In this document: one piece after another, positions 1-64,000 of the stretch | How positions within the stretch are numbered: position 1 is the stretch's first letter | Layout: the number at the start of each line of letters is the position of its first letter | Origin: Klebsiella pneumoniae | GTDB taxonomy: Bacteria; Myxococcota_A; UBA9042 | Direction of reading: 5' to 3' | Assembly (NCBI GenBank): GCA_945889325.1 | Contig: CAMDBH010000001.1 | Span: 62,001-126,000, forward strand | Length of the DNA stretch: 64,000 bases | The notes under the pieces: model-generated | What the model was told of the DNA's origin: nothing | Databases searched by the model: none | The model's input: the letters and a program-made list of their open reading frames with translations, nothing else | Made by a program: the position numbers and the translations under genes

Positions 1-1
1 G

Positions 2-181
2 GGCATTCGCCCGCATGTGCGCGGTGTTGCGATGAACCCAGTCGATCACCCGTTGGGTGGTGGTGAAGGTCGGACTTCAGGTGGTCGTCATCCGACGACG
101 CCCTGGGGCAAGAAGACCAAGGGACCCAAGACGCGCAGCAACAAGCGGACCAACCGTTTGATCGTTTCGCGGCGCAAGTAA
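2..181 (+). CDS. rplB: 50S ribosomal protein L2, C-terminal part (truncated by window start)
   Basis: Frame-2 translation [59 protein letters not shown] is the typical L2 C-terminus; upstream of rpsS. Confidence 0.95.
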
Positions 182-245
182 CAGCACGATTTTATTCTGA
201 TGATCGGCTCACGGGCCGGGCAAGTTTAGCAAGCAGAGGAAACAC

Positions 246-524
246 ATGGCGCGTTCGATTAAGAAAGGTCCGTTTGTCGACGGGCACTTGAAAGTCAAAG
301 TCGAAGAGGCGGTGCGCACGGGCAACAAGCGGCCGATCAAGACCTGGTCGCGGCGTTCGACCGTGTTCCCCGACTTTGTCGGTTTGAATTTCATGGTCCA
401 CAACGGCAAGAAGTTCGTCCCTGTTTTCGTTACGGAAAACATGGTCGGTCACAAGTTGGGCGAGTTTTCGCCGACGCGGACATTTTACGGACACTCGGCT
501 GATAAGAAAGTTAAAAAACGATAG
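246..524 (+). CDS. rpsS: 30S ribosomal protein S19
   Basis: [15 protein letters not shown]...; operon position. Confidence 0.97.
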
Positions 525-598
525 GGCAAACAGGCCAAGCAGCGTTAGAAATTGTTTGGAAAGCGCGGAGCAACTCCGCGAAGTTCTTGGAGTTTATC

Positions 599-946
599 AT
601 GGCTGACACATCAACGAGTTTTCGAGTCCATCTGAGCGATCTCAACATCGCGCCGCGCAAAGTGCGGGTGGTCATCGATCAGATTCGCAACAAACCGGTG
701 GCCGAAGCGCTGAACATCTTGGCATTTACTGTCAAGCTGGGCGCGTTGCCGATGAAGAAATTGCTCGACAGCGCCATTGCCAATGCGCGCAACAACCACG
801 ACGCCGACGTCGATGCGCTGTTTGTCAAAGCGGTTTTTGTCGATCAGGCGCGGATGCTCAAGCGGTTCACGCCGCGGGCGCAGGGGCGCGCGACCAAGAT
901 TTTGAAAAAGTCGAGCCATGTGACGCTCGAACTCGGTGTTCGTTAA
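599..946 (+). CDS. rplV: 50S ribosomal protein L22 (start at MADTSTSF preferred over 587)
   Basis: L22-like sequence (APRKVRVVIDQIRNKPVAEALNIL...RAQGRATKILKKSSHVTLELG); operon position. Confidence 0.93.
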   Translation: MADTSTSFRVHLSDLNIAPRKVRVVIDQIRNKPVAEALNILAFTVKLGALPMKKLLDSAIANARNNHDADVDALFVKAVFVDQARMLKRFTPRAQGRATKILKKSSHVTLELGVR

Positions 947-1023
947 CTTGTTGAAATAGTTTTTCGTTCGGCGACTTCTTCGCACGATTGTGCAAGCGGT
1001 TCTAAGAAAGAGTAGAGGGTACA

Positions 1024-1671
1024 GTGGGACAAAAAAGCCATCCGAACGGTCTGCGCTTGGGCGTGATTCGCACCTGGAACTCCAAATGGTTCGAGGAAAA
1101 GAATTATTGCACGTGGTTGCACGAGGATCTGCAGATTCGCAAGCTCATCAAGGGCAAGATGAATCACGCTGGTATTTCGCGCATCGACATCGAGCGTCGC
1201 GCGCGGCAAATTCGCATCGGCGTGCACACCGCGCGCCCGGGCATTCTGATCGGGCCCAAGGGCAAAGAAGCCGAGAAACTCAAGGCCATGTTGGCCAAGA
1301 TCGCTCAGGGTGAGATTGTCCTGTCGATTCATGAGATTCGCCGCGCGGAAACCGACGCGCAGCTCGTTGCTGAAAGCATCGCAACCCAGCTCGAACGCCG
1401 CGTGGCGTTCCGGCGCGCGATGCGCAAGGCCATGCAGGCCGCGCAGAAATTTGGCATCAAAGGCATCCGCGTGGCTTGTTCGGGCCGTTTGGGCGGCGCC
1501 GAAATGGGCCGTTACGAGTGGTACCGCGAAGGCCGCGTCCCCCTGCACACGTTGCGCGCCGACATCCAGTACGGCGAGGCGTTGGCCAAGACGACCTTTG
1601 GCATTTGCGGCGTCAAAACGTGGATTTACCACGGTGACATTTTGCCGGAACGTTCGGGCCAAGCAAAGTAA
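1024..1671 (+). CDS. rpsC: 30S ribosomal protein S3 (GTG start)
   Basis: [23 protein letters not shown]...; operon position. Confidence 0.97.
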
Positions 1672-1685
1672 CCCAATTCCGGGTA

Positions 1686-1752
1686 GGGGCGGGTCTCCGT
1701 GCCCGCCCCCCGCGAGCAACCGCTCGCGGAAAACACGCGAATTTCGATTCGC
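1686..1752. other. Three consecutive hairpins in rpsC-rplP spacer
   Basis: GGGGCGGG-N8-CCCGCCCC (1686-1709), CCGCGAGC-AACC-GCTCGCGG (1710-1729), GCGAAT-TTCG-ATTCGC (1737-1752). Confidence 0.8.
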
Positions 1753-1773
1753 AAATTGTGTAGGAGAGCAGCC

Positions 1774-2190
1774 ATGTTGGCTCCCAAGCGCGTCCTTTGG
1801 CGCAAAGTACAAAAAGGCAAGATGCGGGGCACAGCGCACCGCGGCAACGAGGTCAGCTACGGCGACTTCGGCCTAATGGCTACGGAATGCGGCTACTTAA
1901 CCAGCCGCCAGATTGAAGCAGCGCGTATTTCCATGACCCGCAAGGTCAAGCGCGATGCCAAGATTTGGATCCGGATCTTTCCGCACAAGCCAATTTCCAA
2001 GAAGCCCGCCGAAACCCGCATGGGCAAAGGCAAAGGGCCACCGGATCATTGGGTTGCCGTGGTTTATCCAGGCACGATGTTGTACGAAATTCAGGCGGAC
2101 GATCCCGCGCTCATCAAGGAAGCGTTGGGCAATGCCGCGCACAAGTTGCCGCTTAAGACGCGCGTTGTGGCCCGTGGCGAGATCGGCTGA
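1774..2190 (+). CDS. rplP: 50S ribosomal protein L16
   Basis: [34 protein letters not shown]...; the track start at 1699 lies in the hairpin spacer, so ATG 1774 preferred. Confidence 0.95.
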
Positions 2191-2220
2191 TCCGCCAAAG
2201 TCACAGCTGGGAGAAATCGG

Positions 2221-2460
2221 ATGAATGCGAGTGTTATCAGTGAATTGACGGCAGCCGAGCTGCAGCGCAAAGAGCAGGAACTGCGCGACGAATTGTTTCG
2301 TCTGCGTTTCCAGCACCATACCGGCCAGTTGCCGAGTCCGATCAAGCTGCGCACCGCGCGGCGCGAACTGGCCCGCGTGCTGACGCGCATGCGCGAACTC
2401 GAACTGAGCATCCATAGCGAACGCGGCACAGCGAAAGCCGACGACAAGACGGAGTCCTAA
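2221..2460 (+). CDS. rpmC: 50S ribosomal protein L29
   Basis: ELQRKEQELRDELFRLRFQHHTGQL; operon position. Confidence 0.93.
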   Translation: MNASVISELTAAELQRKEQELRDELFRLRFQHHTGQLPSPIKLRTARRELARVLTRMRELELSIHSERGTAKADDKTES

Positions 2461-2462
2461 CC

Positions 2463-2795
2463 ATGGTTGATGCAACAGAAATGAGCGCTTCAGAAATCGA
2501 TGCGGCCGAAGCCTCGGTCGATGGTATCGTCGTTGACGAACATGGCCGCCACCGTCGCACCGCGACCGGCATCGTCGTTTCGACGGCGATGGACAAAACT
2601 GTCGTGGTTTCCGTTACTCGCGTGTTTCTGCACCCGAAGTACCGCAAGTACGTTCGTCGGCGCAAGAAATACATGACCCACGATGAACACAGCGTTTGCG
2701 GCATGGGCGACCAGGTCGTGATCGAAGAATGCCGTCCGCTGAGCAAGCACAAACGCTGGCGCTACAAAGCGACGTTGCGCAAAAAAGAAGCGTAA
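2463..2795 (+). CDS. rpsQ: 30S ribosomal protein S17 with ~30-aa acidic N-terminal extension
   Basis: [44 protein letters not shown] core. Confidence 0.93.
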
Positions 2796-2853
2796 ATATG
2801 GCGGCGATCGGGAAACCGGTTGGCGAACCCTACGCAATGACAGGAGAAAGACG

Positions 2854-3222
2854 ATGATTCAGACCGAAACCTACCTCACAGTGGCCGACAATTCCGGTGC
2901 AAAGCAATTGCGTTGCATCAAGGTGCTCGGCGGCTCCAAGCGCAAGTACGCTTCGCTTGGCGACATTATCGTCTGTTCCGTGCGCGAGGCGCTGCCGAAA
3001 TCCAAGGTGAAAAAGGGCGATGTGGTCAAGGCCGTCATCGTGCGCACTACCAAGGAAGTCGGCCGCGAGGACGGCTCGTACATCAAATTCGATGGCAACG
3101 CCGCGGTTGTGATCAACAACCAGAAAGAGCCAGTCGGCACGCGTATCTTTGGGCCAGTGGCGCGTGAATTGCGCGCCAAACGGTTCATGAAAATTGTGTC
3201 CCTGGCACCGGAAGTTCTGTAA
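2854..3222 (+). CDS. rplN: 50S ribosomal protein L14
   Basis: [33 protein letters not shown]... Confidence 0.97.
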
Positions 3223-3281
3223 ATCGAACGGAAAAATTTGGCGGCGTTCCGTCAGTCAGTTTGAAGATTGAGGGTTGGATC

Positions 3282-3614
3282 ATGCGCAAGATTAAGAAAA
3301 ATGACTTGGTGATGATTATTGCGGGCAAAGATCTCGGCAAAAGCGGCAAAGTGCTGCGGCTGGTCGAAGATGGCAAACGCGTAGTTGTTGAAAAAATTAA
3401 CATGATCAAGCGCCATCAAAAGGCCAAGCGCCAAGGTATGGAAGCTGGGATCATTGAAAAAGAAGCGCCGCTCGATGTGAGCAACGTGGCGCTTGTCAGC
3501 CCGACGACCGGTAAAGCGGTGCGGGTCGGCTTCAAGATGATGGAAGATTCCAAGGGTCGCGAGCGCAAAGTGCGCGTGGTGGCCAAGACCGGCGAAGTTT
3601 TGGATACGCTGTAA
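3282..3614 (+). CDS. rplX: 50S ribosomal protein L24 (start MRKIKKNDL preferred over 3261)
   Basis: KKNDLVMIIAGKDLGKSGKVLRLV (KOW motif); operon position. Confidence 0.93.
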   Translation: MRKIKKNDLVMIIAGKDLGKSGKVLRLVEDGKRVVVEKINMIKRHQKAKRQGMEAGIIEKEAPLDVSNVALVSPTTGKAVRVGFKMMEDSKGRERKVRVVAKTGEVLDTL

Positions 3615-3681
3615 GAATAGCGGCATACGGTTCATCGTTGGCGCAATCAGGCGCTGACGAAGGGACAAAAAGGGAAAAGCG

Positions 3682-4224
3682 ATGGCTACGCGACTGCAAG
3701 AACGCTACAAGAAAGAAATCGTCCCGGCGCTGACCAAAGAGTTCAGCTATACCAACGTGATGCAAGTGCCGCGTTTGGAAAAGATTGTGATCAACTTTGG
3801 TTTGGGCGAAGCAACGCAGAACCCCAAGGTGATCGAGAAAACCGTGGAGCACTTGTCGGCGATCGCTGGGCAAAAGCCGATCGTTACGCGCTCGCGCAAA
3901 GCGATTGCGAACTTCAAGCTGCGCGAGAACATTCCGATCGGCGTCAAGGTGACTTTGCGCAGCGATCGCATGAATGAATTTCTCGATCGTTTGTTGACCG
4001 TGGCTTTGCCGCGGGTGCGCGACTTTCGCGGCGTCAGCGCCAAGGGCTTTGACGGACGCGGTAACTTTACGCTCGGTCTGAAAGAGCAGATTATCTTTCC
4101 TGAAATCAGCTACGACCAAGTCGACAAGGTGCGCGGCATGAACATCACCGTGGTCACGACGGCCAAAACGGACGCCGAAGCCAAAGCGCTGCTGGCGCAT
4201 TACGGCATGCCATTTCGCAAGTAG
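3682..4224 (+). CDS. rplE: 50S ribosomal protein L5
   Basis: [40 protein letters not shown]... Confidence 0.97.
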
Positions 4225-4305
4225 GCGAACCGCACCGAACCAAAACGCGCAGGCGCGCGGGCAACACGACGGCGCACAAGCACCGCGGCATCTGAAGGGT
4301 AAATT

Positions 4306-4491
4306 ATGGCCAAGACTAGCAAAATCGTCGCTTCGACGCGCAAGCCCAAGTTCTCAACGCAAGCGCATAGCCGCTGCAAGCGCTGCGGACGGTCCAAGGC
4401 TTACATCCGCAAATTCGGTATGTGCCGCATCTGCTTTCGCGAACTGGCGGTGCGCGGCGAACTGCCGGGCGTGACCAAAGCGTCTTGGTAA
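4306..4491 (+). CDS. rpsN: 30S ribosomal protein S14, zinc-binding (type Z)
   Basis: 61 aa; CKRCGR...CRICFRELA zinc ribbon. Confidence 0.95.
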
Positions 4492-4600
4492 GGACCTGAA
4501 CTCGCGGGCATTTGGCTTTGCGGGCGCAGGCAATACTGGAACGAAACAGTGTCTTTGAACTGACTTTTAGCGCGCAAACAAGCGCAATTAGAGTGACAAC

Positions 4601-4999
4601 ATGGCGACGACAGACCCGATCGCAGACTTCTTGACCCGCGTGCGCAACGGCATCATGGCCCGCCATGATGAAGTGCCCGTGCCGGCTTCCAACATGATTC
4701 GTTCGATCGCGAACATTCTGTTGCAGGAGGGCTACATCACGGCCGTGACCGAAAAGCAGGAAACTGCCCAGGGCACCATCGTGGTCAAGCTGCGCTACGC
4801 CGCAGACAAAACCAACGTGATTACGGGGATTCGTCGCGCATCGCGGCCGGGTCAGCGGCGTTACGTCGGCGTGGGCACGATTCCTCGCGTCAAAAATGGC
4901 ATGGGTATCGCGATTTTGTCTACATCGGGCGGCGTGCTGACCGGTGCCAAAGCGCGTCAGGCCAATTTGGGCGGCGAATTGCTGTGCACCGTTTGGTAG
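4601..4999 (+). CDS. rpsH: 30S ribosomal protein S8
   Basis: MATTDPIADFLTRVRNGIMARHDEV...GIAILSTSGGVLTGAKARQANLGGELLCTVW. Confidence 0.96.
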   Translation: MATTDPIADFLTRVRNGIMARHDEVPVPASNMIRSIANILLQEGYITAVTEKQETAQGTIVVKLRYAADKTNVITGIRRASRPGQRRYVGVGTIPRVKNGMGIAILSTSGGVLTGAKARQANLGGELLCTVW

Positions 5000-5043
5000 G
5001 GCAGAGAAACTTTGGCAGCCCAGAGAGAACTTTGAAGTTAGCG

Positions 5044-5068
5044 TTTTCAGTCGCTTGTTGACTGAAAA
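5044..5068. other. Hairpin in rpsH-rplF spacer
   Basis: TTTTCAGTC-GCTTGTT-GACTGAAAA, 9-bp perfect stem. Confidence 0.6.
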
Positions 5069-5122
5069 ACCAGCCGCGAACGCCGTTGCAAAACCAACGG
5101 CAGAAACATTGAGAGTGCAACC

Positions 5123-5713
5123 ATGGCTCAGGAAATCGCCACCCCGCAAAAAACCATCGTCGTGTCGCGTGTCGGCAAGGCACCGGTTGCGCTGCCGCCC
5201 AAGGTGACCATTAGTGTCGCTGGCGACAACGTGACCGTCAAAGGTCCGCTAGGCCAACTTTCGCGCAAAATCGTCGGCGTGACGATCGAACAAAGCCAAG
5301 GGTCGGCCACGGTGCATCCGCTGGACAATACCCGTCAGAACAAGGCATTGCACGGCTTGGGTCGCAACTTGTTGCGCAACATGGTGCAAGGCGTGTCCGT
5401 TGGTTACAAACGCGAACTCGACGTCATCGGCGTCGGTTTTCGTATCGAAGCCGTGGGCCAAGCGCTGAAATTCTCGATCGGTTTTTCGCACACGGTGACC
5501 TTTCCACTGCCCAAAGAGGTCGTGTGCAAGATCGACAAGCAAACGCATTTGGAGTTGACTTCGGTCGACAAGGAATTGCTTGGCCAAGTGGCCGCCAATA
5601 TCCGCGGTTTGCGTCCGCCCGAGCCGTACAAGGGCAAGGGCATCCGCTATTCAGACGAAAAAGTCCGCCAGAAAGCTGGTAAGTCCGGCGGCAAGGGCGG
5701 CAAGAAGAAGTAG
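5123..5713 (+). CDS. rplF: 50S ribosomal protein L6
   Basis: Core L6 motifs incl. LRPPEPYKGKGIRYSDEKVRQKAGKSGGKGGKKK. Confidence 0.95.
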   Translation: MAQEIATPQKTIVVSRVGKAPVALPPKVTISVAGDNVTVKGPLGQLSRKIVGVTIEQSQGSATVHPLDNTRQNKALHGLGRNLLRNMVQGVSVGYKRELDVIGVGFRIEAVGQALKFSIGFSHTVTFPLPKEVVCKIDKQTHLELTSVDKELLGQVAANIRGLRPPEPYKGKGIRYSDEKVRQKAGKSGGKGGKKK

Positions 5714-5884
5714 CTGCAACGGCAGTTATGACTGCAAGTGTATGGATAATCGGCGAATCTGCCCACTTTGGCGCAGATGCCGCCCCGGCTGCAAGGTGCC
5801 AATCTGGCGATGGACCAGAAAAACGCGCCACGCAACGAGTGAAAGCCGAGTCATCTCAGACTGGGCGAATTGAGGAAGTGCAAG

Positions 5885-6301
5885 ATGTTGATCAAGAAGT
5901 ACAAAGATGCGCGCGAGCACCGCAAGGTTCGGTTGCGCTTTACCATTCGCGGCACCGCCGACCGACCGCGCTTGAGCGTGTTTCGTTCGAGCAAACACAT
6001 TTATGTGCAAATTATCGATGACGATTCCGGCGCAACGCTGGCAGCGGCGTCGACGGTTGAAGCCGGGCTTCGCGCATTTGACGGCAACAAGACCGCCGCT
6101 GCGGAAGCTGTGGGTCGGTTGGCCGCGGATCGGGCGATCGCCAAGGGGATCACCAAATTGGTCTTTGATCGCAATGGTTTTCGCTACACCGGCCGCGTCG
6201 CTGGTGTGTCAAAAGCCGCCCATGAGATGGGGCTCTTGAGCAAAGAAGGCTACAACGCAAGCGTCGGCGGCACCCCCCACCCCCACGGCACCCAGGAGTA
6301 A
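5885..6301 (+). CDS. rplR: 50S ribosomal protein L18 (start MLIKKYKDAREHRKVRLR)
   Basis: RHRKVR...RPRLSVFRSSKHIYVQIIDDDSGATLAAAS. Confidence 0.93.
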   Translation: MLIKKYKDAREHRKVRLRFTIRGTADRPRLSVFRSSKHIYVQIIDDDSGATLAAASTVEAGLRAFDGNKTAAAEAVGRLAADRAIAKGITKLVFDRNGFRYTGRVAGVSKAAHEMGLLSKEGYNASVGGTPHPHGTQE

Positions 6302-6307
6302 TGAAAA

Positions 6308-6919
6308 ATGGCTGAGAATACACGTCAAGGTCCGGGTCAAGGGCAAGGTCAGGGCCCCGGTGGTCACGGTCCCGGTGGTGGTCAAGGACACGGCGGCCGC
6401 GAAGCGCGTCAACCGCGCCGCGATCGTCCGGAGCAGAGCGAAGACGGCTTGGGCAGCGCGACGATCGCGATCAACCGCACAGCCAAGGTTGTCAAAGGCG
6501 GACGGCGTTTTAGTTTTAGCGCGCTCATCGTGGTCGGCGACGGCAAGGGTATGGTCGGCGTCGGCATGGGCAAAGCTGCCGAAGTGCCCGAAGCGATTCG
6601 CAAAGGCACCGATCAAGCCAAGAAGAACATGTTCAAAGTACCGATGGTCAAAGGCACTTTGCCGCACGACGCGCTCGGCCACTACGGCGCCGGCGAAGTC
6701 ATGCTGCGTCCGGCCAGCCGCGGTACCGGCGTCATCGCGGGTGGTCCTGTTCGCGCTGTGCTCGAGCAAGCCGGCGTGCGCGATGTTGTGACCAAATGCA
6801 TCGGCAGCAACAATCCGCACAACGTTGTGCGCGCAACTGTGGCTGCACTCAAGCAATTACGCACTGTCGACCAGATCAGCGCCCGCCGCGGCAAGCCGAT
6901 CGAAGAGCTGCGGGGTTAG
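6308..6919 (+). CDS. rpsE: 30S ribosomal protein S5 with Gly/Gln-rich N-terminal extension
   Basis: [46 protein letters not shown]...; extension [23 protein letters not shown]. Confidence 0.96.
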
Positions 6920-7044
6920 TTTCCCGAGCAACGCGCCCGTCGCTGGAGCACCAGTTTCGGGCGCGTTTGCTGCTTTTGCCCTTGATTTTTCTGGCGGTAG
7001 CGTTCATACTGCTGCCCCCTCGCAAGTTTTCCGGAGATACGAAA

Positions 7045-7527
7045 ATGGCAAACGAACTCAGCTCCTTGCGCCCGCCTCGCGGCGCCACCAAGACCCGCAA
7101 GCGCCTCGGCCGCGGCGTCGGCTCCGGCTTAGGCAAGACGTCCGGCAAGGGCCACAAGGGCCAAAAAGCCCGCAAAAGCCCCGATGTCGGTACGTATTTC
7201 GAGGGCGGCCAGATGCCGATGCAGCGTCGGTTGCCGAAAATCGGTTTTACCAATATTTTCGCCAAGAAGTATGCCACGGTCAACGTCGGCGAACTGACCA
7301 TCTTTGAAAATGGCGCTTCGATCGACGAAAACATGTTGCGTCGCGCGGGTTTGGTCAAGGGCCGTTGCGATGGCATTAAGATTTTGGGCGACGGCGAATT
7401 GGGCATCGCGTTGACGATCGCCGCAGCCAAATTCACCCAGACCGCGCTGACCAAGATCGCAGCGGCCGGCGGAACTGCGCAAGTGCTGGCGGCGCACACC
7501 CCATCAGCCGAAACTGCAGAGGTTTAG
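7045..7527 (+). CDS. rplO: 50S ribosomal protein L15
   Basis: [65 protein letters not shown]. Confidence 0.95.
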
Positions 7528-7528
7528 T

Positions 7529-8851
<1,323 letters not shown>

Positions 8852-8901
8852 TCCGCCCACCCGCAAACCTCGCTGAAATTTCTCATCCTTTTGGAGTCTT
8901 C

Positions 8902-9648
8902 GTGCCCGACCGTGTCGCCACCCCCCGTGCAGCCGCCCCCCGAGTCGCCAACCGCATCATCCTTCTCGGCGCCCCCGGCGCGGGCAAGGGCACTGTTGCC
9001 AAAGCACTGGTTGATCGTTTTGGCTTGGTTCACCTTTCGACCGGTGACATGTTGCGCGCTGCGGTCGCCGAAGGCACAGCCGTGGGCAAGTTGGCGCAAA
9101 CGTTTATGAGCGGCGGCTCCCTTGTGCCCGATGAAGTCATGGTCGGCGTGATCAAAGAACGCGTGCAAAAAGCCGACTGCCGTTTGGCCGACGGCACACC
9201 GCGCTTTTTGCTCGACGGTTATCCACGGACCATTCCGCAGGCGAACGCGCTAGACGCCGAAGGCCTCTCGCCCGACTTGGTCGTTTACCTCAAAGTCGAC
9301 GACGATCTGGTGGTGCGCCGCTTGAGCGGTCGCCGCAGTTGTCCAGCGTGCGGCAATCCGCACCACATTGAATTTGCCCCGCCCGTTGTCAACGGCAAGT
9401 GCGATCGCTGCGGCGCCGACTTGGTACACCGGAGCGACGATTTTGAAGGGCCGATTCGCAAACGATTAGAAGTCTTTGCCGCACAAACAGGGCCGCTGGT
9501 CCAGCGCTATAGCAGCGTCACGCAAACGATCGATGGCAATCAATTGCCCGAGGTTGTCTTCAAATCGGTGATTCACGCGCTGGCTGCTTGGCAGTCCGAT
9601 GGCGCGGCGATCGCCGCAGGTGCCCCAACAGGTGTATCGGAAGCATGA
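8902..9648 (+). CDS. adk: Adenylate kinase with Cys4 LID
   Basis: IILLGAPGAGKGTVAK; CPACGNPHHIEFAPPVVNGKCDRCGADL; DGYPRT. Confidence 0.95.
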   Translation: MPDRVATPRAAAPRVANRIILLGAPGAGKGTVAKALVDRFGLVHLSTGDMLRAAVAEGTAVGKLAQTFMSGGSLVPDEVMVGVIKERVQKADCRLADGTPRFLLDGYPRTIPQANALDAEGLSPDLVVYLKVDDDLVVRRLSGRRSCPACGNPHHIEFAPPVVNGKCDRCGADLVHRSDDFEGPIRKRLEVFAAQTGPLVQRYSSVTQTIDGNQLPEVVFKSVIHALAAWQSDGAAIAAGAPTGVSEA

Positions 9649-9766
9649 CCCGAAATTAACACGCGTTTTTGCGTCGACAGCCGTCGATTTGGCAAACGCG
9701 GGCGGCAAGGCGGGGGGGTCCGCTTGGCACAAGGCGACCTGGTAGCAACCCCGGATTGGAGCGTGG

Positions 9767-9985
9767 ATGTCGAAAGACGACGCCATTGAAGTCGAAGGCA
9801 CTGTGCTGGAACCCTTGCCGAATGCGATGTTTCGCGTTCAATTGGAGAACGGCCACAAAGTGCTCGCACACGTATCGGGCAAGATGCGTATGCATTTTAT
9901 TCGCATCTTGCCGGGCGATCGCGTCAAAGTCGCGCTCAGCCCTTATGATCTGACCCGCGGTCGGATTACTTACCGTGCCAAGTAG
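9767..9985 (+). CDS. infA: Translation initiation factor IF-1
   Basis: [72 protein letters not shown]. Confidence 0.97.
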
Positions 9986-10192
9986 GCCAACGTTGCCGAT
10001 TCGGCGCATTTTGAGGCATTTCTGTTTGGCGTGCCGCGTTCGTGCAAAAAATCTCATTCGGCAGCCATTTTGCTCTCGCGTGAATTGAATTTTGGGTGTA
10101 TACTTTCGCCCCCCGTGGATTGAGCGATCAGCCACCGAAGCAAATAAAGTAGCTTTTGAACGCGCCAAAGCGCGAACCGGTCGAGGAAGTCA

Positions 10193-10306
10193 ATGAAAGT
10201 GCGCGCCTCTGTCAAACCCATTTGCGATCAGTGCAGCGTTGTCAAACGCCGCGGCATCGTCCGCGTGATCTGCAGCAACCCCAAGCACAAGCAGCGTCAG
10301 GGCTAA
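10193..10306 (+). CDS. rpmJ: 50S ribosomal protein L36 (not in ORF track; 37 aa)
   Basis: Manual translation [37 protein letters not shown]; Cys/His zinc motif. Confidence 0.97.
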
Positions 10307-10374
10307 ATCGCCCGCGCCTTTGTGCAGAACTTACGAATATCGCGAATCAATTTGCGATCTGTCAGGAGTGAAAC

Positions 10375-10740
10375 ATGGCCCGTATCGCTGGCGTAGACTT
10401 GCCGCGCAACAAACGCATTGATGTAGCTTTGCGATCTTTGTACGGCGTAGGCCCCAAGGTCGCTGTCGACGTCTGCAACAAGGCCGGCATTCCGCTGGAT
10501 CGCAAAAGCGACGAATTGACCGAAGTCGACATCGTCCGCATCCGCGATGTGTTGGAAAATACATTTAAGATTGAAGGCGATCTGCGGCGTCAGGTGGCCA
10601 TGGACATCAAGCGCCTGATGGATTTGGGTTGCTACCGCGGCCTGCGCCATCGCAAAGGCTTGCCGGTTCGCGGCCAGCGCACCCACACCAACGCCCGAAC
10701 CCGCAAAGGTCCGCGGCGCACGGCGATCAAGAAGAAGTAA
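10375..10740 (+). CDS. rpsM: 30S ribosomal protein S13
   Basis: [26 protein letters not shown]...[24 protein letters not shown] pattern. Confidence 0.97.
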
Positions 10741-10891
10741 GACAGCTGCCACTGCGACCCACGTCGTGGCGGCCGCTTGGAAGGGCCAAAGGGCCTGCAA
10801 AATTCAATTTGCACTGTCCAAAGCGACTGTGCAGGGTCTAAACCGACATTAAAGGGTCTCAACCGACGGTCTCGGGCAGGAAAGAACAAAT

Positions 10892-11296
10892 ATGGCGACT
10901 TCATCGACCAAAACAGCGGCCGCGCGCGTCAAAAAGCGCGTCAAGAAGAATATCCAGTCGGGCGTGGTTCACATCAGCTCGACGTTCAACAACACCATGG
11001 TGACGGTAACTGACGTTTCCGGCAACGTGTTGTCGTGGTCCAGTTGCGGCCGCCGCGGCTTCAAAGGTTCGCGCAAGTCCACGCCTTTTGCAGCGCAAAT
11101 GGCGGCGGAGGATGCGGCAAAACGGGCCCAAGAGCACGGCGTCAAGTCGGTCTCCGTGCTGGTTAAGGGTCCGGGCACCGGCCGCGAAGCCGCGCTGCGC
11201 GCGCTGGCCAACGCCGGTTTCCGCATCACGACGATCCGCGATGTCACACCGATCCCGCACAACGGTTGCCGTCCGCCAAAACGGCGGCGTGTCTAA
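10892..11296 (+). CDS. rpsK: 30S ribosomal protein S11
   Basis: [44 protein letters not shown]...[20 protein letters not shown]. Confidence 0.97.
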
Positions 11297-11361
11297 GTTT
11301 TTTCACGAATTCAAGAATTTGCGTCCAATGCTATTTGGACCACGCAGCGTCTGGAGAAGTC

Positions 11362-11991
11362 ATGGCTCGTTATATTGGTCCAGTTTGCCGTCTGTGTCGC
11401 CGCGAAGGGCTCAAGCTTTTCTTGAAAGGCGAACGCTGTTACACCGAAAAGTGCGCATTTGAACGGCGTTCCTATATCCCAGGTCAACACGGCCAGGCGC
11501 GTCACGGCAAAGTGTCGGAATTTGGTCGCCAATTGCGTGAGAAGCAGAAGGTCAAGCGCATTTACGGCTTGGTGGAAAAGCAGTTCCGCGGTTACTACGA
11601 ATTGGCTGCGCGCAAAGACGGCGTCACGGGCGAGAACCTGCTGGCATACCTCGAACGCCGCTTGGACAACACCGTGTATCGTTTGGGCTTTGCCTCCAGC
11701 CGTTCGGAAGCTCGCTTGCTCGTCACCCACGGTCACCTGTTGATCAATGGCGCGCTTGTCGACATTCCGTCGTACAACCTCAAGCCCGGCGACACCGTGG
11801 CCGTTCGCGACAAATCCAAAGAGATTACGCGAATTACTGAGGCGCTTGAGGCCGTTGATCGCCGCGGCGTGCCAGCTTGGCTGACCTTGGATCGCAAGGC
11901 GCTCAAGGGTACGGTCAGTTCGTTGCCGACCCGCAGCGATGTGACCACGCCGATCGAAGAGCGGCTAATCGTGGAATTGTATTCTAAATAG
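11362..11991 (+). CDS. rpsD: 30S ribosomal protein S4
   Basis: [26 protein letters not shown]...; start refined from track ORF 11266. Confidence 0.95.
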
Positions 11992-12066
11992 CTGCGCAAA
12001 AATTTCTTAAGGCTGCCTGCACTGCCATCGGATGGTAGGCACAGGCAAGTCGCAATTGGAGGTCCC

Positions 12067-13179
12067 ATGCAACGGAATTGGAAAAACCTAATCCGGGTCG
12101 AGCCGCTCGAAGTCGTTGAACTGTCCGAGACCTACGGCAAGTTTCAGGTTGAGCCGCTCGAACGCGGTTACGGCCAGACGCTTGGCAACAGCCTTCGACG
12201 GGTGCTGCTCTCGAGCATCCGCGGCGCTGCGATCACCGGTGTGCGGATGGCCGCTTTGGGTCGCGTTGTGCGCGAAGACGACGGCGGCAAAGGCAAAGTT
12301 CAGCGCAAGATGGTTGAGCAGATGCAAACCGCCTTGCACGAGTTCCAAGCGTTGCCCGATGTCGTCGAAGACGTTGCGGAAATTGTTCTCAACTTGAAAG
12401 AAGTCAACCTGCGTATGGAGGGCGAAGGCCCCGAGTTCGTCACGCTGGAAGCGGAAGCGCCGGCCAACGGCGGACCGCTGCGCGTCACTGCAGGGCACTT
12501 GCAGACGCCGGCCGGCATTACCGTGCTCAATCCGGACCTGCACTTGATGACCATTGAGCCGGGTGGCCGCGTTGAAATGGAATTGACGGTGAAAGAAGGC
12601 GTGGGCTACGTGCCGGCGACCCGCGAAAATAGCGAAGAAAATCCGGTGGATTTGCTGCCGATCGACGCCATTTACGCCCCCGTTCGGCGCGTCAATTTCC
12701 GCGTGACCAACGCGCGCGTCGAGCAGCGCACCGACTACGACAAACTGACTTTGGAAGTTTGGACCAACGGCGCCATCGACCCAGAAGCGGCAGTCAGCGT
12801 TGCGGCCAAAATTGTGCGCGATCAGTTGCGGGTATTTATTGGCTTTGACGATGAGGACGGCGAAGTCGAACTCGGCACAGCCGAACAGATCGCCACAATC
12901 AGCGCGCCGCTCAATGAAAATCTGTGGCGAACCATCGATTCGCTCGAATTGTCGGTGCGTTCGGCCAACTGCTTGCAGAACGCCAACCTGCGTTTGGTCG
13001 GTGAACTGGTTCAGCGCAGTGAGCCGGAAATGCTCAAGACCAAAAACTTTGGGCGCAAGTCGCTCAAAGAAATCAAAGACCTGTTGGAGACGATGGGACT
13101 GAATTTGGGTATGCACATTGAGAACTTTGATCCCGAGAACGTGCCGGCGTCCCTGCTTGTGCCGCCGCCACCGGCCTAG
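12067..13179 (+). CDS. rpoA: DNA-directed RNA polymerase subunit alpha
   Basis: 370 aa; [34 protein letters not shown]; alpha-[26 protein letters not shown]. Confidence 0.98.
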
Positions 13180-13244
13180 TTTGCCCGCTAGATCTGGGAA
13201 TAATTGGTTTTTCGCAGATAAAATCTGCCCACAGTGAGGAAGTC

Positions 13245-13598
13245 ATGCGTCATAAACTAAGCGGTCGCCATTTCGGCAGAGAGTCGTCCCACCGCAAAGC
13301 CATGTTGCTCAATTTGTGCAAGTCGCTGATCGAGCACGGTCGGATCACCACCACGGTGGCCAAGGCCAAGGAATTGCGCGGCTGGGTCGAACCACTGGTG
13401 ACCTTGGGCAAGGAGGATTCCATCCACCGTCGCCGGTTGGCTTTTGCGCAACTGCGCGACAACGGCTTGGTCACAAAGTTGTTTGCCGAACTCGGCCCAA
13501 AGTTTTCTTCGCGTCCGGGCGGTTACACGCGGTCGTTCAAGCTCGGTCTCCGCTCCGGTGATGCCGCGCCGATGGCGATCATCGAATTTGTCGAGTGA
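13245..13598 (+). CDS. rplQ: 50S ribosomal protein L17
   Basis: [45 protein letters not shown]. Confidence 0.97.
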
Positions 13599-13619
13599 GC
13601 AAAATTGTTTGGTTTTTTT

Positions 13620-13648
13620 GCGAGGGCGGGCTCCATGTCCGCCTTCGC
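13620..13648. terminator. Terminator-like hairpin after rplQ (convergent with next gene)
   Basis: GCGAGGGCGG-N9-CCGCCTTCGC with adjacent T-run on the left flank. Confidence 0.55.
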
Positions 13649-13665
13649 GCGTTTTGCGAGGTGGC

Positions 13666-14322
13666 CTATTGCGGCTGCCAGCGGTAGCCGGTCTGCCTTA
13701 CAGTTTGCAAGCATTGCGAGGCATTGCCGAGGGCCACACGCAGGCGCTGCACGTGAACGTCCACCGTCCGCACCCCGCCGTCGTACGACTGGCCCCACAC
13801 CGCGGCCAGCAACGCCTCACGCGACCAAGTCCGATCTGGGTGTTGCGCAAAGTGGCGCAACAACGCGAACTCCCGATGAGGCAACGCCAAAAGCCGTTCA
13901 CCGACGAAGGCCTGCTGCGCCTGCAAATCGACCAACAGAGGCCCCGAGCGCAACGACACCTCCCGCCCAGGCCGGTGGTCGAGCACGCGTTCCACGCGCG
14001 CCAGCAGCTCGGCTTGGGTAAACCCGCGTGCGATAAAGTCATTGCAAGTCAGCGCAGACGCCAGATGCAGGCGTTCCAGGTCCAAAACCAGTAGCCATGG
14101 AACCCGACCAACAACGGGATGCTTAGAAATCGCTGGGGAAAGTCTATCGACGGCCTGAAACGGGGCCGGTTCAAAGACCGCCAGATCGGGGGGCATGGTC
14201 AACGGGCAATCAAACCAATGGCCGCGCAAAAGACGCGGCACGACCTGATAGTCGCTCTGCAGCAGCGCCGAGCGGAGCGGGGACGAGTCGCCAAGTTCAG
14301 AAAAAACAAAGATTTTCTTCAT
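13666..14322 (-). CDS. OmpR/PhoB-type response regulator with degenerate receiver
   Basis: C-terminal winged-helix WSREALLAAVWGQSYDGGVRTVDVHVQRLRVALG...VRQTGYRW; receiver has PDLAVFEPAPF in place of the phospho-Asp motif. Confidence 0.8.
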   Translation of the reverse strand: MKKIFVFSELGDSSPLRSALLQSDYQVVPRLLRGHWFDCPLTMPPDLAVFEPAPFQAVDRLSPAISKHPVVGRVPWLLVLDLERLHLASALTCNDFIARGFTQAELLARVERVLDHRPGREVSLRSGPLLVDLQAQQAFVGERLLALPHREFALLRHFAQHPDRTWSREALLAAVWGQSYDGGVRTVDVHVQRLRVALGNASQCLQTVRQTGYRWQPQ

Positions 14323-14547
14323 TTCTTCGTCCCTGTTCGCTCACCGCAGTAGCAGCTTGGCCGCAAAAAGTGGTATGTACGCGCCGCCCAAAGTCTGGCA
14401 CAGCCGCTGTGCAGACTGCAAAGTTTGATCGTGAATCAGCTAGGCGCTCGATCGCGGTTGTGCGCAAGAATTGCCGGAATCGACAGCAGGACGCTGCTTC
14501 GCTCAAGCCTTTTGTCTCTGCCGAAAGATGTTTGATTATAGGTTGGT

Positions 14548-16176
14548 GTGGCGCAAGTGCCTAAAATTCGCTTACAATCGCAAAGTGTTCTGCGACAAGG
14601 ATTGCCGTGGGCTTTGGCCACGGCTGTGCTCATTACGGCGGCGTATCCGCCTTGGTCGCTGTGGCCATTGGCCTTTTTTGCCTACGTGCCGCTGCTTTAC
14701 TGGTTGCACAAACATCCAACGCCCCTGAAGCAGGCCGCGCTGCTCGGTCTGATTCCAGGCACGATTCTTCACGCGGGGGTTTTCTGGTTTCTAATTCACA
14801 CCATGGAAGCGATGAGTGGTTTCCCGCTGCCGCTGGCGATGGCCACCCTGGTCGGGTACGCGCTGGCCATGGGCGTGCATCAGGCCGTGTTCATGTTGGC
14901 GGTGCGTTTGGTATCTCAGAGCGAATTGTCCTTCAATCGCACGCTATTACAGGCACTGGCCTTGGCCACAGTGTATGCGGCGATCGAATTTGGCGTGCCC
15001 TACCTGTTTCCATGGTACTTGGGGAATGCGTTTTTCGACCAGCCGATGTGGATACAAACTGCTGAATTCATAGGTATTTGTGGCACAAGTCTGTTGGTCA
15101 TGCTGTGCAATTTGTTGCTGACGCACGCGGCGTTGGCTAAGCAATGGCGCTGGCGTTTTGTGGCAATCGCGAGCGGTTTGCTCGTATTTATGGGCGCTTA
15201 CGGCACGATGCGCATGAAACAAATCGATGCTGCGCCGGTACAGAAAACGCTCAAGACCCTGATCGTGCAAGCCAATGCCTCGCTCAAGGAAAAATTGTCA
15301 GAAGGACGCGCGCGCATGCCGATGCTCGATCGCGCGGAAACAATCATTCGGCAAGCTGACTTAGGCGATCGCGATCTGGTGATCTTGCCAGAAGGGGCCA
15401 TGCCATTCTTCTGGATTCCCGACGCCGTGGGTCCAGCGGCCCAAACGGAACGCAAGATCCCAACCCGCTCGCCACCGATCCTGCGCGAAGCCAAGCAACG
15501 CATGCTGACGTTGGTTCACGACGTAAACAAGCCAATTCTGCTGGGTAGTTTACGGCGGTTGGACCGGATGTGGGTGCAAGAAGCTCGCAACGCGGCGTTT
15601 TTGCAGTGGCCAGACGGACGGGAGCAGGTGTACGACAAGAAAATTCTGCTGCCTTTTGGCGAATATCTGCCGTTTACTTCGCTATTTCCGGCGCTCAAGG
15701 AGTCGATTCCGGGCGTGTCGCACATGGATCCCGGCACGGCCAGCGGCAAGATGGACGTCGCTGGCGTCAAAATATTGGTAAACATCTGTTATGAAGCGCT
15801 GTTTGCGAATTTCTTGCGGAGTGAAGGCTCGGACGCCGAAGTCCTGGTCAACCTGACCAACGACGTCTGGTTTGGGCCCGAACCGGCACCAACTCTGCAT
15901 TTAATGGTACAACAGGCGCGCGCGGTGGAATTGCGCCGGCCGCTGCTGCGTTCGACGGTCACCGGTATCACCGTGCATGTCAGCGCCGACGGTGTGATGC
16001 ACGATCCAACTGAACTTTATGTCGAAGCGACACGGCGTTATGACGCACAAGTCCGCGATCTGGATAGTCCTTATCGCCATTGGGGCGACGCGCCGATGTG
16101 GCTGCTGACCTTGGGCAGCGTCGCGTTTTTGCTGCATCACAGCCTGCGGCAGCGCAAGGCCGCGAAAATATCTTGA
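14548..16176 (+). CDS. lnt: Apolipoprotein N-acyltransferase
   Basis: 542 aa, multi-TM N-terminus + nitrilase fold (LVILPEGAMPFF, DKKILLPFGEYLPF, NICYEALF, NLTNDVWFG). Confidence 0.88.
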   Translation: MAQVPKIRLQSQSVLRQGLPWALATAVLITAAYPPWSLWPLAFFAYVPLLYWLHKHPTPLKQAALLGLIPGTILHAGVFWFLIHTMEAMSGFPLPLAMATLVGYALAMGVHQAVFMLAVRLVSQSELSFNRTLLQALALATVYAAIEFGVPYLFPWYLGNAFFDQPMWIQTAEFIGICGTSLLVMLCNLLLTHAALAKQWRWRFVAIASGLLVFMGAYGTMRMKQIDAAPVQKTLKTLIVQANASLKEKLSEGRARMPMLDRAETIIRQADLGDRDLVILPEGAMPFFWIPDAVGPAAQTERKIPTRSPPILREAKQRMLTLVHDVNKPILLGSLRRLDRMWVQEARNAAFLQWPDGREQVYDKKILLPFGEYLPFTSLFPALKESIPGVSHMDPGTASGKMDVAGVKILVNICYEALFANFLRSEGSDAEVLVNLTNDVWFGPEPAPTLHLMVQQARAVELRRPLLRSTVTGITVHVSADGVMHDPTELYVEATRRYDAQVRDLDSPYRHWGDAPMWLLTLGSVAFLLHHSLRQRKAAKIS

Positions 16177-16248
16177 TATCTTGAACTATTTTGCTACCTT
16201 CGCTGATTTGTTCGACCACGATCAGCCCAAGTGCGGCCAAGGACTCCG

Positions 16249-17403
16249 ATGACGAAGCGCAAATCAGCCAAACCCAAGGTGCAAACCGGCGACCGGCTGC
16301 AAAAATTTATCGCCACTTCGGGCGTTGCCTCGCGGCGATCGGCCGAAGAGTTGATCGCGCAAGGGCGGATCGAAGTCAACGGCGTGGTCGTGACCGAACC
16401 GGGTACGCGCATCGATCCGGAGCTGGATCAGGTGCGTTTCGATGGCGAAAAGCTCAAACCTCAATCGCAGCGGGTGGTTCTGCTGCTGCACAAACCGGTC
16501 GGCTTTCTGTCGTCGGCCAAAGATCCCGACGGTCGACCGCTGGTTTATCATCTGGTGCCCAAGGATTTGGCGCTGCGCACGATCGGTCGTCTGGATTTTA
16601 ACACCGAAGGCGTGCTTTTGTTCACCAATGACGGCGAGTTGGCCGAACGACTCGGGCACGCGCGTTACAGCGTGCAACGCGTCTATGAGGCACGCGTGCG
16701 CGGCATTCCGACGGAAATGACGTTGGCTGCCCTGCGCCGCGGCGTGCGTCTGGAGGACGGACCGGCCCGCGTTGAGAGCGTGGAAGTCGTCAAAGCGACG
16801 GAAAATAACGCTTGGTTGCGCTTGGTTCTGGTTGAAGGGCGCAACCGAGAAGTGCGACGCCTGATGGAACGCGTCGGGCATCCCGTCGTGCGCCTGCGCC
16901 GCGTGGCCTTTGCGGGGTTGACAGTCGGCGCGCTCAAGCACGGCGATTGGCGGATTTTGTTGCCCGAAGAAGTCGATGCCTTGCAAACCCGTGGCCACGT
17001 CGGCGCTTTTGAATTGCCTCCCGATCCACGGCGCAAAGCTGGCGCGCAACGCCTGGAGCGAGAAGCCAAGCGCGGGCAAATCCGCGCGGAAACGCGCGAC
17101 AAGCCCACGGCACCGCGATCGACGGCCGTCAAACCGCCGACCCGGGGACGCAAGCGTTTGGTGGATGATCCGAGCGCACCGCCAGCGCAAGATCGCAGCC
17201 AGCGCAAAGCCCTGCAGCAGCAACGCATTTCCGATCGCCGCCGCGGCTCTGCGCAGGAAATTCTGGAACGGGAAACCGACGGCCATCGGCGCACGGCGCG
17301 AAAAAAGATTGTCCCGCTGGGCAAGACGCCGCAGCCCGCCGGCAAATCCGAACGCGCGGCCCCGATCAGCAGCGGCAAGGCCCCGCGCCGAGGTCGCAAG
17401 TGA
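16249..17403 (+). CDS. RsuA/RluB-family pseudouridine synthase with ~130-aa basic C-terminal tail
   Basis: S4 domain LQKFIATSGVASRRSAEELIAQGRIEVNG; GRLDFNTEGVLLFTNDGELAERL; EGRNREVRRLMERVGHPVVRLRRVAFAGL; start region approximate. Confidence 0.9.
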   Translation: MTKRKSAKPKVQTGDRLQKFIATSGVASRRSAEELIAQGRIEVNGVVVTEPGTRIDPELDQVRFDGEKLKPQSQRVVLLLHKPVGFLSSAKDPDGRPLVYHLVPKDLALRTIGRLDFNTEGVLLFTNDGELAERLGHARYSVQRVYEARVRGIPTEMTLAALRRGVRLEDGPARVESVEVVKATENNAWLRLVLVEGRNREVRRLMERVGHPVVRLRRVAFAGLTVGALKHGDWRILLPEEVDALQTRGHVGAFELPPDPRRKAGAQRLEREAKRGQIRAETRDKPTAPRSTAVKPPTRGRKRLVDDPSAPPAQDRSQRKALQQQRISDRRRGSAQEILERETDGHRRTARKKIVPLGKTPQPAGKSERAAPISSGKAPRRGRK

Positions 17404-18503
17404 TTCCACAGCGAATTTGCTGCGTTGTCGGCGCACGTCCCAATTTCATGAAAGTCGCGCCGGTCTATCTGGCGCTCAAACGCCGCGATCTGAACGTGCG
17501 CTTGGTGCACACCGGGCAACACTACGACCCGAAAATGTCGAGTGTTTTTTTTGACGATTTGGGGATGCCGAGGCCGGACGCCTTTCTGGGTGTCGGATCG
17601 GGCAATCATGCCGAGCAGACCGCCAAGGTGATGACACTTTTCGATCGCGATTGCGAAGACTTCCAGCCCGAACTGGTGCTGGTGGCCGGTGACGTCAATT
17701 CCACGATCGCCTGTGCGCTCGTCGCCAGCAAACGCGGCATCGCGGTCGGGCACGTTGAAGCGGGGCTGCGTTCACGCGATTGGGCCATGCCCGAAGAGAT
17801 CAACCGCATTTTGACCGACGCCTGTAGCGATCTGCTTTTTACGCCCTCGCGCGACGGCGACGCCCATTTGCGCGCTGAAGGGGTGGCCGAGCACCGCATT
17901 CATTTCGTCGGCAACTGCATGATCGACAGTCTGCGTACGCACTTGGCGCGGGCCTTGTCGCTGGGGACGGCAAAACATCTGGGCTTTGACCCGGGCGCCT
18001 ACGCAGTGGCGACATTGCACCGGCCTTCCAATGTCGACGATCCAGCGCAACTGAAACGTTTGCTCGACGCGCTGGCCCAGGTGGCCAAACATTGCCCGGT
18101 GTTGTTTCCGATCCATCCCCGCACAAAAAAATCCATAATCGACGCGGAGTTGCAGGTTGCTGATGCGATCTCACTGGTGGAGCCGATGGGCTACTTGCAG
18201 TTTTTGGGCGCCATGGCGCAAGCGAAGTTTGTGCTGACGGATTCCGGCGGCATTCAAGAAGAAACCACAGCGCTAGGGGTGCCGTGTTTGACCCTGCGCG
18301 CCAACACCGAACGACCGGTGACTGTCAGCGAAGGCAGCAATATTTTGCTTGGCCTTGATACGGCTGCCATTTTTCCCGCCGTGCGCAACATTCTGTCTGG
18401 ACGCGCCAAAACCGGCCAGATACCCGAATTGTGGGATGGACACGCCGCGGAGCGCGTCGCCGACGTCATAAGCGGCGGTTTCCGCACGTTACTCGAGGGT
18501 TAG
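17400..18503 (+). CDS. wecB: UDP-N-acetylglucosamine 2-epimerase (non-hydrolysing)
   Basis: VGARPNFMKVAPVYLALKRR...VHTGQHYDPKMSSVFFDDLGMPRPD...VLTDSGGIQEETTALGVPCLTLRANTERPVT. Confidence 0.92.
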   Translation: MIPQRICCVVGARPNFMKVAPVYLALKRRDLNVRLVHTGQHYDPKMSSVFFDDLGMPRPDAFLGVGSGNHAEQTAKVMTLFDRDCEDFQPELVLVAGDVNSTIACALVASKRGIAVGHVEAGLRSRDWAMPEEINRILTDACSDLLFTPSRDGDAHLRAEGVAEHRIHFVGNCMIDSLRTHLARALSLGTAKHLGFDPGAYAVATLHRPSNVDDPAQLKRLLDALAQVAKHCPVLFPIHPRTKKSIIDAELQVADAISLVEPMGYLQFLGAMAQAKFVLTDSGGIQEETTALGVPCLTLRANTERPVTVSEGSNILLGLDTAAIFPAVRNILSGRAKTGQIPELWDGHAAERVADVISGGFRTLLEG

Positions 18504-18518
18504 CTGTACAAACGCAAG

Positions 18519-20153
18519 ATGACAGTTGCCGTAGTCGTGTTGGCGGTCGCAGTTGTGGCTGCGGCGGGGCTGTTTCTGCTAAAACCTATTGAGCCTGAAG
18601 CGTTTATACTTGAGCACGTCGTGCCCGAGGACGCCGACGCCTTGCTCTGGCTCGATTCGCTCGCCCCATTGGCGCAAAGTTTGGCGCAGTTAGCCGCGAG
18701 GGTTCCCGGCACCGCGGGGATTTTGGACGCAGGCAAACTGGTTCTCGGCGTCGATCTGCGCGATGCCGACGCGGTTGCGCGCGCAGGTCTGCGCAATGAT
18801 GCGGGGATTTGTGTCTTTCGCTGGCACGGCGCGCTGTGGCTGATTCTACCGATTACTTCGCCCGAGGGTGGGGCACACCTTTCTAGGTTGCTGCAGGGCC
18901 GCGGTTACAGAGTGGGGCCAGGTCTGGGTGCATTCGAAGATCTGCAAAATCATTGGGACATTTTTGATCGCCAACAGGACAAGGTCGCAATAGCGCACTT
19001 GTTCCAGTCCGGCGCGGCGGCGATCTTGCGCTGGCAAATTGCGCCTCGGCCCGCAGACCACGCCAGCGCCGAGTACACTGCTTGGCGCAAAGCCGCACAC
19101 ATGAAGGAAAAAGCGCTGCACGGCGCCCAAGGGCAAATGCACCTGCGCATGGCGTGGCAAAAAGAGGGCCCAGAAATTGCCGCTTTGCACACGGCGCTGG
19201 GGATTGGCAACTTGGTATTTAGCGGCGCGTTGGACAAAATAGTGAGGATGGAGGCTGACTTTGATATGGCCGCCGGCAAGCCGACCTTGCGAATTGAATT
19301 GGCCTGTCAGCCGGGCGATCTGGCTGAGATTGCAAAATTTCACCAGAATTTTGTCGTGTCTACCGGACCCGGTCTGCTGGATCTCGGCGCGTTGCTGCCC
19401 GATGAAACGCCGTTGTTTTGGCGCGGGCGTCTGAACCCCGCGATTTTGAACATGTTACCCTCGACGCTGCGCGATCGATTCCTGCCCGCGGCGCTGCTCA
19501 GTTTTTGGCATCCTTCCTTGCAAGGGGTCGACGCGCGTTCTGACTTGATCGCGTTTCTGGACGGTCAGGTCGCCGCCGGGTTGCTGGGTGTTGCCGACGA
19601 TTTCCCTCTAGATCCCTATCTTTGGACGCCGGCAACCTTGCGCAAAGGCCTGCGGGCTTTCGTGGCCGTGTCGCTTCAAACTGACACCCAAGCCGCCCAT
19701 TTCATGGACCGCGTCCGGTCGGCGATCGACACCAGCAGCGAAAAGGCCGTTTCGGTTCAAATGCTTGAATTTAGCGGCTTTTCTGTGGCCGATCCACAGG
19801 GACCTTGGCTGATGTTGCGCAAGGACGCCCAAGTCGTTTTGGTCAGCGGCATCGGGGCTCAAGACGACTTGCAACACATTGCAGACGGCAAATTCCCCAG
19901 CCTGCAGGCGGCAGTGCGCGGCGAGCTGGAGAAATCCGCGGTCCACGGCGCCCAGCTCTGGACCGCACTGCTCACGAGTACGCCGCGCATCGCGCGTTCG
20001 CTGCGCCGCCGCGGCGTGCCAGATTATGTAGTGCAAATGCTAGCATCGGTCGCTGCCGTGGCCACGACTGTGCAATGGACGCAGGACGGCCTGCAGATTC
20101 GTTTGGCGCTGCGTCCGAGCGAACTCGATGCCGATGCAGGGGAGGCGCCGTGA
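18519..20153 (+). CDS. Uncharacterised membrane-anchored protein
   Basis: 544-aa ORF, single N-terminal TM; no confident family from sequence reading; stop codon coincides with start of repeat copy 1. Confidence 0.7.
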   Translation: MTVAVVVLAVAVVAAAGLFLLKPIEPEAFILEHVVPEDADALLWLDSLAPLAQSLAQLAARVPGTAGILDAGKLVLGVDLRDADAVARAGLRNDAGICVFRWHGALWLILPITSPEGGAHLSRLLQGRGYRVGPGLGAFEDLQNHWDIFDRQQDKVAIAHLFQSGAAAILRWQIAPRPADHASAEYTAWRKAAHMKEKALHGAQGQMHLRMAWQKEGPEIAALHTALGIGNLVFSGALDKIVRMEADFDMAAGKPTLRIELACQPGDLAEIAKFHQNFVVSTGPGLLDLGALLPDETPLFWRGRLNPAILNMLPSTLRDRFLPAALLSFWHPSLQGVDARSDLIAFLDGQVAAGLLGVADDFPLDPYLWTPATLRKGLRAFVAVSLQTDTQAAHFMDRVRSAIDTSSEKAVSVQMLEFSGFSVADPQGPWLMLRKDAQVVLVSGIGAQDDLQHIADGKFPSLQAAVRGELEKSAVHGAQLWTALLTSTPRIARSLRRRGVPDYVVQMLASVAAVATTVQWTQDGLQIRLALRPSELDADAGEAP

Positions 20154-20351
20154 GAGCGTGTGAAAAATCCTTTTTTCACGCTCTCGATTGGGGTCTGGTA
20201 TTGGCAATTTCTGCCAATCGACCCAAAGTGGGCTCGGATTCAAATTTCTGGTTCCAGTAATATCATTATCTTACGGAGCGTCCATGCAGAAACTGCTAAT
20301 ACCTGACCCCGCTCAGAGGCTGTGAAATGAATATTTCACAGCCTCTGAGCG
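20151..20351. repeat. Three-hairpin intergenic repeat, copy 1
   Basis: TGAGAGCGTG...CACGCTCTC hairpin + 121-bp core (20190-20310) with 25-bp imperfect inverted repeats + 19-bp-stem hairpin (20310-20351); near-identical to copies 2 and 3. Confidence 0.9.
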
Positions 20352-21091
20352 AGCTGCCACAAATTCCCGCACCCATAGCGCAACCCGTTGGCGCAACTGC
20401 ACTATTGGCGATCGACGCGCGACAATTGAACCGCACTTTTGCCATTGTCGGCGCGACCGTCCAAGCGCTGGTGAACGTCGACTTGGCGATTGCGCCTAAG
20501 GAAATCGTTGCGATCATCGGGCGTTCTGGCGCGGGCAAATCGACGTTGCTCAATCTGATCGGCGCGCTGGATCGTCAATACCAAGGCGAGTTGCGGGTCT
20601 TCGGTCAGGAGTTGAAGTCGCTGTCCGATGCGCAGCTATCGCGTTTTCGCAATCGACAAATCGGCTTTGTTTTTCAGGCATTCCAGTTGTTACCCAACAT
20701 TTCCGTCGGTGAAAATGTCATGCTCCCCGCCTATTTTGGCAGCGACTTGGCCCAAAGCGAGATCGAACGCCGCGCGCGCTGGCTGCTCGGTGAGATGGAA
20801 CTGTCGGCACGATTTGATCAAAACCCGCAACAAATGTCGGGCGGCGAGAGGCAGCGCGTCGCCATTGCCCGCGCCCTGTTGCTGGAGCCACCGCTGCTGG
20901 TCTGCGACGAACCGACGGGCAGCCTCGACGCCGCGACGGCGCAACAAATCTTGCAACTATTCAATAGTATTCGGGATAAATTTGGGACAACCTTGGTGAT
21001 GGTGACACACGATCCGTCAGTTGCGGCCGCAGCCGATCGCGTCATTACGCTTGATCGCGGCCTTGTCGCCAGCAACACGGAGGTCGCGTGA
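20327..21091 (+). CDS. ABC transporter ATP-binding protein (LolD/MacB type)
   Basis: Walker A GRSGAGKST, signature MSGGERQRVAIARAL, Walker B LLVCDEPTGSLD; only ATG start lies in repeat hairpin. Confidence 0.9.
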   Translation: MNISQPLSELPQIPAPIAQPVGATALLAIDARQLNRTFAIVGATVQALVNVDLAIAPKEIVAIIGRSGAGKSTLLNLIGALDRQYQGELRVFGQELKSLSDAQLSRFRNRQIGFVFQAFQLLPNISVGENVMLPAYFGSDLAQSEIERRARWLLGEMELSARFDQNPQQMSGGERQRVAIARALLLEPPLLVCDEPTGSLDAATAQQILQLFNSIRDKFGTTLVMVTHDPSVAAAADRVITLDRGLVASNTEVA

Positions 21092-22767
21092 AGCTGCGGC
21101 GCCTTGTGGGCTTGATCGTCGGCAATCTGATCGCCAGCCGCGTCCGCGCGCTGCTGGCGATGGTCGGTATCGTGGTCGGCACTGCTTTGCTGGTGTTTTT
21201 CCTAGGTCTTGGTCAGGGCTTGCGCGAACGTGTGCTCAACCGGATTTTTCCGGTGAACCAGTTGGAAATTGAGCCCCAAGCCGTTCAATTGTTTGGCACC
21301 CAGCAGGTGATCGGCCAAGCGCCGCTCGACGATGCACGCGTGAAACAAGTGGCGGCGATTCCCGGGGTGATGCGCGCGTTTGGCAAGCAAAAATCGAGTT
21401 TTCCCGCGCGGTTATGGGGCGGAAAAGAAATTTTGGGCTACAACCTTTTTACGGAAGCCTTTTTCGACGGCATGCCCGTCGGCATCCTCGCCGATGAACT
21501 CGCTGAATTCGAAGATGTAACCGGCAAACGCGCCAAAGCCGCCAAGCGCAAAGTCCAACGCTGTGACGTCGACATCGATTGCGACGCCGGTGCACAATGC
21601 CATGAAAGTGCATGTGAAACTGTGATCTGGGCGAGGCTTTGGCAAGACAACCCGCTGGTGCAGTTGCCGTGTGGCAATGACGGCGACTGCCTCGACGGGA
21701 CTTGCGCGCAGGGCATCTGCCATCGCGCGGATGCGCCCGCGCCGCAGCGCTGCAGCGTGCCCGCCAGCGCTGGCAACGGCCGCGACATGGATTTTGACAA
21801 GGAACACGGGCAGCTAGCGGTCGCGTGCGCCGAACCCGGCGGCTTTTGCAAGGGCGTCGGCACCTGCCCCCCCAACCAGTACTGCGCCACCGACAACCCC
21901 GACAGCGTGTGGGGCTGGTGCGAATCGCCGCTGCCCGCTGTGCTCAATCCGCTGTTGCTGGAAGTGTTTAACTCCGATATGGCGCGATCGCTGGGTGCCG
22001 CGCCGGTGGGATCTTTGGCCGTGCTCTATGGCGTGCGTTTTCACGTCGCGCTGGGCGATTCGTTCTTCACCAAAGACGCCGAGCGCAACCGCCAACAGTA
22101 CAAGCAGGCGATCGTGGTTGGTTTTTCGCGCAAAGCCCCAGAACTCGGCCTAGCAATGCCGCTGTCTGTAGTCCGCCACTACAATGCGCGCCTGCGCGGC
22201 GCTGAAGCTGCACGGCTGTTCGACGCTGTTTTGCTGGAAACCTCTGACAACCAAGACATTCCTTCGGTCGTTGCGGCCACCGAGTCTCTCGGCTTCTCTT
22301 TGAGCCGCAAGTCTCGCGCCGCGCGCACGTTTGGTACCGTCGTGCTTGTGGTGTCGCTGGCGCTGATGTTGTTGGCAGCGATCGTGCTCGTGGTGGCGGC
22401 GACCCAGATTGCTCAAACCTTTGCCATGCTTGTGCATGAACGGCGCAAAGAGATCGCCGTGTTGCGGGCGCTAGGGGCTGCCCAAACCACCATCGCAGGT
22501 CTTGTTTTGGGCGAAGCGGCGGCGATCGGCCTTATCGGTGGATCTCTCGGATCCGCAGTGGCTTATGCCGCGGCTGCGGCCGTCGACTTCGCCGCCAAGA
22601 CCGTGCTTGAACGCGTCCCATTGGTTCCCGACGGCTTTTTTGTGTTTCCGTGGTGGGCGGCGCCGCTGGCGGTCAGCGTGGCACTAATTTTTTGCTGTGC
22701 GGGTGCGCTGTTACCCGCATTGCGCGCCGCGCGGGTCGATCCGGCGCGGGTGCTGTCCGAATCTTAG
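21088..22767 (+). CDS. FtsX/MacB-like ABC permease with Cys-rich periplasmic insert
   Basis: Overlaps ATPase by 4 nt; MacB-type N-terminus and three C-terminal TMs; insert CDVDIDCDAGAQCHESAC...CGNDGDCLDGTCAQGIC... Confidence 0.85.
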   Translation: MKLRRLVGLIVGNLIASRVRALLAMVGIVVGTALLVFFLGLGQGLRERVLNRIFPVNQLEIEPQAVQLFGTQQVIGQAPLDDARVKQVAAIPGVMRAFGKQKSSFPARLWGGKEILGYNLFTEAFFDGMPVGILADELAEFEDVTGKRAKAAKRKVQRCDVDIDCDAGAQCHESACETVIWARLWQDNPLVQLPCGNDGDCLDGTCAQGICHRADAPAPQRCSVPASAGNGRDMDFDKEHGQLAVACAEPGGFCKGVGTCPPNQYCATDNPDSVWGWCESPLPAVLNPLLLEVFNSDMARSLGAAPVGSLAVLYGVRFHVALGDSFFTKDAERNRQQYKQAIVVGFSRKAPELGLAMPLSVVRHYNARLRGAEAARLFDAVLLETSDNQDIPSVVAATESLGFSLSRKSRAARTFGTVVLVVSLALMLLAAIVLVVAATQIAQTFAMLVHERRKEIAVLRALGAAQTTIAGLVLGEAAAIGLIGGSLGSAVAYAAAAAVDFAAKTVLERVPLVPDGFFVFPWWAAPLAVSVALIFCCAGALLPALRAARVDPARVLSES

Positions 22768-22778
22768 GAGTCGTGCAA

Positions 22779-22800
22779 AAATAACTCGATCGAGTTATTT
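22779..22800. terminator. 22-bp perfect palindrome between convergent genes
   Basis: AAATAACTCGATCGAGTTATTT. Confidence 0.45.
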
Positions 22801-22889
22801 GAACGCAAGGAGCCGCGAACCGCATAGGTGAGCTTGGCGACCCCAGCAAAACTGTCAGACAAATGTGCAAGTTATTCTTGCACAGCGCC

Positions 22890-23429
22890 TTAGCGAAACG
22901 GGATCGACAGGACAAAGGCCGCGTCCGCCCGATTTTCACCACTGATATCTGCGTCTTGCTGACCCAATTGCCCCAAGACAATCGCGTGGATCGTTTGTTG
23001 CAGCCACTGCCACGTCGGGTCGTGGACAAATTCACCGCGCAACGTGACGACAATCCCCCAAGGCTCGGCCAGCGAGGAAACTTCGAGCTCCCTGTAAATA
23101 TAGCGATAAGTTTCTTCAATCCGCTTGTAGGCCTGCCGCACGCCCATCGCCCGCAGGCCCAAACGCCCCAGCATGCCGACCTCGCCATGCACAAATGCGT
23201 CCAACTTCACAGCGAGTTGCACAAAATCGCCTTGCGCGGCCAACTCGCGCAAACCGTGCAAAAGCGCGATCTGCACCCCCAACGGCAACCAAACGTCGTT
23301 GGCAGGGCATTGGGACAGGTGCTGCTCAGTTAGCCCTGTAAATTCGCGCAATTCATCCGGATTGACGCCAAGCTCACGCGCCAGACGCGGCCAATCGCGC
23401 AGCGCAACCCCGCGCACGTGCCCCGGCAT
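22890..23429 (-). CDS. Uncharacterised ~180-aa protein (resembles the myxobacterial DUF2378-type family; tentative)
   Basis: Start at MPGHVRGVALRDWPRLARELGV avoids overlap with upstream gene; family call only from general impression. Confidence 0.55.
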   Translation of the reverse strand: MPGHVRGVALRDWPRLARELGVNPDELREFTGLTEQHLSQCPANDVWLPLGVQIALLHGLRELAAQGDFVQLAVKLDAFVHGEVGMLGRLGLRAMGVRQAYKRIEETYRYIYRELEVSSLAEPWGIVVTLRGEFVHDPTWQWLQQTIHAIVLGQLGQQDADISGENRADAAFVLSIPFR

Positions 23430-23457
23430 CGCGAGCCACTGCGACAATACGCCGTTG

Positions 23458-25692
23458 TCAGTAGTGTCGCTCAAGCACGTACCAACCAAAGGCCCGCAAC
23501 ATGACTTTGGGCAGCGAATCCTCAACCAAGGGGCTCAGTTGCTGCCAAGCGGCTTCGACCAGTTCGGCGGCTTGATCGGCGCAGGCCTGCAAAGCACCGC
23601 ACTGCTCCAAAAGCGCGATCGCTTCCTCGATGAGCGCTTGATCATTGGTTTTTTGCTGGACCGTGTGCCACAACCATTGGCGTTGCGGCAGGTCGAGCAG
23701 CGCCATGGCTTTGGCGATGGGCAGCGTAACCTTGCCGTGGGCAATGTCTTCACCGCGGGCCTTCAAATTGCCGCGAAAACCGCGCAAATTCAGCACATCG
23801 TCGATGATTTGGAAGGCCAAGCCGACCGATTCAAAAAAACGCCCGACGCCCTCGATCTGGGCCTCACTGCCGTGACCGGCTACGGCGCCCATGCGCGCCA
23901 AACTAGCGGCAGGCGTTGCGGTTTTCAGCCGGTGGACGGCCAGCACACGCCGCACAAGTTCATCGCCCTGCCCGTTGGCCACGGCCACCGGCATGATGCG
24001 ATCCAAGCCGTCCAAATCCAACGCTTGACCGGCATGGCCGGCGCGCAAACTTTCAAAATAAAGGTCGTAGATCAGTAACTTATCAGCCGACGACATTTTG
24101 TCGGACACCAGCAGTTTTTGCCCCAAAAAGTAGCAGGCCGTACCAGCGTTGATCGCCAGTGCCTCGCCGTAGATCAAATGCGCGGTCGGTCCACCGCGCC
24201 GAACCATCGATTTGTCCTGAACATCGTCGACAATGAGGGAGCCTACGTGCATCAATTCCGGCATCGCCAACCACTGCACGTACTCGCGCGAATCGCCGCC
24301 AACCACGTCGCAGCAAGCCAAAGCCGCATAACTGCGCCAAGATTTGCCACCTCGATCGGTGATATCGCGGACGGGATCGACCATGGTGCGGGCGAATTGT
24401 TCAATATCGACGCCATCCATGGCCTGCGGACGTTGGGCGCTGGCGATCAGATCGCGGGTTTGTTCCCACGAGGGTCGGCGCGGCAGCAAGGCTTCCACAG
24501 ATTTGCGCACCTGCTTGCCAACTGCTTGGAAAAATCCATCCAAATCAGCAATATCGCCAAGGCCGCTGCGTTCAACGTAGCCCAAGCCGGTGATCGGCAC
24601 ACCGTTCTTGCTACCCGCGACGCTGCTGCGCCCCTCCCAAAAGGCGGGTTTTGAAATTAGTGTAATAAATTCTTGATCTTCCAAAACCGCGTCGATCGAC
24701 AATGCCAAGCCGGCTGACGGAATCTCCAAGCGCCAATGGGTCGGATATTCCTGAAAAGTTCGGGTGCTGACCCAAGTTTTGTCTTCGACAAAGGCGACGT
24801 CGCTGTGCTCGCTCCGGCTGCCATCGGCGGCCACGACAATGGCGCGGGTGGCGTGCAGTCGCCCGTCTTTGCCGTGGATCAACGCATACGCCGTGATTTC
24901 ACTGCCATCGTCCAGTTGGGCGCCGAACCAGTTCCAGCCGATGTCCTCGTCCTCTTGCACCTTGGGCGTGTTTTTGTTGTGGCGGCCAAATTCGTGATCG
25001 TACCAACCTTGGGCGCTGGCGATTTTCTCTTCACCGCCAGCCAGAAGGATTTTTCCCGTGACTTCACAGCGCGGGAGGAAGTAATAAAACATGTCCTCGC
25101 CCGAAACACCGCGAACGACACCATTTTCCCCATGACGAATCGGGCCTTTGCGCGGGGTCAGCGTCAGATCACAGCCCAATTGCAAACGTTCATGCCGCAA
25201 ATGCAGCGCGTAACTGCCGTCGGGGTTTTTGGCGAAAGTATTGCCGTCGAAATCCAGTTCGAGTGCATTTTCATTCACAAATACGTCGCCGATGAACATG
25301 CGATCGGGATACGGCACCTTGCCCGTGTTGAGCACTTCGCGCATGGCGCGGCGCAGTCGATTGTCTTTTGTGCCTTCGCCGCGCTCGATCTGGCCCAGCC
25401 CCATGCGCGGTGCATCCTTGTCAACCCGCGATTCCGAAATATATTTTCCGCTGGAAGCATCGGTCAACGCCCATGTCATAGAATGAGCGTGGCGCAACGC
25501 CAAAGTTTTTTCATCTTGGGCTTTGACAATGCGAAAGAACGACGCAAAAATTGAAATATTACGGCGGCTTTCGGTCACGCCGTGGGCGTTGACGTACCAC
25601 CATTCGGTCGTTGAAGAGGCGTGCGGCAGATCGTGCAGCGCCAAGTCAATCGGCCCGTCGTGGGGCCAATCGAGGGGAAACGTCGAGGTCAT
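23458..25692 (-). CDS. Fusion: N-terminal CrtC/AttH-like lipocalin-type hydratase domain + C-terminal polyprenyl diphosphate synthase
   Basis: SSTTEWWYVNAHGVTE...GWYDHEFGRHNKNT...; MHVGSLIVDDVQDKSMVRRGGPTAHLIYGEALAINAG (DDxxD), FQIIDDVLNLRG. Confidence 0.85.
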   Translation of the reverse strand: MTSTFPLDWPHDGPIDLALHDLPHASSTTEWWYVNAHGVTESRRNISIFASFFRIVKAQDEKTLALRHAHSMTWALTDASSGKYISESRVDKDAPRMGLGQIERGEGTKDNRLRRAMREVLNTGKVPYPDRMFIGDVFVNENALELDFDGNTFAKNPDGSYALHLRHERLQLGCDLTLTPRKGPIRHGENGVVRGVSGEDMFYYFLPRCEVTGKILLAGGEEKIASAQGWYDHEFGRHNKNTPKVQEDEDIGWNWFGAQLDDGSEITAYALIHGKDGRLHATRAIVVAADGSRSEHSDVAFVEDKTWVSTRTFQEYPTHWRLEIPSAGLALSIDAVLEDQEFITLISKPAFWEGRSSVAGSKNGVPITGLGYVERSGLGDIADLDGFFQAVGKQVRKSVEALLPRRPSWEQTRDLIASAQRPQAMDGVDIEQFARTMVDPVRDITDRGGKSWRSYAALACCDVVGGDSREYVQWLAMPELMHVGSLIVDDVQDKSMVRRGGPTAHLIYGEALAINAGTACYFLGQKLLVSDKMSSADKLLIYDLYFESLRAGHAGQALDLDGLDRIMPVAVANGQGDELVRRVLAVHRLKTATPAASLARMGAVAGHGSEAQIEGVGRFFESVGLAFQIIDDVLNLRGFRGNLKARGEDIAHGKVTLPIAKAMALLDLPQRQWLWHTVQQKTNDQALIEEAIALLEQCGALQACADQAAELVEAAWQQLSPLVEDSLPKVMLRAFGWYVLERHY

Positions 25693-25847
25693 CAGCACTC
25701 CGTCACCAAGTTTGCGCGGCGGCGCCGGCCAAAGCGGCCGCACACGCGGCGCGCGCGGGCGATCGTGTGCCACATTCCGCACTTTTTCGCTACTGAACGC
25801 AGAACGTCCGCGAGGATTGCAGCAAAATGCCGCAAAATCACAAATAA

Positions 25848-26897
25848 TCAATCAAGCGACGTTGGCGGGTGGCGAAGTTGCCATGCACCCAACAGCGCGA
25901 GAACGGGCGCATCCAGCTGCGGCGCCACCAAATGCCTATCCTGTTGATCTGCTAGCAAATGATCCATCGGCAGCAAGGTGTCCGTTAGCCAAGTCGCGCG
26001 CCAAATCCGCCGTCGGCGTGTGGACGCGTCGGCCCCTCGCTCGGTCGGTTCCGGCGCGGCGATTGCCGGCCAAGGTCCTGGTTTGGCTGCAATTTCGTCG
26101 TCCGTAATCTGCCCGAGCAGGCTGGCTGTGCCGCGCAGCGTCCACAAGCCGCCGCAAGCGGTCGGCGCCGGCCACGGCAATTTGTCGACAAGCCACTGTT
26201 CTTGCAGGACATTAATCGGCAGCCGAAAAAGGCCACCTGTGCCACGGGCCAGCGACTGCGCCGACTTTTCAATCAGCAACGCCAGATGCGCGCACAGTTG
26301 ATCGTGCGGAATTTCGGCGATCTCAGGCGGAATCTCGCGATAATAAGCGCGATTCTCTGGCGCAATCTGCAAGGGCGCCCACTGCACGCCGCGATCGCTG
26401 AATTGCGCGACTACGCCCGCGGGTACGCTTTGGCGCGGCGCATCGCTGCCGACAATTGACTCCAACACCGTCGGATCACTAGCAATACACGTCGCGACTG
26501 AATCGATCGATGCCCACAATCGGCCCACGCCCATCGGATCGCGGGCGGCCAGAACCTGCCGTTGCCCCAAGTGAGCCACCGCCAGCGCGCCCTGCCAGCG
26601 CAGTGCCCCCAAACCGCTGGGACCTAGGTGAGCGATGGTTTCAGTCGCAATTGCACAATGATCTTGCAATTCTAGGACTATTCCGCGCACGGCCAAAGCC
26701 TGCTGCGCCGCGATATCGTTGGCCAATGCGCCGCTTAGGCAGCCGATCGCGCGGCCGTCCGAACTGCGTCGCTGTTCACCGCGGATGGCCAAAGCGATTC
26801 GGCCGGCCGAAATCACGTCGTGATCTTGCAGATTTTCCAGCCATCGCCGCACCAACGCGCTGTCATTTGGCCACATCGCCACAAAATTCGATCGCAT
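25848..26897 (-). CDS. Uncharacterised protein with possible glutamine-amidotransferase class II / asparagine-synthetase-like fold
   Basis: Motif ALRWQGALAVAHLGQRQVLAARDPMGVGRLWAS resembles the asparagine synthetase N-domain (ARDPxGxxPLY); start refined to MRSNFVAMW. Confidence 0.45.
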   Translation of the reverse strand: MRSNFVAMWPNDSALVRRWLENLQDHDVISAGRIALAIRGEQRRSSDGRAIGCLSGALANDIAAQQALAVRGIVLELQDHCAIATETIAHLGPSGLGALRWQGALAVAHLGQRQVLAARDPMGVGRLWASIDSVATCIASDPTVLESIVGSDAPRQSVPAGVVAQFSDRGVQWAPLQIAPENRAYYREIPPEIAEIPHDQLCAHLALLIEKSAQSLARGTGGLFRLPINVLQEQWLVDKLPWPAPTACGGLWTLRGTASLLGQITDDEIAAKPGPWPAIAAPEPTERGADASTRRRRIWRATWLTDTLLPMDHLLADQQDRHLVAPQLDAPVLALLGAWQLRHPPTSLD

Positions 26898-27009
26898 CCG
26901 CCGATCATGCCACACCGGCGGCGACGGGCCAAATCGGCCGAATTGTGCTTGAAAAGCGTTGCTCGAATTCGTATACTGCGCGGTTGGCGCTGATGCCGGA
27001 GGTTGCCCC

Positions 27010-28908
27010 ATGTTCGCACGTTCGACCCAAAATGTTCTGTCATTTGTTGCCGTTGTCGCATTGGCCGTAGTCGCCGCATGCGGCAGCGCAACCCCGTCAG
27101 GCACCGGCGGCGGTACGGCGTGCAAAACCAACAACGATTGCGATTCTGGGCAGTATTGCGATGCCGGCACGCTGCTGTGCACAACCAAGCAATGCGACGA
27201 CGCCGCAGGCAAGAAGTGCGAGAATGGCAAAAAATGCCAATTGTTTCAGTGCGTAGCGTTGACACAAACCGATGCTGGCACGACAGATTCGGTCAGCGAC
27301 AGCGTAAGCACCGACGGCAGCAATCCGGTGGCGGACGTGCCGCCTGGAACGGACGCGCCAGTTGCGGTCGACAACGGCCCACCGGCCGACACGGGCCCAG
27401 CGCCCAAAGATCTTTCCTGCGGCGCGTGCAGCGCCGACGCTGACTGCAAGGACGCCGCCTATCAATGCATTACGCTGTTGTCTGGCAAGTTCTGCGGCAA
27501 AAAGTGTGCAGGGCCTGCAGATTGCGCGGCGGGTTACAAATGCGACAACGCCAGTTCGGATCCCAAAAATACCCAGAAAAATTGCGTATTGCCCAGTTTT
27601 GACTGCGGCGGTTGCGCGGCGGCTGGTTGCGGCGCGGGACAAAAATGCAATTTGAAGGCCAATCCGCCGGTCTGCGCCGACGTCAAAGCCGTGTGCGATG
27701 AATGCGTGCAAGACGCCAACTGCGACGCGGGTTTGCGCTGCGTGAAAATGGGCGACAAGAAGATTTGTGCCCCCGACTGCTCGGCTGGCCAAGCTTGCCC
27801 TGACAAAAGCAGCTGCCAAGCGTTCGTCGTCGGCAAGGTTTGCGCTTTTGCTGCGGCGGCCTGCTGTTATGGCGCAAGCTGCACCGTGGACACCAAGTGC
27901 GCCGCGTGCCCCGACAAATGCGTGGCCGGCCTTTGCGTCGAATGCAACAAGGACGCGGATTGCAAGGCTGGAACTTGCAACGTCAATACCCACACCTGCA
28001 TTGTGGACAGCGCGTGCCCGGCCGACAAGCCGATCAAATTGGCCTCGACCAAACAGTGCGTCGAATGCAGCAACGACACCCATTGCGCTTCCAAGCCCAA
28101 CAACAAGAACAAATGCAACGCGGTAACCAACGTTTGCGAAGCGGCCAGCGCCAACAACGAATGCGCCCCGTGCGCCGGCACAGCGTTCCCCGGCTGCGTG
28201 CAACTCAACGGCGTTTGGACTTGCGTTGAATGCATCACCGACAACGATTGCGACGCGAAAAAAGCGGGCACTTGTTCAGGCACGACCTATAGTTGCAGTG
28301 GATCGATCGGGCCAGGCACCGGACCCGCAAAAGGCAGCTGTAAGGTCGACGGCGATTGCGCCAACGGGCCAAACACCACGTTCGTGCTGGCCTGCGACGC
28401 GCCGACGGGCTTGTGTTTCGACAAGGAAGGTCACTGCGACAATGTCGTGGCATTCTGCAATGCTGGCAAAGGTTCCAGCTGCGTGGACGCCGCGGGTTTG
28501 GGCCTGCCGCCGGGTCTGCCGGGCCTGCCCGGCGGTGGTGGCGCGGGCGGCGCGCTCAAAGCCTGTTCGTGCCCGCTCACACCTGCGGGAGCCGGCGGGG
28601 GCGTCAGTCCTGCCTGCAAGGCCCTTGAGGCGATTCTGCCCAATCTGAAGAATTGTGATTGCGCCAAAGATCCCAAAAGTCCGGACTGTCAGGCCCCCCT
28701 GATCGGCGCCTGCTGCGGCGGCGGCGGCGCCGGCGGCATCGGCGATTTGCTCGGTATGTTGGCGTGCTTACAGCCCAAACCCAATCCGGTAGAAGCCTGC
28801 TTCGGCGGAAATTGCACCGATAGCGGTTGCTTGACCTCCATGATGGGCGGCGGTCAAAACAAGGCCACGGGCGAGGGATCTTGCGCCAAGGGCGGCATCG
28901 GCCCTTAA
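27010..28908 (+). CDS. Cys-rich lipoprotein with many short disulfide-type repeats
   Basis: Lipobox VVAACGS; recurring C-x-x-D-x-D-C / C-N-x-D-x-D-C units (CKTNNDCDSGQYCDAGTLLC, CVECNKDADCKAGTCNVNTHTC, CVECITDNDCDAKKAGTC). Confidence 0.85.
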   Translation: MFARSTQNVLSFVAVVALAVVAACGSATPSGTGGGTACKTNNDCDSGQYCDAGTLLCTTKQCDDAAGKKCENGKKCQLFQCVALTQTDAGTTDSVSDSVSTDGSNPVADVPPGTDAPVAVDNGPPADTGPAPKDLSCGACSADADCKDAAYQCITLLSGKFCGKKCAGPADCAAGYKCDNASSDPKNTQKNCVLPSFDCGGCAAAGCGAGQKCNLKANPPVCADVKAVCDECVQDANCDAGLRCVKMGDKKICAPDCSAGQACPDKSSCQAFVVGKVCAFAAAACCYGASCTVDTKCAACPDKCVAGLCVECNKDADCKAGTCNVNTHTCIVDSACPADKPIKLASTKQCVECSNDTHCASKPNNKNKCNAVTNVCEAASANNECAPCAGTAFPGCVQLNGVWTCVECITDNDCDAKKAGTCSGTTYSCSGSIGPGTGPAKGSCKVDGDCANGPNTTFVLACDAPTGLCFDKEGHCDNVVAFCNAGKGSSCVDAAGLGLPPGLPGLPGGGGAGGALKACSCPLTPAGAGGGVSPACKALEAILPNLKNCDCAKDPKSPDCQAPLIGACCGGGGAGGIGDLLGMLACLQPKPNPVEACFGGNCTDSGCLTSMMGGGQNKATGEGSCAKGGIGP

Positions 28909-28916
28909 CGCCTTCA

Positions 28917-28958
28917 TGCTCAGTGGCTGTGAAATATCCATTTCACAGCCTCTGAGCA
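28917..28958. repeat. Solo copy of the repeat's right-end hairpin between convergent genes
   Basis: TGCTCAGTGGCTGTGAAAT-ATCC-ATTTCACAGCCTCTGAGCA; same stem as at 20310-20351. Confidence 0.85.
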
Positions 28959-29593
28959 GGGAGCGCCTTCGCCACCACCGGTTTGCCATGCACCGGGCCT
29001 TTTGAGGCCGATTTGCCGTGCAACTTCAGCGCGATCTTACTGCCTTGCTTGCCGTGCGCGGAACGAGCCACGACCGCTGCGTGCTTGCCCGATTTTGCCA
29101 GTTCTTTCTTGTGCTGACGCGCTTCGCGCTGCTTGGCCTTGCGCAATGCCCGCGCTTCGGCATCGGCTTTGACTTTGGCGATGCGTTTGGCTTCTTCGGC
29201 CGCAATGCGCAACTGGCGTTTGTGTTCGCGCCGTGCCTCAAACTGCGTGACAAGATCACGGGTCGTAGTGACCTGCAGCGCCATGCCTTTTTTCAAGGTA
29301 CCGTCTTTGAGGTTGTTCACCCGCATCACGTCATCGACGGTTACACCCAATTGCCTACACAAATCGCCCAGATAGCGTTCGTCCTCGATGCTGATGACGT
29401 AAGCTTCCGCCGCTGGCTTAGACGGGACAACTGTCCGCATCGGCGTGCGGCTGGCACTGCCGCCGCTGGCCTGCAACATCGACTGTGAAAGTTTTTCCAA
29501 CTCCTTGGGATTGCTCTGACAAGCCGGCAACAACCACGAACTTATCGCCGCCAGCGCCGCCAGCGCCCCCGATTTCACGATTTGCTTTTGCAT
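28943..29593 (-). CDS. LysM-domain lipoprotein with long basic tail
   Basis: Lipobox LLPACQS; YVISIEDERYLGDLCRQLGVTVDDVMRVNNLKDGTLKKGMALQV; Lys/Arg-rich C-terminus. Confidence 0.8.
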   Translation of the reverse strand: MQKQIVKSGALAALAAISSWLLPACQSNPKELEKLSQSMLQASGGSASRTPMRTVVPSKPAAEAYVISIEDERYLGDLCRQLGVTVDDVMRVNNLKDGTLKKGMALQVTTTRDLVTQFEARREHKRQLRIAAEEAKRIAKVKADAEARALRKAKQREARQHKKELAKSGKHAAVVARSAHGKQGSKIALKLHGKSASKGPVHGKPVVAKALPAQRL

Positions 29594-29697
29594 CCTGCAC
29601 CTCTCGTTTGGTCGCGCGTGCGATAGAATTACGCGCGTTTTAAGCGTAGAACGACGCGCAACTTGCGCAAGTTTTTTGCTTGGAGTTGGGTCAAAGA

Positions 29698-30279
29698 ATG
29701 CGCTTGCAAGTTTTTTCGACCGGGCTGACGCTGCGCCAAGGAGCGTTGTTTTATTCGATTATTTGGCTGATCGCGCTCGCGCTGTCGTGGCCAACGCAAG
29801 TAGGTGTTGCGCTTGTTTGGCGGCTGCCCCAACGCGACATCCCTATGTCCATGATAATGGGGATAGTTTGCGGATTGGCGCTGGTGCTTGGCACGATGGC
29901 GGCCGAGCACTTTTGGCCGCCCATGCGCACGCTCGCTGTCGAACTGATTGGACTTATTGGGGATACTTCCTGGCCACGCGCCGTTGCGCTTGCGCTGATG
30001 AGCGGCATTGCCGAAGAAGCGCTCTTTCGCGGGCCGATCCAAGCAGTACTGGGCATTTGGCTAACTGCGGGCCTATTTGCGCTTTTGCACGGCGGTGGCA
30101 AGCGGCGCTACATGGCTTGGACCGCTTTTGCACTTGTCGGTGCGTGCGTCTTTGGCGCACTGGCTGACTACTTCCATTCGATTTGGCCGGCGGCTGTCGC
30201 CCACATCGTTGTCAACGCGATCAATTTGCGTAGACTTGCAGCCTACGCGCCCAGCAGCCCGCAAAAGGCCTTCCCCTGA
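29698..30279 (+). CDS. CPBP-family intramembrane metalloprotease
   Basis: SGIAEEALFRGPIQAVLG, LFALLHGG, AAVAHIVVNAINL motifs. Confidence 0.82.
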   Translation: MRLQVFSTGLTLRQGALFYSIIWLIALALSWPTQVGVALVWRLPQRDIPMSMIMGIVCGLALVLGTMAAEHFWPPMRTLAVELIGLIGDTSWPRAVALALMSGIAEEALFRGPIQAVLGIWLTAGLFALLHGGGKRRYMAWTAFALVGACVFGALADYFHSIWPAAVAHIVVNAINLRRLAAYAPSSPQKAFP

Positions 30280-30326
30280 CCGATTCTAACCTCCATTTCG
30301 CCGGTTGGTTTACGCTGGATGCGCGG

Positions 30327-30527
30327 ATGCTGCTGACGCTGACGACGTTTAGTTTTGCCCTCGCCGTTTTGATTTTAGCTTTACATTTCAAAGGCAAGCG
30401 CTGGGATGAATACGTAGTGGGCTTTTTTGCGGTGTTTTTGATCACGTGGCTGGTCACCTTGGGTTTGACCAATTCCTTGGGGGTTTTTCCGGCGATTCGC
30501 ATCGAAAGTTGGTTCGGTGTGCCGTGA
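30327..30527 (+). CDS. Small membrane protein (66 aa)
   Basis: Two predicted TM segments; stop codon coincides with start of repeat copy 2. Confidence 0.5.
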   Translation: MLLTLTTFSFALAVLILALHFKGKRWDEYVVGFFAVFLITWLVTLGLTNSLGVFPAIRIESWFGVP

Positions 30528-30725
30528 GAGCGTGTGAAAAATCCTTTTTTCACGCTCTCGATTGGGGTCTGGTATTGGCAATTTCTGCCAATCGACCAAA
30601 AGTGGGCTCGGACTCAAATTTCTGATTCCAGTAATATCATTATATTACGGAGCGTCCATGCAGAAACTGCTAATACCTGACCTCGCTCAGAAGCTGTGAA
30701 ATGAATATTTCACGGCCTCTGAGCG
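30525..30725. repeat. Three-hairpin intergenic repeat, copy 2
   Basis: Core 30564-30684; about 5 differences from copy 1 by eye over 121 bp. Confidence 0.9.
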
Positions 30726-30753
30726 CGTGTGAAAAAACTTTTTCACCGCTCTC
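30721..30753. terminator. Additional left-end-type hairpin abutting copy 2
   Basis: GAGCGcgtGTGAAAA-AAC-TTTTCACCGCTC. Confidence 0.5.
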
Positions 30754-30776
30754 AAATGGTGCGCTTTTTGCTGCGG

Positions 30777-31289
30777 TCAGCGCTGTTGATCGAGCAGTTT
30801 TTGCACGTCGCGCAGCGTCGGATCAAAATTCGCGTCATCGCGCAGACTTCGCATGATCACATGGCCTTGACTGTCGATCAACACATTCATGGCCACGGGT
30901 AACGGCGCATCTGGGGCAAAGTCGTTGGGCAAAAAGCGCCGCAACGCGCTGCCGTCGGCGTCGAGCAAGGTCGGAACGGCGACGCCGAGCTCGCGGGCAA
31001 AAGCAGCCAAGTCGGCCGGATCTTCGCCCACGCCGACAAACCAGACCGCCAATTTTTGCGCCGCAAACTGTTTGCGCAACGGTTCCAAGCGCGGAACCTC
31101 CGCGCGACAATGGCTTCACCAACTGGCCCCAAAGTGGATCAGCAGCGGATGACCGCGCTCCTGCGCGATCGTGTGGCTTTGTCCTTGCAAATCGGTCAAT
31201 TCCAGCGCTGGTGCGACTTGGACCGGACCTCGCTGCGGCGCCGAACACGCAAGCGCGAACAGAAACACCAAGTGAGACCAGCTACGCAA
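30777..31289 (-). CDS. Candidate selenoprotein: TlpA/thioredoxin-like lipoprotein with in-frame UGA at active site (U-S-H-C)
   Basis: TTG start with SD GGAGGT; lipobox FALAC; ...HPLLIHFGASW-[UGA]-SHCRAEVPRLEPLRKQFAAQKLAVWFVGVGEDPADL...; UGA at 31116-31118; track ORFs 31116-31337 and 30777-31088 are in the same frame; SECIS-like hairpin at 31089-31105. Confidence 0.75.
31089..31105 (-). promoter_or_regulatory. Candidate bacterial SECIS element
   Basis: On the coding strand GCGCGG-AGGTT-CCGCGC; perfect 6-bp stem, G-rich apical loop, 16 nt between UGA and loop. Confidence 0.65.
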
Positions 31290-33597
31290 GACCCCACCTC
31301 CGGCGCAACGCCCATTCAAGACCGAGCAACAACACAAGCCAAATCAACACTTCGGGACGACTCCACAAATCGAGATGGGTTTTTTCGGCCAACTCGGGCG
31401 GATCGCTTTGCGGCAGCGGCACGCCGCCTTTGGGCACCGCCAGATTAAAAACCTGGCCACCGCTCGCCTTGGCCAATTGCTGCAGCAAACGATCGCTTGG
31501 CTGCAACTGGCTCATTTCCAAAAGGGCAGGCAAGCGAACCACCGGCGCCGTCGCGCGCAGCACGCGACCGTCCAGCGCGCCCTCGACAGTGAGCAAGTAG
31601 GCACCCGGCGCACCCGGCGGCAGCGTCAGCACGGCCTGACCATCAACATCTGTTGTGTCAGCCATGGGTTGCAACGTGCGCGCTTCCGCGGCGACCTGCA
31701 CTAGCGGCGCGAGATCAAAACGCAGAGTCAAGTTAGCCAGCGGTTTGCCGCCGGGACTGCGGCCGGTGATTTTTATTTTCAAAGGTTCGCTCGCCGCCTG
31801 CGGCTCACTGGGCGCCTGCAGACGCAGCAAATCCAAATCGGGATCGCGCAGCAGCCAAGCGCTCAGCTGATCGAGTAGCTGATGGTAATCACTTCGGCTT
31901 TTGTCGCGGATGTTGTCCGCCGCCCCCGGTGGAAACGCCCACTGCCACAAGGAATCTGTCGCCAGCACGGCGCTGCGGCCCTCGCCGACTTCGCCGACCG
32001 CCAAGATCGGGTGATCGCGGTCATCGGTGAGCAAGACGCTGCCCTGCTCGCCCGCCTGCAACCCTGTATTGCGCCCGGTAAACGTGTGTTTGGCCCACTG
32101 TGCGGCGTTGATTTCAACCTCTGAACCCAACAAGGTGACGGGGTGCAGTAAGCCGGCGGGCGTGAGTTTTGCGGTCAACGGGCCATCGACAAAGCCGACA
32201 TCATCGGCCACCAACGGCTGCAGGCGAACAGGCAACCAATCAGCAATACCGGTGCCAAAATAGCCACCTGCGCTCAACGTCTGCTTGCCACCGAGCACCA
32301 AAAATGCACCGCCCCCCAACACATAAGCGCGCAATTGCGGCAGGTACTGCTCCACGGCAAAGGGACCAAACGGAAAGTCTTGAAAAATCACCAGATCAAA
32401 GCTCGAAAGCGATTGCTCAAAGATTTCTCGGGTCGGAAATGGAATCAGCGTGGTGTCTTCGGCGGCGGCAAACACGCCAGAGCCTTGGCCGATCATGACG
32501 TAAAAGCTAACCAAATCGACCGCTTCGTTGCCGCGCAAATGCATGCGCAAAAAGCGCGTGTCCCAGGACGGATGGCCCGCCAGATGCAAAACACGTGTGC
32601 GATCGCGGACAACGCGCAGGCCAGCCCAAGCCTCGTTGTTGGTTGTGGTCGCTTCATCGGGCAGAGGCAGGACCGCCGCTTGCAGCAAGTGCGCTCCGAC
32701 ATGCTGGGGGGAGAATTCCATTTGAATTGTACGCAGTTGTGGGCCATCGAGTGCCAACTTCTGCACAGCGACCTGATGGCCGTTGTCGCTGAGTTTCAGC
32801 GTAAATTCACCAGAATGCTTGGCATATCCGCTGATTTCTACATCGACGGCGACTGGCATGGCCGTGCGGGTAAATCCGAACGAACTGCAACGCACTGTGG
32901 CGACGGCCACATCGGCAATGGGCGCATCGTCTGCCACAAAGAAGCTGTGAATTGGCATATGTAGCGCCTGAACCAACTGAGCGCTGTCCGTGTCCAGCGC
33001 CGCACCAGCTGTGCCATTGCGCGCGCGCAGAGCGGCATTGTCTAAACCATCGGATATCAACACCACGCCCGATAGACGCTGCTGGCGTTGGGCCTCGGCG
33101 AGCGCGGATAAACCCGCAAGCAAATCAGTAGCCTGGCCAATGGGCTTGAGCGCGGTGAGTTTGTTGAGCTCCGGCAGCGCCTGCAAATGATCATCGAGCG
33201 AAAAAAGCAGCGCAGGTTGCGTTCGGGAAAGCGAGGCGGCCAGCGACACGGCGCGCTCCCACCGCGACGGGCCTTTGGTGGTGCTTTTTTGTGCCATCGA
33301 CAGCGATTGATCGACGACAATGGCGATTCGCCGCCCGCCGGGACGCACGCTTTCGCTCACCCAGGTCGGCTGATGCCAAACGGCCAAAACGCTTATCACC
33401 GTGAGCAGCCGCAAACCGATAAGCGCCGTGCGCTTGCGTTTGGATTTGAGCGCGCGCAGGTTGATCGCAGCCAGCACAAGCACGAGCAAACCGAGCGTTA
33501 ACGCAAGGATCCGCGGCCATAGCGACCAGCCGAGCGTCCACTCAAGGTGATCGCTCTCCAGCACTTGCGCGAGCACCAACGGCAGGTCAGGGCGCAT
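31282..33597 (-). CDS. Membrane protein with VWA and glutamine-amidotransferase-like region
   Basis: RRIAIVVDQSLSMAQ (MIDAS-like), LSGVVLISDGLDN, AYVLGGGAFLVLGGKQTLSAGGYFGTG; TM at both ends. Confidence 0.8.
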   Translation of the reverse strand: MRPDLPLVLAQVLESDHLEWTLGWSLWPRILALTLGLLVLVLAAINLRALKSKRKRTALIGLRLLTVISVLAVWHQPTWVSESVRPGGRRIAIVVDQSLSMAQKSTTKGPSRWERAVSLAASLSRTQPALLFSLDDHLQALPELNKLTALKPIGQATDLLAGLSALAEAQRQQRLSGVVLISDGLDNAALRARNGTAGAALDTDSAQLVQALHMPIHSFFVADDAPIADVAVATVRCSSFGFTRTAMPVAVDVEISGYAKHSGEFTLKLSDNGHQVAVQKLALDGPQLRTIQMEFSPQHVGAHLLQAAVLPLPDEATTTNNEAWAGLRVVRDRTRVLHLAGHPSWDTRFLRMHLRGNEAVDLVSFYVMIGQGSGVFAAAEDTTLIPFPTREIFEQSLSSFDLVIFQDFPFGPFAVEQYLPQLRAYVLGGGAFLVLGGKQTLSAGGYFGTGIADWLPVRLQPLVADDVGFVDGPLTAKLTPAGLLHPVTLLGSEVEINAAQWAKHTFTGRNTGLQAGEQGSVLLTDDRDHPILAVGEVGEGRSAVLATDSLWQWAFPPGAADNIRDKSRSDYHQLLDQLSAWLLRDPDLDLLRLQAPSEPQAASEPLKIKITGRSPGGKPLANLTLRFDLAPLVQVAAEARTLQPMADTTDVDGQAVLTLPPGAPGAYLLTVEGALDGRVLRATAPVVRLPALLEMSQLQPSDRLLQQLAKASGGQVFNLAVPKGGVPLPQSDPPELAEKTHLDLWSRPEVLIWLVLLLGLEWALRRRWGLA

Positions 33598-34360
33598 CGT
33601 GGTCCGCAGCGGGCGGTGGCGTCCGCGCGCCGCGCCGATAGCGCAGCAGGTGCATCACGTGCGAGTGATCGTCTTTGTAATCAAGGCACAACGCGTACAT
33701 CACAAAATTGACGGCCAAGCGAAAGGCCTGCTCGCGTTGGACCTCGCCGCCGGGCACTACCGCAAGCGCATACCCGCCAACGGGCAAGCGCGCCAACGCG
33801 CCCGCGAAGTCGTTGCGCGTGTACAATACAGCGTAATGGTTTCCGAGTCTTATCCCTTCCAGATCGTTTGAACTGGCGCGGCGGCCGACGGGATGGTCGA
33901 TGCGATAAAACGCCCGAAAAAGTACGTGCGACGGCGGCACCCGCTGCAGGGGTTGCGGAAAAATGCGCGCCAATTCGCGGCGAATGCTCTCATCAAACGG
34001 CTGCGACGCTTCTGTGCGACCGGAATTGTCGATCAAAAGGGTGCCACCGGTGAGCAAGTGCTGCCGCAACTGCGCGATCGCCTGATCGCTCCATTTTGGC
34101 AGCGCGCGATCGCCAGCCAGATACAACAGCGGATAGTAAAAGAGTTGGGCATCTTCAGGTTTTACGCCAACAGGGCTCGCCGCGACATCGATACTTGTGC
34201 GCGAACGCAATTCTTGGGCCCAACTGACTAGCGAAGTCGACGGATCGTTGGCCTGGGGCAGCTTGAGCCACGCCAAATGCACTGCGCTTGTCGTCGGTTC
34301 CAGCGCGCTCAAAGGCGACGGCGAGAAGAACAGCAGCAACGCGACCCATACGAAACGCAT
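33587..34360 (-). CDS. DUF4159-type exported protein
   Basis: FYYPLLYLAGDRALPKWSDQAIAQLRQHLLTGGTLLIDN; start MRFVWVALLLFF preferred. Confidence 0.7.
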   Translation of the reverse strand: MRFVWVALLLFFSPSPLSALEPTTSAVHLAWLKLPQANDPSTSLVSWAQELRSRTSIDVAASPVGVKPEDAQLFYYPLLYLAGDRALPKWSDQAIAQLRQHLLTGGTLLIDNSGRTEASQPFDESIRRELARIFPQPLQRVPPSHVLFRAFYRIDHPVGRRASSNDLEGIRLGNHYAVLYTRNDFAGALARLPVGGYALAVVPGGEVQREQAFRLAVNFVMYALCLDYKDDHSHVMHLLRYRRGARTPPPAADHDAP

Positions 34361-34391
34361 GTGGGCAATGTACACCAAAACAGGCCTTGGA

Positions 34392-34889
34392 TCACTTTGT
34401 CGGTGAGACGTCTTGCGGCACCACTTCAACGCTGCCTTCGGCCTGCGCGGTGCGGCCGCTGCCGTCGGTCACGGACACGACAATCGGGTGGATCGGACCG
34501 GGGAGGCGACTTCCAAGCGCTCCCGTTGTCCCGAGTTCGAACGCATCGGGCGACCAAAGCAGGGTTGCCCGCTCGGCTTCGGCTTCAAGGCGCAAGTCAG
34601 TCGGCCCTTGCGCGATGCGCCATTGCACCGGCGGATGGGCGCCTTGGGCGGTAAGCCGCCACCGCCAGGTTTGACCGACATGAACCTCGTGCAAGCCTAT
34701 GGGCGGCAAGAAAATGCCCGCGTCGCTGGTGCAATTGGACAGGCCGCAAAGCAACAACGGCAGCAGTGTGGTGAAATTTGTCCGGCGGTGGCAGACTATA
34801 GAGCCGTGGCGCCTTGCAGTTAGAGCGATCGGGCTCCGACTCGGGCGAAAAAACGTGAAAATAATCAGGAGTTGTATGTTGGCTCGCAT
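34392..34889 (-). CDS. Short hypothetical exported protein (start uncertain)
   Basis: Hydrophobic LLPLLLCGLSNC followed by beta-rich domain; same strand as VWA cluster. Confidence 0.45.
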   Translation of the reverse strand: MRANIQLLIIFTFFRPSRSPIALTARRHGSIVCHRRTNFTTLLPLLLCGLSNCTSDAGIFLPPIGLHEVHVGQTWRWRLTAQGAHPPVQWRIAQGPTDLRLEAEAERATLLWSPDAFELGTTGALGSRLPGPIHPIVVSVTDGSGRTAQAEGSVEVVPQDVSPTK

Positions 34890-36153
34890 TTATACGGTTT
34901 CTCAGCGCCGCGGCACGATGCTTAGTTGCGCCGCGATCGTCGCAAGTAGCCTAGCGATCGCAACCGGTTGTGGCAAGAAGGATCAGCCGGCGCCTGCCGC
35001 CCCCCCCCCTGTTGCCGGCAAGGTCGATAGCGCCAAGATTGTCGAGGCGCCCAAGGTCAACGCGCCGCCGCCACCGCCAGAAATTGGCATGGTGCTGGAC
35101 ACGTATGTCGCGGCAAGAACGCTGGAAATGTGCGCGCGCAAATACGAAGAACCGCCGGCAGTCGCCGAGAAATTGGCCATCGACCTGATTGCGGGTCGCA
35201 AGTTTGAGCCCAATTTGCAGCGCGCGTTTGAGCGGTTGCAAAAGCTGGATGCCGCCAACGCCGCAGCCAGCGTCAAAGCGGCCAAAGACGCCAAAAATGC
35301 CAAAATAATTGCTGCTGTAGCGGCCCCTGCAGCACCGACGACGACGACGCCGGAGTTGCCGCGCGAAGACGGGCAGATTCGCGCGATCTTTCGCAGAGCC
35401 CATGACGTTGTTGCGGCTTATGCGCCGGCTCAGGCCAAGATCGACACGGCAGTGAAGACCTGTTTGTATTCAGCCGACTACGGTGTGATCGATCAGGCCC
35501 AAGTCGACAAATACGCCAAGGTTTTTGCAGACGTCGTTTGCCTGCAACACCAAATGACCGATGCGGAAGGCAAATTTGACGGTTTGGCCCATGCCCAAGC
35601 AGCCGCCAAAGTTTTTTCCGACAACCAGTACAACGCGGCTGATTTTGCCAAACTAGGCGTGGTTTTTGGGCGCATTCCGTTGATCCAAGAGCAGATCCAC
35701 AAGGTCAAGGAAGCAAAATGCCCAGATCCGCGTGCGGCGCTTGCACTTGCGGCGACGACGGGCGAATTTAGCGGGCAACTCAAAGGCGATCGCTTTGGGG
35801 CGCTGAATTTTCGCGCCACGGCCAGTGCGCTCGAAGGGGCGGTGCAATGGCAGGGCGTGCCGCCTGCACCCGCCGACGGAACACCGCATGATATTGCGGC
35901 ATTGCCGATCAAGGGCGCGCTTTCAGGTGACAGTATTGAAATGTTCGGGCAGATCGACAGCGATTTCGTGCGCATAAGCGGCAAGCTCGCCAAGGACGGC
36001 AAGCTGAGTGGAACCTGGAAGGCTGGGCGCAACTTCAAGAATTTAAAAGGTACTTTTACCGGACAGCGCTTGGAGCCAGCACCAGCCAAGACGCCAGGTG
36101 AAAAAGCACCGAGCACTGATGCGCCGGCTGAGAAACCGGTTCCAAGCAAATAG
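34876..36153 (+). CDS. Hypothetical lipoprotein
   Basis: Lipobox AIATGCGKK; ATG at 34876 preferred over 34699. Confidence 0.75.
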   Translation: MLARIYTVSQRRGTMLSCAAIVASSLAIATGCGKKDQPAPAAPPPVAGKVDSAKIVEAPKVNAPPPPPEIGMVLDTYVAARTLEMCARKYEEPPAVAEKLAIDLIAGRKFEPNLQRAFERLQKLDAANAAASVKAAKDAKNAKIIAAVAAPAAPTTTTPELPREDGQIRAIFRRAHDVVAAYAPAQAKIDTAVKTCLYSADYGVIDQAQVDKYAKVFADVVCLQHQMTDAEGKFDGLAHAQAAAKVFSDNQYNAADFAKLGVVFGRIPLIQEQIHKVKEAKCPDPRAALALAATTGEFSGQLKGDRFGALNFRATASALEGAVQWQGVPPAPADGTPHDIAALPIKGALSGDSIEMFGQIDSDFVRISGKLAKDGKLSGTWKAGRNFKNLKGTFTGQRLEPAPAKTPGEKAPSTDAPAEKPVPSK

Positions 36154-36208
36154 AACGAGTTGAGCGAATGGCTGGCGCGGTAAAAACGCGGTCGGCAAGG
36201 AATGTTTT

Positions 36209-37075
36209 ATGCCAATAACACCCAATGAGACTGGGCACTTTGCTGCGAACGACGGCGTGCAATTGCACTTTCGTGTCTACAACGCCGACAACGCCAAGGC
36301 AGGCGTGCTGGTGCAACACGGTTTCGCCGAACACGGCGGTCGTTACGACAACCTGATCGAGCCCTTGCTCCACGCAGGCTATTCGGTGATGACTTTTGAC
36401 AGCCGCGGCCATGGGCTGTCGGGGGGCACCCGCGTGTTTATTCGCGATTTTCGCGAGTATACCGATGATTTGGCCCAAGCGGTGAAAACCGCCCAGAGCA
36501 AGCTGCCGGCCAAGCTGTTCTTGTTTGGCCACTCTATGGGCGGTTTGGTGTCGTTGGTGTTTTTGCGCGGCGGCGAGTCGGGCCGCGTAGCCGGGGCCCA
36601 GGGTTTGGCGGGTGTTGTCCTGTCTAATCCTGCGCTTGCAAACAAGGTGGCGGTGCCGGCGTGGAAGGAAATGTTGGCCCGCGGGGCGTCGCGTCTTGCG
36701 CCGGGCCTGAAGGTTCCGACCGGCATTCCGCCGGAACACGTCAGCCGCGACGCGGCTGAAGTGAAGAAATACGACAAGGATCCGCTGAACAGCAAGGTGG
36801 CAACCGCGCGTTGGTACACCGAATTTGTGCGTTTGCAAACGGAAATGCAGGCACAGCCGCAGTCGGTTGCCGGCATCCCGATGCTGGCGTTGATCGGCGA
36901 TGGCGATCTGATCATCGATCCGGCGGTGGGCCTGAAATTCTTCGCCGGCGTGGGCGGCGATCAGTTGACGATCAAGACCTATCCCGGTTTTTACCATGAA
37001 CTTATCAACGAACCGCCCGCCGACGCCCGCGGCGTGATCAAAGACGTGATCGCCTGGTTAAACGACCGCGTCTGA
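36209..37075 (+). CDS. Alpha/beta hydrolase (monoacylglycerol lipase-like)
   Basis: VLVQHGFAEHGGRYDNLIEPLLHAGYSVMTFDSRGHGLSGG; GHSMGG nucleophile elbow. Confidence 0.88.
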   Translation: MPITPNETGHFAANDGVQLHFRVYNADNAKAGVLVQHGFAEHGGRYDNLIEPLLHAGYSVMTFDSRGHGLSGGTRVFIRDFREYTDDLAQAVKTAQSKLPAKLFLFGHSMGGLVSLVFLRGGESGRVAGAQGLAGVVLSNPALANKVAVPAWKEMLARGASRLAPGLKVPTGIPPEHVSRDAAEVKKYDKDPLNSKVATARWYTEFVRLQTEMQAQPQSVAGIPMLALIGDGDLIIDPAVGLKFFAGVGGDQLTIKTYPGFYHELINEPPADARGVIKDVIAWLNDRV

Positions 37076-37109
37076 CCCGCATACTTCGGTCCAAGATCAG
37101 CGCGGAGGC

Positions 37110-38825
37110 GTGGCTTTGCAACGGGAATTTGGCCGTTATCGCTTGCTGCGCCACCTAGCTACAGGCGGCATGGGCGAAGTGTATTCGGCCGAAGCCGTCG
37201 GCGCCGCGGGCTTTGCCAAACGCGTCGTTATCAAGACTTTGCGCGCCGATCTGGCCGCGGACACGGAATTGGTACGCCAGTTTGTCGCCGAAGGGCGCCT
37301 GCTCGAAGCGCTGGATCACCCCAATATCGCTCAAATTTTGGATCTCGGTCTGGCAAGCGAGACCTATTTCTTGGCCATTGAGATGGTCGAGGGTTTCGAT
37401 CTGCGCGCTTTGCAGCGCGCGCTCCCTTTGGGCGAAGACGGCACCCAGCGCATGGGCCAGGGGGCGGTGCTCTACATTATCAGCGCGGTCGCGCGCGCGC
37501 TTGACCACGCGTCGACCCGTCGCGGCGCGGATGGCAAAGGCCTTAAAATTATTCACCATGATGTCACACCTTCCAACGTGATGGTGCGGCGAGACGGCCA
37601 CGTCAAGCTTGTGGACTTCGGCGTGGCGCGATCGGCCGTGATGAGCCGCCTAACCGCCGGATCTTTACGCGGAAAGCTGCCGTACTTGAGTCCCGAACAC
37701 ACCCGCCCAGGCTACACGGTTGACGCAAGGGCCGATCTGTTCTCTCTGGGCCTTTGTGCTTACGAGTGGTTGTCCGGTCAACGCGCGCTTGAAGTCGGCG
37801 AACCGGAATCGTTGGAAGATGCCTACGCGCGTTTGCCGAGTAAATTAGCGGAGTTTTCAGCACGCGACTTGGTCAGTCCGCAAACACTGCGATTGCTGCG
37901 CGACCTGCTGGAACTCGAGGCAGCCGACCGCTGCGCCTCCGCGGGCATCGTGGCCGATCGCGCGGAATCGCTTCTGGTGGCGTTGGGCCAAGGGTCGCCT
38001 GCGCGCAGTTTGGCTACAGAACTGGCCGATTCGTTCGCAGTGCTGGAGGCACGCGCCAGTTCATTCGATCAAACATTGGCGCAAACACTGGGTTTTGTCG
38101 AAGGTATTGCGCCATCGGAGGCGACAGGGACGCTGAGCCTGCCGGGTTTGGATGCCGTGCAAATCGCCGCCGCCAGTGCCCGCGAGGAACCGCCAAGCGT
38201 CGCGCAGGCGCCGGCGCGGCGGGGGCGCAAGCGCTGGACGACAGCTGCGTTGATCGCCGTGGCGCTGGCGATGGCGGGCGGATTTTGGTGGGGCGCGACG
38301 CGAGCGCCGCAAACCCAATTTATTCAAGCGCCGTCCACGGGGGGCGACAGCGGCAACGCTGGGTTTGCCATTCGACCTGACGCAAGTGCCACTACCGCCG
38401 ACGCCGGATCTGCGCCAAGCGATAGCGCGGCCGGACTACCACAAGTTCCTACAGCTGTTGCGCAAATCGGGACGCCAACGGACGACGACAAGGCGGCAGA
38501 CGAAGCGGCGGCGACCAAACTCAAGCAGAAAAAGCCGGTGCTCAAAGACGACGAAACGCTGGCAACCGTTGAATTTCGTGTTTCACCGGCGGACGCTGTC
38601 GTGGCGGTGGATGGCAAAAGGCAACGCACCTTGCTTGGAGATCGCTACGTTTTGCATCTTGCGCCGGGTAGGCACGTGATCCGCGCAACCGATCCGGACA
38701 ACCGCGAAGATTCCACGGAGAAAGTCGTCGAATTGGTTGCTGCAGAACGCTTGATTCTTAAAGGTGGACTGACAGTTGGTCGCGAAAATCTGTTCAACCT
38801 GCGCCCCGATGCCGGCCCGCGATAG
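37110..38825 (+). CDS. Ser/Thr protein kinase with TM and C-terminal PEGA-like domain
   Basis: HLATGGMGEVYSAEA; HHDVTPSNVMV; VDFGVARS; TM WTTAALIAVALAMAGGFWWG; FRVSPADAVVAVDGKRQ. Confidence 0.9.
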   Translation: MALQREFGRYRLLRHLATGGMGEVYSAEAVGAAGFAKRVVIKTLRADLAADTELVRQFVAEGRLLEALDHPNIAQILDLGLASETYFLAIEMVEGFDLRALQRALPLGEDGTQRMGQGAVLYIISAVARALDHASTRRGADGKGLKIIHHDVTPSNVMVRRDGHVKLVDFGVARSAVMSRLTAGSLRGKLPYLSPEHTRPGYTVDARADLFSLGLCAYEWLSGQRALEVGEPESLEDAYARLPSKLAEFSARDLVSPQTLRLLRDLLELEAADRCASAGIVADRAESLLVALGQGSPARSLATELADSFAVLEARASSFDQTLAQTLGFVEGIAPSEATGTLSLPGLDAVQIAAASAREEPPSVAQAPARRGRKRWTTAALIAVALAMAGGFWWGATRAPQTQFIQAPSTGGDSGNAGFAIRPDASATTADAGSAPSDSAAGLPQVPTAVAQIGTPTDDDKAADEAAATKLKQKKPVLKDDETLATVEFRVSPADAVVAVDGKRQRTLLGDRYVLHLAPGRHVIRATDPDNREDSTEKVVELVAAERLILKGGLTVGRENLFNLRPDAGPR

Positions 38826-38858
38826 TCAAAAGCCCTTGCTTGCGCTAACGTCCGCGCC

Positions 38859-40232
38859 ATGCAGCCAGCGACCCGCACCCTGACCGCCGCGACCTATGCC
38901 GAACGCTACACGTTGCCCAAATACCGGCTGCGCGTGTTGAGCGGGCCCAATTCAGGATTAGAAAAGGTTTTTGATCGGCGGCTGGTCTACATCGGATCGG
39001 CACCCGACAACGATTTTGTGCTCGACGACCCATCCGTGTCGCGCAACCACTTGAAAATCGATGGCGAGCGCAGCGGCTACCGCGTGCGCGATTTGGAAAG
39101 CAAAAACGGCACTTGGTTCGCTGGAGCGCGCTTGGGCGAAGCGATTCTCGGCACTTCAGCGCTGTTGCGTTTGGGCCAGACCGAACTGCAATTTGAGCAG
39201 CTGCCGGAATTGCACGAGGTCGCGTTGGCGCGCGAGCCGCAGTTTGGCGACCTGCTTGGCCAATCAACTGAAATGCGTGAAATTTTCGCGCTGCTCGCCC
39301 GTGCGGCGCCATCCGACAGCACCATATTGGTTGAAGGCGAGTCCGGCACCGGCAAGGAATTGGTTGCAGAGGCAATTCACAGTCATTCTCGGCGGTCCAG
39401 TGGCGCCTTTGTGGTTTTTGACTGTTCGGCCGTGCAGCGCGATCTGATGGAAAGTGAGCTGTTCGGCCACGTTAAGGGCGCATTCACCGGGGCGATTGCG
39501 ACGCGCAAAGGCGCGCTTGCGGAAGCCCACGGCGGCACGTTGTTTTTGGACGAAATTGGCGAACTAGGCTTGGAGTTGCAACCGAAGTTGCTGCGGGCGC
39601 TGGAAAAACGCGAGATCAAGCCGGTCGGCTCCAACGAACGCGCGCCGGTCGACGTGCGCGTCGTCGCGGCAACCAACAGAGATCTGGCGCAAATGGTGCG
39701 CGACGGCACGTTCCGCGAAGACTTGTACTACCGGCTGGCCGTCATTCAGATAGTTTTACCGCCGCTGCGGCGGCGCAAAGGCGACATTCCAGTGCTGGTC
39801 AATCATTTTTTGATCGAAGCCCAAGCGCGGGCAGCGCGACCGGGGGCAATGACAATTAGTTTTGATACCATGCAGACGTTGCAGGCGTATCCGTGGCCCG
39901 GCAACGTGCGCGAGTTGCGCAACCACATTGAACGCGCAGCCGTGCTGTCGGACGGCAAAGAGCTGCAAATTCAGCTGCAAGTGAGTTTGCGCAATCCCCT
40001 GCCCGCGCTGCAGTTGCAGACCACGCCGGCCCAGACCCTGAACTTTGACGTCGACTTGCCGTTCAAAGACGCCAAGGCGCGGCTGATTGACGAATTTGAA
40101 CGCCAGTACTGGCAACGCGCGCTTGAAGGACATCAGTGGAACATTTCGGCAGCGGCGAGGGCGACGGGGCTTCACCGCAAATCGCTGGAATATTTGATTA
40201 AAAAGCTCGAGCTGCACCGACCGCCGGAATGA
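38859..40232 (+). CDS. Sigma-54-dependent regulator with N-terminal FHA domain
   Basis: FHA DDPSVSRNHLKID; AAA+ GESGTGKEL, GAFTGA; Fis-type HTH NISAAARATGLHRKSLEYLIKKLEL. Confidence 0.92.
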   Translation: MQPATRTLTAATYAERYTLPKYRLRVLSGPNSGLEKVFDRRLVYIGSAPDNDFVLDDPSVSRNHLKIDGERSGYRVRDLESKNGTWFAGARLGEAILGTSALLRLGQTELQFEQLPELHEVALAREPQFGDLLGQSTEMREIFALLARAAPSDSTILVEGESGTGKELVAEAIHSHSRRSSGAFVVFDCSAVQRDLMESELFGHVKGAFTGAIATRKGALAEAHGGTLFLDEIGELGLELQPKLLRALEKREIKPVGSNERAPVDVRVVAATNRDLAQMVRDGTFREDLYYRLAVIQIVLPPLRRRKGDIPVLVNHFLIEAQARAARPGAMTISFDTMQTLQAYPWPGNVRELRNHIERAAVLSDGKELQIQLQVSLRNPLPALQLQTTPAQTLNFDVDLPFKDAKARLIDEFERQYWQRALEGHQWNISAAARATGLHRKSLEYLIKKLELHRPPE

Positions 40233-40593
40233 CGCTCGGCCCAAAGCGACGGTGAAAGATTTACATTTCTTCACACTTTCGGCTGGATCGATAAGAGGAT
40301 AGCGAACGGTAAACTGCCCCCCAAAGATCGGCGTAAGCCCGCGGCCTTGGGGCGCGTAATCGAGAGCCAACCTCCGCAGAATTGGGCGGAAATCGCAAAA
40401 AATTTGCGTTCTTTGACGGAAAAGTTACGCTGTTTTTCGTGGCCCGACGTGGCGGTCGTTCGCGAATTCAAGCGCTCGACCGTCAACGCAGGCAACGGCG
40501 CAGTCCAAGCAGGCTGCGGGTTTAGCTATTGCGCCGATTTTCCGGCGTGTTTAGTTGTATGCGGCGCTTGTGCGCCAAGCCAAGGAGACCAAC

Positions 40594-40884
40594 GTGACCA
40601 AGACCAAAACCCAAGTGCAGGTGCAGACCCGGACCGAGCTGGATGTAGCGCTGCGCAAAGCGAATTTGGCAGATGTCGAAGAAAAGGTGCTGCGCATGCG
40701 CTACGGCATTGCCCACGACCTGAAAGCGACGCTTGAGCAACGCGGCACCGATGTTCAAACTGCGACACAGTTGGAACAGATGGAGCATCGCGCGATCGCG
40801 TACTTGCAAAATGCCAGCAGCGGTGAAGGCATAGACATGGGCAAGCGCGACGCTGTCATCGATCGCCTGCAGCGAATTCGCTGA
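40594..40884 (+). CDS. Small protein resembling sigma-70 region 4
   Basis: LADVEEKVLRMRYGIAHDLKATLEQRG...QMEHRAIAYL compared with region 4 LxxREExVLRMRFGI...TLEEVG...RIRQIExKAL. Confidence 0.5.
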   Translation: MTKTKTQVQVQTRTELDVALRKANLADVEEKVLRMRYGIAHDLKATLEQRGTDVQTATQLEQMEHRAIAYLQNASSGEGIDMGKRDAVIDRLQRIR

Positions 40885-41106
40885 TTGATCGGGACCATGG
40901 ATGCGATTCGGCCGATTTTGGGCCGAATTCGCGTACTGCGGCATTTCGCGCGTCGCGCTGACACCTCCCGCGCGTTGCCCCCGCCAAAAAATGTAGACTC
41001 AAAAAACTGGACGCTGGACCGATCGCGCACAAACTAGGCGATACTGGCAGGCGCGCGTTCAGGTTGACGACGATTTTGCCAAGCAATCTCTGACCTCTAC
41101 GTGAAC

Positions 41107-41140
41107 GGCGCGCTTTTTCGCTCTGGCGAAAAAGCGCGCC
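41107..41140. terminator. Strong hairpin
   Basis: GGCGCGCTTTTTCGC-TCTG-GCGAAAAAGCGCGCC, 15-bp perfect stem. Confidence 0.5.
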
Positions 41141-41141
41141 A

Positions 41142-44100
41142 ATGGACGGTGCCAACATGCGCTCCCTTGACGCCGCGGGCCCGTTCGGGCATTCTCTCGC
41201 ACCCGATTTTTTCGGGCCTTTTGAACTTTGGAGTCTGCCATGTCCTCACCTACACACAGCACCGACGCCCGCCGCAAGGCCAAGAAAACCACCCAGGGCC
41301 AAGGACGCAAGCGCGCCACTGCACAGCAACAGCGCCTTATTTCTGAGAAAAAGCTGGAACTGGCTTTGGGCGAACACCACACGCTGCCCACCATTCGCTA
41401 GTTCATTCGCGGCCATTTCGCGCGAACCGAAGTCCGGCACGGCCGTAAAGTCGAGAAAGTCGCAGCCCAGCAAGTCACAAAAACGCTCGTATTTTGGTTG
41501 GTTAGGCTTGGCAACTTTGCTTGGCGCCGTGCTTGGCACAATTTGGCTTGGCGGCAACGGTCCAAACTTAGACAACAATCCCAATGATTTGCATGGCGTT
41601 CTGCAACATTTGCTTGGGGCGCTCGGCACCCATGCGGGGACTGACCTGCCGTCCGAGTGGCAAGTTGATCTGGACAAAGTCGCCAAAACGCCAGCCGACT
41701 TGGCGCTGACCGCGCCGCTCGGCGAACTGCCCAATCCATTCACCCAAGCTGACGCCGTCAAAGCCCTTGATCTTTATCGACAAGGTCGCTTTGTCGACAG
41801 CGCCGCTTTGGCGGAAAAAGTGTGGAAGGCGTTTGGCGGCAAAGACAGCCAAGAGCGCCAATTGTTTGCGGTATTTCTCACCCAAAGCCGCATGAGCAAT
41901 AAGGATGTGCCGGGTGCGATCCAAGCCGCCCGCGTCGCTGCGCTGCACCCAAGTCTGGGCCATGCGGCCCTACGCTTCTTGGCAGCTCGCGCCGATGATC
42001 AAGGACAAAGCCGTGTGGTGCTGGCGCTTTTGCACGCCGACCGCGATCAGGCGTCGCGCATCTTGCGCGCGCGATCGCTGCGGCGGTCGGGCGACCTCAA
42101 ACAAGCCGCCGATGAGATGAACGCTGTGCAAGCCGTCAAAGGCAGCGGAATTTGGCGGAAATGGGCCATTGAGCAAGTCCGCTTGTTGCACGCGCAGGGC
42201 AAAGAGGACACGGCGGTGGCCCAAGCGCGCGCGCTGATGGCCGCGGCGCCTAAGGCCACACAAGCCGAAGAAGCCGTCGATTTTCTGATTGGTTCCAGTG
42301 ATGCCGTCTGGGCGTCGCGCTTGGAAAAGCGAGCGCAGGACGGCCCAGCGGTGCTGGATGCCCTTGTATACACGGCGCAGCGGCGGCGCTACCCCCGTGC
42401 AATTGATGGCTTTTCTGCGCTGGCGACCCAAAAAGACGTCGGCTCGGCCGTGCAGTGCCATGCGCTGTCGTGGTTGGCGAAATGCTATGATCGCAAAGCG
42501 CAATTTGACAAGTCGCTGCCGGTGTTGCAACAGATTGCCGACGATTGCACGCCCAAAGATGCCGAGTCGTTGAAGAAAATTCGCGATTTTGTCGTCGATG
42601 AGTCGGCGCTTGGCGCTGGCCAAGTGAGCTACCGCATCGGCCGCGCGCAGTTGTTGCAAGGCAAAATGGAGGGCCTCACGCCCGTCAAGCACGCGCTGTT
42701 GGACGGCTTGAGCGGCATCGACAGCGATGACGCCAAGACTTTGATACAACTTGCAAAATCGCCAGAAGCCGCGGCACTTTTCAAGCAGCATGGCGTGGTT
42801 GCGGCGCAGGACTATGCGGAGCGCGACATCGTCGACGTCGTGGCATGGCGCTTTGCCCAAGAGCGGATGAATGCCGGTAAGTGGGCGGATGCGCTGCCTA
42901 TTTTGGATCGAATGCGCGAGGTGCGAGACATCGACGCGCCCGGTTTGGCGCGTTTTGACGATCGCGATTGGGCCCGGGGGCGCAATGACTATTTTGCCGG
43001 CAGGGCGCTGACAAATTTGGGCAAACCCCAAGCCGGAATCGAACGTTGGCAGAGAATTGTGCGCCGCCACCCGTTGAGCTATTACGCCACGATGGCCATG
43101 TCGCAACTTAAGCACGCCGGTGCTGAGGAGACGATTGCGGCGCTGCAAAGTGCGATTCATCCCAAGGATGCCGACGCGTCGGGGCCGAAGATCGACGACA
43201 AACTGCTGCAGGATCAGGCGGTTCAGCGGGGTCGCCTGCTCGGTCAACTGGGCCTTCACGATGAGGCAGGCGATGAGTTGGACAGTCTGGGCCTCGGACG
43301 AGACGTGAATGCCGAGCAGAAATGGGCAGCTGGCGATCCCGGTGGCGCCTGGACGCGGGCAGCGCTGGATGCGGAAGCTGGACGGTGGATTTCGTCGCAC
43401 GCGACGGGTCGCGATGCGCTGCGCCGCTTCGCTACAGAATATCCAAATGAGAACAATCGATTGGCTTGGCAATTGACCTATCCGCGGGCCTACAGAACGT
43501 TGATTGAAGCGGCTGCCGCCGAATTTGGCCTGCATCCGTCGGTGGTTTGGGCGATCTGTCGCAGTGAAAGCGGCTTCAATCCAAGGGTTGAAAGCCATGC
43601 CGCTGCGATCGGCTTATTGCAGTTGATCCTGCCAACGGCCCAGGCCATGGCCAAACCGCTGGGCTTGACTGCCGATGCGCAAACGCTGCGTCAACCGGCT
43701 GTGAACGTGCGGCTCGGCGCGCGATATCTGAAATTACTACTCAATCGCTTCGACCGCGAGGCGCAGATGGCCGCCGGTTATAACGCCGGCGGCGGTGCGG
43801 TCGGGCGCTGGCGCAAGACCCGAGGCGATTGGGCCTTGGATTTGTTTGTGGAATCGATCCCGTTTCGCGAAACGCGCGACTATGCCAAACGCGTGGTGTC
43901 GTCGATCGCCATTTACCGCAATCTTTACGACAATGATGCATTGCACACATTTGCGCTCAACCAAAAAGTGGTGCCTGTTGGCGACGAACCGCCGACCGAA
44001 CCGTCGTCGGCGTCGGGCAGCACGGCGCCCGCGGCGTCGCAGGTCGCTCAAGTGCCGGCGCAACCGGTGCAAGTAGCTGAACAAGTTGCGACTTTGTCGG

Positions 44101-44333
44101 CGGTGAAATCCCCGCCTCTCAAAAGCCACAGCAGCGGACGAAAAAGCAAATTCGTCAAACGCGCGCCCCATCTCGCCCATGTGACCAAACGCACCCACGC
44201 GCTGGCGGGGCAAAAGCGCCCGCAAATGCACAAGCTCCGGGTTGCGCGCCAAATCACCAAAAGCCGCGCCAGCCACAGTCAAGCGCCGCACAAGCAAGGC
44301 CAATTCGCAAAAAAAACTAAGCATAACCGTTAG
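41142..44333 (+). CDS. Membrane-anchored lytic transglycosylase (Slt-type) with alpha-helical repeats; true start probably downstream of 41142
   Basis: TM YFGWLGLATLLGAVLGTIWLG; catalytic PSVVWAICRSESGFNPRVESHAAAIGLLQLILPTA, AAGYNAGGGAVGRW; basic C-terminal tail. Confidence 0.85.
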   Translation: MDGANMRSLDAAGPFGHSLAPDFFGPFELWSLPCPHLHTAPTPAARPRKPPRAKDASAPLHSNSALFLRKSWNWLWANTTRCPPFASSFAAISREPKSGTAVKSRKSQPSKSQKRSYFGWLGLATLLGAVLGTIWLGGNGPNLDNNPNDLHGVLQHLLGALGTHAGTDLPSEWQVDLDKVAKTPADLALTAPLGELPNPFTQADAVKALDLYRQGRFVDSAALAEKVWKAFGGKDSQERQLFAVFLTQSRMSNKDVPGAIQAARVAALHPSLGHAALRFLAARADDQGQSRVVLALLHADRDQASRILRARSLRRSGDLKQAADEMNAVQAVKGSGIWRKWAIEQVRLLHAQGKEDTAVAQARALMAAAPKATQAEEAVDFLIGSSDAVWASRLEKRAQDGPAVLDALVYTAQRRRYPRAIDGFSALATQKDVGSAVQCHALSWLAKCYDRKAQFDKSLPVLQQIADDCTPKDAESLKKIRDFVVDESALGAGQVSYRIGRAQLLQGKMEGLTPVKHALLDGLSGIDSDDAKTLIQLAKSPEAAALFKQHGVVAAQDYAERDIVDVVAWRFAQERMNAGKWADALPILDRMREVRDIDAPGLARFDDRDWARGRNDYFAGRALTNLGKPQAGIERWQRIVRRHPLSYYATMAMSQLKHAGAEETIAALQSAIHPKDADASGPKIDDKLLQDQAVQRGRLLGQLGLHDEAGDELDSLGLGRDVNAEQKWAAGDPGGAWTRAALDAEAGRWISSHATGRDALRRFATEYPNENNRLAWQLTYPRAYRTLIEAAAAEFGLHPSVVWAICRSESGFNPRVESHAAAIGLLQLILPTAQAMAKPLGLTADAQTLRQPAVNVRLGARYLKLLLNRFDREAQMAAGYNAGGGAVGRWRKTRGDWALDLFVESIPFRETRDYAKRVVSSIAIYRNLYDNDALHTFALNQKVVPVGDEPPTEPSSASGSTAPAASQVAQVPAQPVQVAEQVATLSAVKSPPLKSHSSGRKSKFVKRAPHLAHVTKRTHALAGQKRPQMHKLRVARQITKSRASHSQAPHKQGQFAKKTKHNR
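41240..41401 (+). CDS. Small basic protein (53 aa; below ORF-track cutoff)
   Basis: SD-like TTTGGAG upstream of ATG; MSSPTHSTDARRKAKKTTQGQGRKRATAQQQRLISEKKLELALGEHHTLPTIR*. Confidence 0.45.
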   Translation: MSSPTHSTDARRKAKKTTQGQGRKRATAQQQRLISEKKLELALGEHHTLPTIR

Positions 44334-44381
44334 TTAGCCCGACGCTTGGCCCTATCATCAGGTCGCAACTTGCGTCGCGGG

Positions 44382-44584
44382 TGAGAGCGTGTGAAAAATC
44401 CTTTTTTCACGCTGTCGATTGGGGTCTGGTATTGGCAATTTCTGCCAATCGACCAAAAGTGGGCTCGGATTCAAATTGCTGGTCCTAGTAATATCATTAT
44501 CTTACGGACCATCCAAGCAGAAACTGCTAATACCTGACCCCGCCTCAGAGGCTGTGAAATGAATATTTCACAGCCTCTGAGGCG
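44382..44584. repeat. Three-hairpin intergenic repeat, copy 3
   Basis: Core 44421-44541 (121 bp); about 7 differences from copy 1 by eye; right hairpin one base pair longer. Confidence 0.9.
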
Positions 44585-44743
44585 CGGACCCTCGCCGCTT
44601 CCGCTGCTGCGCGCCGCGCTGAATCGCCGCGACTTCACGCGCGTCTAATCCAAAGCAGCGTGTGCCCCATTGGCACCATCGGAACAGTTGCTTGCAGCGC
44701 CGTGTTGTGGCCGCATGCAAATTCAAACCTGCGCGGAGATGTT

Positions 44744-47023
44744 TTGAAACGCGACGTGAACCCATCGGCGATCAACCTGCAACCGCGCAAGCTGCAACCG
44801 CAAATGCGCGGGCAACTGCGGCCGATTTTGCGGGTGGTGGCGCAGGTGCGGGCGCGACTTTGGCGGCAGGTTTTTGTCACCCGGACGCTGAAATGGCTAG
44901 CGATCATCGCGATTCCCACGGCGGTGACGGTGCTGGCGATGCGCGTGGGCTGGCTGGCGCAGCAATGGGACGATCGGGCGCTGGTTGCGCTGGCTGTTGG
45001 GTTGGCGGCGGCGTTGCTCTATGCCGCATTGCATTTACGCCCTTGGCTTGCGACGGCGATTGCCATTGATAGTCGGGCAGGTAGCGGTGATCAGTTGTCG
45101 ACCGCGCTGTGGCTGGCGGCGCAAGATCGCAGTGACGCTTGGGCGATTGTGCAGGCCCAGCATGCCACTGATTTTGCCCGGCAATTGGATATCCGGCCCC
45201 TGTTTCCGTGGCTCATGCCGCCCGCGTTGCGTTGGGCGTGGTCGCCGGCGCTGGCCCTGCTGGTTGCGCTGTTGCTGCCGATTCAGGCGTTGCTCGGCGC
45301 GCTGCGTTCGAAAGATCCGGCGGATGCCTGTGGGGTTGCCCTTCAAATGCCGAACCCACCCAAGGGCTTTGCGACCGCCCGCGATCTGCTGGATGAAAAT
45401 GCGCTGGATATTTTGCAAATGGACAAAGCGCTGTTGCAGGACATCACGGCGCAAGTACAGGATCCTTCGACAAAACTTTGGCTGAACAAGGTCGCGCATG
45501 TGCTGCAGGGCATGGCCGATGGGACGTTGGACAAAACGCAAGCGCTTGAGCAACTGGCGCAATTGGAAGCGCAAAAGCCCAATTTGAAAGCACTGTCTGA
45601 AGTGCTGGATTCGCAAGATCCGCCCAAAGCCGCCGACGCCGACGCGCTGCCGAGCGATCCCAATGTCGCCGAACAACAAAAGGATCTGGCCCTGAAAAAT
45701 GCTGTGGCCGAAGCGGCAAAAAAGGCGGCAGAAACTGCTCCGGAAGGGGCCGAAAAAGAGGCGATGAAAAAAGCGGCGTCAGAAAAAGATCTGGGCGCGT
45801 TGGGCAAGATTGCGGAAAAATTGGCGGAAAAAGATTTAAGTGACAAGGACTTGGAGAAATGGGTCAAGGCGTTGGAAAAATTTGCCGATGGCCTCAAGGA
45901 CCAAAAGATTCCGGAAAAATTTAAGGCGCTTGCCGATCGCATCCAAAAACTGCAGGAAAAACGCGCCAATGAGGGCGGCTTGGCCAAGAACGATCAAGAG
46001 CGTTTGCAGCAGGCGCGGCATGAGCTGGCCCAACTCAAGCAGAATCAGGGAGATGCCCAGGCTGCACAGCATGAGGTGGAGCGGCTTGAACGTGGGGCGC
46101 GGCAGGCAGCGGACGAATTGCGCCGCCAACAGCAGCAGGAAGGCCAAGGGCGCGTGGGCAAAAATGGCCAGCAAGGTGGTGATAAGAATGGTGAAAAGTC
46201 GGGGGCTGGCAAAGGCGGCCAAGGGGCCAAAGAACAGTTCAAGCAGGCGATGCGGGCAGCGGCCAACGAATTGAAACGCGAGCAAAACAACCAAGAGGCG
46301 CGGCAAGCGTCGCGCATCGCGCAAGAGCGCATGAAACAGGCGCGCGAGGCGCTGGAGCGCGGCAGCGAGCAGGGTCAGGCGCGCAAGTCTTTTGATCGCA
46401 AGGCCAAATCGAAAGGTGGGTCTGAAAGCGGTGAGGAAGAGGAACAAGAGGACAGCCAGCGAGGAAGCAGCCAGCAGCGGAAAGCCAAGCGAAATCAGGA
46501 GGAACAAGACGAGCGCGACGCGCTGCGCGAGGCCAACGCCCAACGCGCGCGCAAGGCTGGCCAGGGACGCGAAGAAGTCGGCGAGGATGGCGACGGCGGC
46601 GAGCCGCAACAAGGGCAAAAGAAATCAGGGCATAAGCTCGGCAAGGGCAAACTGGACGATCCGGGGCGCATGAGCCAGATGCGCGACGAAGCGGCCCAAG
46701 GCGCAGGCGGCCAAAAGGGCGATGGGCCCGATGGCAAGGACAATGGCAACGGCCAGGGTCACCAGAAAGGCGATGATCGCAAAGGCGATTCCAAAGGAGT
46801 CCAAGGCGGCAAGCGCGAAAAACTCACCGGCCAGGCAGGCGATGGACCCGACGTCAAGAAAGTCATGAACGACACGGCGAAAAAAGGCTTTGCCCGTGCC
46901 GGCTGGCGGCAGATCTACGTCGATTACAGCGGTGTGGCGGAAGAAATGCTCGACAAAGAAAATTTGCCGCCGAGTCGGCGAGCCGCAGTGCGGCGTTATT
47001 TTGAGCAAATTCGACCGCGGTAG
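44744..47023 (+). CDS. Large membrane protein with long charged/Gly-Gln-rich region, first gene of MoxR/VWA cluster (start approximate)
   Basis: Hydrophobic N-terminal TMs, then coiled-coil and low-complexity tract; immediately upstream of MoxR. Confidence 0.7.
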   Translation: MKRDVNPSAINLQPRKLQPQMRGQLRPILRVVAQVRARLWRQVFVTRTLKWLAIIAIPTAVTVLAMRVGWLAQQWDDRALVALAVGLAAALLYAALHLRPWLATAIAIDSRAGSGDQLSTALWLAAQDRSDAWAIVQAQHATDFARQLDIRPLFPWLMPPALRWAWSPALALLVALLLPIQALLGALRSKDPADACGVALQMPNPPKGFATARDLLDENALDILQMDKALLQDITAQVQDPSTKLWLNKVAHVLQGMADGTLDKTQALEQLAQLEAQKPNLKALSEVLDSQDPPKAADADALPSDPNVAEQQKDLALKNAVAEAAKKAAETAPEGAEKEAMKKAASEKDLGALGKIAEKLAEKDLSDKDLEKWVKALEKFADGLKDQKIPEKFKALADRIQKLQEKRANEGGLAKNDQERLQQARHELAQLKQNQGDAQAAQHEVERLERGARQAADELRRQQQQEGQGRVGKNGQQGGDKNGEKSGAGKGGQGAKEQFKQAMRAAANELKREQNNQEARQASRIAQERMKQAREALERGSEQGQARKSFDRKAKSKGGSESGEEEEQEDSQRGSSQQRKAKRNQEEQDERDALREANAQRARKAGQGREEVGEDGDGGEPQQGQKKSGHKLGKGKLDDPGRMSQMRDEAAQGAGGQKGDGPDGKDNGNGQGHQKGDDRKGDSKGVQGGKREKLTGQAGDGPDVKKVMNDTAKKGFARAGWRQIYVDYSGVAEEMLDKENLPPSRRAAVRRYFEQIRPR

Positions 47024-47045
47024 GATGCATCAGGGAGAAGTAGCA

Positions 47046-48056
<1,011 letters not shown>

Positions 48057-48071
48057 CCGCCGGAGTGAACA

Positions 48072-48986
48072 ATGGCGGACGGAGAAAATCAGCACATTCG
48101 TCAGGATCTGTTCGACGCGAGTTTTCTGGGCAAAGTCGAGCAGTTGGCGTTGATGGCGCGGCGGATGGCGACCTCGGGGCAACGCGCGCAACGCCGCAGT
48201 CGCAAGGTCGGCAGCGGGATCGAATTTGCCGATCACCGCGACTACGAGCCGGGTGACGACCTGCGCGGCATCGATTGGAATTTGTTTGCGCGCACCGAAC
48301 GCCTGCAACTGCGGCAATATGAAGAGGAAGAGGATCTGAGCGTGTATTTTCTGCTCGATCGCTCCTCCTCCATGGGGATGGCCGCGGACGGTGAGACGCA
48401 TCTGTTGGATCGCGCGCTGCAAGTGACCGCAGCTCTTGCGTATATTTCATTGTCGAATCTGGATCGGGTCGCGGTGGTGCCGTTTGACGACCATGCGCCG
48501 CCGCCGATGCGACCGCTGCGCGGCAAAAGTCAGTTCTTCCGCATCCTGCGCGCGCTTTCGGCGGTGCGTCCGGGCGGAAAAACCAATATCACGCAGTCGC
48601 TGCAACTGTTCACGCGCACGCAGCCGCGCAGCGGACTGGCCGTGATCATTAGCGATTTTTACGATCCGACGGGCCTTGGCGATGGCCTACGCGATCTGGC
48701 GCTGCGCGGCTTTGAGCCGATGGTGCTGCATCTATGCGATCGGTCGCTGCTCGATGCCGACATCCAAGGCGATTTGACGCTTATCGATTGCGAAACCAAG
48801 CAACTGCGCGAATTTGTTCTGACGCCGGCGTTGATGGCGCAATACCGCAAAGTCTTTGAGGAATTCTCGCAGGAAATCAGCCGTGCGGCCCGCTCCGCCA
48901 ACGCGCGCTGCCTGCAAGTCGACATCAGCGTGCCATTTGACGACGTCGTCATGCGCATCTTCCGTCAAGGAGGCTTCCTAGGCTGA
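48072..48986 (+). CDS. DUF58 domain protein
   Basis: GIEFADHRDYEPGDDLRGIDWNLFARTERLQLRQYEEEEDLSVYFLLDRSSSM. Confidence 0.92.
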   Translation: MADGENQHIRQDLFDASFLGKVEQLALMARRMATSGQRAQRRSRKVGSGIEFADHRDYEPGDDLRGIDWNLFARTERLQLRQYEEEEDLSVYFLLDRSSSMGMAADGETHLLDRALQVTAALAYISLSNLDRVAVVPFDDHAPPPMRPLRGKSQFFRILRALSAVRPGGKTNITQSLQLFTRTQPRSGLAVIISDFYDPTGLGDGLRDLALRGFEPMVLHLCDRSLLDADIQGDLTLIDCETKQLREFVLTPALMAQYRKVFEEFSQEISRAARSANARCLQVDISVPFDDVVMRIFRQGGFLG

Positions 48987-50995
48987 TGAGCGGATTGCTG
49001 ACCGATCCACGTCAAGTCTTTGAACTTGCTGGAATTATCCTATCCGCCCTGGCGCTGTTGTATGTGCTGCGGCCGCGCCGACGCCAAGTTGAAGTGCCGT
49101 TCGGCGGGCTGTGGCAGCGGGTGCTGGAGCAGTCGCAAGCGCAGGTGTTGGGGCAAAATTGGCGGCGCTTGCTGTCTTTTTTGCTCTTCGCTTGTATCGC
49201 GGGTCTGGTGATCGCGGCGTTGGCCGACCCACTTTTGCGCACGACGACGGACCCTCAGGCGCCGTTGTCAGCCGCGCGGCACACGGTTTTGATTGTGGAT
49301 ACGTCGGCTTCGATGGCGGCAACCGATGGCACGCTGCAAGGCCGCGTCGTGTCGCGTTTGCAGGAAGCGGTCGCTACCGCTCAAATTTGGCTCGATCGCG
49401 CCCCGGAGGATGAAAAATTCCTGCTGATCGCGGCGTCGGGTCAGGCCGTTGTCCGCAGCGGTTGGGGTACACAACGCGATGTCCTTAAACAGATTTTGCG
49501 CGATTTGTCGCCGACGCAGGGCGGTCTGGATCTGCGCGCGGCGCTTGCGGTGGCCGAGCAAGCTTTGAAAAATCAGCAAGATCCGCGCATTGTCTTGCTC
49601 AGCGATGGCGGACCGGCCCTCGATTTGGCGCAAATGGCCACAAGCAGCGTGGAGCACGGCTGGGTCGGACCGGCGCGGCTGTACGATCCGCTGGATGGCC
49701 AAAGGAAGTGGCGCGAGCCGCTGAATAGCGGGCTGCAAAATTTGGCGGTCGAGGAAGTGCGCATTCGCCCCGATGCAGCCGACAGCGGCCGCGGCACCTT
49801 GAGCGCGCGGGTGCGCAACGACGGTTTGCACACGGTGGCGGCGCAACTGCTGCTGTCGGCAGCGGATCAGGCGCAATTACCTGCGGATTTTGCTCAGGAT
49901 GCAGCCCTGCGCCGTGTCGTCGATGTCAGCCTGCCGCCCGGCGTCAGTCAGCAGACTGTGGCGGCGCTGGATCTGACTTCTGCGCGTTTTGGAGTGCATA
50001 TCCGGCCTGTGCAGCCTGATTTTGCCGATATCGCTGCGCATGACGACTGGGGTTTCGCGGTGTTGCCGGCGCTCGGCAAGCTCGGTGTGCTTTTGGTGGG
50101 CGCGCAAGAAAATATGTATTTGCGCGCGGCGCTCTTGGCCAACGACCGCGTCGTACCCACCTTGGTCGGACAAAAGGACTACAAACCTGGGGACTTTGCC
50201 GCCAGCGACCGCGGTCGCCATCACATCGACGTGGTGATCCTCGATCAGGTTTCCGCCCTGCCCCCGGCCGGACAACCGTATTTGCGCATTCAAGGGTACG
50301 ACGCAGCGGTCGATAAACCAACGCAGTTGAAATCCAATCCTGAACTCATCGTCCGAGCCGGCGAACACCCATTGATGCGCGGGGTTAGCTTTCAGGATAC
50401 CAATTTCGGAGCGGTGCGGATCGCGCAAACGCAAACCGATGACATCGTGCTCGCCGTGGCGCGTCCGGCAAATCCTGTGATGATCGCTAGCGTTCTGCCT
50501 GTGCGGTCGGTGATGTGGGGCCTCGATCTCAGCGACACCGATTTGCCGTTGCGTTACGCCATGCCGATCTTGTTGGGCAACGCGATTACGTGGCTGGCCG
50601 GACAGGATGAGCAACTGGTCGCGCCGCTGGAACTGGGCCGGCCGTGGTCCGTGGAATCACCTGAAAATGCGACGGATTGGCAGTACCTAGAGCCCGGACG
50701 ACCCGCACAGGCGGCGCGATCTTCGGCGGCGCAATTGCTGGCGAGTTCTGAAACGCATGGGATTCACGCCTGGCGAGCGCGCGAAGGCCAAGTCGTAGCG
50801 CGCGCAACCGTCCTACCCGCGAGCGAATCGCTTGTAATCGTGAACCCTTCTGGAAAAAGCTACGCCGAACGGCCGGCACGACTCGGGCCGCCGCCAGATC
50901 ACGCGATGTGGCCGCTTTGGGCACGCTGGCTGATCGCGGCGGCCGTGGCGTTGGTCGTGGAGTGGTTCTTGTACCTGCGGCGGAGGACGCTATGA
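48986..50995 (+). CDS. BatA-like membrane VWA protein
   Basis: TVLIVDTSASMAATDGTLQ; N-terminal TMs; cluster position. Confidence 0.88.
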   Translation: MSGLLTDPRQVFELAGIILSALALLYVLRPRRRQVEVPFGGLWQRVLEQSQAQVLGQNWRRLLSFLLFACIAGLVIAALADPLLRTTTDPQAPLSAARHTVLIVDTSASMAATDGTLQGRVVSRLQEAVATAQIWLDRAPEDEKFLLIAASGQAVVRSGWGTQRDVLKQILRDLSPTQGGLDLRAALAVAEQALKNQQDPRIVLLSDGGPALDLAQMATSSVEHGWVGPARLYDPLDGQRKWREPLNSGLQNLAVEEVRIRPDAADSGRGTLSARVRNDGLHTVAAQLLLSAADQAQLPADFAQDAALRRVVDVSLPPGVSQQTVAALDLTSARFGVHIRPVQPDFADIAAHDDWGFAVLPALGKLGVLLVGAQENMYLRAALLANDRVVPTLVGQKDYKPGDFAASDRGRHHIDVVILDQVSALPPAGQPYLRIQGYDAAVDKPTQLKSNPELIVRAGEHPLMRGVSFQDTNFGAVRIAQTQTDDIVLAVARPANPVMIASVLPVRSVMWGLDLSDTDLPLRYAMPILLGNAITWLAGQDEQLVAPLELGRPWSVESPENATDWQYLEPGRPAQAARSSAAQLLASSETHGIHAWRAREGQVVARATVLPASESLVIVNPSGKSYAERPARLGPPPDHAMWPLWARWLIAAAVALVVEWFLYLRRRTL

Positions 50996-53796
50996 CGCCC
51001 AAGCGCCCACAGCTGCTTACTTTTGTTGCCGTGCTTGTGCTGTCGTGTGCGCTGGCGTTTGGCACGTTGTGGGCGTGGCCGCGGTGCGAAAACTGGTTGC
51101 AGATTCAAGGCATCACATTGGCTCAACCCAATTTGCTCTGGTTAGGCGCGTTGGCGTTCCTACTGCCCTTGGCGCTGCCGTGGTCGCGGACCGACTTGCC
51201 CAAATGGCAGCAATTCGTTCAAGTTTTGCTGCGGATGTCATTGGTTGCGCTGTTGGCCTTCACGGTTGCGGGGCCGCGTTCGCTGCAGGAACAACCCAAA
51301 CGCGTGCAGATCATCCATTTGGTCGATCGCTCTGAATCTGTGCCCGATGCCCTGTTGCGCGCGGCTGAAGATGGCATTGTGCAAAGTGAAATAGCGACCC
51401 GGGCGTGGGCGAAAAAGCAGCCGTTTGACCCATTGCGTGTGGCTGAAACCCAGGCGCCCGCGGTCCAGGTGATCGCTTTTGACGCCCATGCCGTGCTGCT
51501 GCCGTGGCCACCGACGGGCACCGATACGGAAAGCATTCCAGCGCTTACGCTTGCCCGCGATGCCGATAGCGGGTTGCAAACGGACCTAGCGGGAGCGCTG
51601 AATGCCGCCCTGGCGACGCTGGATGGCCACAGTGTCGCCCATTTTGTGCTGTGGTCAGATGGCGTTGAGACGCGCGGCGATGCCCGGCGTTTCACAGAGG
51701 CGCTTAAGCGCGCGGGCGTCCAATTGCACACGCCCGTTTTGCCGCCGATGCCGCAACCGGCTGAATTTGTCGTAGAACGTTTTGAGTTGCCGGCGGTTGT
51801 GCGCTCCAATGTGCCCTTCCCTGTGGCGATTTTTGTGCAAACCACCGCGCCGTGCCAAGTGCGCTGCACTTTGATGGCGACCGGCAGCAAAGTCGCGCCC
51901 ACGCAGATGAATCTGGCCGCGGGCCACGCGCGCATCGCGCTTGGCGAGTTGCGCTTGCGCGACACTGGCACGGCGGAAATCGCCGCCGCGTGCCAAGTCT
52001 TGCAGGGCAAGGATCGCTTCGCCAGCAACAATGCCCAACGCGGCCGCGTGGTTGTGCGGGCGCGACCGCGACTGCTCTACGTCGAAGGCCGCATGAACCA
52101 AGCGCAATACTTGACGCGGGCGCTGATCGACGACTTTGAAGTCGACGCGGTGCCTGAAGACGGCCTGCCGCGAAGTCTAGGAGAACTCAAGCATTATGCG
52201 GGCATCATCTTGAGCGATGTGCCGAGGATCTCTGCCCGCGGCGTGCCGTTGCTGACTGACGGCGATATGCGCAACTTGGATGCCTTTGTCCGCCAAGGCG
52301 GCGGGCTTTTGGTGATCGGCGGTGAAAACAGCCTTGGGTCGGGTGGGTATCAAAATACGTATTTTGACAAAGTCGTGTTGCCGGTGAAGATGGACGTTGA
52401 AAATACATTGGAATCTCCGACGATCGCGATCATGCTGGCGATCGACAAATCAGGCTCGATGCAAGGGCAAAAGATTGAATTGGCTAAGGAAGCGGCGCGG
52501 GCAACGGCAGAAGCTTTGGGTGAAGAAGATCGCATCGGCATCGTGGCTTTTGATCAGGAGGCCAAATTGGCGGTGCGGCTGCAGCGGGCGGGCAATCGCT
52601 TTCGTATTGCTAGTGATATTTCGCACTTACAAGCATCGGGCGGCACGCACATCTATCCGGCCTTGGAACTGTCGTATCAGCAACTGCTGGCGATACCTGC
52701 AAAAATCAAACACGTCATCGTGATGACCGATGGCCAAGCGCCGCGCCAAGGGATCGATACGCTGATCCGCCAGATGCGCAAATCTGGGATAACCGTGTCA
52801 TCAGTGGGCGTTGGCAGTGATGTCGATCGAGGGCTGCTGGAGATGATCGCCGACCGCGGCGGCGGCCGCAGCTATTTTACCGACCGACCCGAAACGCTGC
52901 CGCGGATTTTTGTCAAAGAAACCAAACTGATCGCGGGAGAATCGGTGATCGAGCAAACGGTGCGGGCGGTGCGGGTGGCCAAGGGGCGGATCGATTTGCT
53001 GCAGGGCGTCCATATCGAAAATGCCCCAGCGCTGGGCGGCTTTTTGCCAACCAAGGTCAAACCGGGCGCGGAAGAAATTCTGCGTTTGAACAACGGCAAG
53101 CCGCTTTTGGTGCGCTGGCGTTTGGGCTTGGGCAAAGTCGCCGTGTGGACCAGCGACTTGAAGAACCGATGGGCTGCAAAATGGCTAGATTTTCAAGGCT
53201 ATTCTGTCTTGGCGCGCCAACTGTCGCGCGATCTTTTGCAAGAACAACTCGGCGCCGAAGTCAAAGTGCAATTGACGCGCGAAATCGAACGCCTGCGCGT
53301 CGCCGTCGATGCCGTGGATGAGGGGGAGGCCTATATGCAAGGTCTGGTTGCGCAAGCAGATATTCAGCTGCCCGATGGCGCGCACCAGCACGTCGCCCTG
53401 GCCGAAGTCGCCGCCGGTCACTACGAAGCCACGCTGCCCCTGACTCAATTGGGACCGTATGACGTGTACGCAACCCTGCGCGCGAGCGCGGAAACGCCCG
53501 TGCTGGCGTCCGGTCGCGCGACGGCCGTGCACCCCTATCCGGACGAGCATCGCCTGCCCGACGTGCACGCGGCGATCGCGGCTGATCTAGTTGCGGCGAC
53601 AGGTGGGCAGTTGAACTCCAAACCCGCGCAATGGCTGGATAATCGCGGTCAAACGCACAAGGATTGGCTGTGGCTGTGGCCGGATCTGGCGCGCGCTTGT
53701 TTGGTGCTGTTGCTGGTGGACGTGCTGCTGCGCCGCATCCGCTTGGGCCGAGCGCCGCGGACCAAATGGTACGCGCTGCGGCGCGCGGCCAAATAG
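50992..53796 (+). CDS. VWA / glutamine-amidotransferase-like membrane protein
   Basis: FVRQGGGLLVIGGENSLGSGGYQNT; IAIMLAIDKSGSMQGQKIELAKEAARATAEAL; start MTPKRPQLL overlaps upstream stop (ATGA). Confidence 0.88.
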   Translation: MTPKRPQLLTFVAVLVLSCALAFGTLWAWPRCENWLQIQGITLAQPNLLWLGALAFLLPLALPWSRTDLPKWQQFVQVLLRMSLVALLAFTVAGPRSLQEQPKRVQIIHLVDRSESVPDALLRAAEDGIVQSEIATRAWAKKQPFDPLRVAETQAPAVQVIAFDAHAVLLPWPPTGTDTESIPALTLARDADSGLQTDLAGALNAALATLDGHSVAHFVLWSDGVETRGDARRFTEALKRAGVQLHTPVLPPMPQPAEFVVERFELPAVVRSNVPFPVAIFVQTTAPCQVRCTLMATGSKVAPTQMNLAAGHARIALGELRLRDTGTAEIAAACQVLQGKDRFASNNAQRGRVVVRARPRLLYVEGRMNQAQYLTRALIDDFEVDAVPEDGLPRSLGELKHYAGIILSDVPRISARGVPLLTDGDMRNLDAFVRQGGGLLVIGGENSLGSGGYQNTYFDKVVLPVKMDVENTLESPTIAIMLAIDKSGSMQGQKIELAKEAARATAEALGEEDRIGIVAFDQEAKLAVRLQRAGNRFRIASDISHLQASGGTHIYPALELSYQQLLAIPAKIKHVIVMTDGQAPRQGIDTLIRQMRKSGITVSSVGVGSDVDRGLLEMIADRGGGRSYFTDRPETLPRIFVKETKLIAGESVIEQTVRAVRVAKGRIDLLQGVHIENAPALGGFLPTKVKPGAEEILRLNNGKPLLVRWRLGLGKVAVWTSDLKNRWAAKWLDFQGYSVLARQLSRDLLQEQLGAEVKVQLTREIERLRVAVDAVDEGEAYMQGLVAQADIQLPDGAHQHVALAEVAAGHYEATLPLTQLGPYDVYATLRASAETPVLASGRATAVHPYPDEHRLPDVHAAIAADLVAATGGQLNSKPAQWLDNRGQTHKDWLWLWPDLARACLVLLLVDVLLRRIRLGRAPRTKWYALRRAAK

Positions 53797-55767
53797 TTAC
53801 ATCACCGCCATTAAGACCTGTTCCAGATGCCGCGCTTCGTCGCGCAAACGCGCAGCTTCTTCAAATTCCATGGCGACGGCCGCTGCCTTCATGCGTTTGC
53901 GCACGTCCGTGATCTGCTTTTCAAGCTCTTGGCGGCCCTTTTTATTAAGTGCGGTAAATGATTCACCAAGTGCCACTTCGATCTTGGCCGGTTCCACCGA
54001 TTTGCGCACCGATTGCGGAGTAATATCGTGGCTCAGGTTGTGCAAAGTCTGCTTTTCGCGACGTCGAGTGGTCTCCTCGATCGCCGCTTTCATGGAATCG
54101 GTGATGCGATCGGCGTAAAGAATGACCCGGCCTTCAATATTGCGCGCCGCGCGGCCGATGGTCTGAATCAACGATCGCCGCGATCGCAAAAAGCCTTCTT
54201 TGTCCGCATCGAGGATCGCCACCAGCGATACTTCTGGAAGATCAAGGCCTTCACGCAAAAGATTGATGCCAACCAGCACGTCAAAGTCGCCTGCGCGCAA
54301 GCCGCGAATGAGTTCGATGCGCTCCAACGTATCGACGTCGCTGTGCATGTAGCGAACGCGAACGCCCAGTTCTTCATAATATTCGGTCAGATGCTCCGCC
54401 ATCCTTTTGGTCAGCGTGGTGACCAGCACGCGTTCCTTCTTGGCCGCGCGAATGCGAATTTCTCCCAGAAGGTCATCCACTTGACTGCCCACCGGCCGAA
54501 TTTCAACTTCTGGGTCGACCAAACCGGTGGGACGCACCAACTGTTCGACGATCACGCCCTGGGTCTGTTCCAACTCAAAATCGCCCGGCGTGGCCGAGAC
54601 GTAGACCAACTGCGGGACCTTGGCCATGAATTCTTCAAATCTTAACGGACGGTTATCCATCGCCGACGGCAAGCGAAAGCCGTGATCGACCAGCGTTTCC
54701 TTGCGCGAACGATCGGCGCGAAACATGCCGCCGATCTGGCCGACCATCACGTGCGATTCATCGAGAAAGGTCACGAAATTCTTTGGAAAATAATCGATGA
54801 GTGTCGGCGGCGGTTGCCCAGCTTCGCGACCGGTCAGGTGGCGGGCGTAATTTTCAATGCCGTTGCAGAAACCGCGGCTCTGCAGGTTCTCCAAATCGTA
54901 CATCGTGCGTTGTTCCAAGCGCTGCGCTTCCAGCAATTTGTGCGATCCGCGCAGATCAGTTAAGCGGGTTTGCAATTCTTGCGCAATACTTTCACGGGCT
55001 TGAGCCAGCTGCGCCTCCGGCGTGGCGTAGTGCGAATTGGGGTAGATCGCCAGTTGATCGGTTTGTCCGGTGATTACCCCCCTGAGCGGATCAACCCATT
55101 GTAATTTTTCGATTTCATCGCCCCAAAGGCTGATTCGCACCGCGCGATCGTCGTGGTAAGCCGGCTGCAATTCGATCACGTCGCCGCGAACGCGAAAGTT
55201 GCCACGCGCCAGTTCCATATCGTTGCGTTCATATTGAATATCCACAAGTTGACGCAGAAGTTCATCGCGACGGATGCGTTGGCCAACTTCAAGGTTGACG
55301 CGCATGCTCAGATAACTTTCCGCGGCTCCGATGCCATAGATGCACGATACAGATGAAACGATAATAACATCCGAGCGTTCCAGCAGCGAATACGTCGCGG
55401 CGTGGCGCATGCGATCAATTTCTTCGTTGATCATCGAATCTTTTTCGATGTACGTATCGGTCGACGGAACGTAGGCTTCGGGCTGGTAGTAGTCGTAATA
55501 ACTAACGAAATACTCAACGGCGTTGTTGGGGAACAACATTTTGAATTCAGCGTGCAATTGCGCCGCCAAAATTTTGTTTGGTGCCAAAATCAGTGCCGGA
55601 CGTTGCAGCGCCGCAATGGTCGCGGCGACCGTAAAAGTCTTGCCAGACCCCGTGACGCCGAGCAGTACTTGCGCGGAATCCCCTTTATTTAAGCCATCTA
55701 CCAGTGCGGCGATGGCCGCCGGCTGGTCGCCCGCGGGGGCATAAGGTGCGACTAATTCGAACAACAT
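53797..55767 (-). CDS. uvrB: Excinuclease ABC subunit B
   Basis: [25 protein letters not shown]...VTGSGKTFT...; C-terminal UVR motif; track start 56019 is upstream. Confidence 0.97.
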
Positions 55768-56051
55768 GAACAGGCCTCCGAGGGTGACCGGCGCATGCAA
55801 ACACAGGGCGAACCCATGCACAAGCGCATAAATTTTACCTAGTTGTGCGGGGCATGTCGAAAACGTATTGACACCCAGCGACGTTGCACTAACATATTGC
55901 CAGCTTGGTGGGTAATAGCTGCAAAAGGCATCGGTGCTTGTTGCAGGTAGAGTCTCAAACCGACTATTCGATGGCTTCCAAGCGGTGGCAAAAAAACCAC
56001 CGCGGCAGCGCGAAAACACGTTGAGCGTCCCAATTTTAGGAGTTTAAGCAC

Positions 56052-56519
56052 ATGGTTGCTTCGCGTTTCAATCGTATGATGTTTGCTGTTGCCGCACTTG
56101 GTCTCACCGTTGGTATGACCGGTTGCGAGAAAAAAGAAAAACCTGCCGAAGGCGCCGTTGCTGCTGAAGGCGAGAAGAAAGAAGAAGGCAAGAAAGACGA
56201 GGCTGCAAAGCCCGACGAGAAGAAAGAAGAAGGCAAGAAAGACGAAGGCAAGCCTGCTGAAGCGGCCAAACCCGCGGAAGCGGCCAAGCCTGCTGAAGCG
56301 GCCAAACCGGCTGATCCGGCTGCTGCTCCCGGCGCGGCTCCCGCCGCTGGTGCCGCCCCCGCCGCTGGCGCCATGCCGGCTGCTGGCGCCGCCCCGACCG
56401 CCGCTCCCGGTGCTGCCCCCGCGGCCGCTCCGGCTGGCGCTGCTCCCGCTGCCGCTCCTGGTGCTGCCCCGACGGCCGCTCCGGCTGCCGCCCCGGGCGC
56501 TGCTCCTGCGCACCCGTAA
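56052..56519 (+). CDS. Lipoprotein with Lys/Glu- and Ala/Pro-rich low-complexity sequence
   Basis: Lipobox VGMTGCEKK; KPAEAAKPAEAAK and APAAGAAP repeats. Confidence 0.75.
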   Translation: MVASRFNRMMFAVAALGLTVGMTGCEKKEKPAEGAVAAEGEKKEEGKKDEAAKPDEKKEEGKKDEGKPAEAAKPAEAAKPAEAAKPADPAAAPGAAPAAGAAPAAGAMPAAGAAPTAAPGAAPAAAPAGAAPAAAPGAAPTAAPAAAPGAAPAHP

Positions 56520-56579
56520 TTTGGATCGGGCTTCGCGCCTGAAACACGTTACCTAGCGTTAGTAAAAGAAAAGTAGTGG

Positions 56580-56605
56580 GGGGCAAGGCCGTGAGGTCTT
56601 GCCCC
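56580..56605. terminator. Terminator-like hairpin
   Basis: GGGGCAAG-N10-CTTGCCCC, then TTTTATA shortly after. Confidence 0.6.
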
Positions 56606-56858
56606 TCGCTGCGTTTTATAGACGCCACAGCAAACGCTGGCGGCGTCGAATTCCCTGCCCAACGTCTTGCCGCAACGCGCGACAACCGCTAAGCAAATGG
56701 CGCTGAAACATTTCAGCGCCACGCAAAATTGACTCATTTTGGGTCATTAGCCGCTCAATCGAGCATTTTACCAGCCGGTCTGATTTCGCTGCATGTTGCA
56801 GTGAACTTGAGTGAAGTGAAGCTTTGCGACCTGTGTTGGTTTCCTCAAGGAGTTTCAG

Positions 56859-57518
56859 ATGTTCATGGTCAAGATGCGCGGTCTAGTGGCCGTTTCCGTT
56901 GCCAGCGTTGCCCTTTCAATGACTGGCTGCAAAAAAGAAGAAGCCAAACCCGCTGACGGCGCCGCTCCGGCTGCTGCTGGTGCTGACGCCGCTGCCGCTC
57001 CGGCCGCCGCTCCTGCCGCCGGCACACCGACGGCTGGTGGTGAAAACCTCGGCAAAGCCAAAGCCATGATCGACAAAATGGCCGGCGACGTCGAGAAAAT
57101 GATCGCCGAAGTCGAAGCTGCTGGTGCCGATCAGGCAAAAGTCAAAGAAATCACGGAGAGCTTCAAGAAGTCGACCGAAGGCATGAAGACGGAGGGCGAA
57201 GCCCTCTCCAAGGCGTTGTCGGACGATGAGAAGAAGCAGCTCGATGCGTACGGCAAAGAGAAAATGGCGCCGATCATGGGTAAATTCATGGGCGTCATGA
57301 TGAAAGCGCAGATGGCCGGTCAGCCCCCAGCTGGTGGCGCCCCGGGCGCTCCTCCGGCCGAAGGCGGCGCGGCTCCGGCCCCCGGCGCGGCTCCGGCCGC
57401 TGGTGCGGCTCCGGCTGCTGGTGCGGCTCCGGCTGCTGGCGCGGCTCCGACCGCTGGCGCGGCTCCGGCTGCGGCTGCTCCCGCTGGCGACAAGCCGGCT
57501 GATGGCCCGGCCAAGTAA
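56859..57518 (+). CDS. Lipoprotein with helical domain and Ala/Pro-rich tail
   Basis: Lipobox LSMTGCKK; AKAMIDKMAGDVEKMIAEVEAAGADQAKVKEITESFKKS... ; PAAGA repeats. Confidence 0.8.
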   Translation: MFMVKMRGLVAVSVASVALSMTGCKKEEAKPADGAAPAAAGADAAAAPAAAPAAGTPTAGGENLGKAKAMIDKMAGDVEKMIAEVEAAGADQAKVKEITESFKKSTEGMKTEGEALSKALSDDEKKQLDAYGKEKMAPIMGKFMGVMMKAQMAGQPPAGGAPGAPPAEGGAAPAPGAAPAAGAAPAAGAAPAAGAAPTAGAAPAAAAPAGDKPADGPAK

Positions 57519-57554
57519 ACAAAGTCCCTGCCCTCCGGCGTGACCGCGTTTTTT

Positions 57555-57592
57555 GCAACGGCGCAACAGGTGAAAGCCTGTTGCGCCGTTGC
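57555..57592. terminator. Rho-independent terminator
   Basis: GCAACGGCGCAACAGG-TGAAAG-CCTGTTGCGCCGTTGC, 16-bp perfect stem then TGTTTTTG. Confidence 0.85.
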
Positions 57593-57651
57593 TGTTTTTG
57601 CTTCCAAACAAGACTTTTGACGGGCAGTTTGGCATGCTGGAGCGGGTGCAA

Positions 57652-58842
57652 ATGAGGGCAGAGATGGCGGCGAATTCAGCGCAAACAACCAGCCGAGACT
57701 TTTGGTTTGCCCCAGCAGCGCTGGCCTTTTTTGTCTTGTGCGCAGGTCCTTGTGCGTTGGCGGCTGAGCCGCACCCCAAGGCCGCGCCCGGCGTTGCCAA
57801 ACCGGCCGAGACGGCCAAACCCGAAACCGAAGCAGCGGGCAACCCTACGGCGATTAAGCAAATCATCAAGCGTCTGGAACAGACGACCCGCGCGATCGAC
57901 GGTTTGGTCGTTGAGGTCAAAGCCGGCGCCGCGGCAGCAGACGTTGTGCGAAAAGCCAAGGCTTCCATGCAGGAAGAACTCGCCAAGATGGAGCATGACG
58001 TCACGGCGATCTACGACAAGTTGAACAAAGCGGACAAGCAGGTGGTCGATGCGTGGTTGCAGCAAAACTTGCTGCCCAAGCTGGCTGAATTGCAGCATTT
58101 GGTTGAGCCGGCCGCGGCCGCCGAAACGTCGGAAACGCCCGATGAAGAGGCAGAAAGTCCCGCCCTTGCGCAGGCAAAGGCGTTGGTGGACACGGCGTCC
58201 AATCAAATTCGCCAACTGACGTTGAGCGTCGCGCACACGCACGGTGACGCGGCCAAAGAGGCGCTACATGCCCGTTTTCGTGCGGCATTGCTACAGGTGC
58301 AGCCAGAACCACCGGCTTGGTCGACGTTTGGGCCAAACGATCAGACGGCGGCCAAAGCGTACGTGCAAAAAGAATTGCGGCCAGCGGCAAGGGCCTTTAA
58401 GGCCGCGCTTTACCCGCAAGGAGATCCACATGATCCGCCGCCCACTGCGCCGATGAAGGCGGCCATCGATGCTGTTGATAAATTGGTGGCGATGGTTGAA
58501 AAAGTCGTGCAAGAGGTCGAAGCGGCGGGCGACAGCGACGCAAAAATCAAAGCGATCATCGATAAGTTCAAGACGCAGTCAGAATCTTTTGCGGCTCAGG
58601 CTGAAACGCTGATCAAGGCGCTCACCGAGGACGAAAAAGGCGAGCTCGATCTGTATGGCCGTGAAAAAATTGCGCCTTTGATGGAACGATTTATGGCGGC
58701 GATGACCAAGGCCCAGCACATTGAGCCGGTCGATGAGGATGCCACGCTTGCGCCCGACGCCGAAAAAGCGGACAAAGTTCCCAGCGGCGTCAAGCCGACG
58801 CGGGCGAACAAGGCCGGCGCAAAAAAGAGCGGGAAGAAATAA
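57652..58842 (+). CDS. Exported protein carrying the same helical domain as 56859-57518
   Basis: Signal peptide WFAPAALAFFVLCAGPCALAAEP; AAIDAVDKLVAMVEKVVQEVEAAGDSDAKIKAIIDKFKTQ...ALTEDEKGELDLYGREKIAPLMERFMAAMTKAQ. Confidence 0.75.
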   Translation: MRAEMAANSAQTTSRDFWFAPAALAFFVLCAGPCALAAEPHPKAAPGVAKPAETAKPETEAAGNPTAIKQIIKRLEQTTRAIDGLVVEVKAGAAAADVVRKAKASMQEELAKMEHDVTAIYDKLNKADKQVVDAWLQQNLLPKLAELQHLVEPAAAAETSETPDEEAESPALAQAKALVDTASNQIRQLTLSVAHTHGDAAKEALHARFRAALLQVQPEPPAWSTFGPNDQTAAKAYVQKELRPAARAFKAALYPQGDPHDPPPTAPMKAAIDAVDKLVAMVEKVVQEVEAAGDSDAKIKAIIDKFKTQSESFAAQAETLIKALTEDEKGELDLYGREKIAPLMERFMAAMTKAQHIEPVDEDATLAPDAEKADKVPSGVKPTRANKAGAKKSGKK

Positions 58843-58900
58843 GCCTTGTGCGTCTGGCATTTGTTAGCGATGTGGGTTTCAGCTTCGATCGGAGCCGTAC

Positions 58901-59611
58901 GTGAATAAAGTCTACGCCGATGCGCCAAGTGCGCTTTTTGATCTCCATGACAACGCGTCGCTTTTGGTCGCGGGTTTTGGCCTCTGTGGCAATCCGGAAA
59001 ACCTGATCGCGGCGGTCTTGCAGCGCGGTTCACGCAATCTGACCCTTATTTCAAACAACTGTGGCACGACCAACGATGGCCTGGGCGTGTTGTTGCAAGC
59101 CAAACTCGTGCGGCGGATGGTATCTAGCTATGTAGGTGAAAATAAAGAATTTGAGCGACAATTTCTGGCGGGAGAACTGGAAGTCGAACTCAACCCGCAA
59201 GGCACGCTGGCGGAACGCATTCGCGCCGGCGGCGCGGGGATACCTGCCTTTTTTACGCCGACTGGTTTTGGCACCAAGGTGGCTGAAGGCAAGGAGGTCC
59301 GCGATTTTGGTGGCCGGATGTGCGTGATGGAGACGGCGATTCGCGCCGATTTCGCATTGATCAAGGCGTGGAAGGGCGATCGGATGGGCAATTTGGTGTA
59401 CCGCAAGACTGCGCGCAATTTCGCGCCGATGATGGCCGCGGCGGGCAAAATCACCATCGCCGAAGTGGAGCATCTTGTTGAAGTAGGTGAACTTGAACCG
59501 GATTGCGTGCATACGCCCGGCGTCTATGTCCAGCGAATTTTTCAAGGAAGCAATTACCGCAAGCCGATAGAACAGCGAACGGTGCGCAAAGCGGCATCGG
59601 CGCAGGGATAG
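58901..59611 (+). CDS. 3-oxoacid CoA-transferase subunit A-like (no B subunit adjacent)
   Basis: LLVAGFGLCGNPENLIAAVLQRGSRNLTLISNNCGTTNDGLGVLL...GTLAERIRAGGAGIPAFFTPTGFGT. Confidence 0.9.
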   Translation: MNKVYADAPSALFDLHDNASLLVAGFGLCGNPENLIAAVLQRGSRNLTLISNNCGTTNDGLGVLLQAKLVRRMVSSYVGENKEFERQFLAGELEVELNPQGTLAERIRAGGAGIPAFFTPTGFGTKVAEGKEVRDFGGRMCVMETAIRADFALIKAWKGDRMGNLVYRKTARNFAPMMAAAGKITIAEVEHLVEVGELEPDCVHTPGVYVQRIFQGSNYRKPIEQRTVRKAASAQG

Positions 59612-59617
59612 TAGATC

Positions 59618-60928
59618 ATGGCCAAGTGCCACATTTTTTTGATTGGTTTTGCACTGCTGCTTTTTGGCTGCCAGCGCCGCGCGGCCGTGCCGGCCAAGGC
59701 ATCCGTCCCGCCCGCGACAGCGCCTGCGCAGGCTGAAGGCGCTGTTGCCGCGCCGATCAACGCCAACGCAGTCGCCCCGCCCAAAAAAGCGCCATTTGAC
59801 CCGACCGAACCCCTGCGGCCTGGCTATACGCGGCCGTTAATTATCGATTATCACGCGCATTTGAGTTTGGACGGCGTCGATCGCGTGGCGCAGATCATGA
59901 CGGAAAATGGCATAGAAATGATGGTCAACTTGAGCGGTGGCAGTTTTCACCGCGGACCACAGGCGTGGATCGAGTCGAAAATTTTGGCCGACAAGCTCGG
60001 CGGCCGTGTGGTCAATTTCATGACGCCGGATTGGCAGGGGATTGGCGCGGTTGGCCAGCAGCCGTGGGGTGAACGCGAAGCCGCGCGTTTGCAGGACGCG
60101 GTGGAGCGCTATGGGTTTCGGGGGCTAAAAATTCCAAAAATTCTGGGACTTGGGGCGACCGACGCCGATGAAAAGTTGATAGCGGTCGACGATCCGCGGC
60201 TGCAGCCGCTGTGGAAAAAGGCCGCCGATCTGGGCGTGCCGGTTTCAATTCACATCGCCGATCCCAAGGCATTTTGGCTGCCGCTGGACCGCAAAAACGA
60301 AAGGTGGGATGAACTGCACGCCCACCCGTACTGGGCCTATGGCCCGATTCCGCCTGAGCTTTTGCAAGGCCCAGATGGTAAACCAGGGAACACGGAGCCG
60401 CATCCGCCGGTGCCGCCCTGGGCGGAATTGTTGCGCCAAGCGGAAAAAATGTACCACGACAACAAGACGACGACTTTTGTCGCCGTTCATTTTGGCAATG
60501 CCGCAGAAGATTTGGATTATGTCGACGGTTTGCTCACGCGCAATCCCAATGTGTGGGTCGACATCGCGGCGCGGGTGGGCGAATTTGGCCGCCATCCGCC
60601 GGAAAAGTTGCGCGCGTTTTTCATCAAATGGCAAGATCGCATGGTTTTTGGCACCGATATCGGCATTAGTGAAGAAGGCCTGATGTTGGGCAGCAATGGC
60701 GAAATCGAGCCGAAAATGGTCGACGTAATGCCGTTCTATTTTGCACACTTTCGCTTTCTGGAGACCGCGCAAAAACGCATTGATCACCCAAGTCCGATTC
60801 AGGGCAATTGGAAAATCGACGCCATCGATGTGCCCAACGACGTGCTGCAAAAGCTTTACCGCGACAACGCGCGCCGTTTGCTAGATCGCGATGCGCTACG
60901 GAAGTTTGCCGCTGCCGTTCAGCCCTGA
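59618..60928 (+). CDS. Lipoprotein-type amidohydrolase (TIM-barrel metal-dependent hydrolase)
   Basis: Lipobox LLLFGCQRR; IIDYHAHLSLDGVDRVAQIMTENGIEMMVNLSGG; VFGTDIG. Confidence 0.82.
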   Translation: MAKCHIFLIGFALLLFGCQRRAAVPAKASVPPATAPAQAEGAVAAPINANAVAPPKKAPFDPTEPLRPGYTRPLIIDYHAHLSLDGVDRVAQIMTENGIEMMVNLSGGSFHRGPQAWIESKILADKLGGRVVNFMTPDWQGIGAVGQQPWGEREAARLQDAVERYGFRGLKIPKILGLGATDADEKLIAVDDPRLQPLWKKAADLGVPVSIHIADPKAFWLPLDRKNERWDELHAHPYWAYGPIPPELLQGPDGKPGNTEPHPPVPPWAELLRQAEKMYHDNKTTTFVAVHFGNAAEDLDYVDGLLTRNPNVWVDIAARVGEFGRHPPEKLRAFFIKWQDRMVFGTDIGISEEGLMLGSNGEIEPKMVDVMPFYFAHFRFLETAQKRIDHPSPIQGNWKIDAIDVPNDVLQKLYRDNARRLLDRDALRKFAAAVQP

Positions 60929-61594
60929 CGGCGTGGGTTCGCTGGGTGCAAAGATGGAAGCGGGGGTAGCGGCGACTGGCAGCACAACCGGTTGAAGCAA
61001 CAAGGCGTTCACCGCTGCCAGCTCAGCGATCATCCGCGCTCGCGTGAAGTCGCCTGGGCCGACAAAACTGGGGTGTTTTTCCACGATGGCGCCCAGATCG
61101 CGTTGCAAATCAATGGCGATCTGACGGTCTAGCCCAGCCAATTTCATGCCGCCCTTGCCGTCGGCCAGCAAAATCCAGCGCAAAAACGCGCGGCAAAACG
61201 CAGCTTCGGCAGATTGGGGCGCTGCACCTTGCAGCGTGTCGACAATCTTGCGAATGGCCTCAAAACGCGAACTAAAGCCCGGCGCACGCACAAGTCTGTA
61301 AACTGATTGCGCAATCCACAGGCGCGTCGACGGATTGGCTTTCATCTGCGCCGCGCTGATTTGACCGGCTGAGGTCAAAAGCATGGCCACGACGTCGTCT
61401 TCGGCGCCCATGAGCAGCATGCTGTCGATCAGCGCGTTGCCGGCTTGCATCGAACTGAGTTCGATTTGGCCCAGTTGCAGCGGCGGAGGTGGACCGTCGC
61501 GCAAGCCGACAAACAGCTGGGGCGGCGCCGCTTCGTGTTGGCAGTGACTCAAAAGCGCAGCGCAGAGCAACGCCGTGAAAAAGCGCGATTTCAA
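60896..61594 (-). CDS. Hypothetical lipoprotein
   Basis: MKSRFFTALLCAALLSHCQHEAAPPQ lipobox-like; antisense 3' overlap with 59618-60928 gene. Confidence 0.6.
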   Translation of the reverse strand: MKSRFFTALLCAALLSHCQHEAAPPQLFVGLRDGPPPPLQLGQIELSSMQAGNALIDSMLLMGAEDDVVAMLLTSAGQISAAQMKANPSTRLWIAQSVYRLVRAPGFSSRFEAIRKIVDTLQGAAPQSAEAAFCRAFLRWILLADGKGGMKLAGLDRQIAIDLQRDLGAIVEKHPSFVGPGDFTRARMIAELAAVNALLLQPVVLPVAATPASIFAPSEPTPSGLNGSGKLP

Positions 61595-61606
61595 AGAAAA
61601 ATTCCT

Positions 61607-62194
61607 TTAAATATCTGAATGTTGGGCGACGTTCGCGTTGCAGGACAGCAGCGAGATCATCGCCGTCAATGTGAAACCACTGCGCGGATGTACGAAATCC
61701 GGCGCGATCTGCTGGAGCGGCTGCAGCACAAATTCGCGCAGGTGCATGCGCGGGTGCGGCAGGGTAAGCGCGGGCGACTGCACGACGAGCGCGCCGAGAT
61801 CAATCAGGTCAAGATCCAACGTGCGCGCACCGTGAAAACCCTCGGCTGCGCGATCGCGGCCGAACTCGCGCTCGATGGACTGAAGGTGTCGCAGTATTTC
61901 AATCGGTTGCAGATGCGTCCAGCCCAAGCCAACGGCATTGATGAAGTCGTCGCCGTGTGCGCTTTCGGCCGGAGACGAAACGATCAAGTCGCTCAGTTGC
62001 GGCCGCTGCAGCGCCAGCACGTCGATCGCCCGCGCCCAGCCCGCTTGCACGAGCTCGCCCGAATGGCCGAGGTTGCTGCCCAGCCCGACGATCAACCGAA
62101 GGGCGGGCGTTTCTTGGAAAAATTTCAAAAGCCCTCGCTTTCGGAAATGCAATCGCTTCACCGAAATGTTGATCGGAAGCGTCGACAGTCGCAT
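61607..62194 (-). CDS. folK: 2-amino-4-hydroxy-6-hydroxymethyldihydropteridine pyrophosphokinase
   Basis: LIVGLGSNLGH...; GRDRAAEGFHGARTLDLDLIDLG; LPHPRMHLREFVLQPL. Confidence 0.93.
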   Translation of the reverse strand: MRLSTLPINISVKRLHFRKRGLLKFFQETPALRLIVGLGSNLGHSGELVQAGWARAIDVLALQRPQLSDLIVSSPAESAHGDDFINAVGLGWTHLQPIEILRHLQSIEREFGRDRAAEGFHGARTLDLDLIDLGALVVQSPALTLPHPRMHLREFVLQPLQQIAPDFVHPRSGFTLTAMISLLSCNANVAQHSDI

Positions 62195-62262
62195 GCTAGT
62201 GCGCGTCGGCCTCCGTTGCCAACGGCAACGGGCAACCCTTGGTCCAAAATTTTGGAGTCTTC

Positions 62263-63378
62263 ATGCAGATTTCGCGTTTTTTTCTTGCACGGCTCGCACC
62301 CCTGTTCGCGATCACGTGCGCGAGCCTCGCGCTGACCGGGTGCAAACATGCCGATTCCGCGCAAACCGCTGCCGTTGAGACCAGCCCGTCCAAAGAAATT
62401 CCGCCGGCTAATCCGCAAGTTGTCGTGATCGATCCGGCAAAGCAGGCTGTACCTGCGGCGGCCGCTCTGCCCAAGGGCGTCGATGCCAAAGATCTGGACG
62501 AAGCGGAAAAGAAAATATTGGCAGAAATTTTAAACGAGCAATTCGATCCGTGCGGTAAATCGCGATCGTTTGCGGCGGCGCTGGACGCCGGTGATTGTGC
62601 GATCGCGCCCAAGCTGGCCAACGCGTTGGTCGGCTACCTGCAGGCCGGACACGCAAAAAAGGCCGCCGTCGGACTTTTGCTAAAGGAAATTGAACGACTC
62701 AACACCGTTGTGCAAATTGACACCCAGGGGTCGCCGTTGCGCGGGCCTGCGCAAAGCAAGGTGATCGTCATCGAATTCAGCGATTTTGAGTGTCCGTTTT
62801 GCCGCCGCGCCGTCGATCCGCTGGAAAAAATGCAGAAGCAATACAATTTTGCGCTGTACTACAAATTTTTCCCGCTCAAGCTGTCGCATCCCAATTCCGA
62901 AGGCGCGGCCAAGGCGGCGTGGGCGGCGTTGCAGCAGGGCAAGTTTTGGGAACTACACGATATGCTCTTCAAAGCCGAAGCACTGGATTGGCCGGCCGTG
63001 CAAAAATTGGCGGCAAAAATCCCCGGGTTGGATAGCAAGAAATTTGTGGCTGATTTTGCGCTGCCGGCAGCCCAAGCTTTTGTCGATGCCGATTTGAAAG
63101 CCGGTGATAACGCTGGCGTTGACGGCACGCCGACGTTTTTTGTCAACGGCCACAAGGCAGAAACGCTGCTGCAAGTGCAAGAAATGGTCCGCGACGGCCT
63201 GCGCGCAGACGGGCAAAAGCTGCCCGCGGAAATGACCGCCGACGATTTGGGCGAATTGGCGCCAGCAACGCACAAGGCCGTGGCGGCAAAGCCCGGACAG
63301 GAAAAGGCTGCGGCAACGGGCGAACCTGCCGCCGCGCCAACAGAAAAGCCCGCACCCGCGGCCGAGCCCAGCAAGTGA
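62263..63378 (+). CDS. DsbA-like thioredoxin-fold lipoprotein
   Basis: Lipobox LALTGCKH; IEFSDFECPFCRRAVDPLEKM (CPFC); GVDGTPTFFVNGHKAE. Confidence 0.88.
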   Translation: MQISRFFLARLAPLFAITCASLALTGCKHADSAQTAAVETSPSKEIPPANPQVVVIDPAKQAVPAAAALPKGVDAKDLDEAEKKILAEILNEQFDPCGKSRSFAAALDAGDCAIAPKLANALVGYLQAGHAKKAAVGLLLKEIERLNTVVQIDTQGSPLRGPAQSKVIVIEFSDFECPFCRRAVDPLEKMQKQYNFALYYKFFPLKLSHPNSEGAAKAAWAALQQGKFWELHDMLFKAEALDWPAVQKLAAKIPGLDSKKFVADFALPAAQAFVDADLKAGDNAGVDGTPTFFVNGHKAETLLQVQEMVRDGLRADGQKLPAEMTADDLGELAPATHKAVAAKPGQEKAAATGEPAAAPTEKPAPAAEPSK

Positions 63379-64000
63379 GTGACACCCAGCACATCCTGTT
63401 GGTGCTGGTTGGACCGGCCGGAGCGGGGAAAACCACGCTCGCGCACGGTCTGCAAAAGACCGCACCCGGCAAGCGGGCTTTTTCCGTGAGCCACACCACG
63501 CGGCCCATGCGCACCAATGAAGCCGATGGCGTCGATTACTATTTTGTCGAAGTTGCCGAATTTCTGGCGTTGCGGCAGGCAGGTGGCTTTGTCGAATCGG
63601 CCGCGGTTCACGGCAACTGGTACGGCACTTCCAAACACGAAATCGAGAGGCTGCGCGGTCTGGGGCAGGACGTCCTTTTTGACATCGACATTGAGGGTGC
63701 GCACAATATCTGGAGGCAATTTCCTGATATTACGCGTCTTTGCTGGGTCCAGCCGCCGAGGTGGCAGCTGACGGTGGCGCGGTTGCAGGCGCGCGGCAGT
63801 GAGACGCCTGAGACGCTGCACCGCCGTTTGCGTACAGCCCGCAAGGAGTTGCAAGCATTGTTGGCGTCTGAGGCACCGTGGCACGTCGTGATCAACGGTG
63901 AGGTGCAGCAGGCCATCGCCGATTTGGAACCCTTGTTGCTGCCGCGTGCACCGCCCGCGGTCGATTTGAGCAACCACACGCAACTACAAGATTTTTTGCG
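63375..64000 (+). CDS. gmk: Guanylate kinase (GTG start, truncated by window end; absent from track)
   Basis: Manual translation MSDTQHILLVLVGPAGAGKTTLAHGLQ...FSVSHTTRPMRTNEADGVDYYFV...GNWYGTSKHEIE; 4-nt overlap with upstream gene. Confidence 0.9.
   Translation, partial: MSDTQHILLVLVGPAGAGKTTLAHGLQKTAPGKRAFSVSHTTRPMRTNEADGVDYYFVEVAEFLALRQAGGFVESAAVHGNWYGTSKHEIERLRGLGQDVLFDIDIEGAHNIWRQFPDITRLCWVQPPRWQLTVARLQARGSETPETLHRRLRTARKELQALLASEAPWHVVINGEVQQAIADLEPLLLPRAPPAVDLSNHTQLQDFL

Follow-up and report, generated by a model that had tools for sequence, protein, structure and literature searches.

A probable selenoprotein of the TlpA/ResA type with a UxxC active site in a draft genome of the Myxococcota

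The 64,000-nucleotide stretch of DNA analysed here (the window; positions 62001-126000 of contig 1) very probably encodes a genuine selenoprotein, a thiol:disulfide oxidoreductase of the TlpA/ResA type that is predicted to be secreted and probably lipid-anchored, in which U58 would be the nucleophile and Cys61 the resolving thiol. The Sec reading is based on a single UGA in an open homologous frame, a hairpin in the matching register, the presence of SelA, SelB and SelD, the existence of Cys homologs and a ResA-like fold. Together these features of the sequence point to actual Sec incorporation at codon 58. The source assembly is a draft MAG that comprises 128 contigs (3.47 Mb), with a completeness of 84% and a contamination of 0.4%; gene content and named neighbours suggest Myxococcota as its phylum.

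As the original prediction held, the gene is one minus-strand frame of 170 residues with a single TGA as its sole interruption, and both the TTG start and the GGAGGT Shine-Dalgarno sequence are where they had been placed (Table 1). Apart from the TGA at codon 58, no frameshift or stop is found across the 170 codons. GC3 is continuous across the TGA (0.67 before it and 0.70 after it, with 0.68 in the neighbouring VWA gene), so the two parts appear to be coding in a single frame. The UGA occupies the position of the first Cys of a WCxxC motif, again as proposed, giving the active site W-U-S-H-C of the TlpA/ResA type, and there is no loss of Cys61, of the E64-x-P66 motif or of the subfamily-specific C-terminus. 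The window has a single occurrence of the signature F-x-A-[ST]-W-UGA-x-x-C-x-x-E-x-P, and none of 100 shuffles contains it. At the N-terminal end, the sequence A-L-A-C is a plausible lipobox with Cys15, Ala taking the place of Leu at -3, and the product is probably lipid-anchored and extracytoplasmic. The predicted 8-nt overlap with the upstream VWA gene agrees with the coordinates, the stop codon of the latter being TAG 31284-31282. The selenoprotein gene sits at the 3' end of the DUF4159-VWA pair, an arrangement consistent with co-transcription.

Table 1. Positions in the window of the predicted selenoprotein gene, its elements and its neighbours
Feature	Position	Strand	Remarks
Predicted selenoprotein gene, TlpA/ResA-like thioredoxin-fold lipoprotein, 170 aa	30777..31289	-	TTG start, terminal TGA stop (30779-30777); read-through translation
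In-frame UGA, putative Sec codon 58, first active-site Cys position (U-S-H-C)	31116..31118	-	Direct reading
Cys61 (TGT), second residue of the UxxC pair	31107..31109	-	Direct reading
Shine-Dalgarno sequence GGAGGT, 6 nt before TTG 31289	31296..31301	-	Direct reading
Putative lipoprotein signal peptide MRSWSHLVFLFALA^C15	31245..31289	-	Read by eye from the sequence
bSECIS-like hairpin GCGCGGA-GGU-UCCGCGC	31089..31105	-	Stem of 7 bp, apical loop A[GGU]U, spacing from the UGA 17 nt
VWA_2/GATase1-like gene, upstream, 8-nt overlap with the selenoprotein gene	31282..33597	-	
DUF4159 gene, transcribed in the same direction as the VWA gene and overlapping its start	33587..34429	-	

The window also contains a near-perfect palindrome, GAGAGCGTGTGAAAAA/TTTTTCACGCTCTC, in three copies (20152-20185, 30526-30559 and 44383-44416), one of which lies just downstream of the selenoprotein gene. 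The palindrome pattern gives 9 matches against 0.85 expected by chance, and is possibly a REP-like or terminator element.

Genes of the same kind are found in many other bacteria. When F-x-A-[ST]-W-TGA-x-x-C-x-x-E-x-P was used as a DNA pattern to scan 84,980 species genomes, at least 120 stretches were retrieved. Among the 120 listed, 118 contain TlpA-like genes with a single in-frame TGA, at least 119 genes in all, while two are chance matches; because the pattern fixes the TGA, the UGA in these homologs is there by construction. Their hosts, among the matches listed, include Rokubacteria, Nitrospirota, Desulfobacterota, Betaproteobacteria, Actinomycetota, Planctomycetota, Acidobacteriota, Calditrichota and others. 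A scan of genome contigs with a peptide pattern made of exact 8-mers of the protein, one of them requiring Cys, gave no match, the pattern being too strict. Four matches to the UGA motif come from Bacteroidota (L125, L165, L224 and L226), and only L165 has a SECIS stem in the main register; some of these four may be sequencing errors or pseudogenes.

Bacterial SECIS elements have been described as having a loop of 3-9 nt, a stem of 4-16 bp, a G in the first two loop positions, a spacing of 16-37 nt and an MFE of -7.5 or lower (PMC13188914). The hairpin downstream of the UGA, with a local energy of -11.4 kcal/mol, lies within all of these limits. By itself it is only suggestive, since 1.4% of codon-preserving recodings reach the same energy. 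Stems of 6 bp and longer in the exact register of the window occur in 55 of the 119 UGA TlpA genes among the matches listed and in 0/23 Cys versions (Fisher p = 7e-6). The nearest UGA homologs carry an almost identical hairpin. A covariance model built from 36 such elements, with the window gene left out, matches 31118-31080 at 32 bits (E 2.1e-6), a score to which the conserved codons contribute a part, and the next match in the window reaches 11.7 bits (E = 0.34). Since the sequences behind the covariation count were picked for having the stem, and are biased by that selection, little weight is placed on the count, and the contrast between UGA and Cys genes is the cleaner test. When 52 nt are folded, a longer competing hairpin of -22.6 to -23.1 kcal/mol, incompatible with the conserved one, is obtained; it is formed in none of the six homologs folded. 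In many of the remaining UGA TlpA genes a hairpin lies further from the UGA, at about 26 nt, which makes a second SECIS register for the same protein motif; it is carried, with a loop CGUGCA or similar, by Betaproteobacterial and other genes (L118, L123, L124, L126, L127, L130, L140, L145, L150, L152 and others).

The TlpA/thioredoxin-like fold claimed for the joined product is borne out by Pfam matches to AhpC-TSA (7.2e-15) and Redoxin (7.5e-12), both of which span the TGA. The AlphaFold model has a pLDDT of 87.8 and a pTM of 0.81, and its top Foldseek match in the PDB is ResA (E 1.7e-13, TM 0.67-0.84), followed by DsbE/CcmG-like and TlpA-like proteins. The protein shares with the Cys forms ResA, TlpA, StoA and CcmG the fold, the position of the active site and, as predicted, the membrane-linked extracytoplasmic thioredoxin type, but would have Sec in place of the first Cys; the alignment puts an Ala at the usual cis-Pro column in this subfamily, with a Pro two residues earlier. 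The NCBIfam equivalogs ResA (NF002854), TlpA (NF047696) and WAxxUGC (NF041054) all score below their cut-offs, the ResA model far below (45 bits against 170). NF041054 likewise represents a ResA-like selenoprotein family, but its Sec motif is xxUGC while that of the window protein is WUxxC, and the score is 31.9 bits against a cut-off of 300. The product is most likely a membrane-anchored thiol:disulfide reductase, its chemistry taken from that of ResA/TlpA-type families, with the substrate and the direction of electron flow likewise predicted.

During translation, SelB carrying Sec-tRNA would bind the hairpin just 3' of the UGA and put Sec in at codon 58, so that the chain would not terminate there. 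Outside the cytoplasm, U58 would attack a substrate disulfide, Cys61 would resolve the intermediate and free the substrate, and the U58/Cys61 pair would be recycled by a membrane reductant.

Most of the machinery for Sec is encoded in the same assembly. SelA, SelD and SelB are all present, scoring 469.8, 373 and 274 bits against curated cut-offs of 267.9, 125 and 242, respectively, and SelB has the GTPase domain, the SelB beta-barrel and both winged-helix domains (SelB-wing_2 and wing_3). In characterised SelB proteins, the winged-helix domains bind the SECIS. The exception among the four sel genes is selC: neither the Rfam model nor a model trained on the family finds a tRNA-Sec in the 84%-complete assembly, and an anticodon-arm pattern and ARAGORN find none either. 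Since the genome-wide covariance searches scored the best 150 of 439 and the best 150 of 1111 first-look candidates, the absence of selC from the assembly is likely, not proven. Matches of the Rfam tRNA-Sec model in this genome (44.5 bits or less) are identified by ARAGORN as tRNA-Ser, Tyr, Gly, Trp, Lys and Arg. A tRNA-Sec is present in 21/21 other genomes of the same family and in 38/53 of the set of relatives. Given the 84% completeness, selC most simply belongs to the part of the genome that the assembly lacks. A tendency of selC to lie near contig ends in relatives was considered as an explanation, and is unconvincing (7/30 against 4.4 expected). In one relative, a phage-type-integrase-like gene lies directly downstream of selC (L075, G003:C187), as expected of a tRNA-Sec integration site. 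A second UGA-bearing gene was not found in the genome, where the other AhpC-TSA proteins have no internal stop; FdhA, considered as an independent selenoprotein, gives only a weak match, also without an internal stop.

A sequencing error or a pseudogene is unlikely to account for the UGA. The better of the two, at a low probability, is that a base-calling or assembly error has turned a Cys codon (TGC or TGT) into TGA, in which case the protein would be a normal TlpA-like lipoprotein with a CxxC site. The change takes one third-position base, the source is a draft MAG in many contigs, and Cys forms of the subfamily are known in the phylum. However, such an error would not explain why a hairpin stands in the SECIS register, as it does in 55 of the 119 UGA genes and in none of the 23 Cys genes; chance would supply it in about 1.4-2% of synonymous recodings; in addition, the closest UGA homologs carry nearly the same hairpin and the genome retains selA, selB and selD. 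A pseudogene with a premature stop, its two halves being relics, is less probable still. The in-frame TGA itself and the lack of an ortholog at the locus in relatives would suit a relic, and with many TTG and GTG codons after the TGA the second half could be translated alone, but the stop falls on the sole codon where Sec would be expected, and the frame downstream of it has kept its GC3, its catalytic and C-terminal motifs and its freedom from further stops and frameshifts. Least probable is that near-cognate suppression, or assignment of the UGA to a different amino acid such as Trp, explains its decoding; the missing tRNA-Sec would favour this, but the gene itself terminates with TGA, the large neighbouring frames read normally under table 11, SelA, SelB and SelD are present, tRNA-Sec occurs in all same-family genomes and any residue other than Cys or Sec at this site would abolish the catalytic nucleophile.

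Homologs carry Cys at the UGA column, as the prediction anticipated. A search of 379 genomes of the phylum gives, apart from the window itself, a Cys-form pair in one genome (G350; 120 and 98 bits) as its best match, with the active sites WCPFS and WCPYC. The closest UGA forms among the matches listed come from Calditrichia (L231) and Acidobacteria (L132 and L201) and are 35-39% identical. All three have the UGA at the same codon as the window gene and have in common with it the insertion PDxxxxDxVPIAxN, which is shorter in the window protein, and the tail SLxDxxNFD; the Cys forms L238 and L266 have the same subfamily features. In a quick tree, the window protein groups with five of these relatives and one short fragment at a support of 90, which is not decisive, and its branch is long. 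The VWA gene is conserved in same-family genomes (36-60% identity). An ortholog kept behind it is ruled out, as none of the same-family relatives has the gene in that slot. The selenoprotein gene has therefore either been acquired in this genome or disappeared from the others.

The same phylum has another, second type of TlpA-like protein with a UGA (L047, L048, L049, L050 and L261, from genomes G036, G043, G055, G072 and G214). These large lipoprotein-like proteins of about 600-700 residues are rich in repeats in their N-terminal regions and end in a redoxin domain, in which the in-frame UGA is at the same active-site position (WUPVC, LUPAC, FUPVC, WUPQC).

Sec at the first position of a UxxC site, which the prediction described as established in some redox families, is indeed of a catalogued and widespread kind: the known UxxC thiol:disulfide selenoproteins include Prx-like, thiol-disulfide isomerase-like and redoxin-family members (PMC13188914, PMC9312934, PMC1088965). 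Like the Prx-like proteins (PF00578, UxxC) and the thiol-disulfide isomerase-like and redoxin proteins (PMC13188914, PMC1088965), the window protein has a domain of the AhpC-TSA/TlpA type with Sec first in UxxC, a SECIS-like element just downstream and known Cys homologs. It differs from them in an insertion of 11-14 residues before the usual cis-Pro position and in the SLxDxxNFD tail, and is assigned by HMM to no single named class. What is new here is a further probable UxxC selenoprotein; its subfamily is small, and specific NCBIfam models all score below their cut-offs for it. A stronger proposal, held tentatively and at somewhat less than even confidence, is that this is a distinct, uncatalogued subfamily of Sec-containing TlpA-like proteins, marked by the PDxxxxDxVPIAxN insertion, the Ala in place of cis-Pro and the SLxDxxNFD tail, scattered in Acidobacteriota, Calditrichota and Myxococcota, switching between Sec and Cys, and possibly with altered chemistry because the cis-Pro is missing.

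Among the papers searched, none deals with the selenoproteins of Myxococcota. Standard-code gene prediction would cut this gene short or in two, and the use of selenium by the lineage would be missed. Since the UGA signature is present in more than 100 other genomes, many TlpA-like selenoproteins in draft genomes may be mis-annotated in the same manner; with a register-matched SECIS model, such genes would be easily recognised.

Follow-up and report, generated by a model that had tools for sequence, protein, structure and literature searches.

The question raised by this locus is whether the hairpin directly 3′ of an in-frame UGA is a SECIS element that directs selenocysteine insertion, or a GC-rich hairpin of the kind that can arise by chance. 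To answer it, we consider in turn the gene that carries the UGA, the hairpin itself, the alternative folds of the same RNA, the selenoprotein genes of relatives, and the selenocysteine machinery of the genome. By the window we mean the whole 64-kb stretch of DNA that was analyzed. Table 1 collects the features.

Table 1. Features of the candidate selenoprotein locus, in window coordinates.
Feature	Position	Strand	Basis
Candidate selenoprotein gene, 170 codons + stop	30777..31289	-	sequence reading and homology
In-frame UGA, first Cys position of CxxC (UxxC)	31116..31118	-	homolog alignment
Shine-Dalgarno-like GGAGG, 7 nt 5′ of TTG start	31297..31301	-	direct sequence reading
Proposed SECIS hairpin: GCGCGG (31105-31100), loop AGGUU (31099-31095), CCGCGC (31094-31089)	31089..31105	-	
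Longer fold GCGCGG-A-GGUUCC-[GCGCUU]-GGAACC-G-UUGCGC, -21.0 kcal/mol	31074..31105	-	folding prediction

The gene and its in-frame UGA

The candidate gene starts at a TTG (31289-31287) and its terminal stop is itself a UGA (30779-30777). It is the last in the order DUF4159 gene, VWA-domain gene, selenoprotein gene, and it overlaps the end of the VWA-domain gene, within whose 3′ end the GGAGG sits. With the internal UGA read as U, the encoded product begins MRSWSHLVFLFALAC|SAPQRG...GASW-U-SHCRAEVPRLE..., in which a lipoprotein-type signal and a lipobox (like the start codon, read directly from the sequence) are followed by a TlpA/ResA thioredoxin-fold domain; PF00578 and PF08534 both match above their cut-offs. 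The predicted product is an exported TlpA/ResA-like thioredoxin-fold lipoprotein with the active site GASW-U-SHC.

In an alignment with some 45 Cys homologs, the residue encoded by the UGA is the first redox Cys of CxxC, and a distant relative in the class (L029 in G036) has a UGA at the equivalent residue. What we observe is what characterizes a TlpA/ResA-like UxxC protein: a thioredoxin fold, an in-frame UGA where CxxC has its first Cys, and the existence of Cys homologs. The reading frame 3′ of the UGA is undamaged, homology runs on both sides of it, and the codon bias in the same frame is 0.24 bits per codon before the UGA and 0.56 after. Within the window, this is the sole UGA that combines two-sided coding bias with a hairpin of the template described below.

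Could the UGA be a true stop, with a shorter protein starting at an internal TTG (31088)? A mechanical ORF does exist from that TTG, but its product would contain neither of the redox residues, nor the fold's first strands, and both homology and the signal peptide lie upstream of it, which makes this highly improbable. We give still less credence to a general reassignment of UGA in the organism. Nothing favors it except the in-frame UGA itself, whereas the gene ends in a UGA, SelA, SelB and SelD are present, and none of the genome's other PF00578 genes shows an internal UGA. The corrected gene model matters in practice, as standard callers would either truncate the gene at the UGA or start it at the internal TTG.

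The stretch that separates the candidate gene from the genes convergent to it on the CAAX-protease side (30525-30760) contains recurring short inverted sequences, among them GAGAGCGTGTGAAAAA...TTTTTTCACGCTCTC; these are possibly terminators or members of a small repeat family.

The short hairpin and its chance rate

The sequence and coordinates of the hairpin given by the original prediction are exact when read on the minus strand, where a 10-nt spacer AGCCAUUGUC (31115-31106) separates the UGA from the stem. The 6-bp stem is perfect and grows to 7 bp if the A and U of the loop close, leaving a loop GGU.

The published bSECIS model allows a loop of 3-9 nt, a stem of 4-16 bp, a spacing of 16-37 nt, and an energy at or below -7.5 kcal/mol, with a G in the first two positions of a loop that mostly has the form N1-G[G|U]N-N2, N1 and N2 pairing (PMC13188914). 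The hairpin at 31105-31089 agrees on every count: the distance from UGA to loop is 16 nt, which the original prediction had correctly placed within the bacterial range; the structure has 6 bp with a 5-nt loop, or 7 bp with a 3-nt loop; the loop A-GGU-U has the N1-G[G|U]N-N2 form; and within the first 33-42 nt the energy is -12.1 kcal/mol as drawn with 6 bp, and -12.8 kcal/mol with the seventh pair.

How often would such a hairpin appear by chance? The original prediction had warned that GC-rich hairpins can, and the warning was justified. Of the 1657 UGAs in the window, 36 (2.2%) are followed by a template hairpin with 6 bp or more. When codons are resampled with the protein held fixed, a hairpin of at least 6 bp occurs in 5.2% of the resamplings and one of at least 7 bp, the observed length, in 1.8%, while the 30-nt folding energy is equalled in 1.45%. 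Given these rates, the hairpin taken alone is only mildly better than chance. An Rfam scan of the hairpin site returned chance matches only.

A competing longer fold

Folding the 45 nt after the UGA had been proposed as a check, and the result is divided. The predicted minimum-energy fold is the short hairpin up to 42 nt, but at 45 nt and beyond it is the longer fold of Table 1, and the two structures are mutually exclusive. The UGA could encode Sec with the longer hairpin (loop 23 nt after the UGA) as the working SECIS, or the two folds could exchange as ribosomes pass, and the short hairpin would then be part of the story only. The longer fold is the minimum-energy structure of 45-70 nt, its energy is reached by 1.2% of codon resamplings, and its spacing, its stem, and the G in its loop are within loose bSECIS limits. 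Nevertheless, only 3-9 of its 12 base pairs are preserved in the relatives examined, and its loop GCGCUU does not have the usual G[G|U] pattern, whereas the loops of the relatives are of GGU/GUU/GUC type at +17 to +22. For these two reasons we prefer the short hairpin, and we consider a working role for the longer fold unlikely. The short hairpin would also be expected to form first as the RNA emerges.

Comparison with selenoprotein genes of relatives

The lineage is rich in selenoproteins, encoded by AhpC/TSA-type and formate dehydrogenase genes of the relatives. From such genes in class-level relatives we sampled 30 UGA sites (leaving out the formate dehydrogenase site L131, which had been extracted in a wrong frame), and used as template a stem of 6 bp or more with a loop of 3-6 nt matching N?G[G/U] and starting 16-23 nt after the UGA. 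The template hairpin is found at 29 of the 30 UGA sites and at 0 of 48 Cys homologs, a contrast that still stands despite two reservations: the template was picked once the relatives' sites and the window had been inspected, and numerous sites are orthologous to one another. A Fisher p-value for the template therefore overstates the case. The original prediction took the hairpin as independent structural support for recoding; the support is there once the relatives are considered, but the hairpin alone proves little.

This comparison also bears on the possibility of a fresh nonsense mutation, or a sequencing or assembly error, through which an original Cys codon, TGC or TGT, became TGA, leaving a Cys protein or a young pseudogene beside a chance hairpin. 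TGA is one base away from either codon, no selC and no UGA ortholog were found, and the chance rate of the hairpin alone is 2-5%. Such an event would, however, have to coincide with a template hairpin that none of the 48 Cys homologs has, in a genome where SelA, SelB and SelD are intact and in a gene whose frame 3′ of the UGA is undamaged. We find it improbable.

The exact register of the window (stem +11 to +16, loop +17) is found at nine of these sites, eight of them in TxxU peroxiredoxins and the ninth in a WUPYC protein. In the ten same-register sequences all six stem pairs form in each, four of them via two-sided changes; pairs were counted on ungapped sequences anchored at the UGA, because MAFFT introduced gaps into the SECIS set. 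All the compensatory changes seen are between selenoprotein genes that share the register and are either paralogous or unrelated. A search for UGA orthologs in the genome contigs, 90 relatives and 52 class genomes returned distant homologs only and no close UGA-bearing ortholog, and for this reason there is no covariation within orthologs.

The formate dehydrogenases of relatives have a loop GGUCU at +19. A second register in the class is observed in WUPxC peroxiredoxin-like selenoproteins (L110, L111, L116, L118), whose SECIS loop is at +22.

Taken together, the selenoprotein genes suggest that the SECIS layout is rather uniform among unrelated families in this class, with the stem starting at about +11 and a loop of the G[G/U] type between +17 and +22. 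Such a uniform layout could aid the detection of further selenoprotein genes in the class.

Selenocysteine machinery and selC

Does the organism decode selenocysteine? The selA, selB and selD genes expected of a Sec-decoding organism are all encoded elsewhere in the same genome, and their products score above the curated cut-offs (SelA 470 bits, SelD 373 bits, SelB 274 bits). SelB is intact, with its GTPase, beta-barrel and winged-helix domains.

The tRNA gene selC was not found in the assembly, which is 84.4% complete. With the Rfam model the best match (44.5 bits) is a tRNA-Ser, and with a covariance model built on the selC genes of 16 relatives the best score is 36.5 bits; the latter model scores 94-108 bits on two of its own source relatives. 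All 21 same-family relatives have selC, which in several of them is flanked by an ABC permease gene and a NUDIX gene. Both of these genes are present here, and a synteny check found no selC in the gap between them. In G002 and G008, selC is flanked by other neighbors, so it may lie elsewhere in the present genome too. We infer that selC lies in a portion of the genome that is missing from the assembly. It is very unlikely that selA, selB, selD and the UGA redox gene with its SECIS were kept while the canonical selC was truly lost or replaced, with an unrecognised tRNA serving the UGA or the Sec trait in the middle of being lost.

Two side observations concern selC. The permease-NUDIX gap (L144, G000:C4:59500-66500, about 2534-2763) contains what looks like a repeat, with inverted ends (AGAGGGTGTATTCAAA...TTTGAATACGCGCTCT). 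No tRNA-Sec was found either in two class relatives, G031 (L116) and G038 (L110), whose AhpC/TSA-type genes have their UGA at WUPxC.

No second selenoprotein was found in the genome among the two families searched, PF00578 and the molybdopterin oxidoreductases. The only PF00578 gene with an internal UGA is the candidate, and the single molybdopterin oxidoreductase match has no UGA; in relatives this family includes UGA-bearing formate dehydrogenases.

The most probable reading

We conclude that the hairpin at 31105-31089 is probably a bacterial SECIS that directs Sec insertion at the UGA of a TlpA/ResA-like lipoprotein. Four lines of sequence comparison make this interpretation, already that of the original prediction, likely: the alignment of the UGA with the first Cys of CxxC, the presence of SelA, SelB and SelD, the template shared by the relatives' hairpins, and the agreement with the bSECIS rules. 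The evidence against it is that selC is undetected, also in the permease-NUDIX gap where several relatives have it, that a longer fold takes over at 45 nt or more, that no close UGA ortholog was found, and that the two families searched yielded no second selenoprotein in this genome.

If the short hairpin is the SECIS, SelB carrying Sec-tRNA(Sec) and GTP would use the winged-helix domains at its C-terminus to bind it when the ribosome arrives at the UGA. Selenocysteine would then be placed as the first residue of the UxxC redox motif of an exported thioredoxin-fold lipoprotein. For this gene we would expect that SelB binds, that the UGA is read through, and that the protein contains Sec and has a thiol-disulfide redox role.

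Relation to known selenoproteins

The prototype of the consensus bSECIS type is E. coli fdhF, in which the hairpin is likewise inside the coding sequence and directly 3′ of the UGA. The 6-7 bp stem, the small A-GGU-U loop, and the 16-nt spacing all agree with that type; the present locus differs in having a longer competing fold, and the sequence is otherwise unrelated. The loop AGGUU resembles the fdhF loop, AGGUCU.

Within the class, the register is shared with the SECIS of the TxxU peroxiredoxins (PF00578; L113, L115, L117, L119, L120, L123, L124, L125), with a stem at +11 to +16, a loop from +17, and the second arm at +22 to +27. These belong to another protein subfamily with a different redox motif (TxxU), their loop is GGUUC as opposed to AGGUU here, and their stem sequence differs from that of the window through compensatory changes. 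The TlpA-like WUPVC selenoproteins (L029 in G036, L114 in G043) have their UGA at the equivalent aligned residue and the hairpin GUCCG-AGGUCU-CGGAC with the loop at +17; at about 26-32% identity they are distant homologs and not orthologs.

Finally, the candidate can be compared with published UxxC families, among which are listed a Prx-like thiol:disulfide oxidoreductase (PF00578), a thiol-disulfide isomerase-like protein (cd02966), and a redoxin family protein (PF08534) (PMC1088965, PMC13188914). They share with it the thioredoxin fold and the UxxC motif, and their Cys homologs are widespread (PMC1088965, PMC13188914). Unlike them, the candidate sequence falls below the cut-off of every NCBIfam selenoprotein model. 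Since the loop fits the bSECIS model and UxxC families are already listed, the case belongs to a known kind of selenoprotein. It is very probably ordinary bacterial selenocysteine recoding, a well-known mechanism to which this locus adds one further gene.
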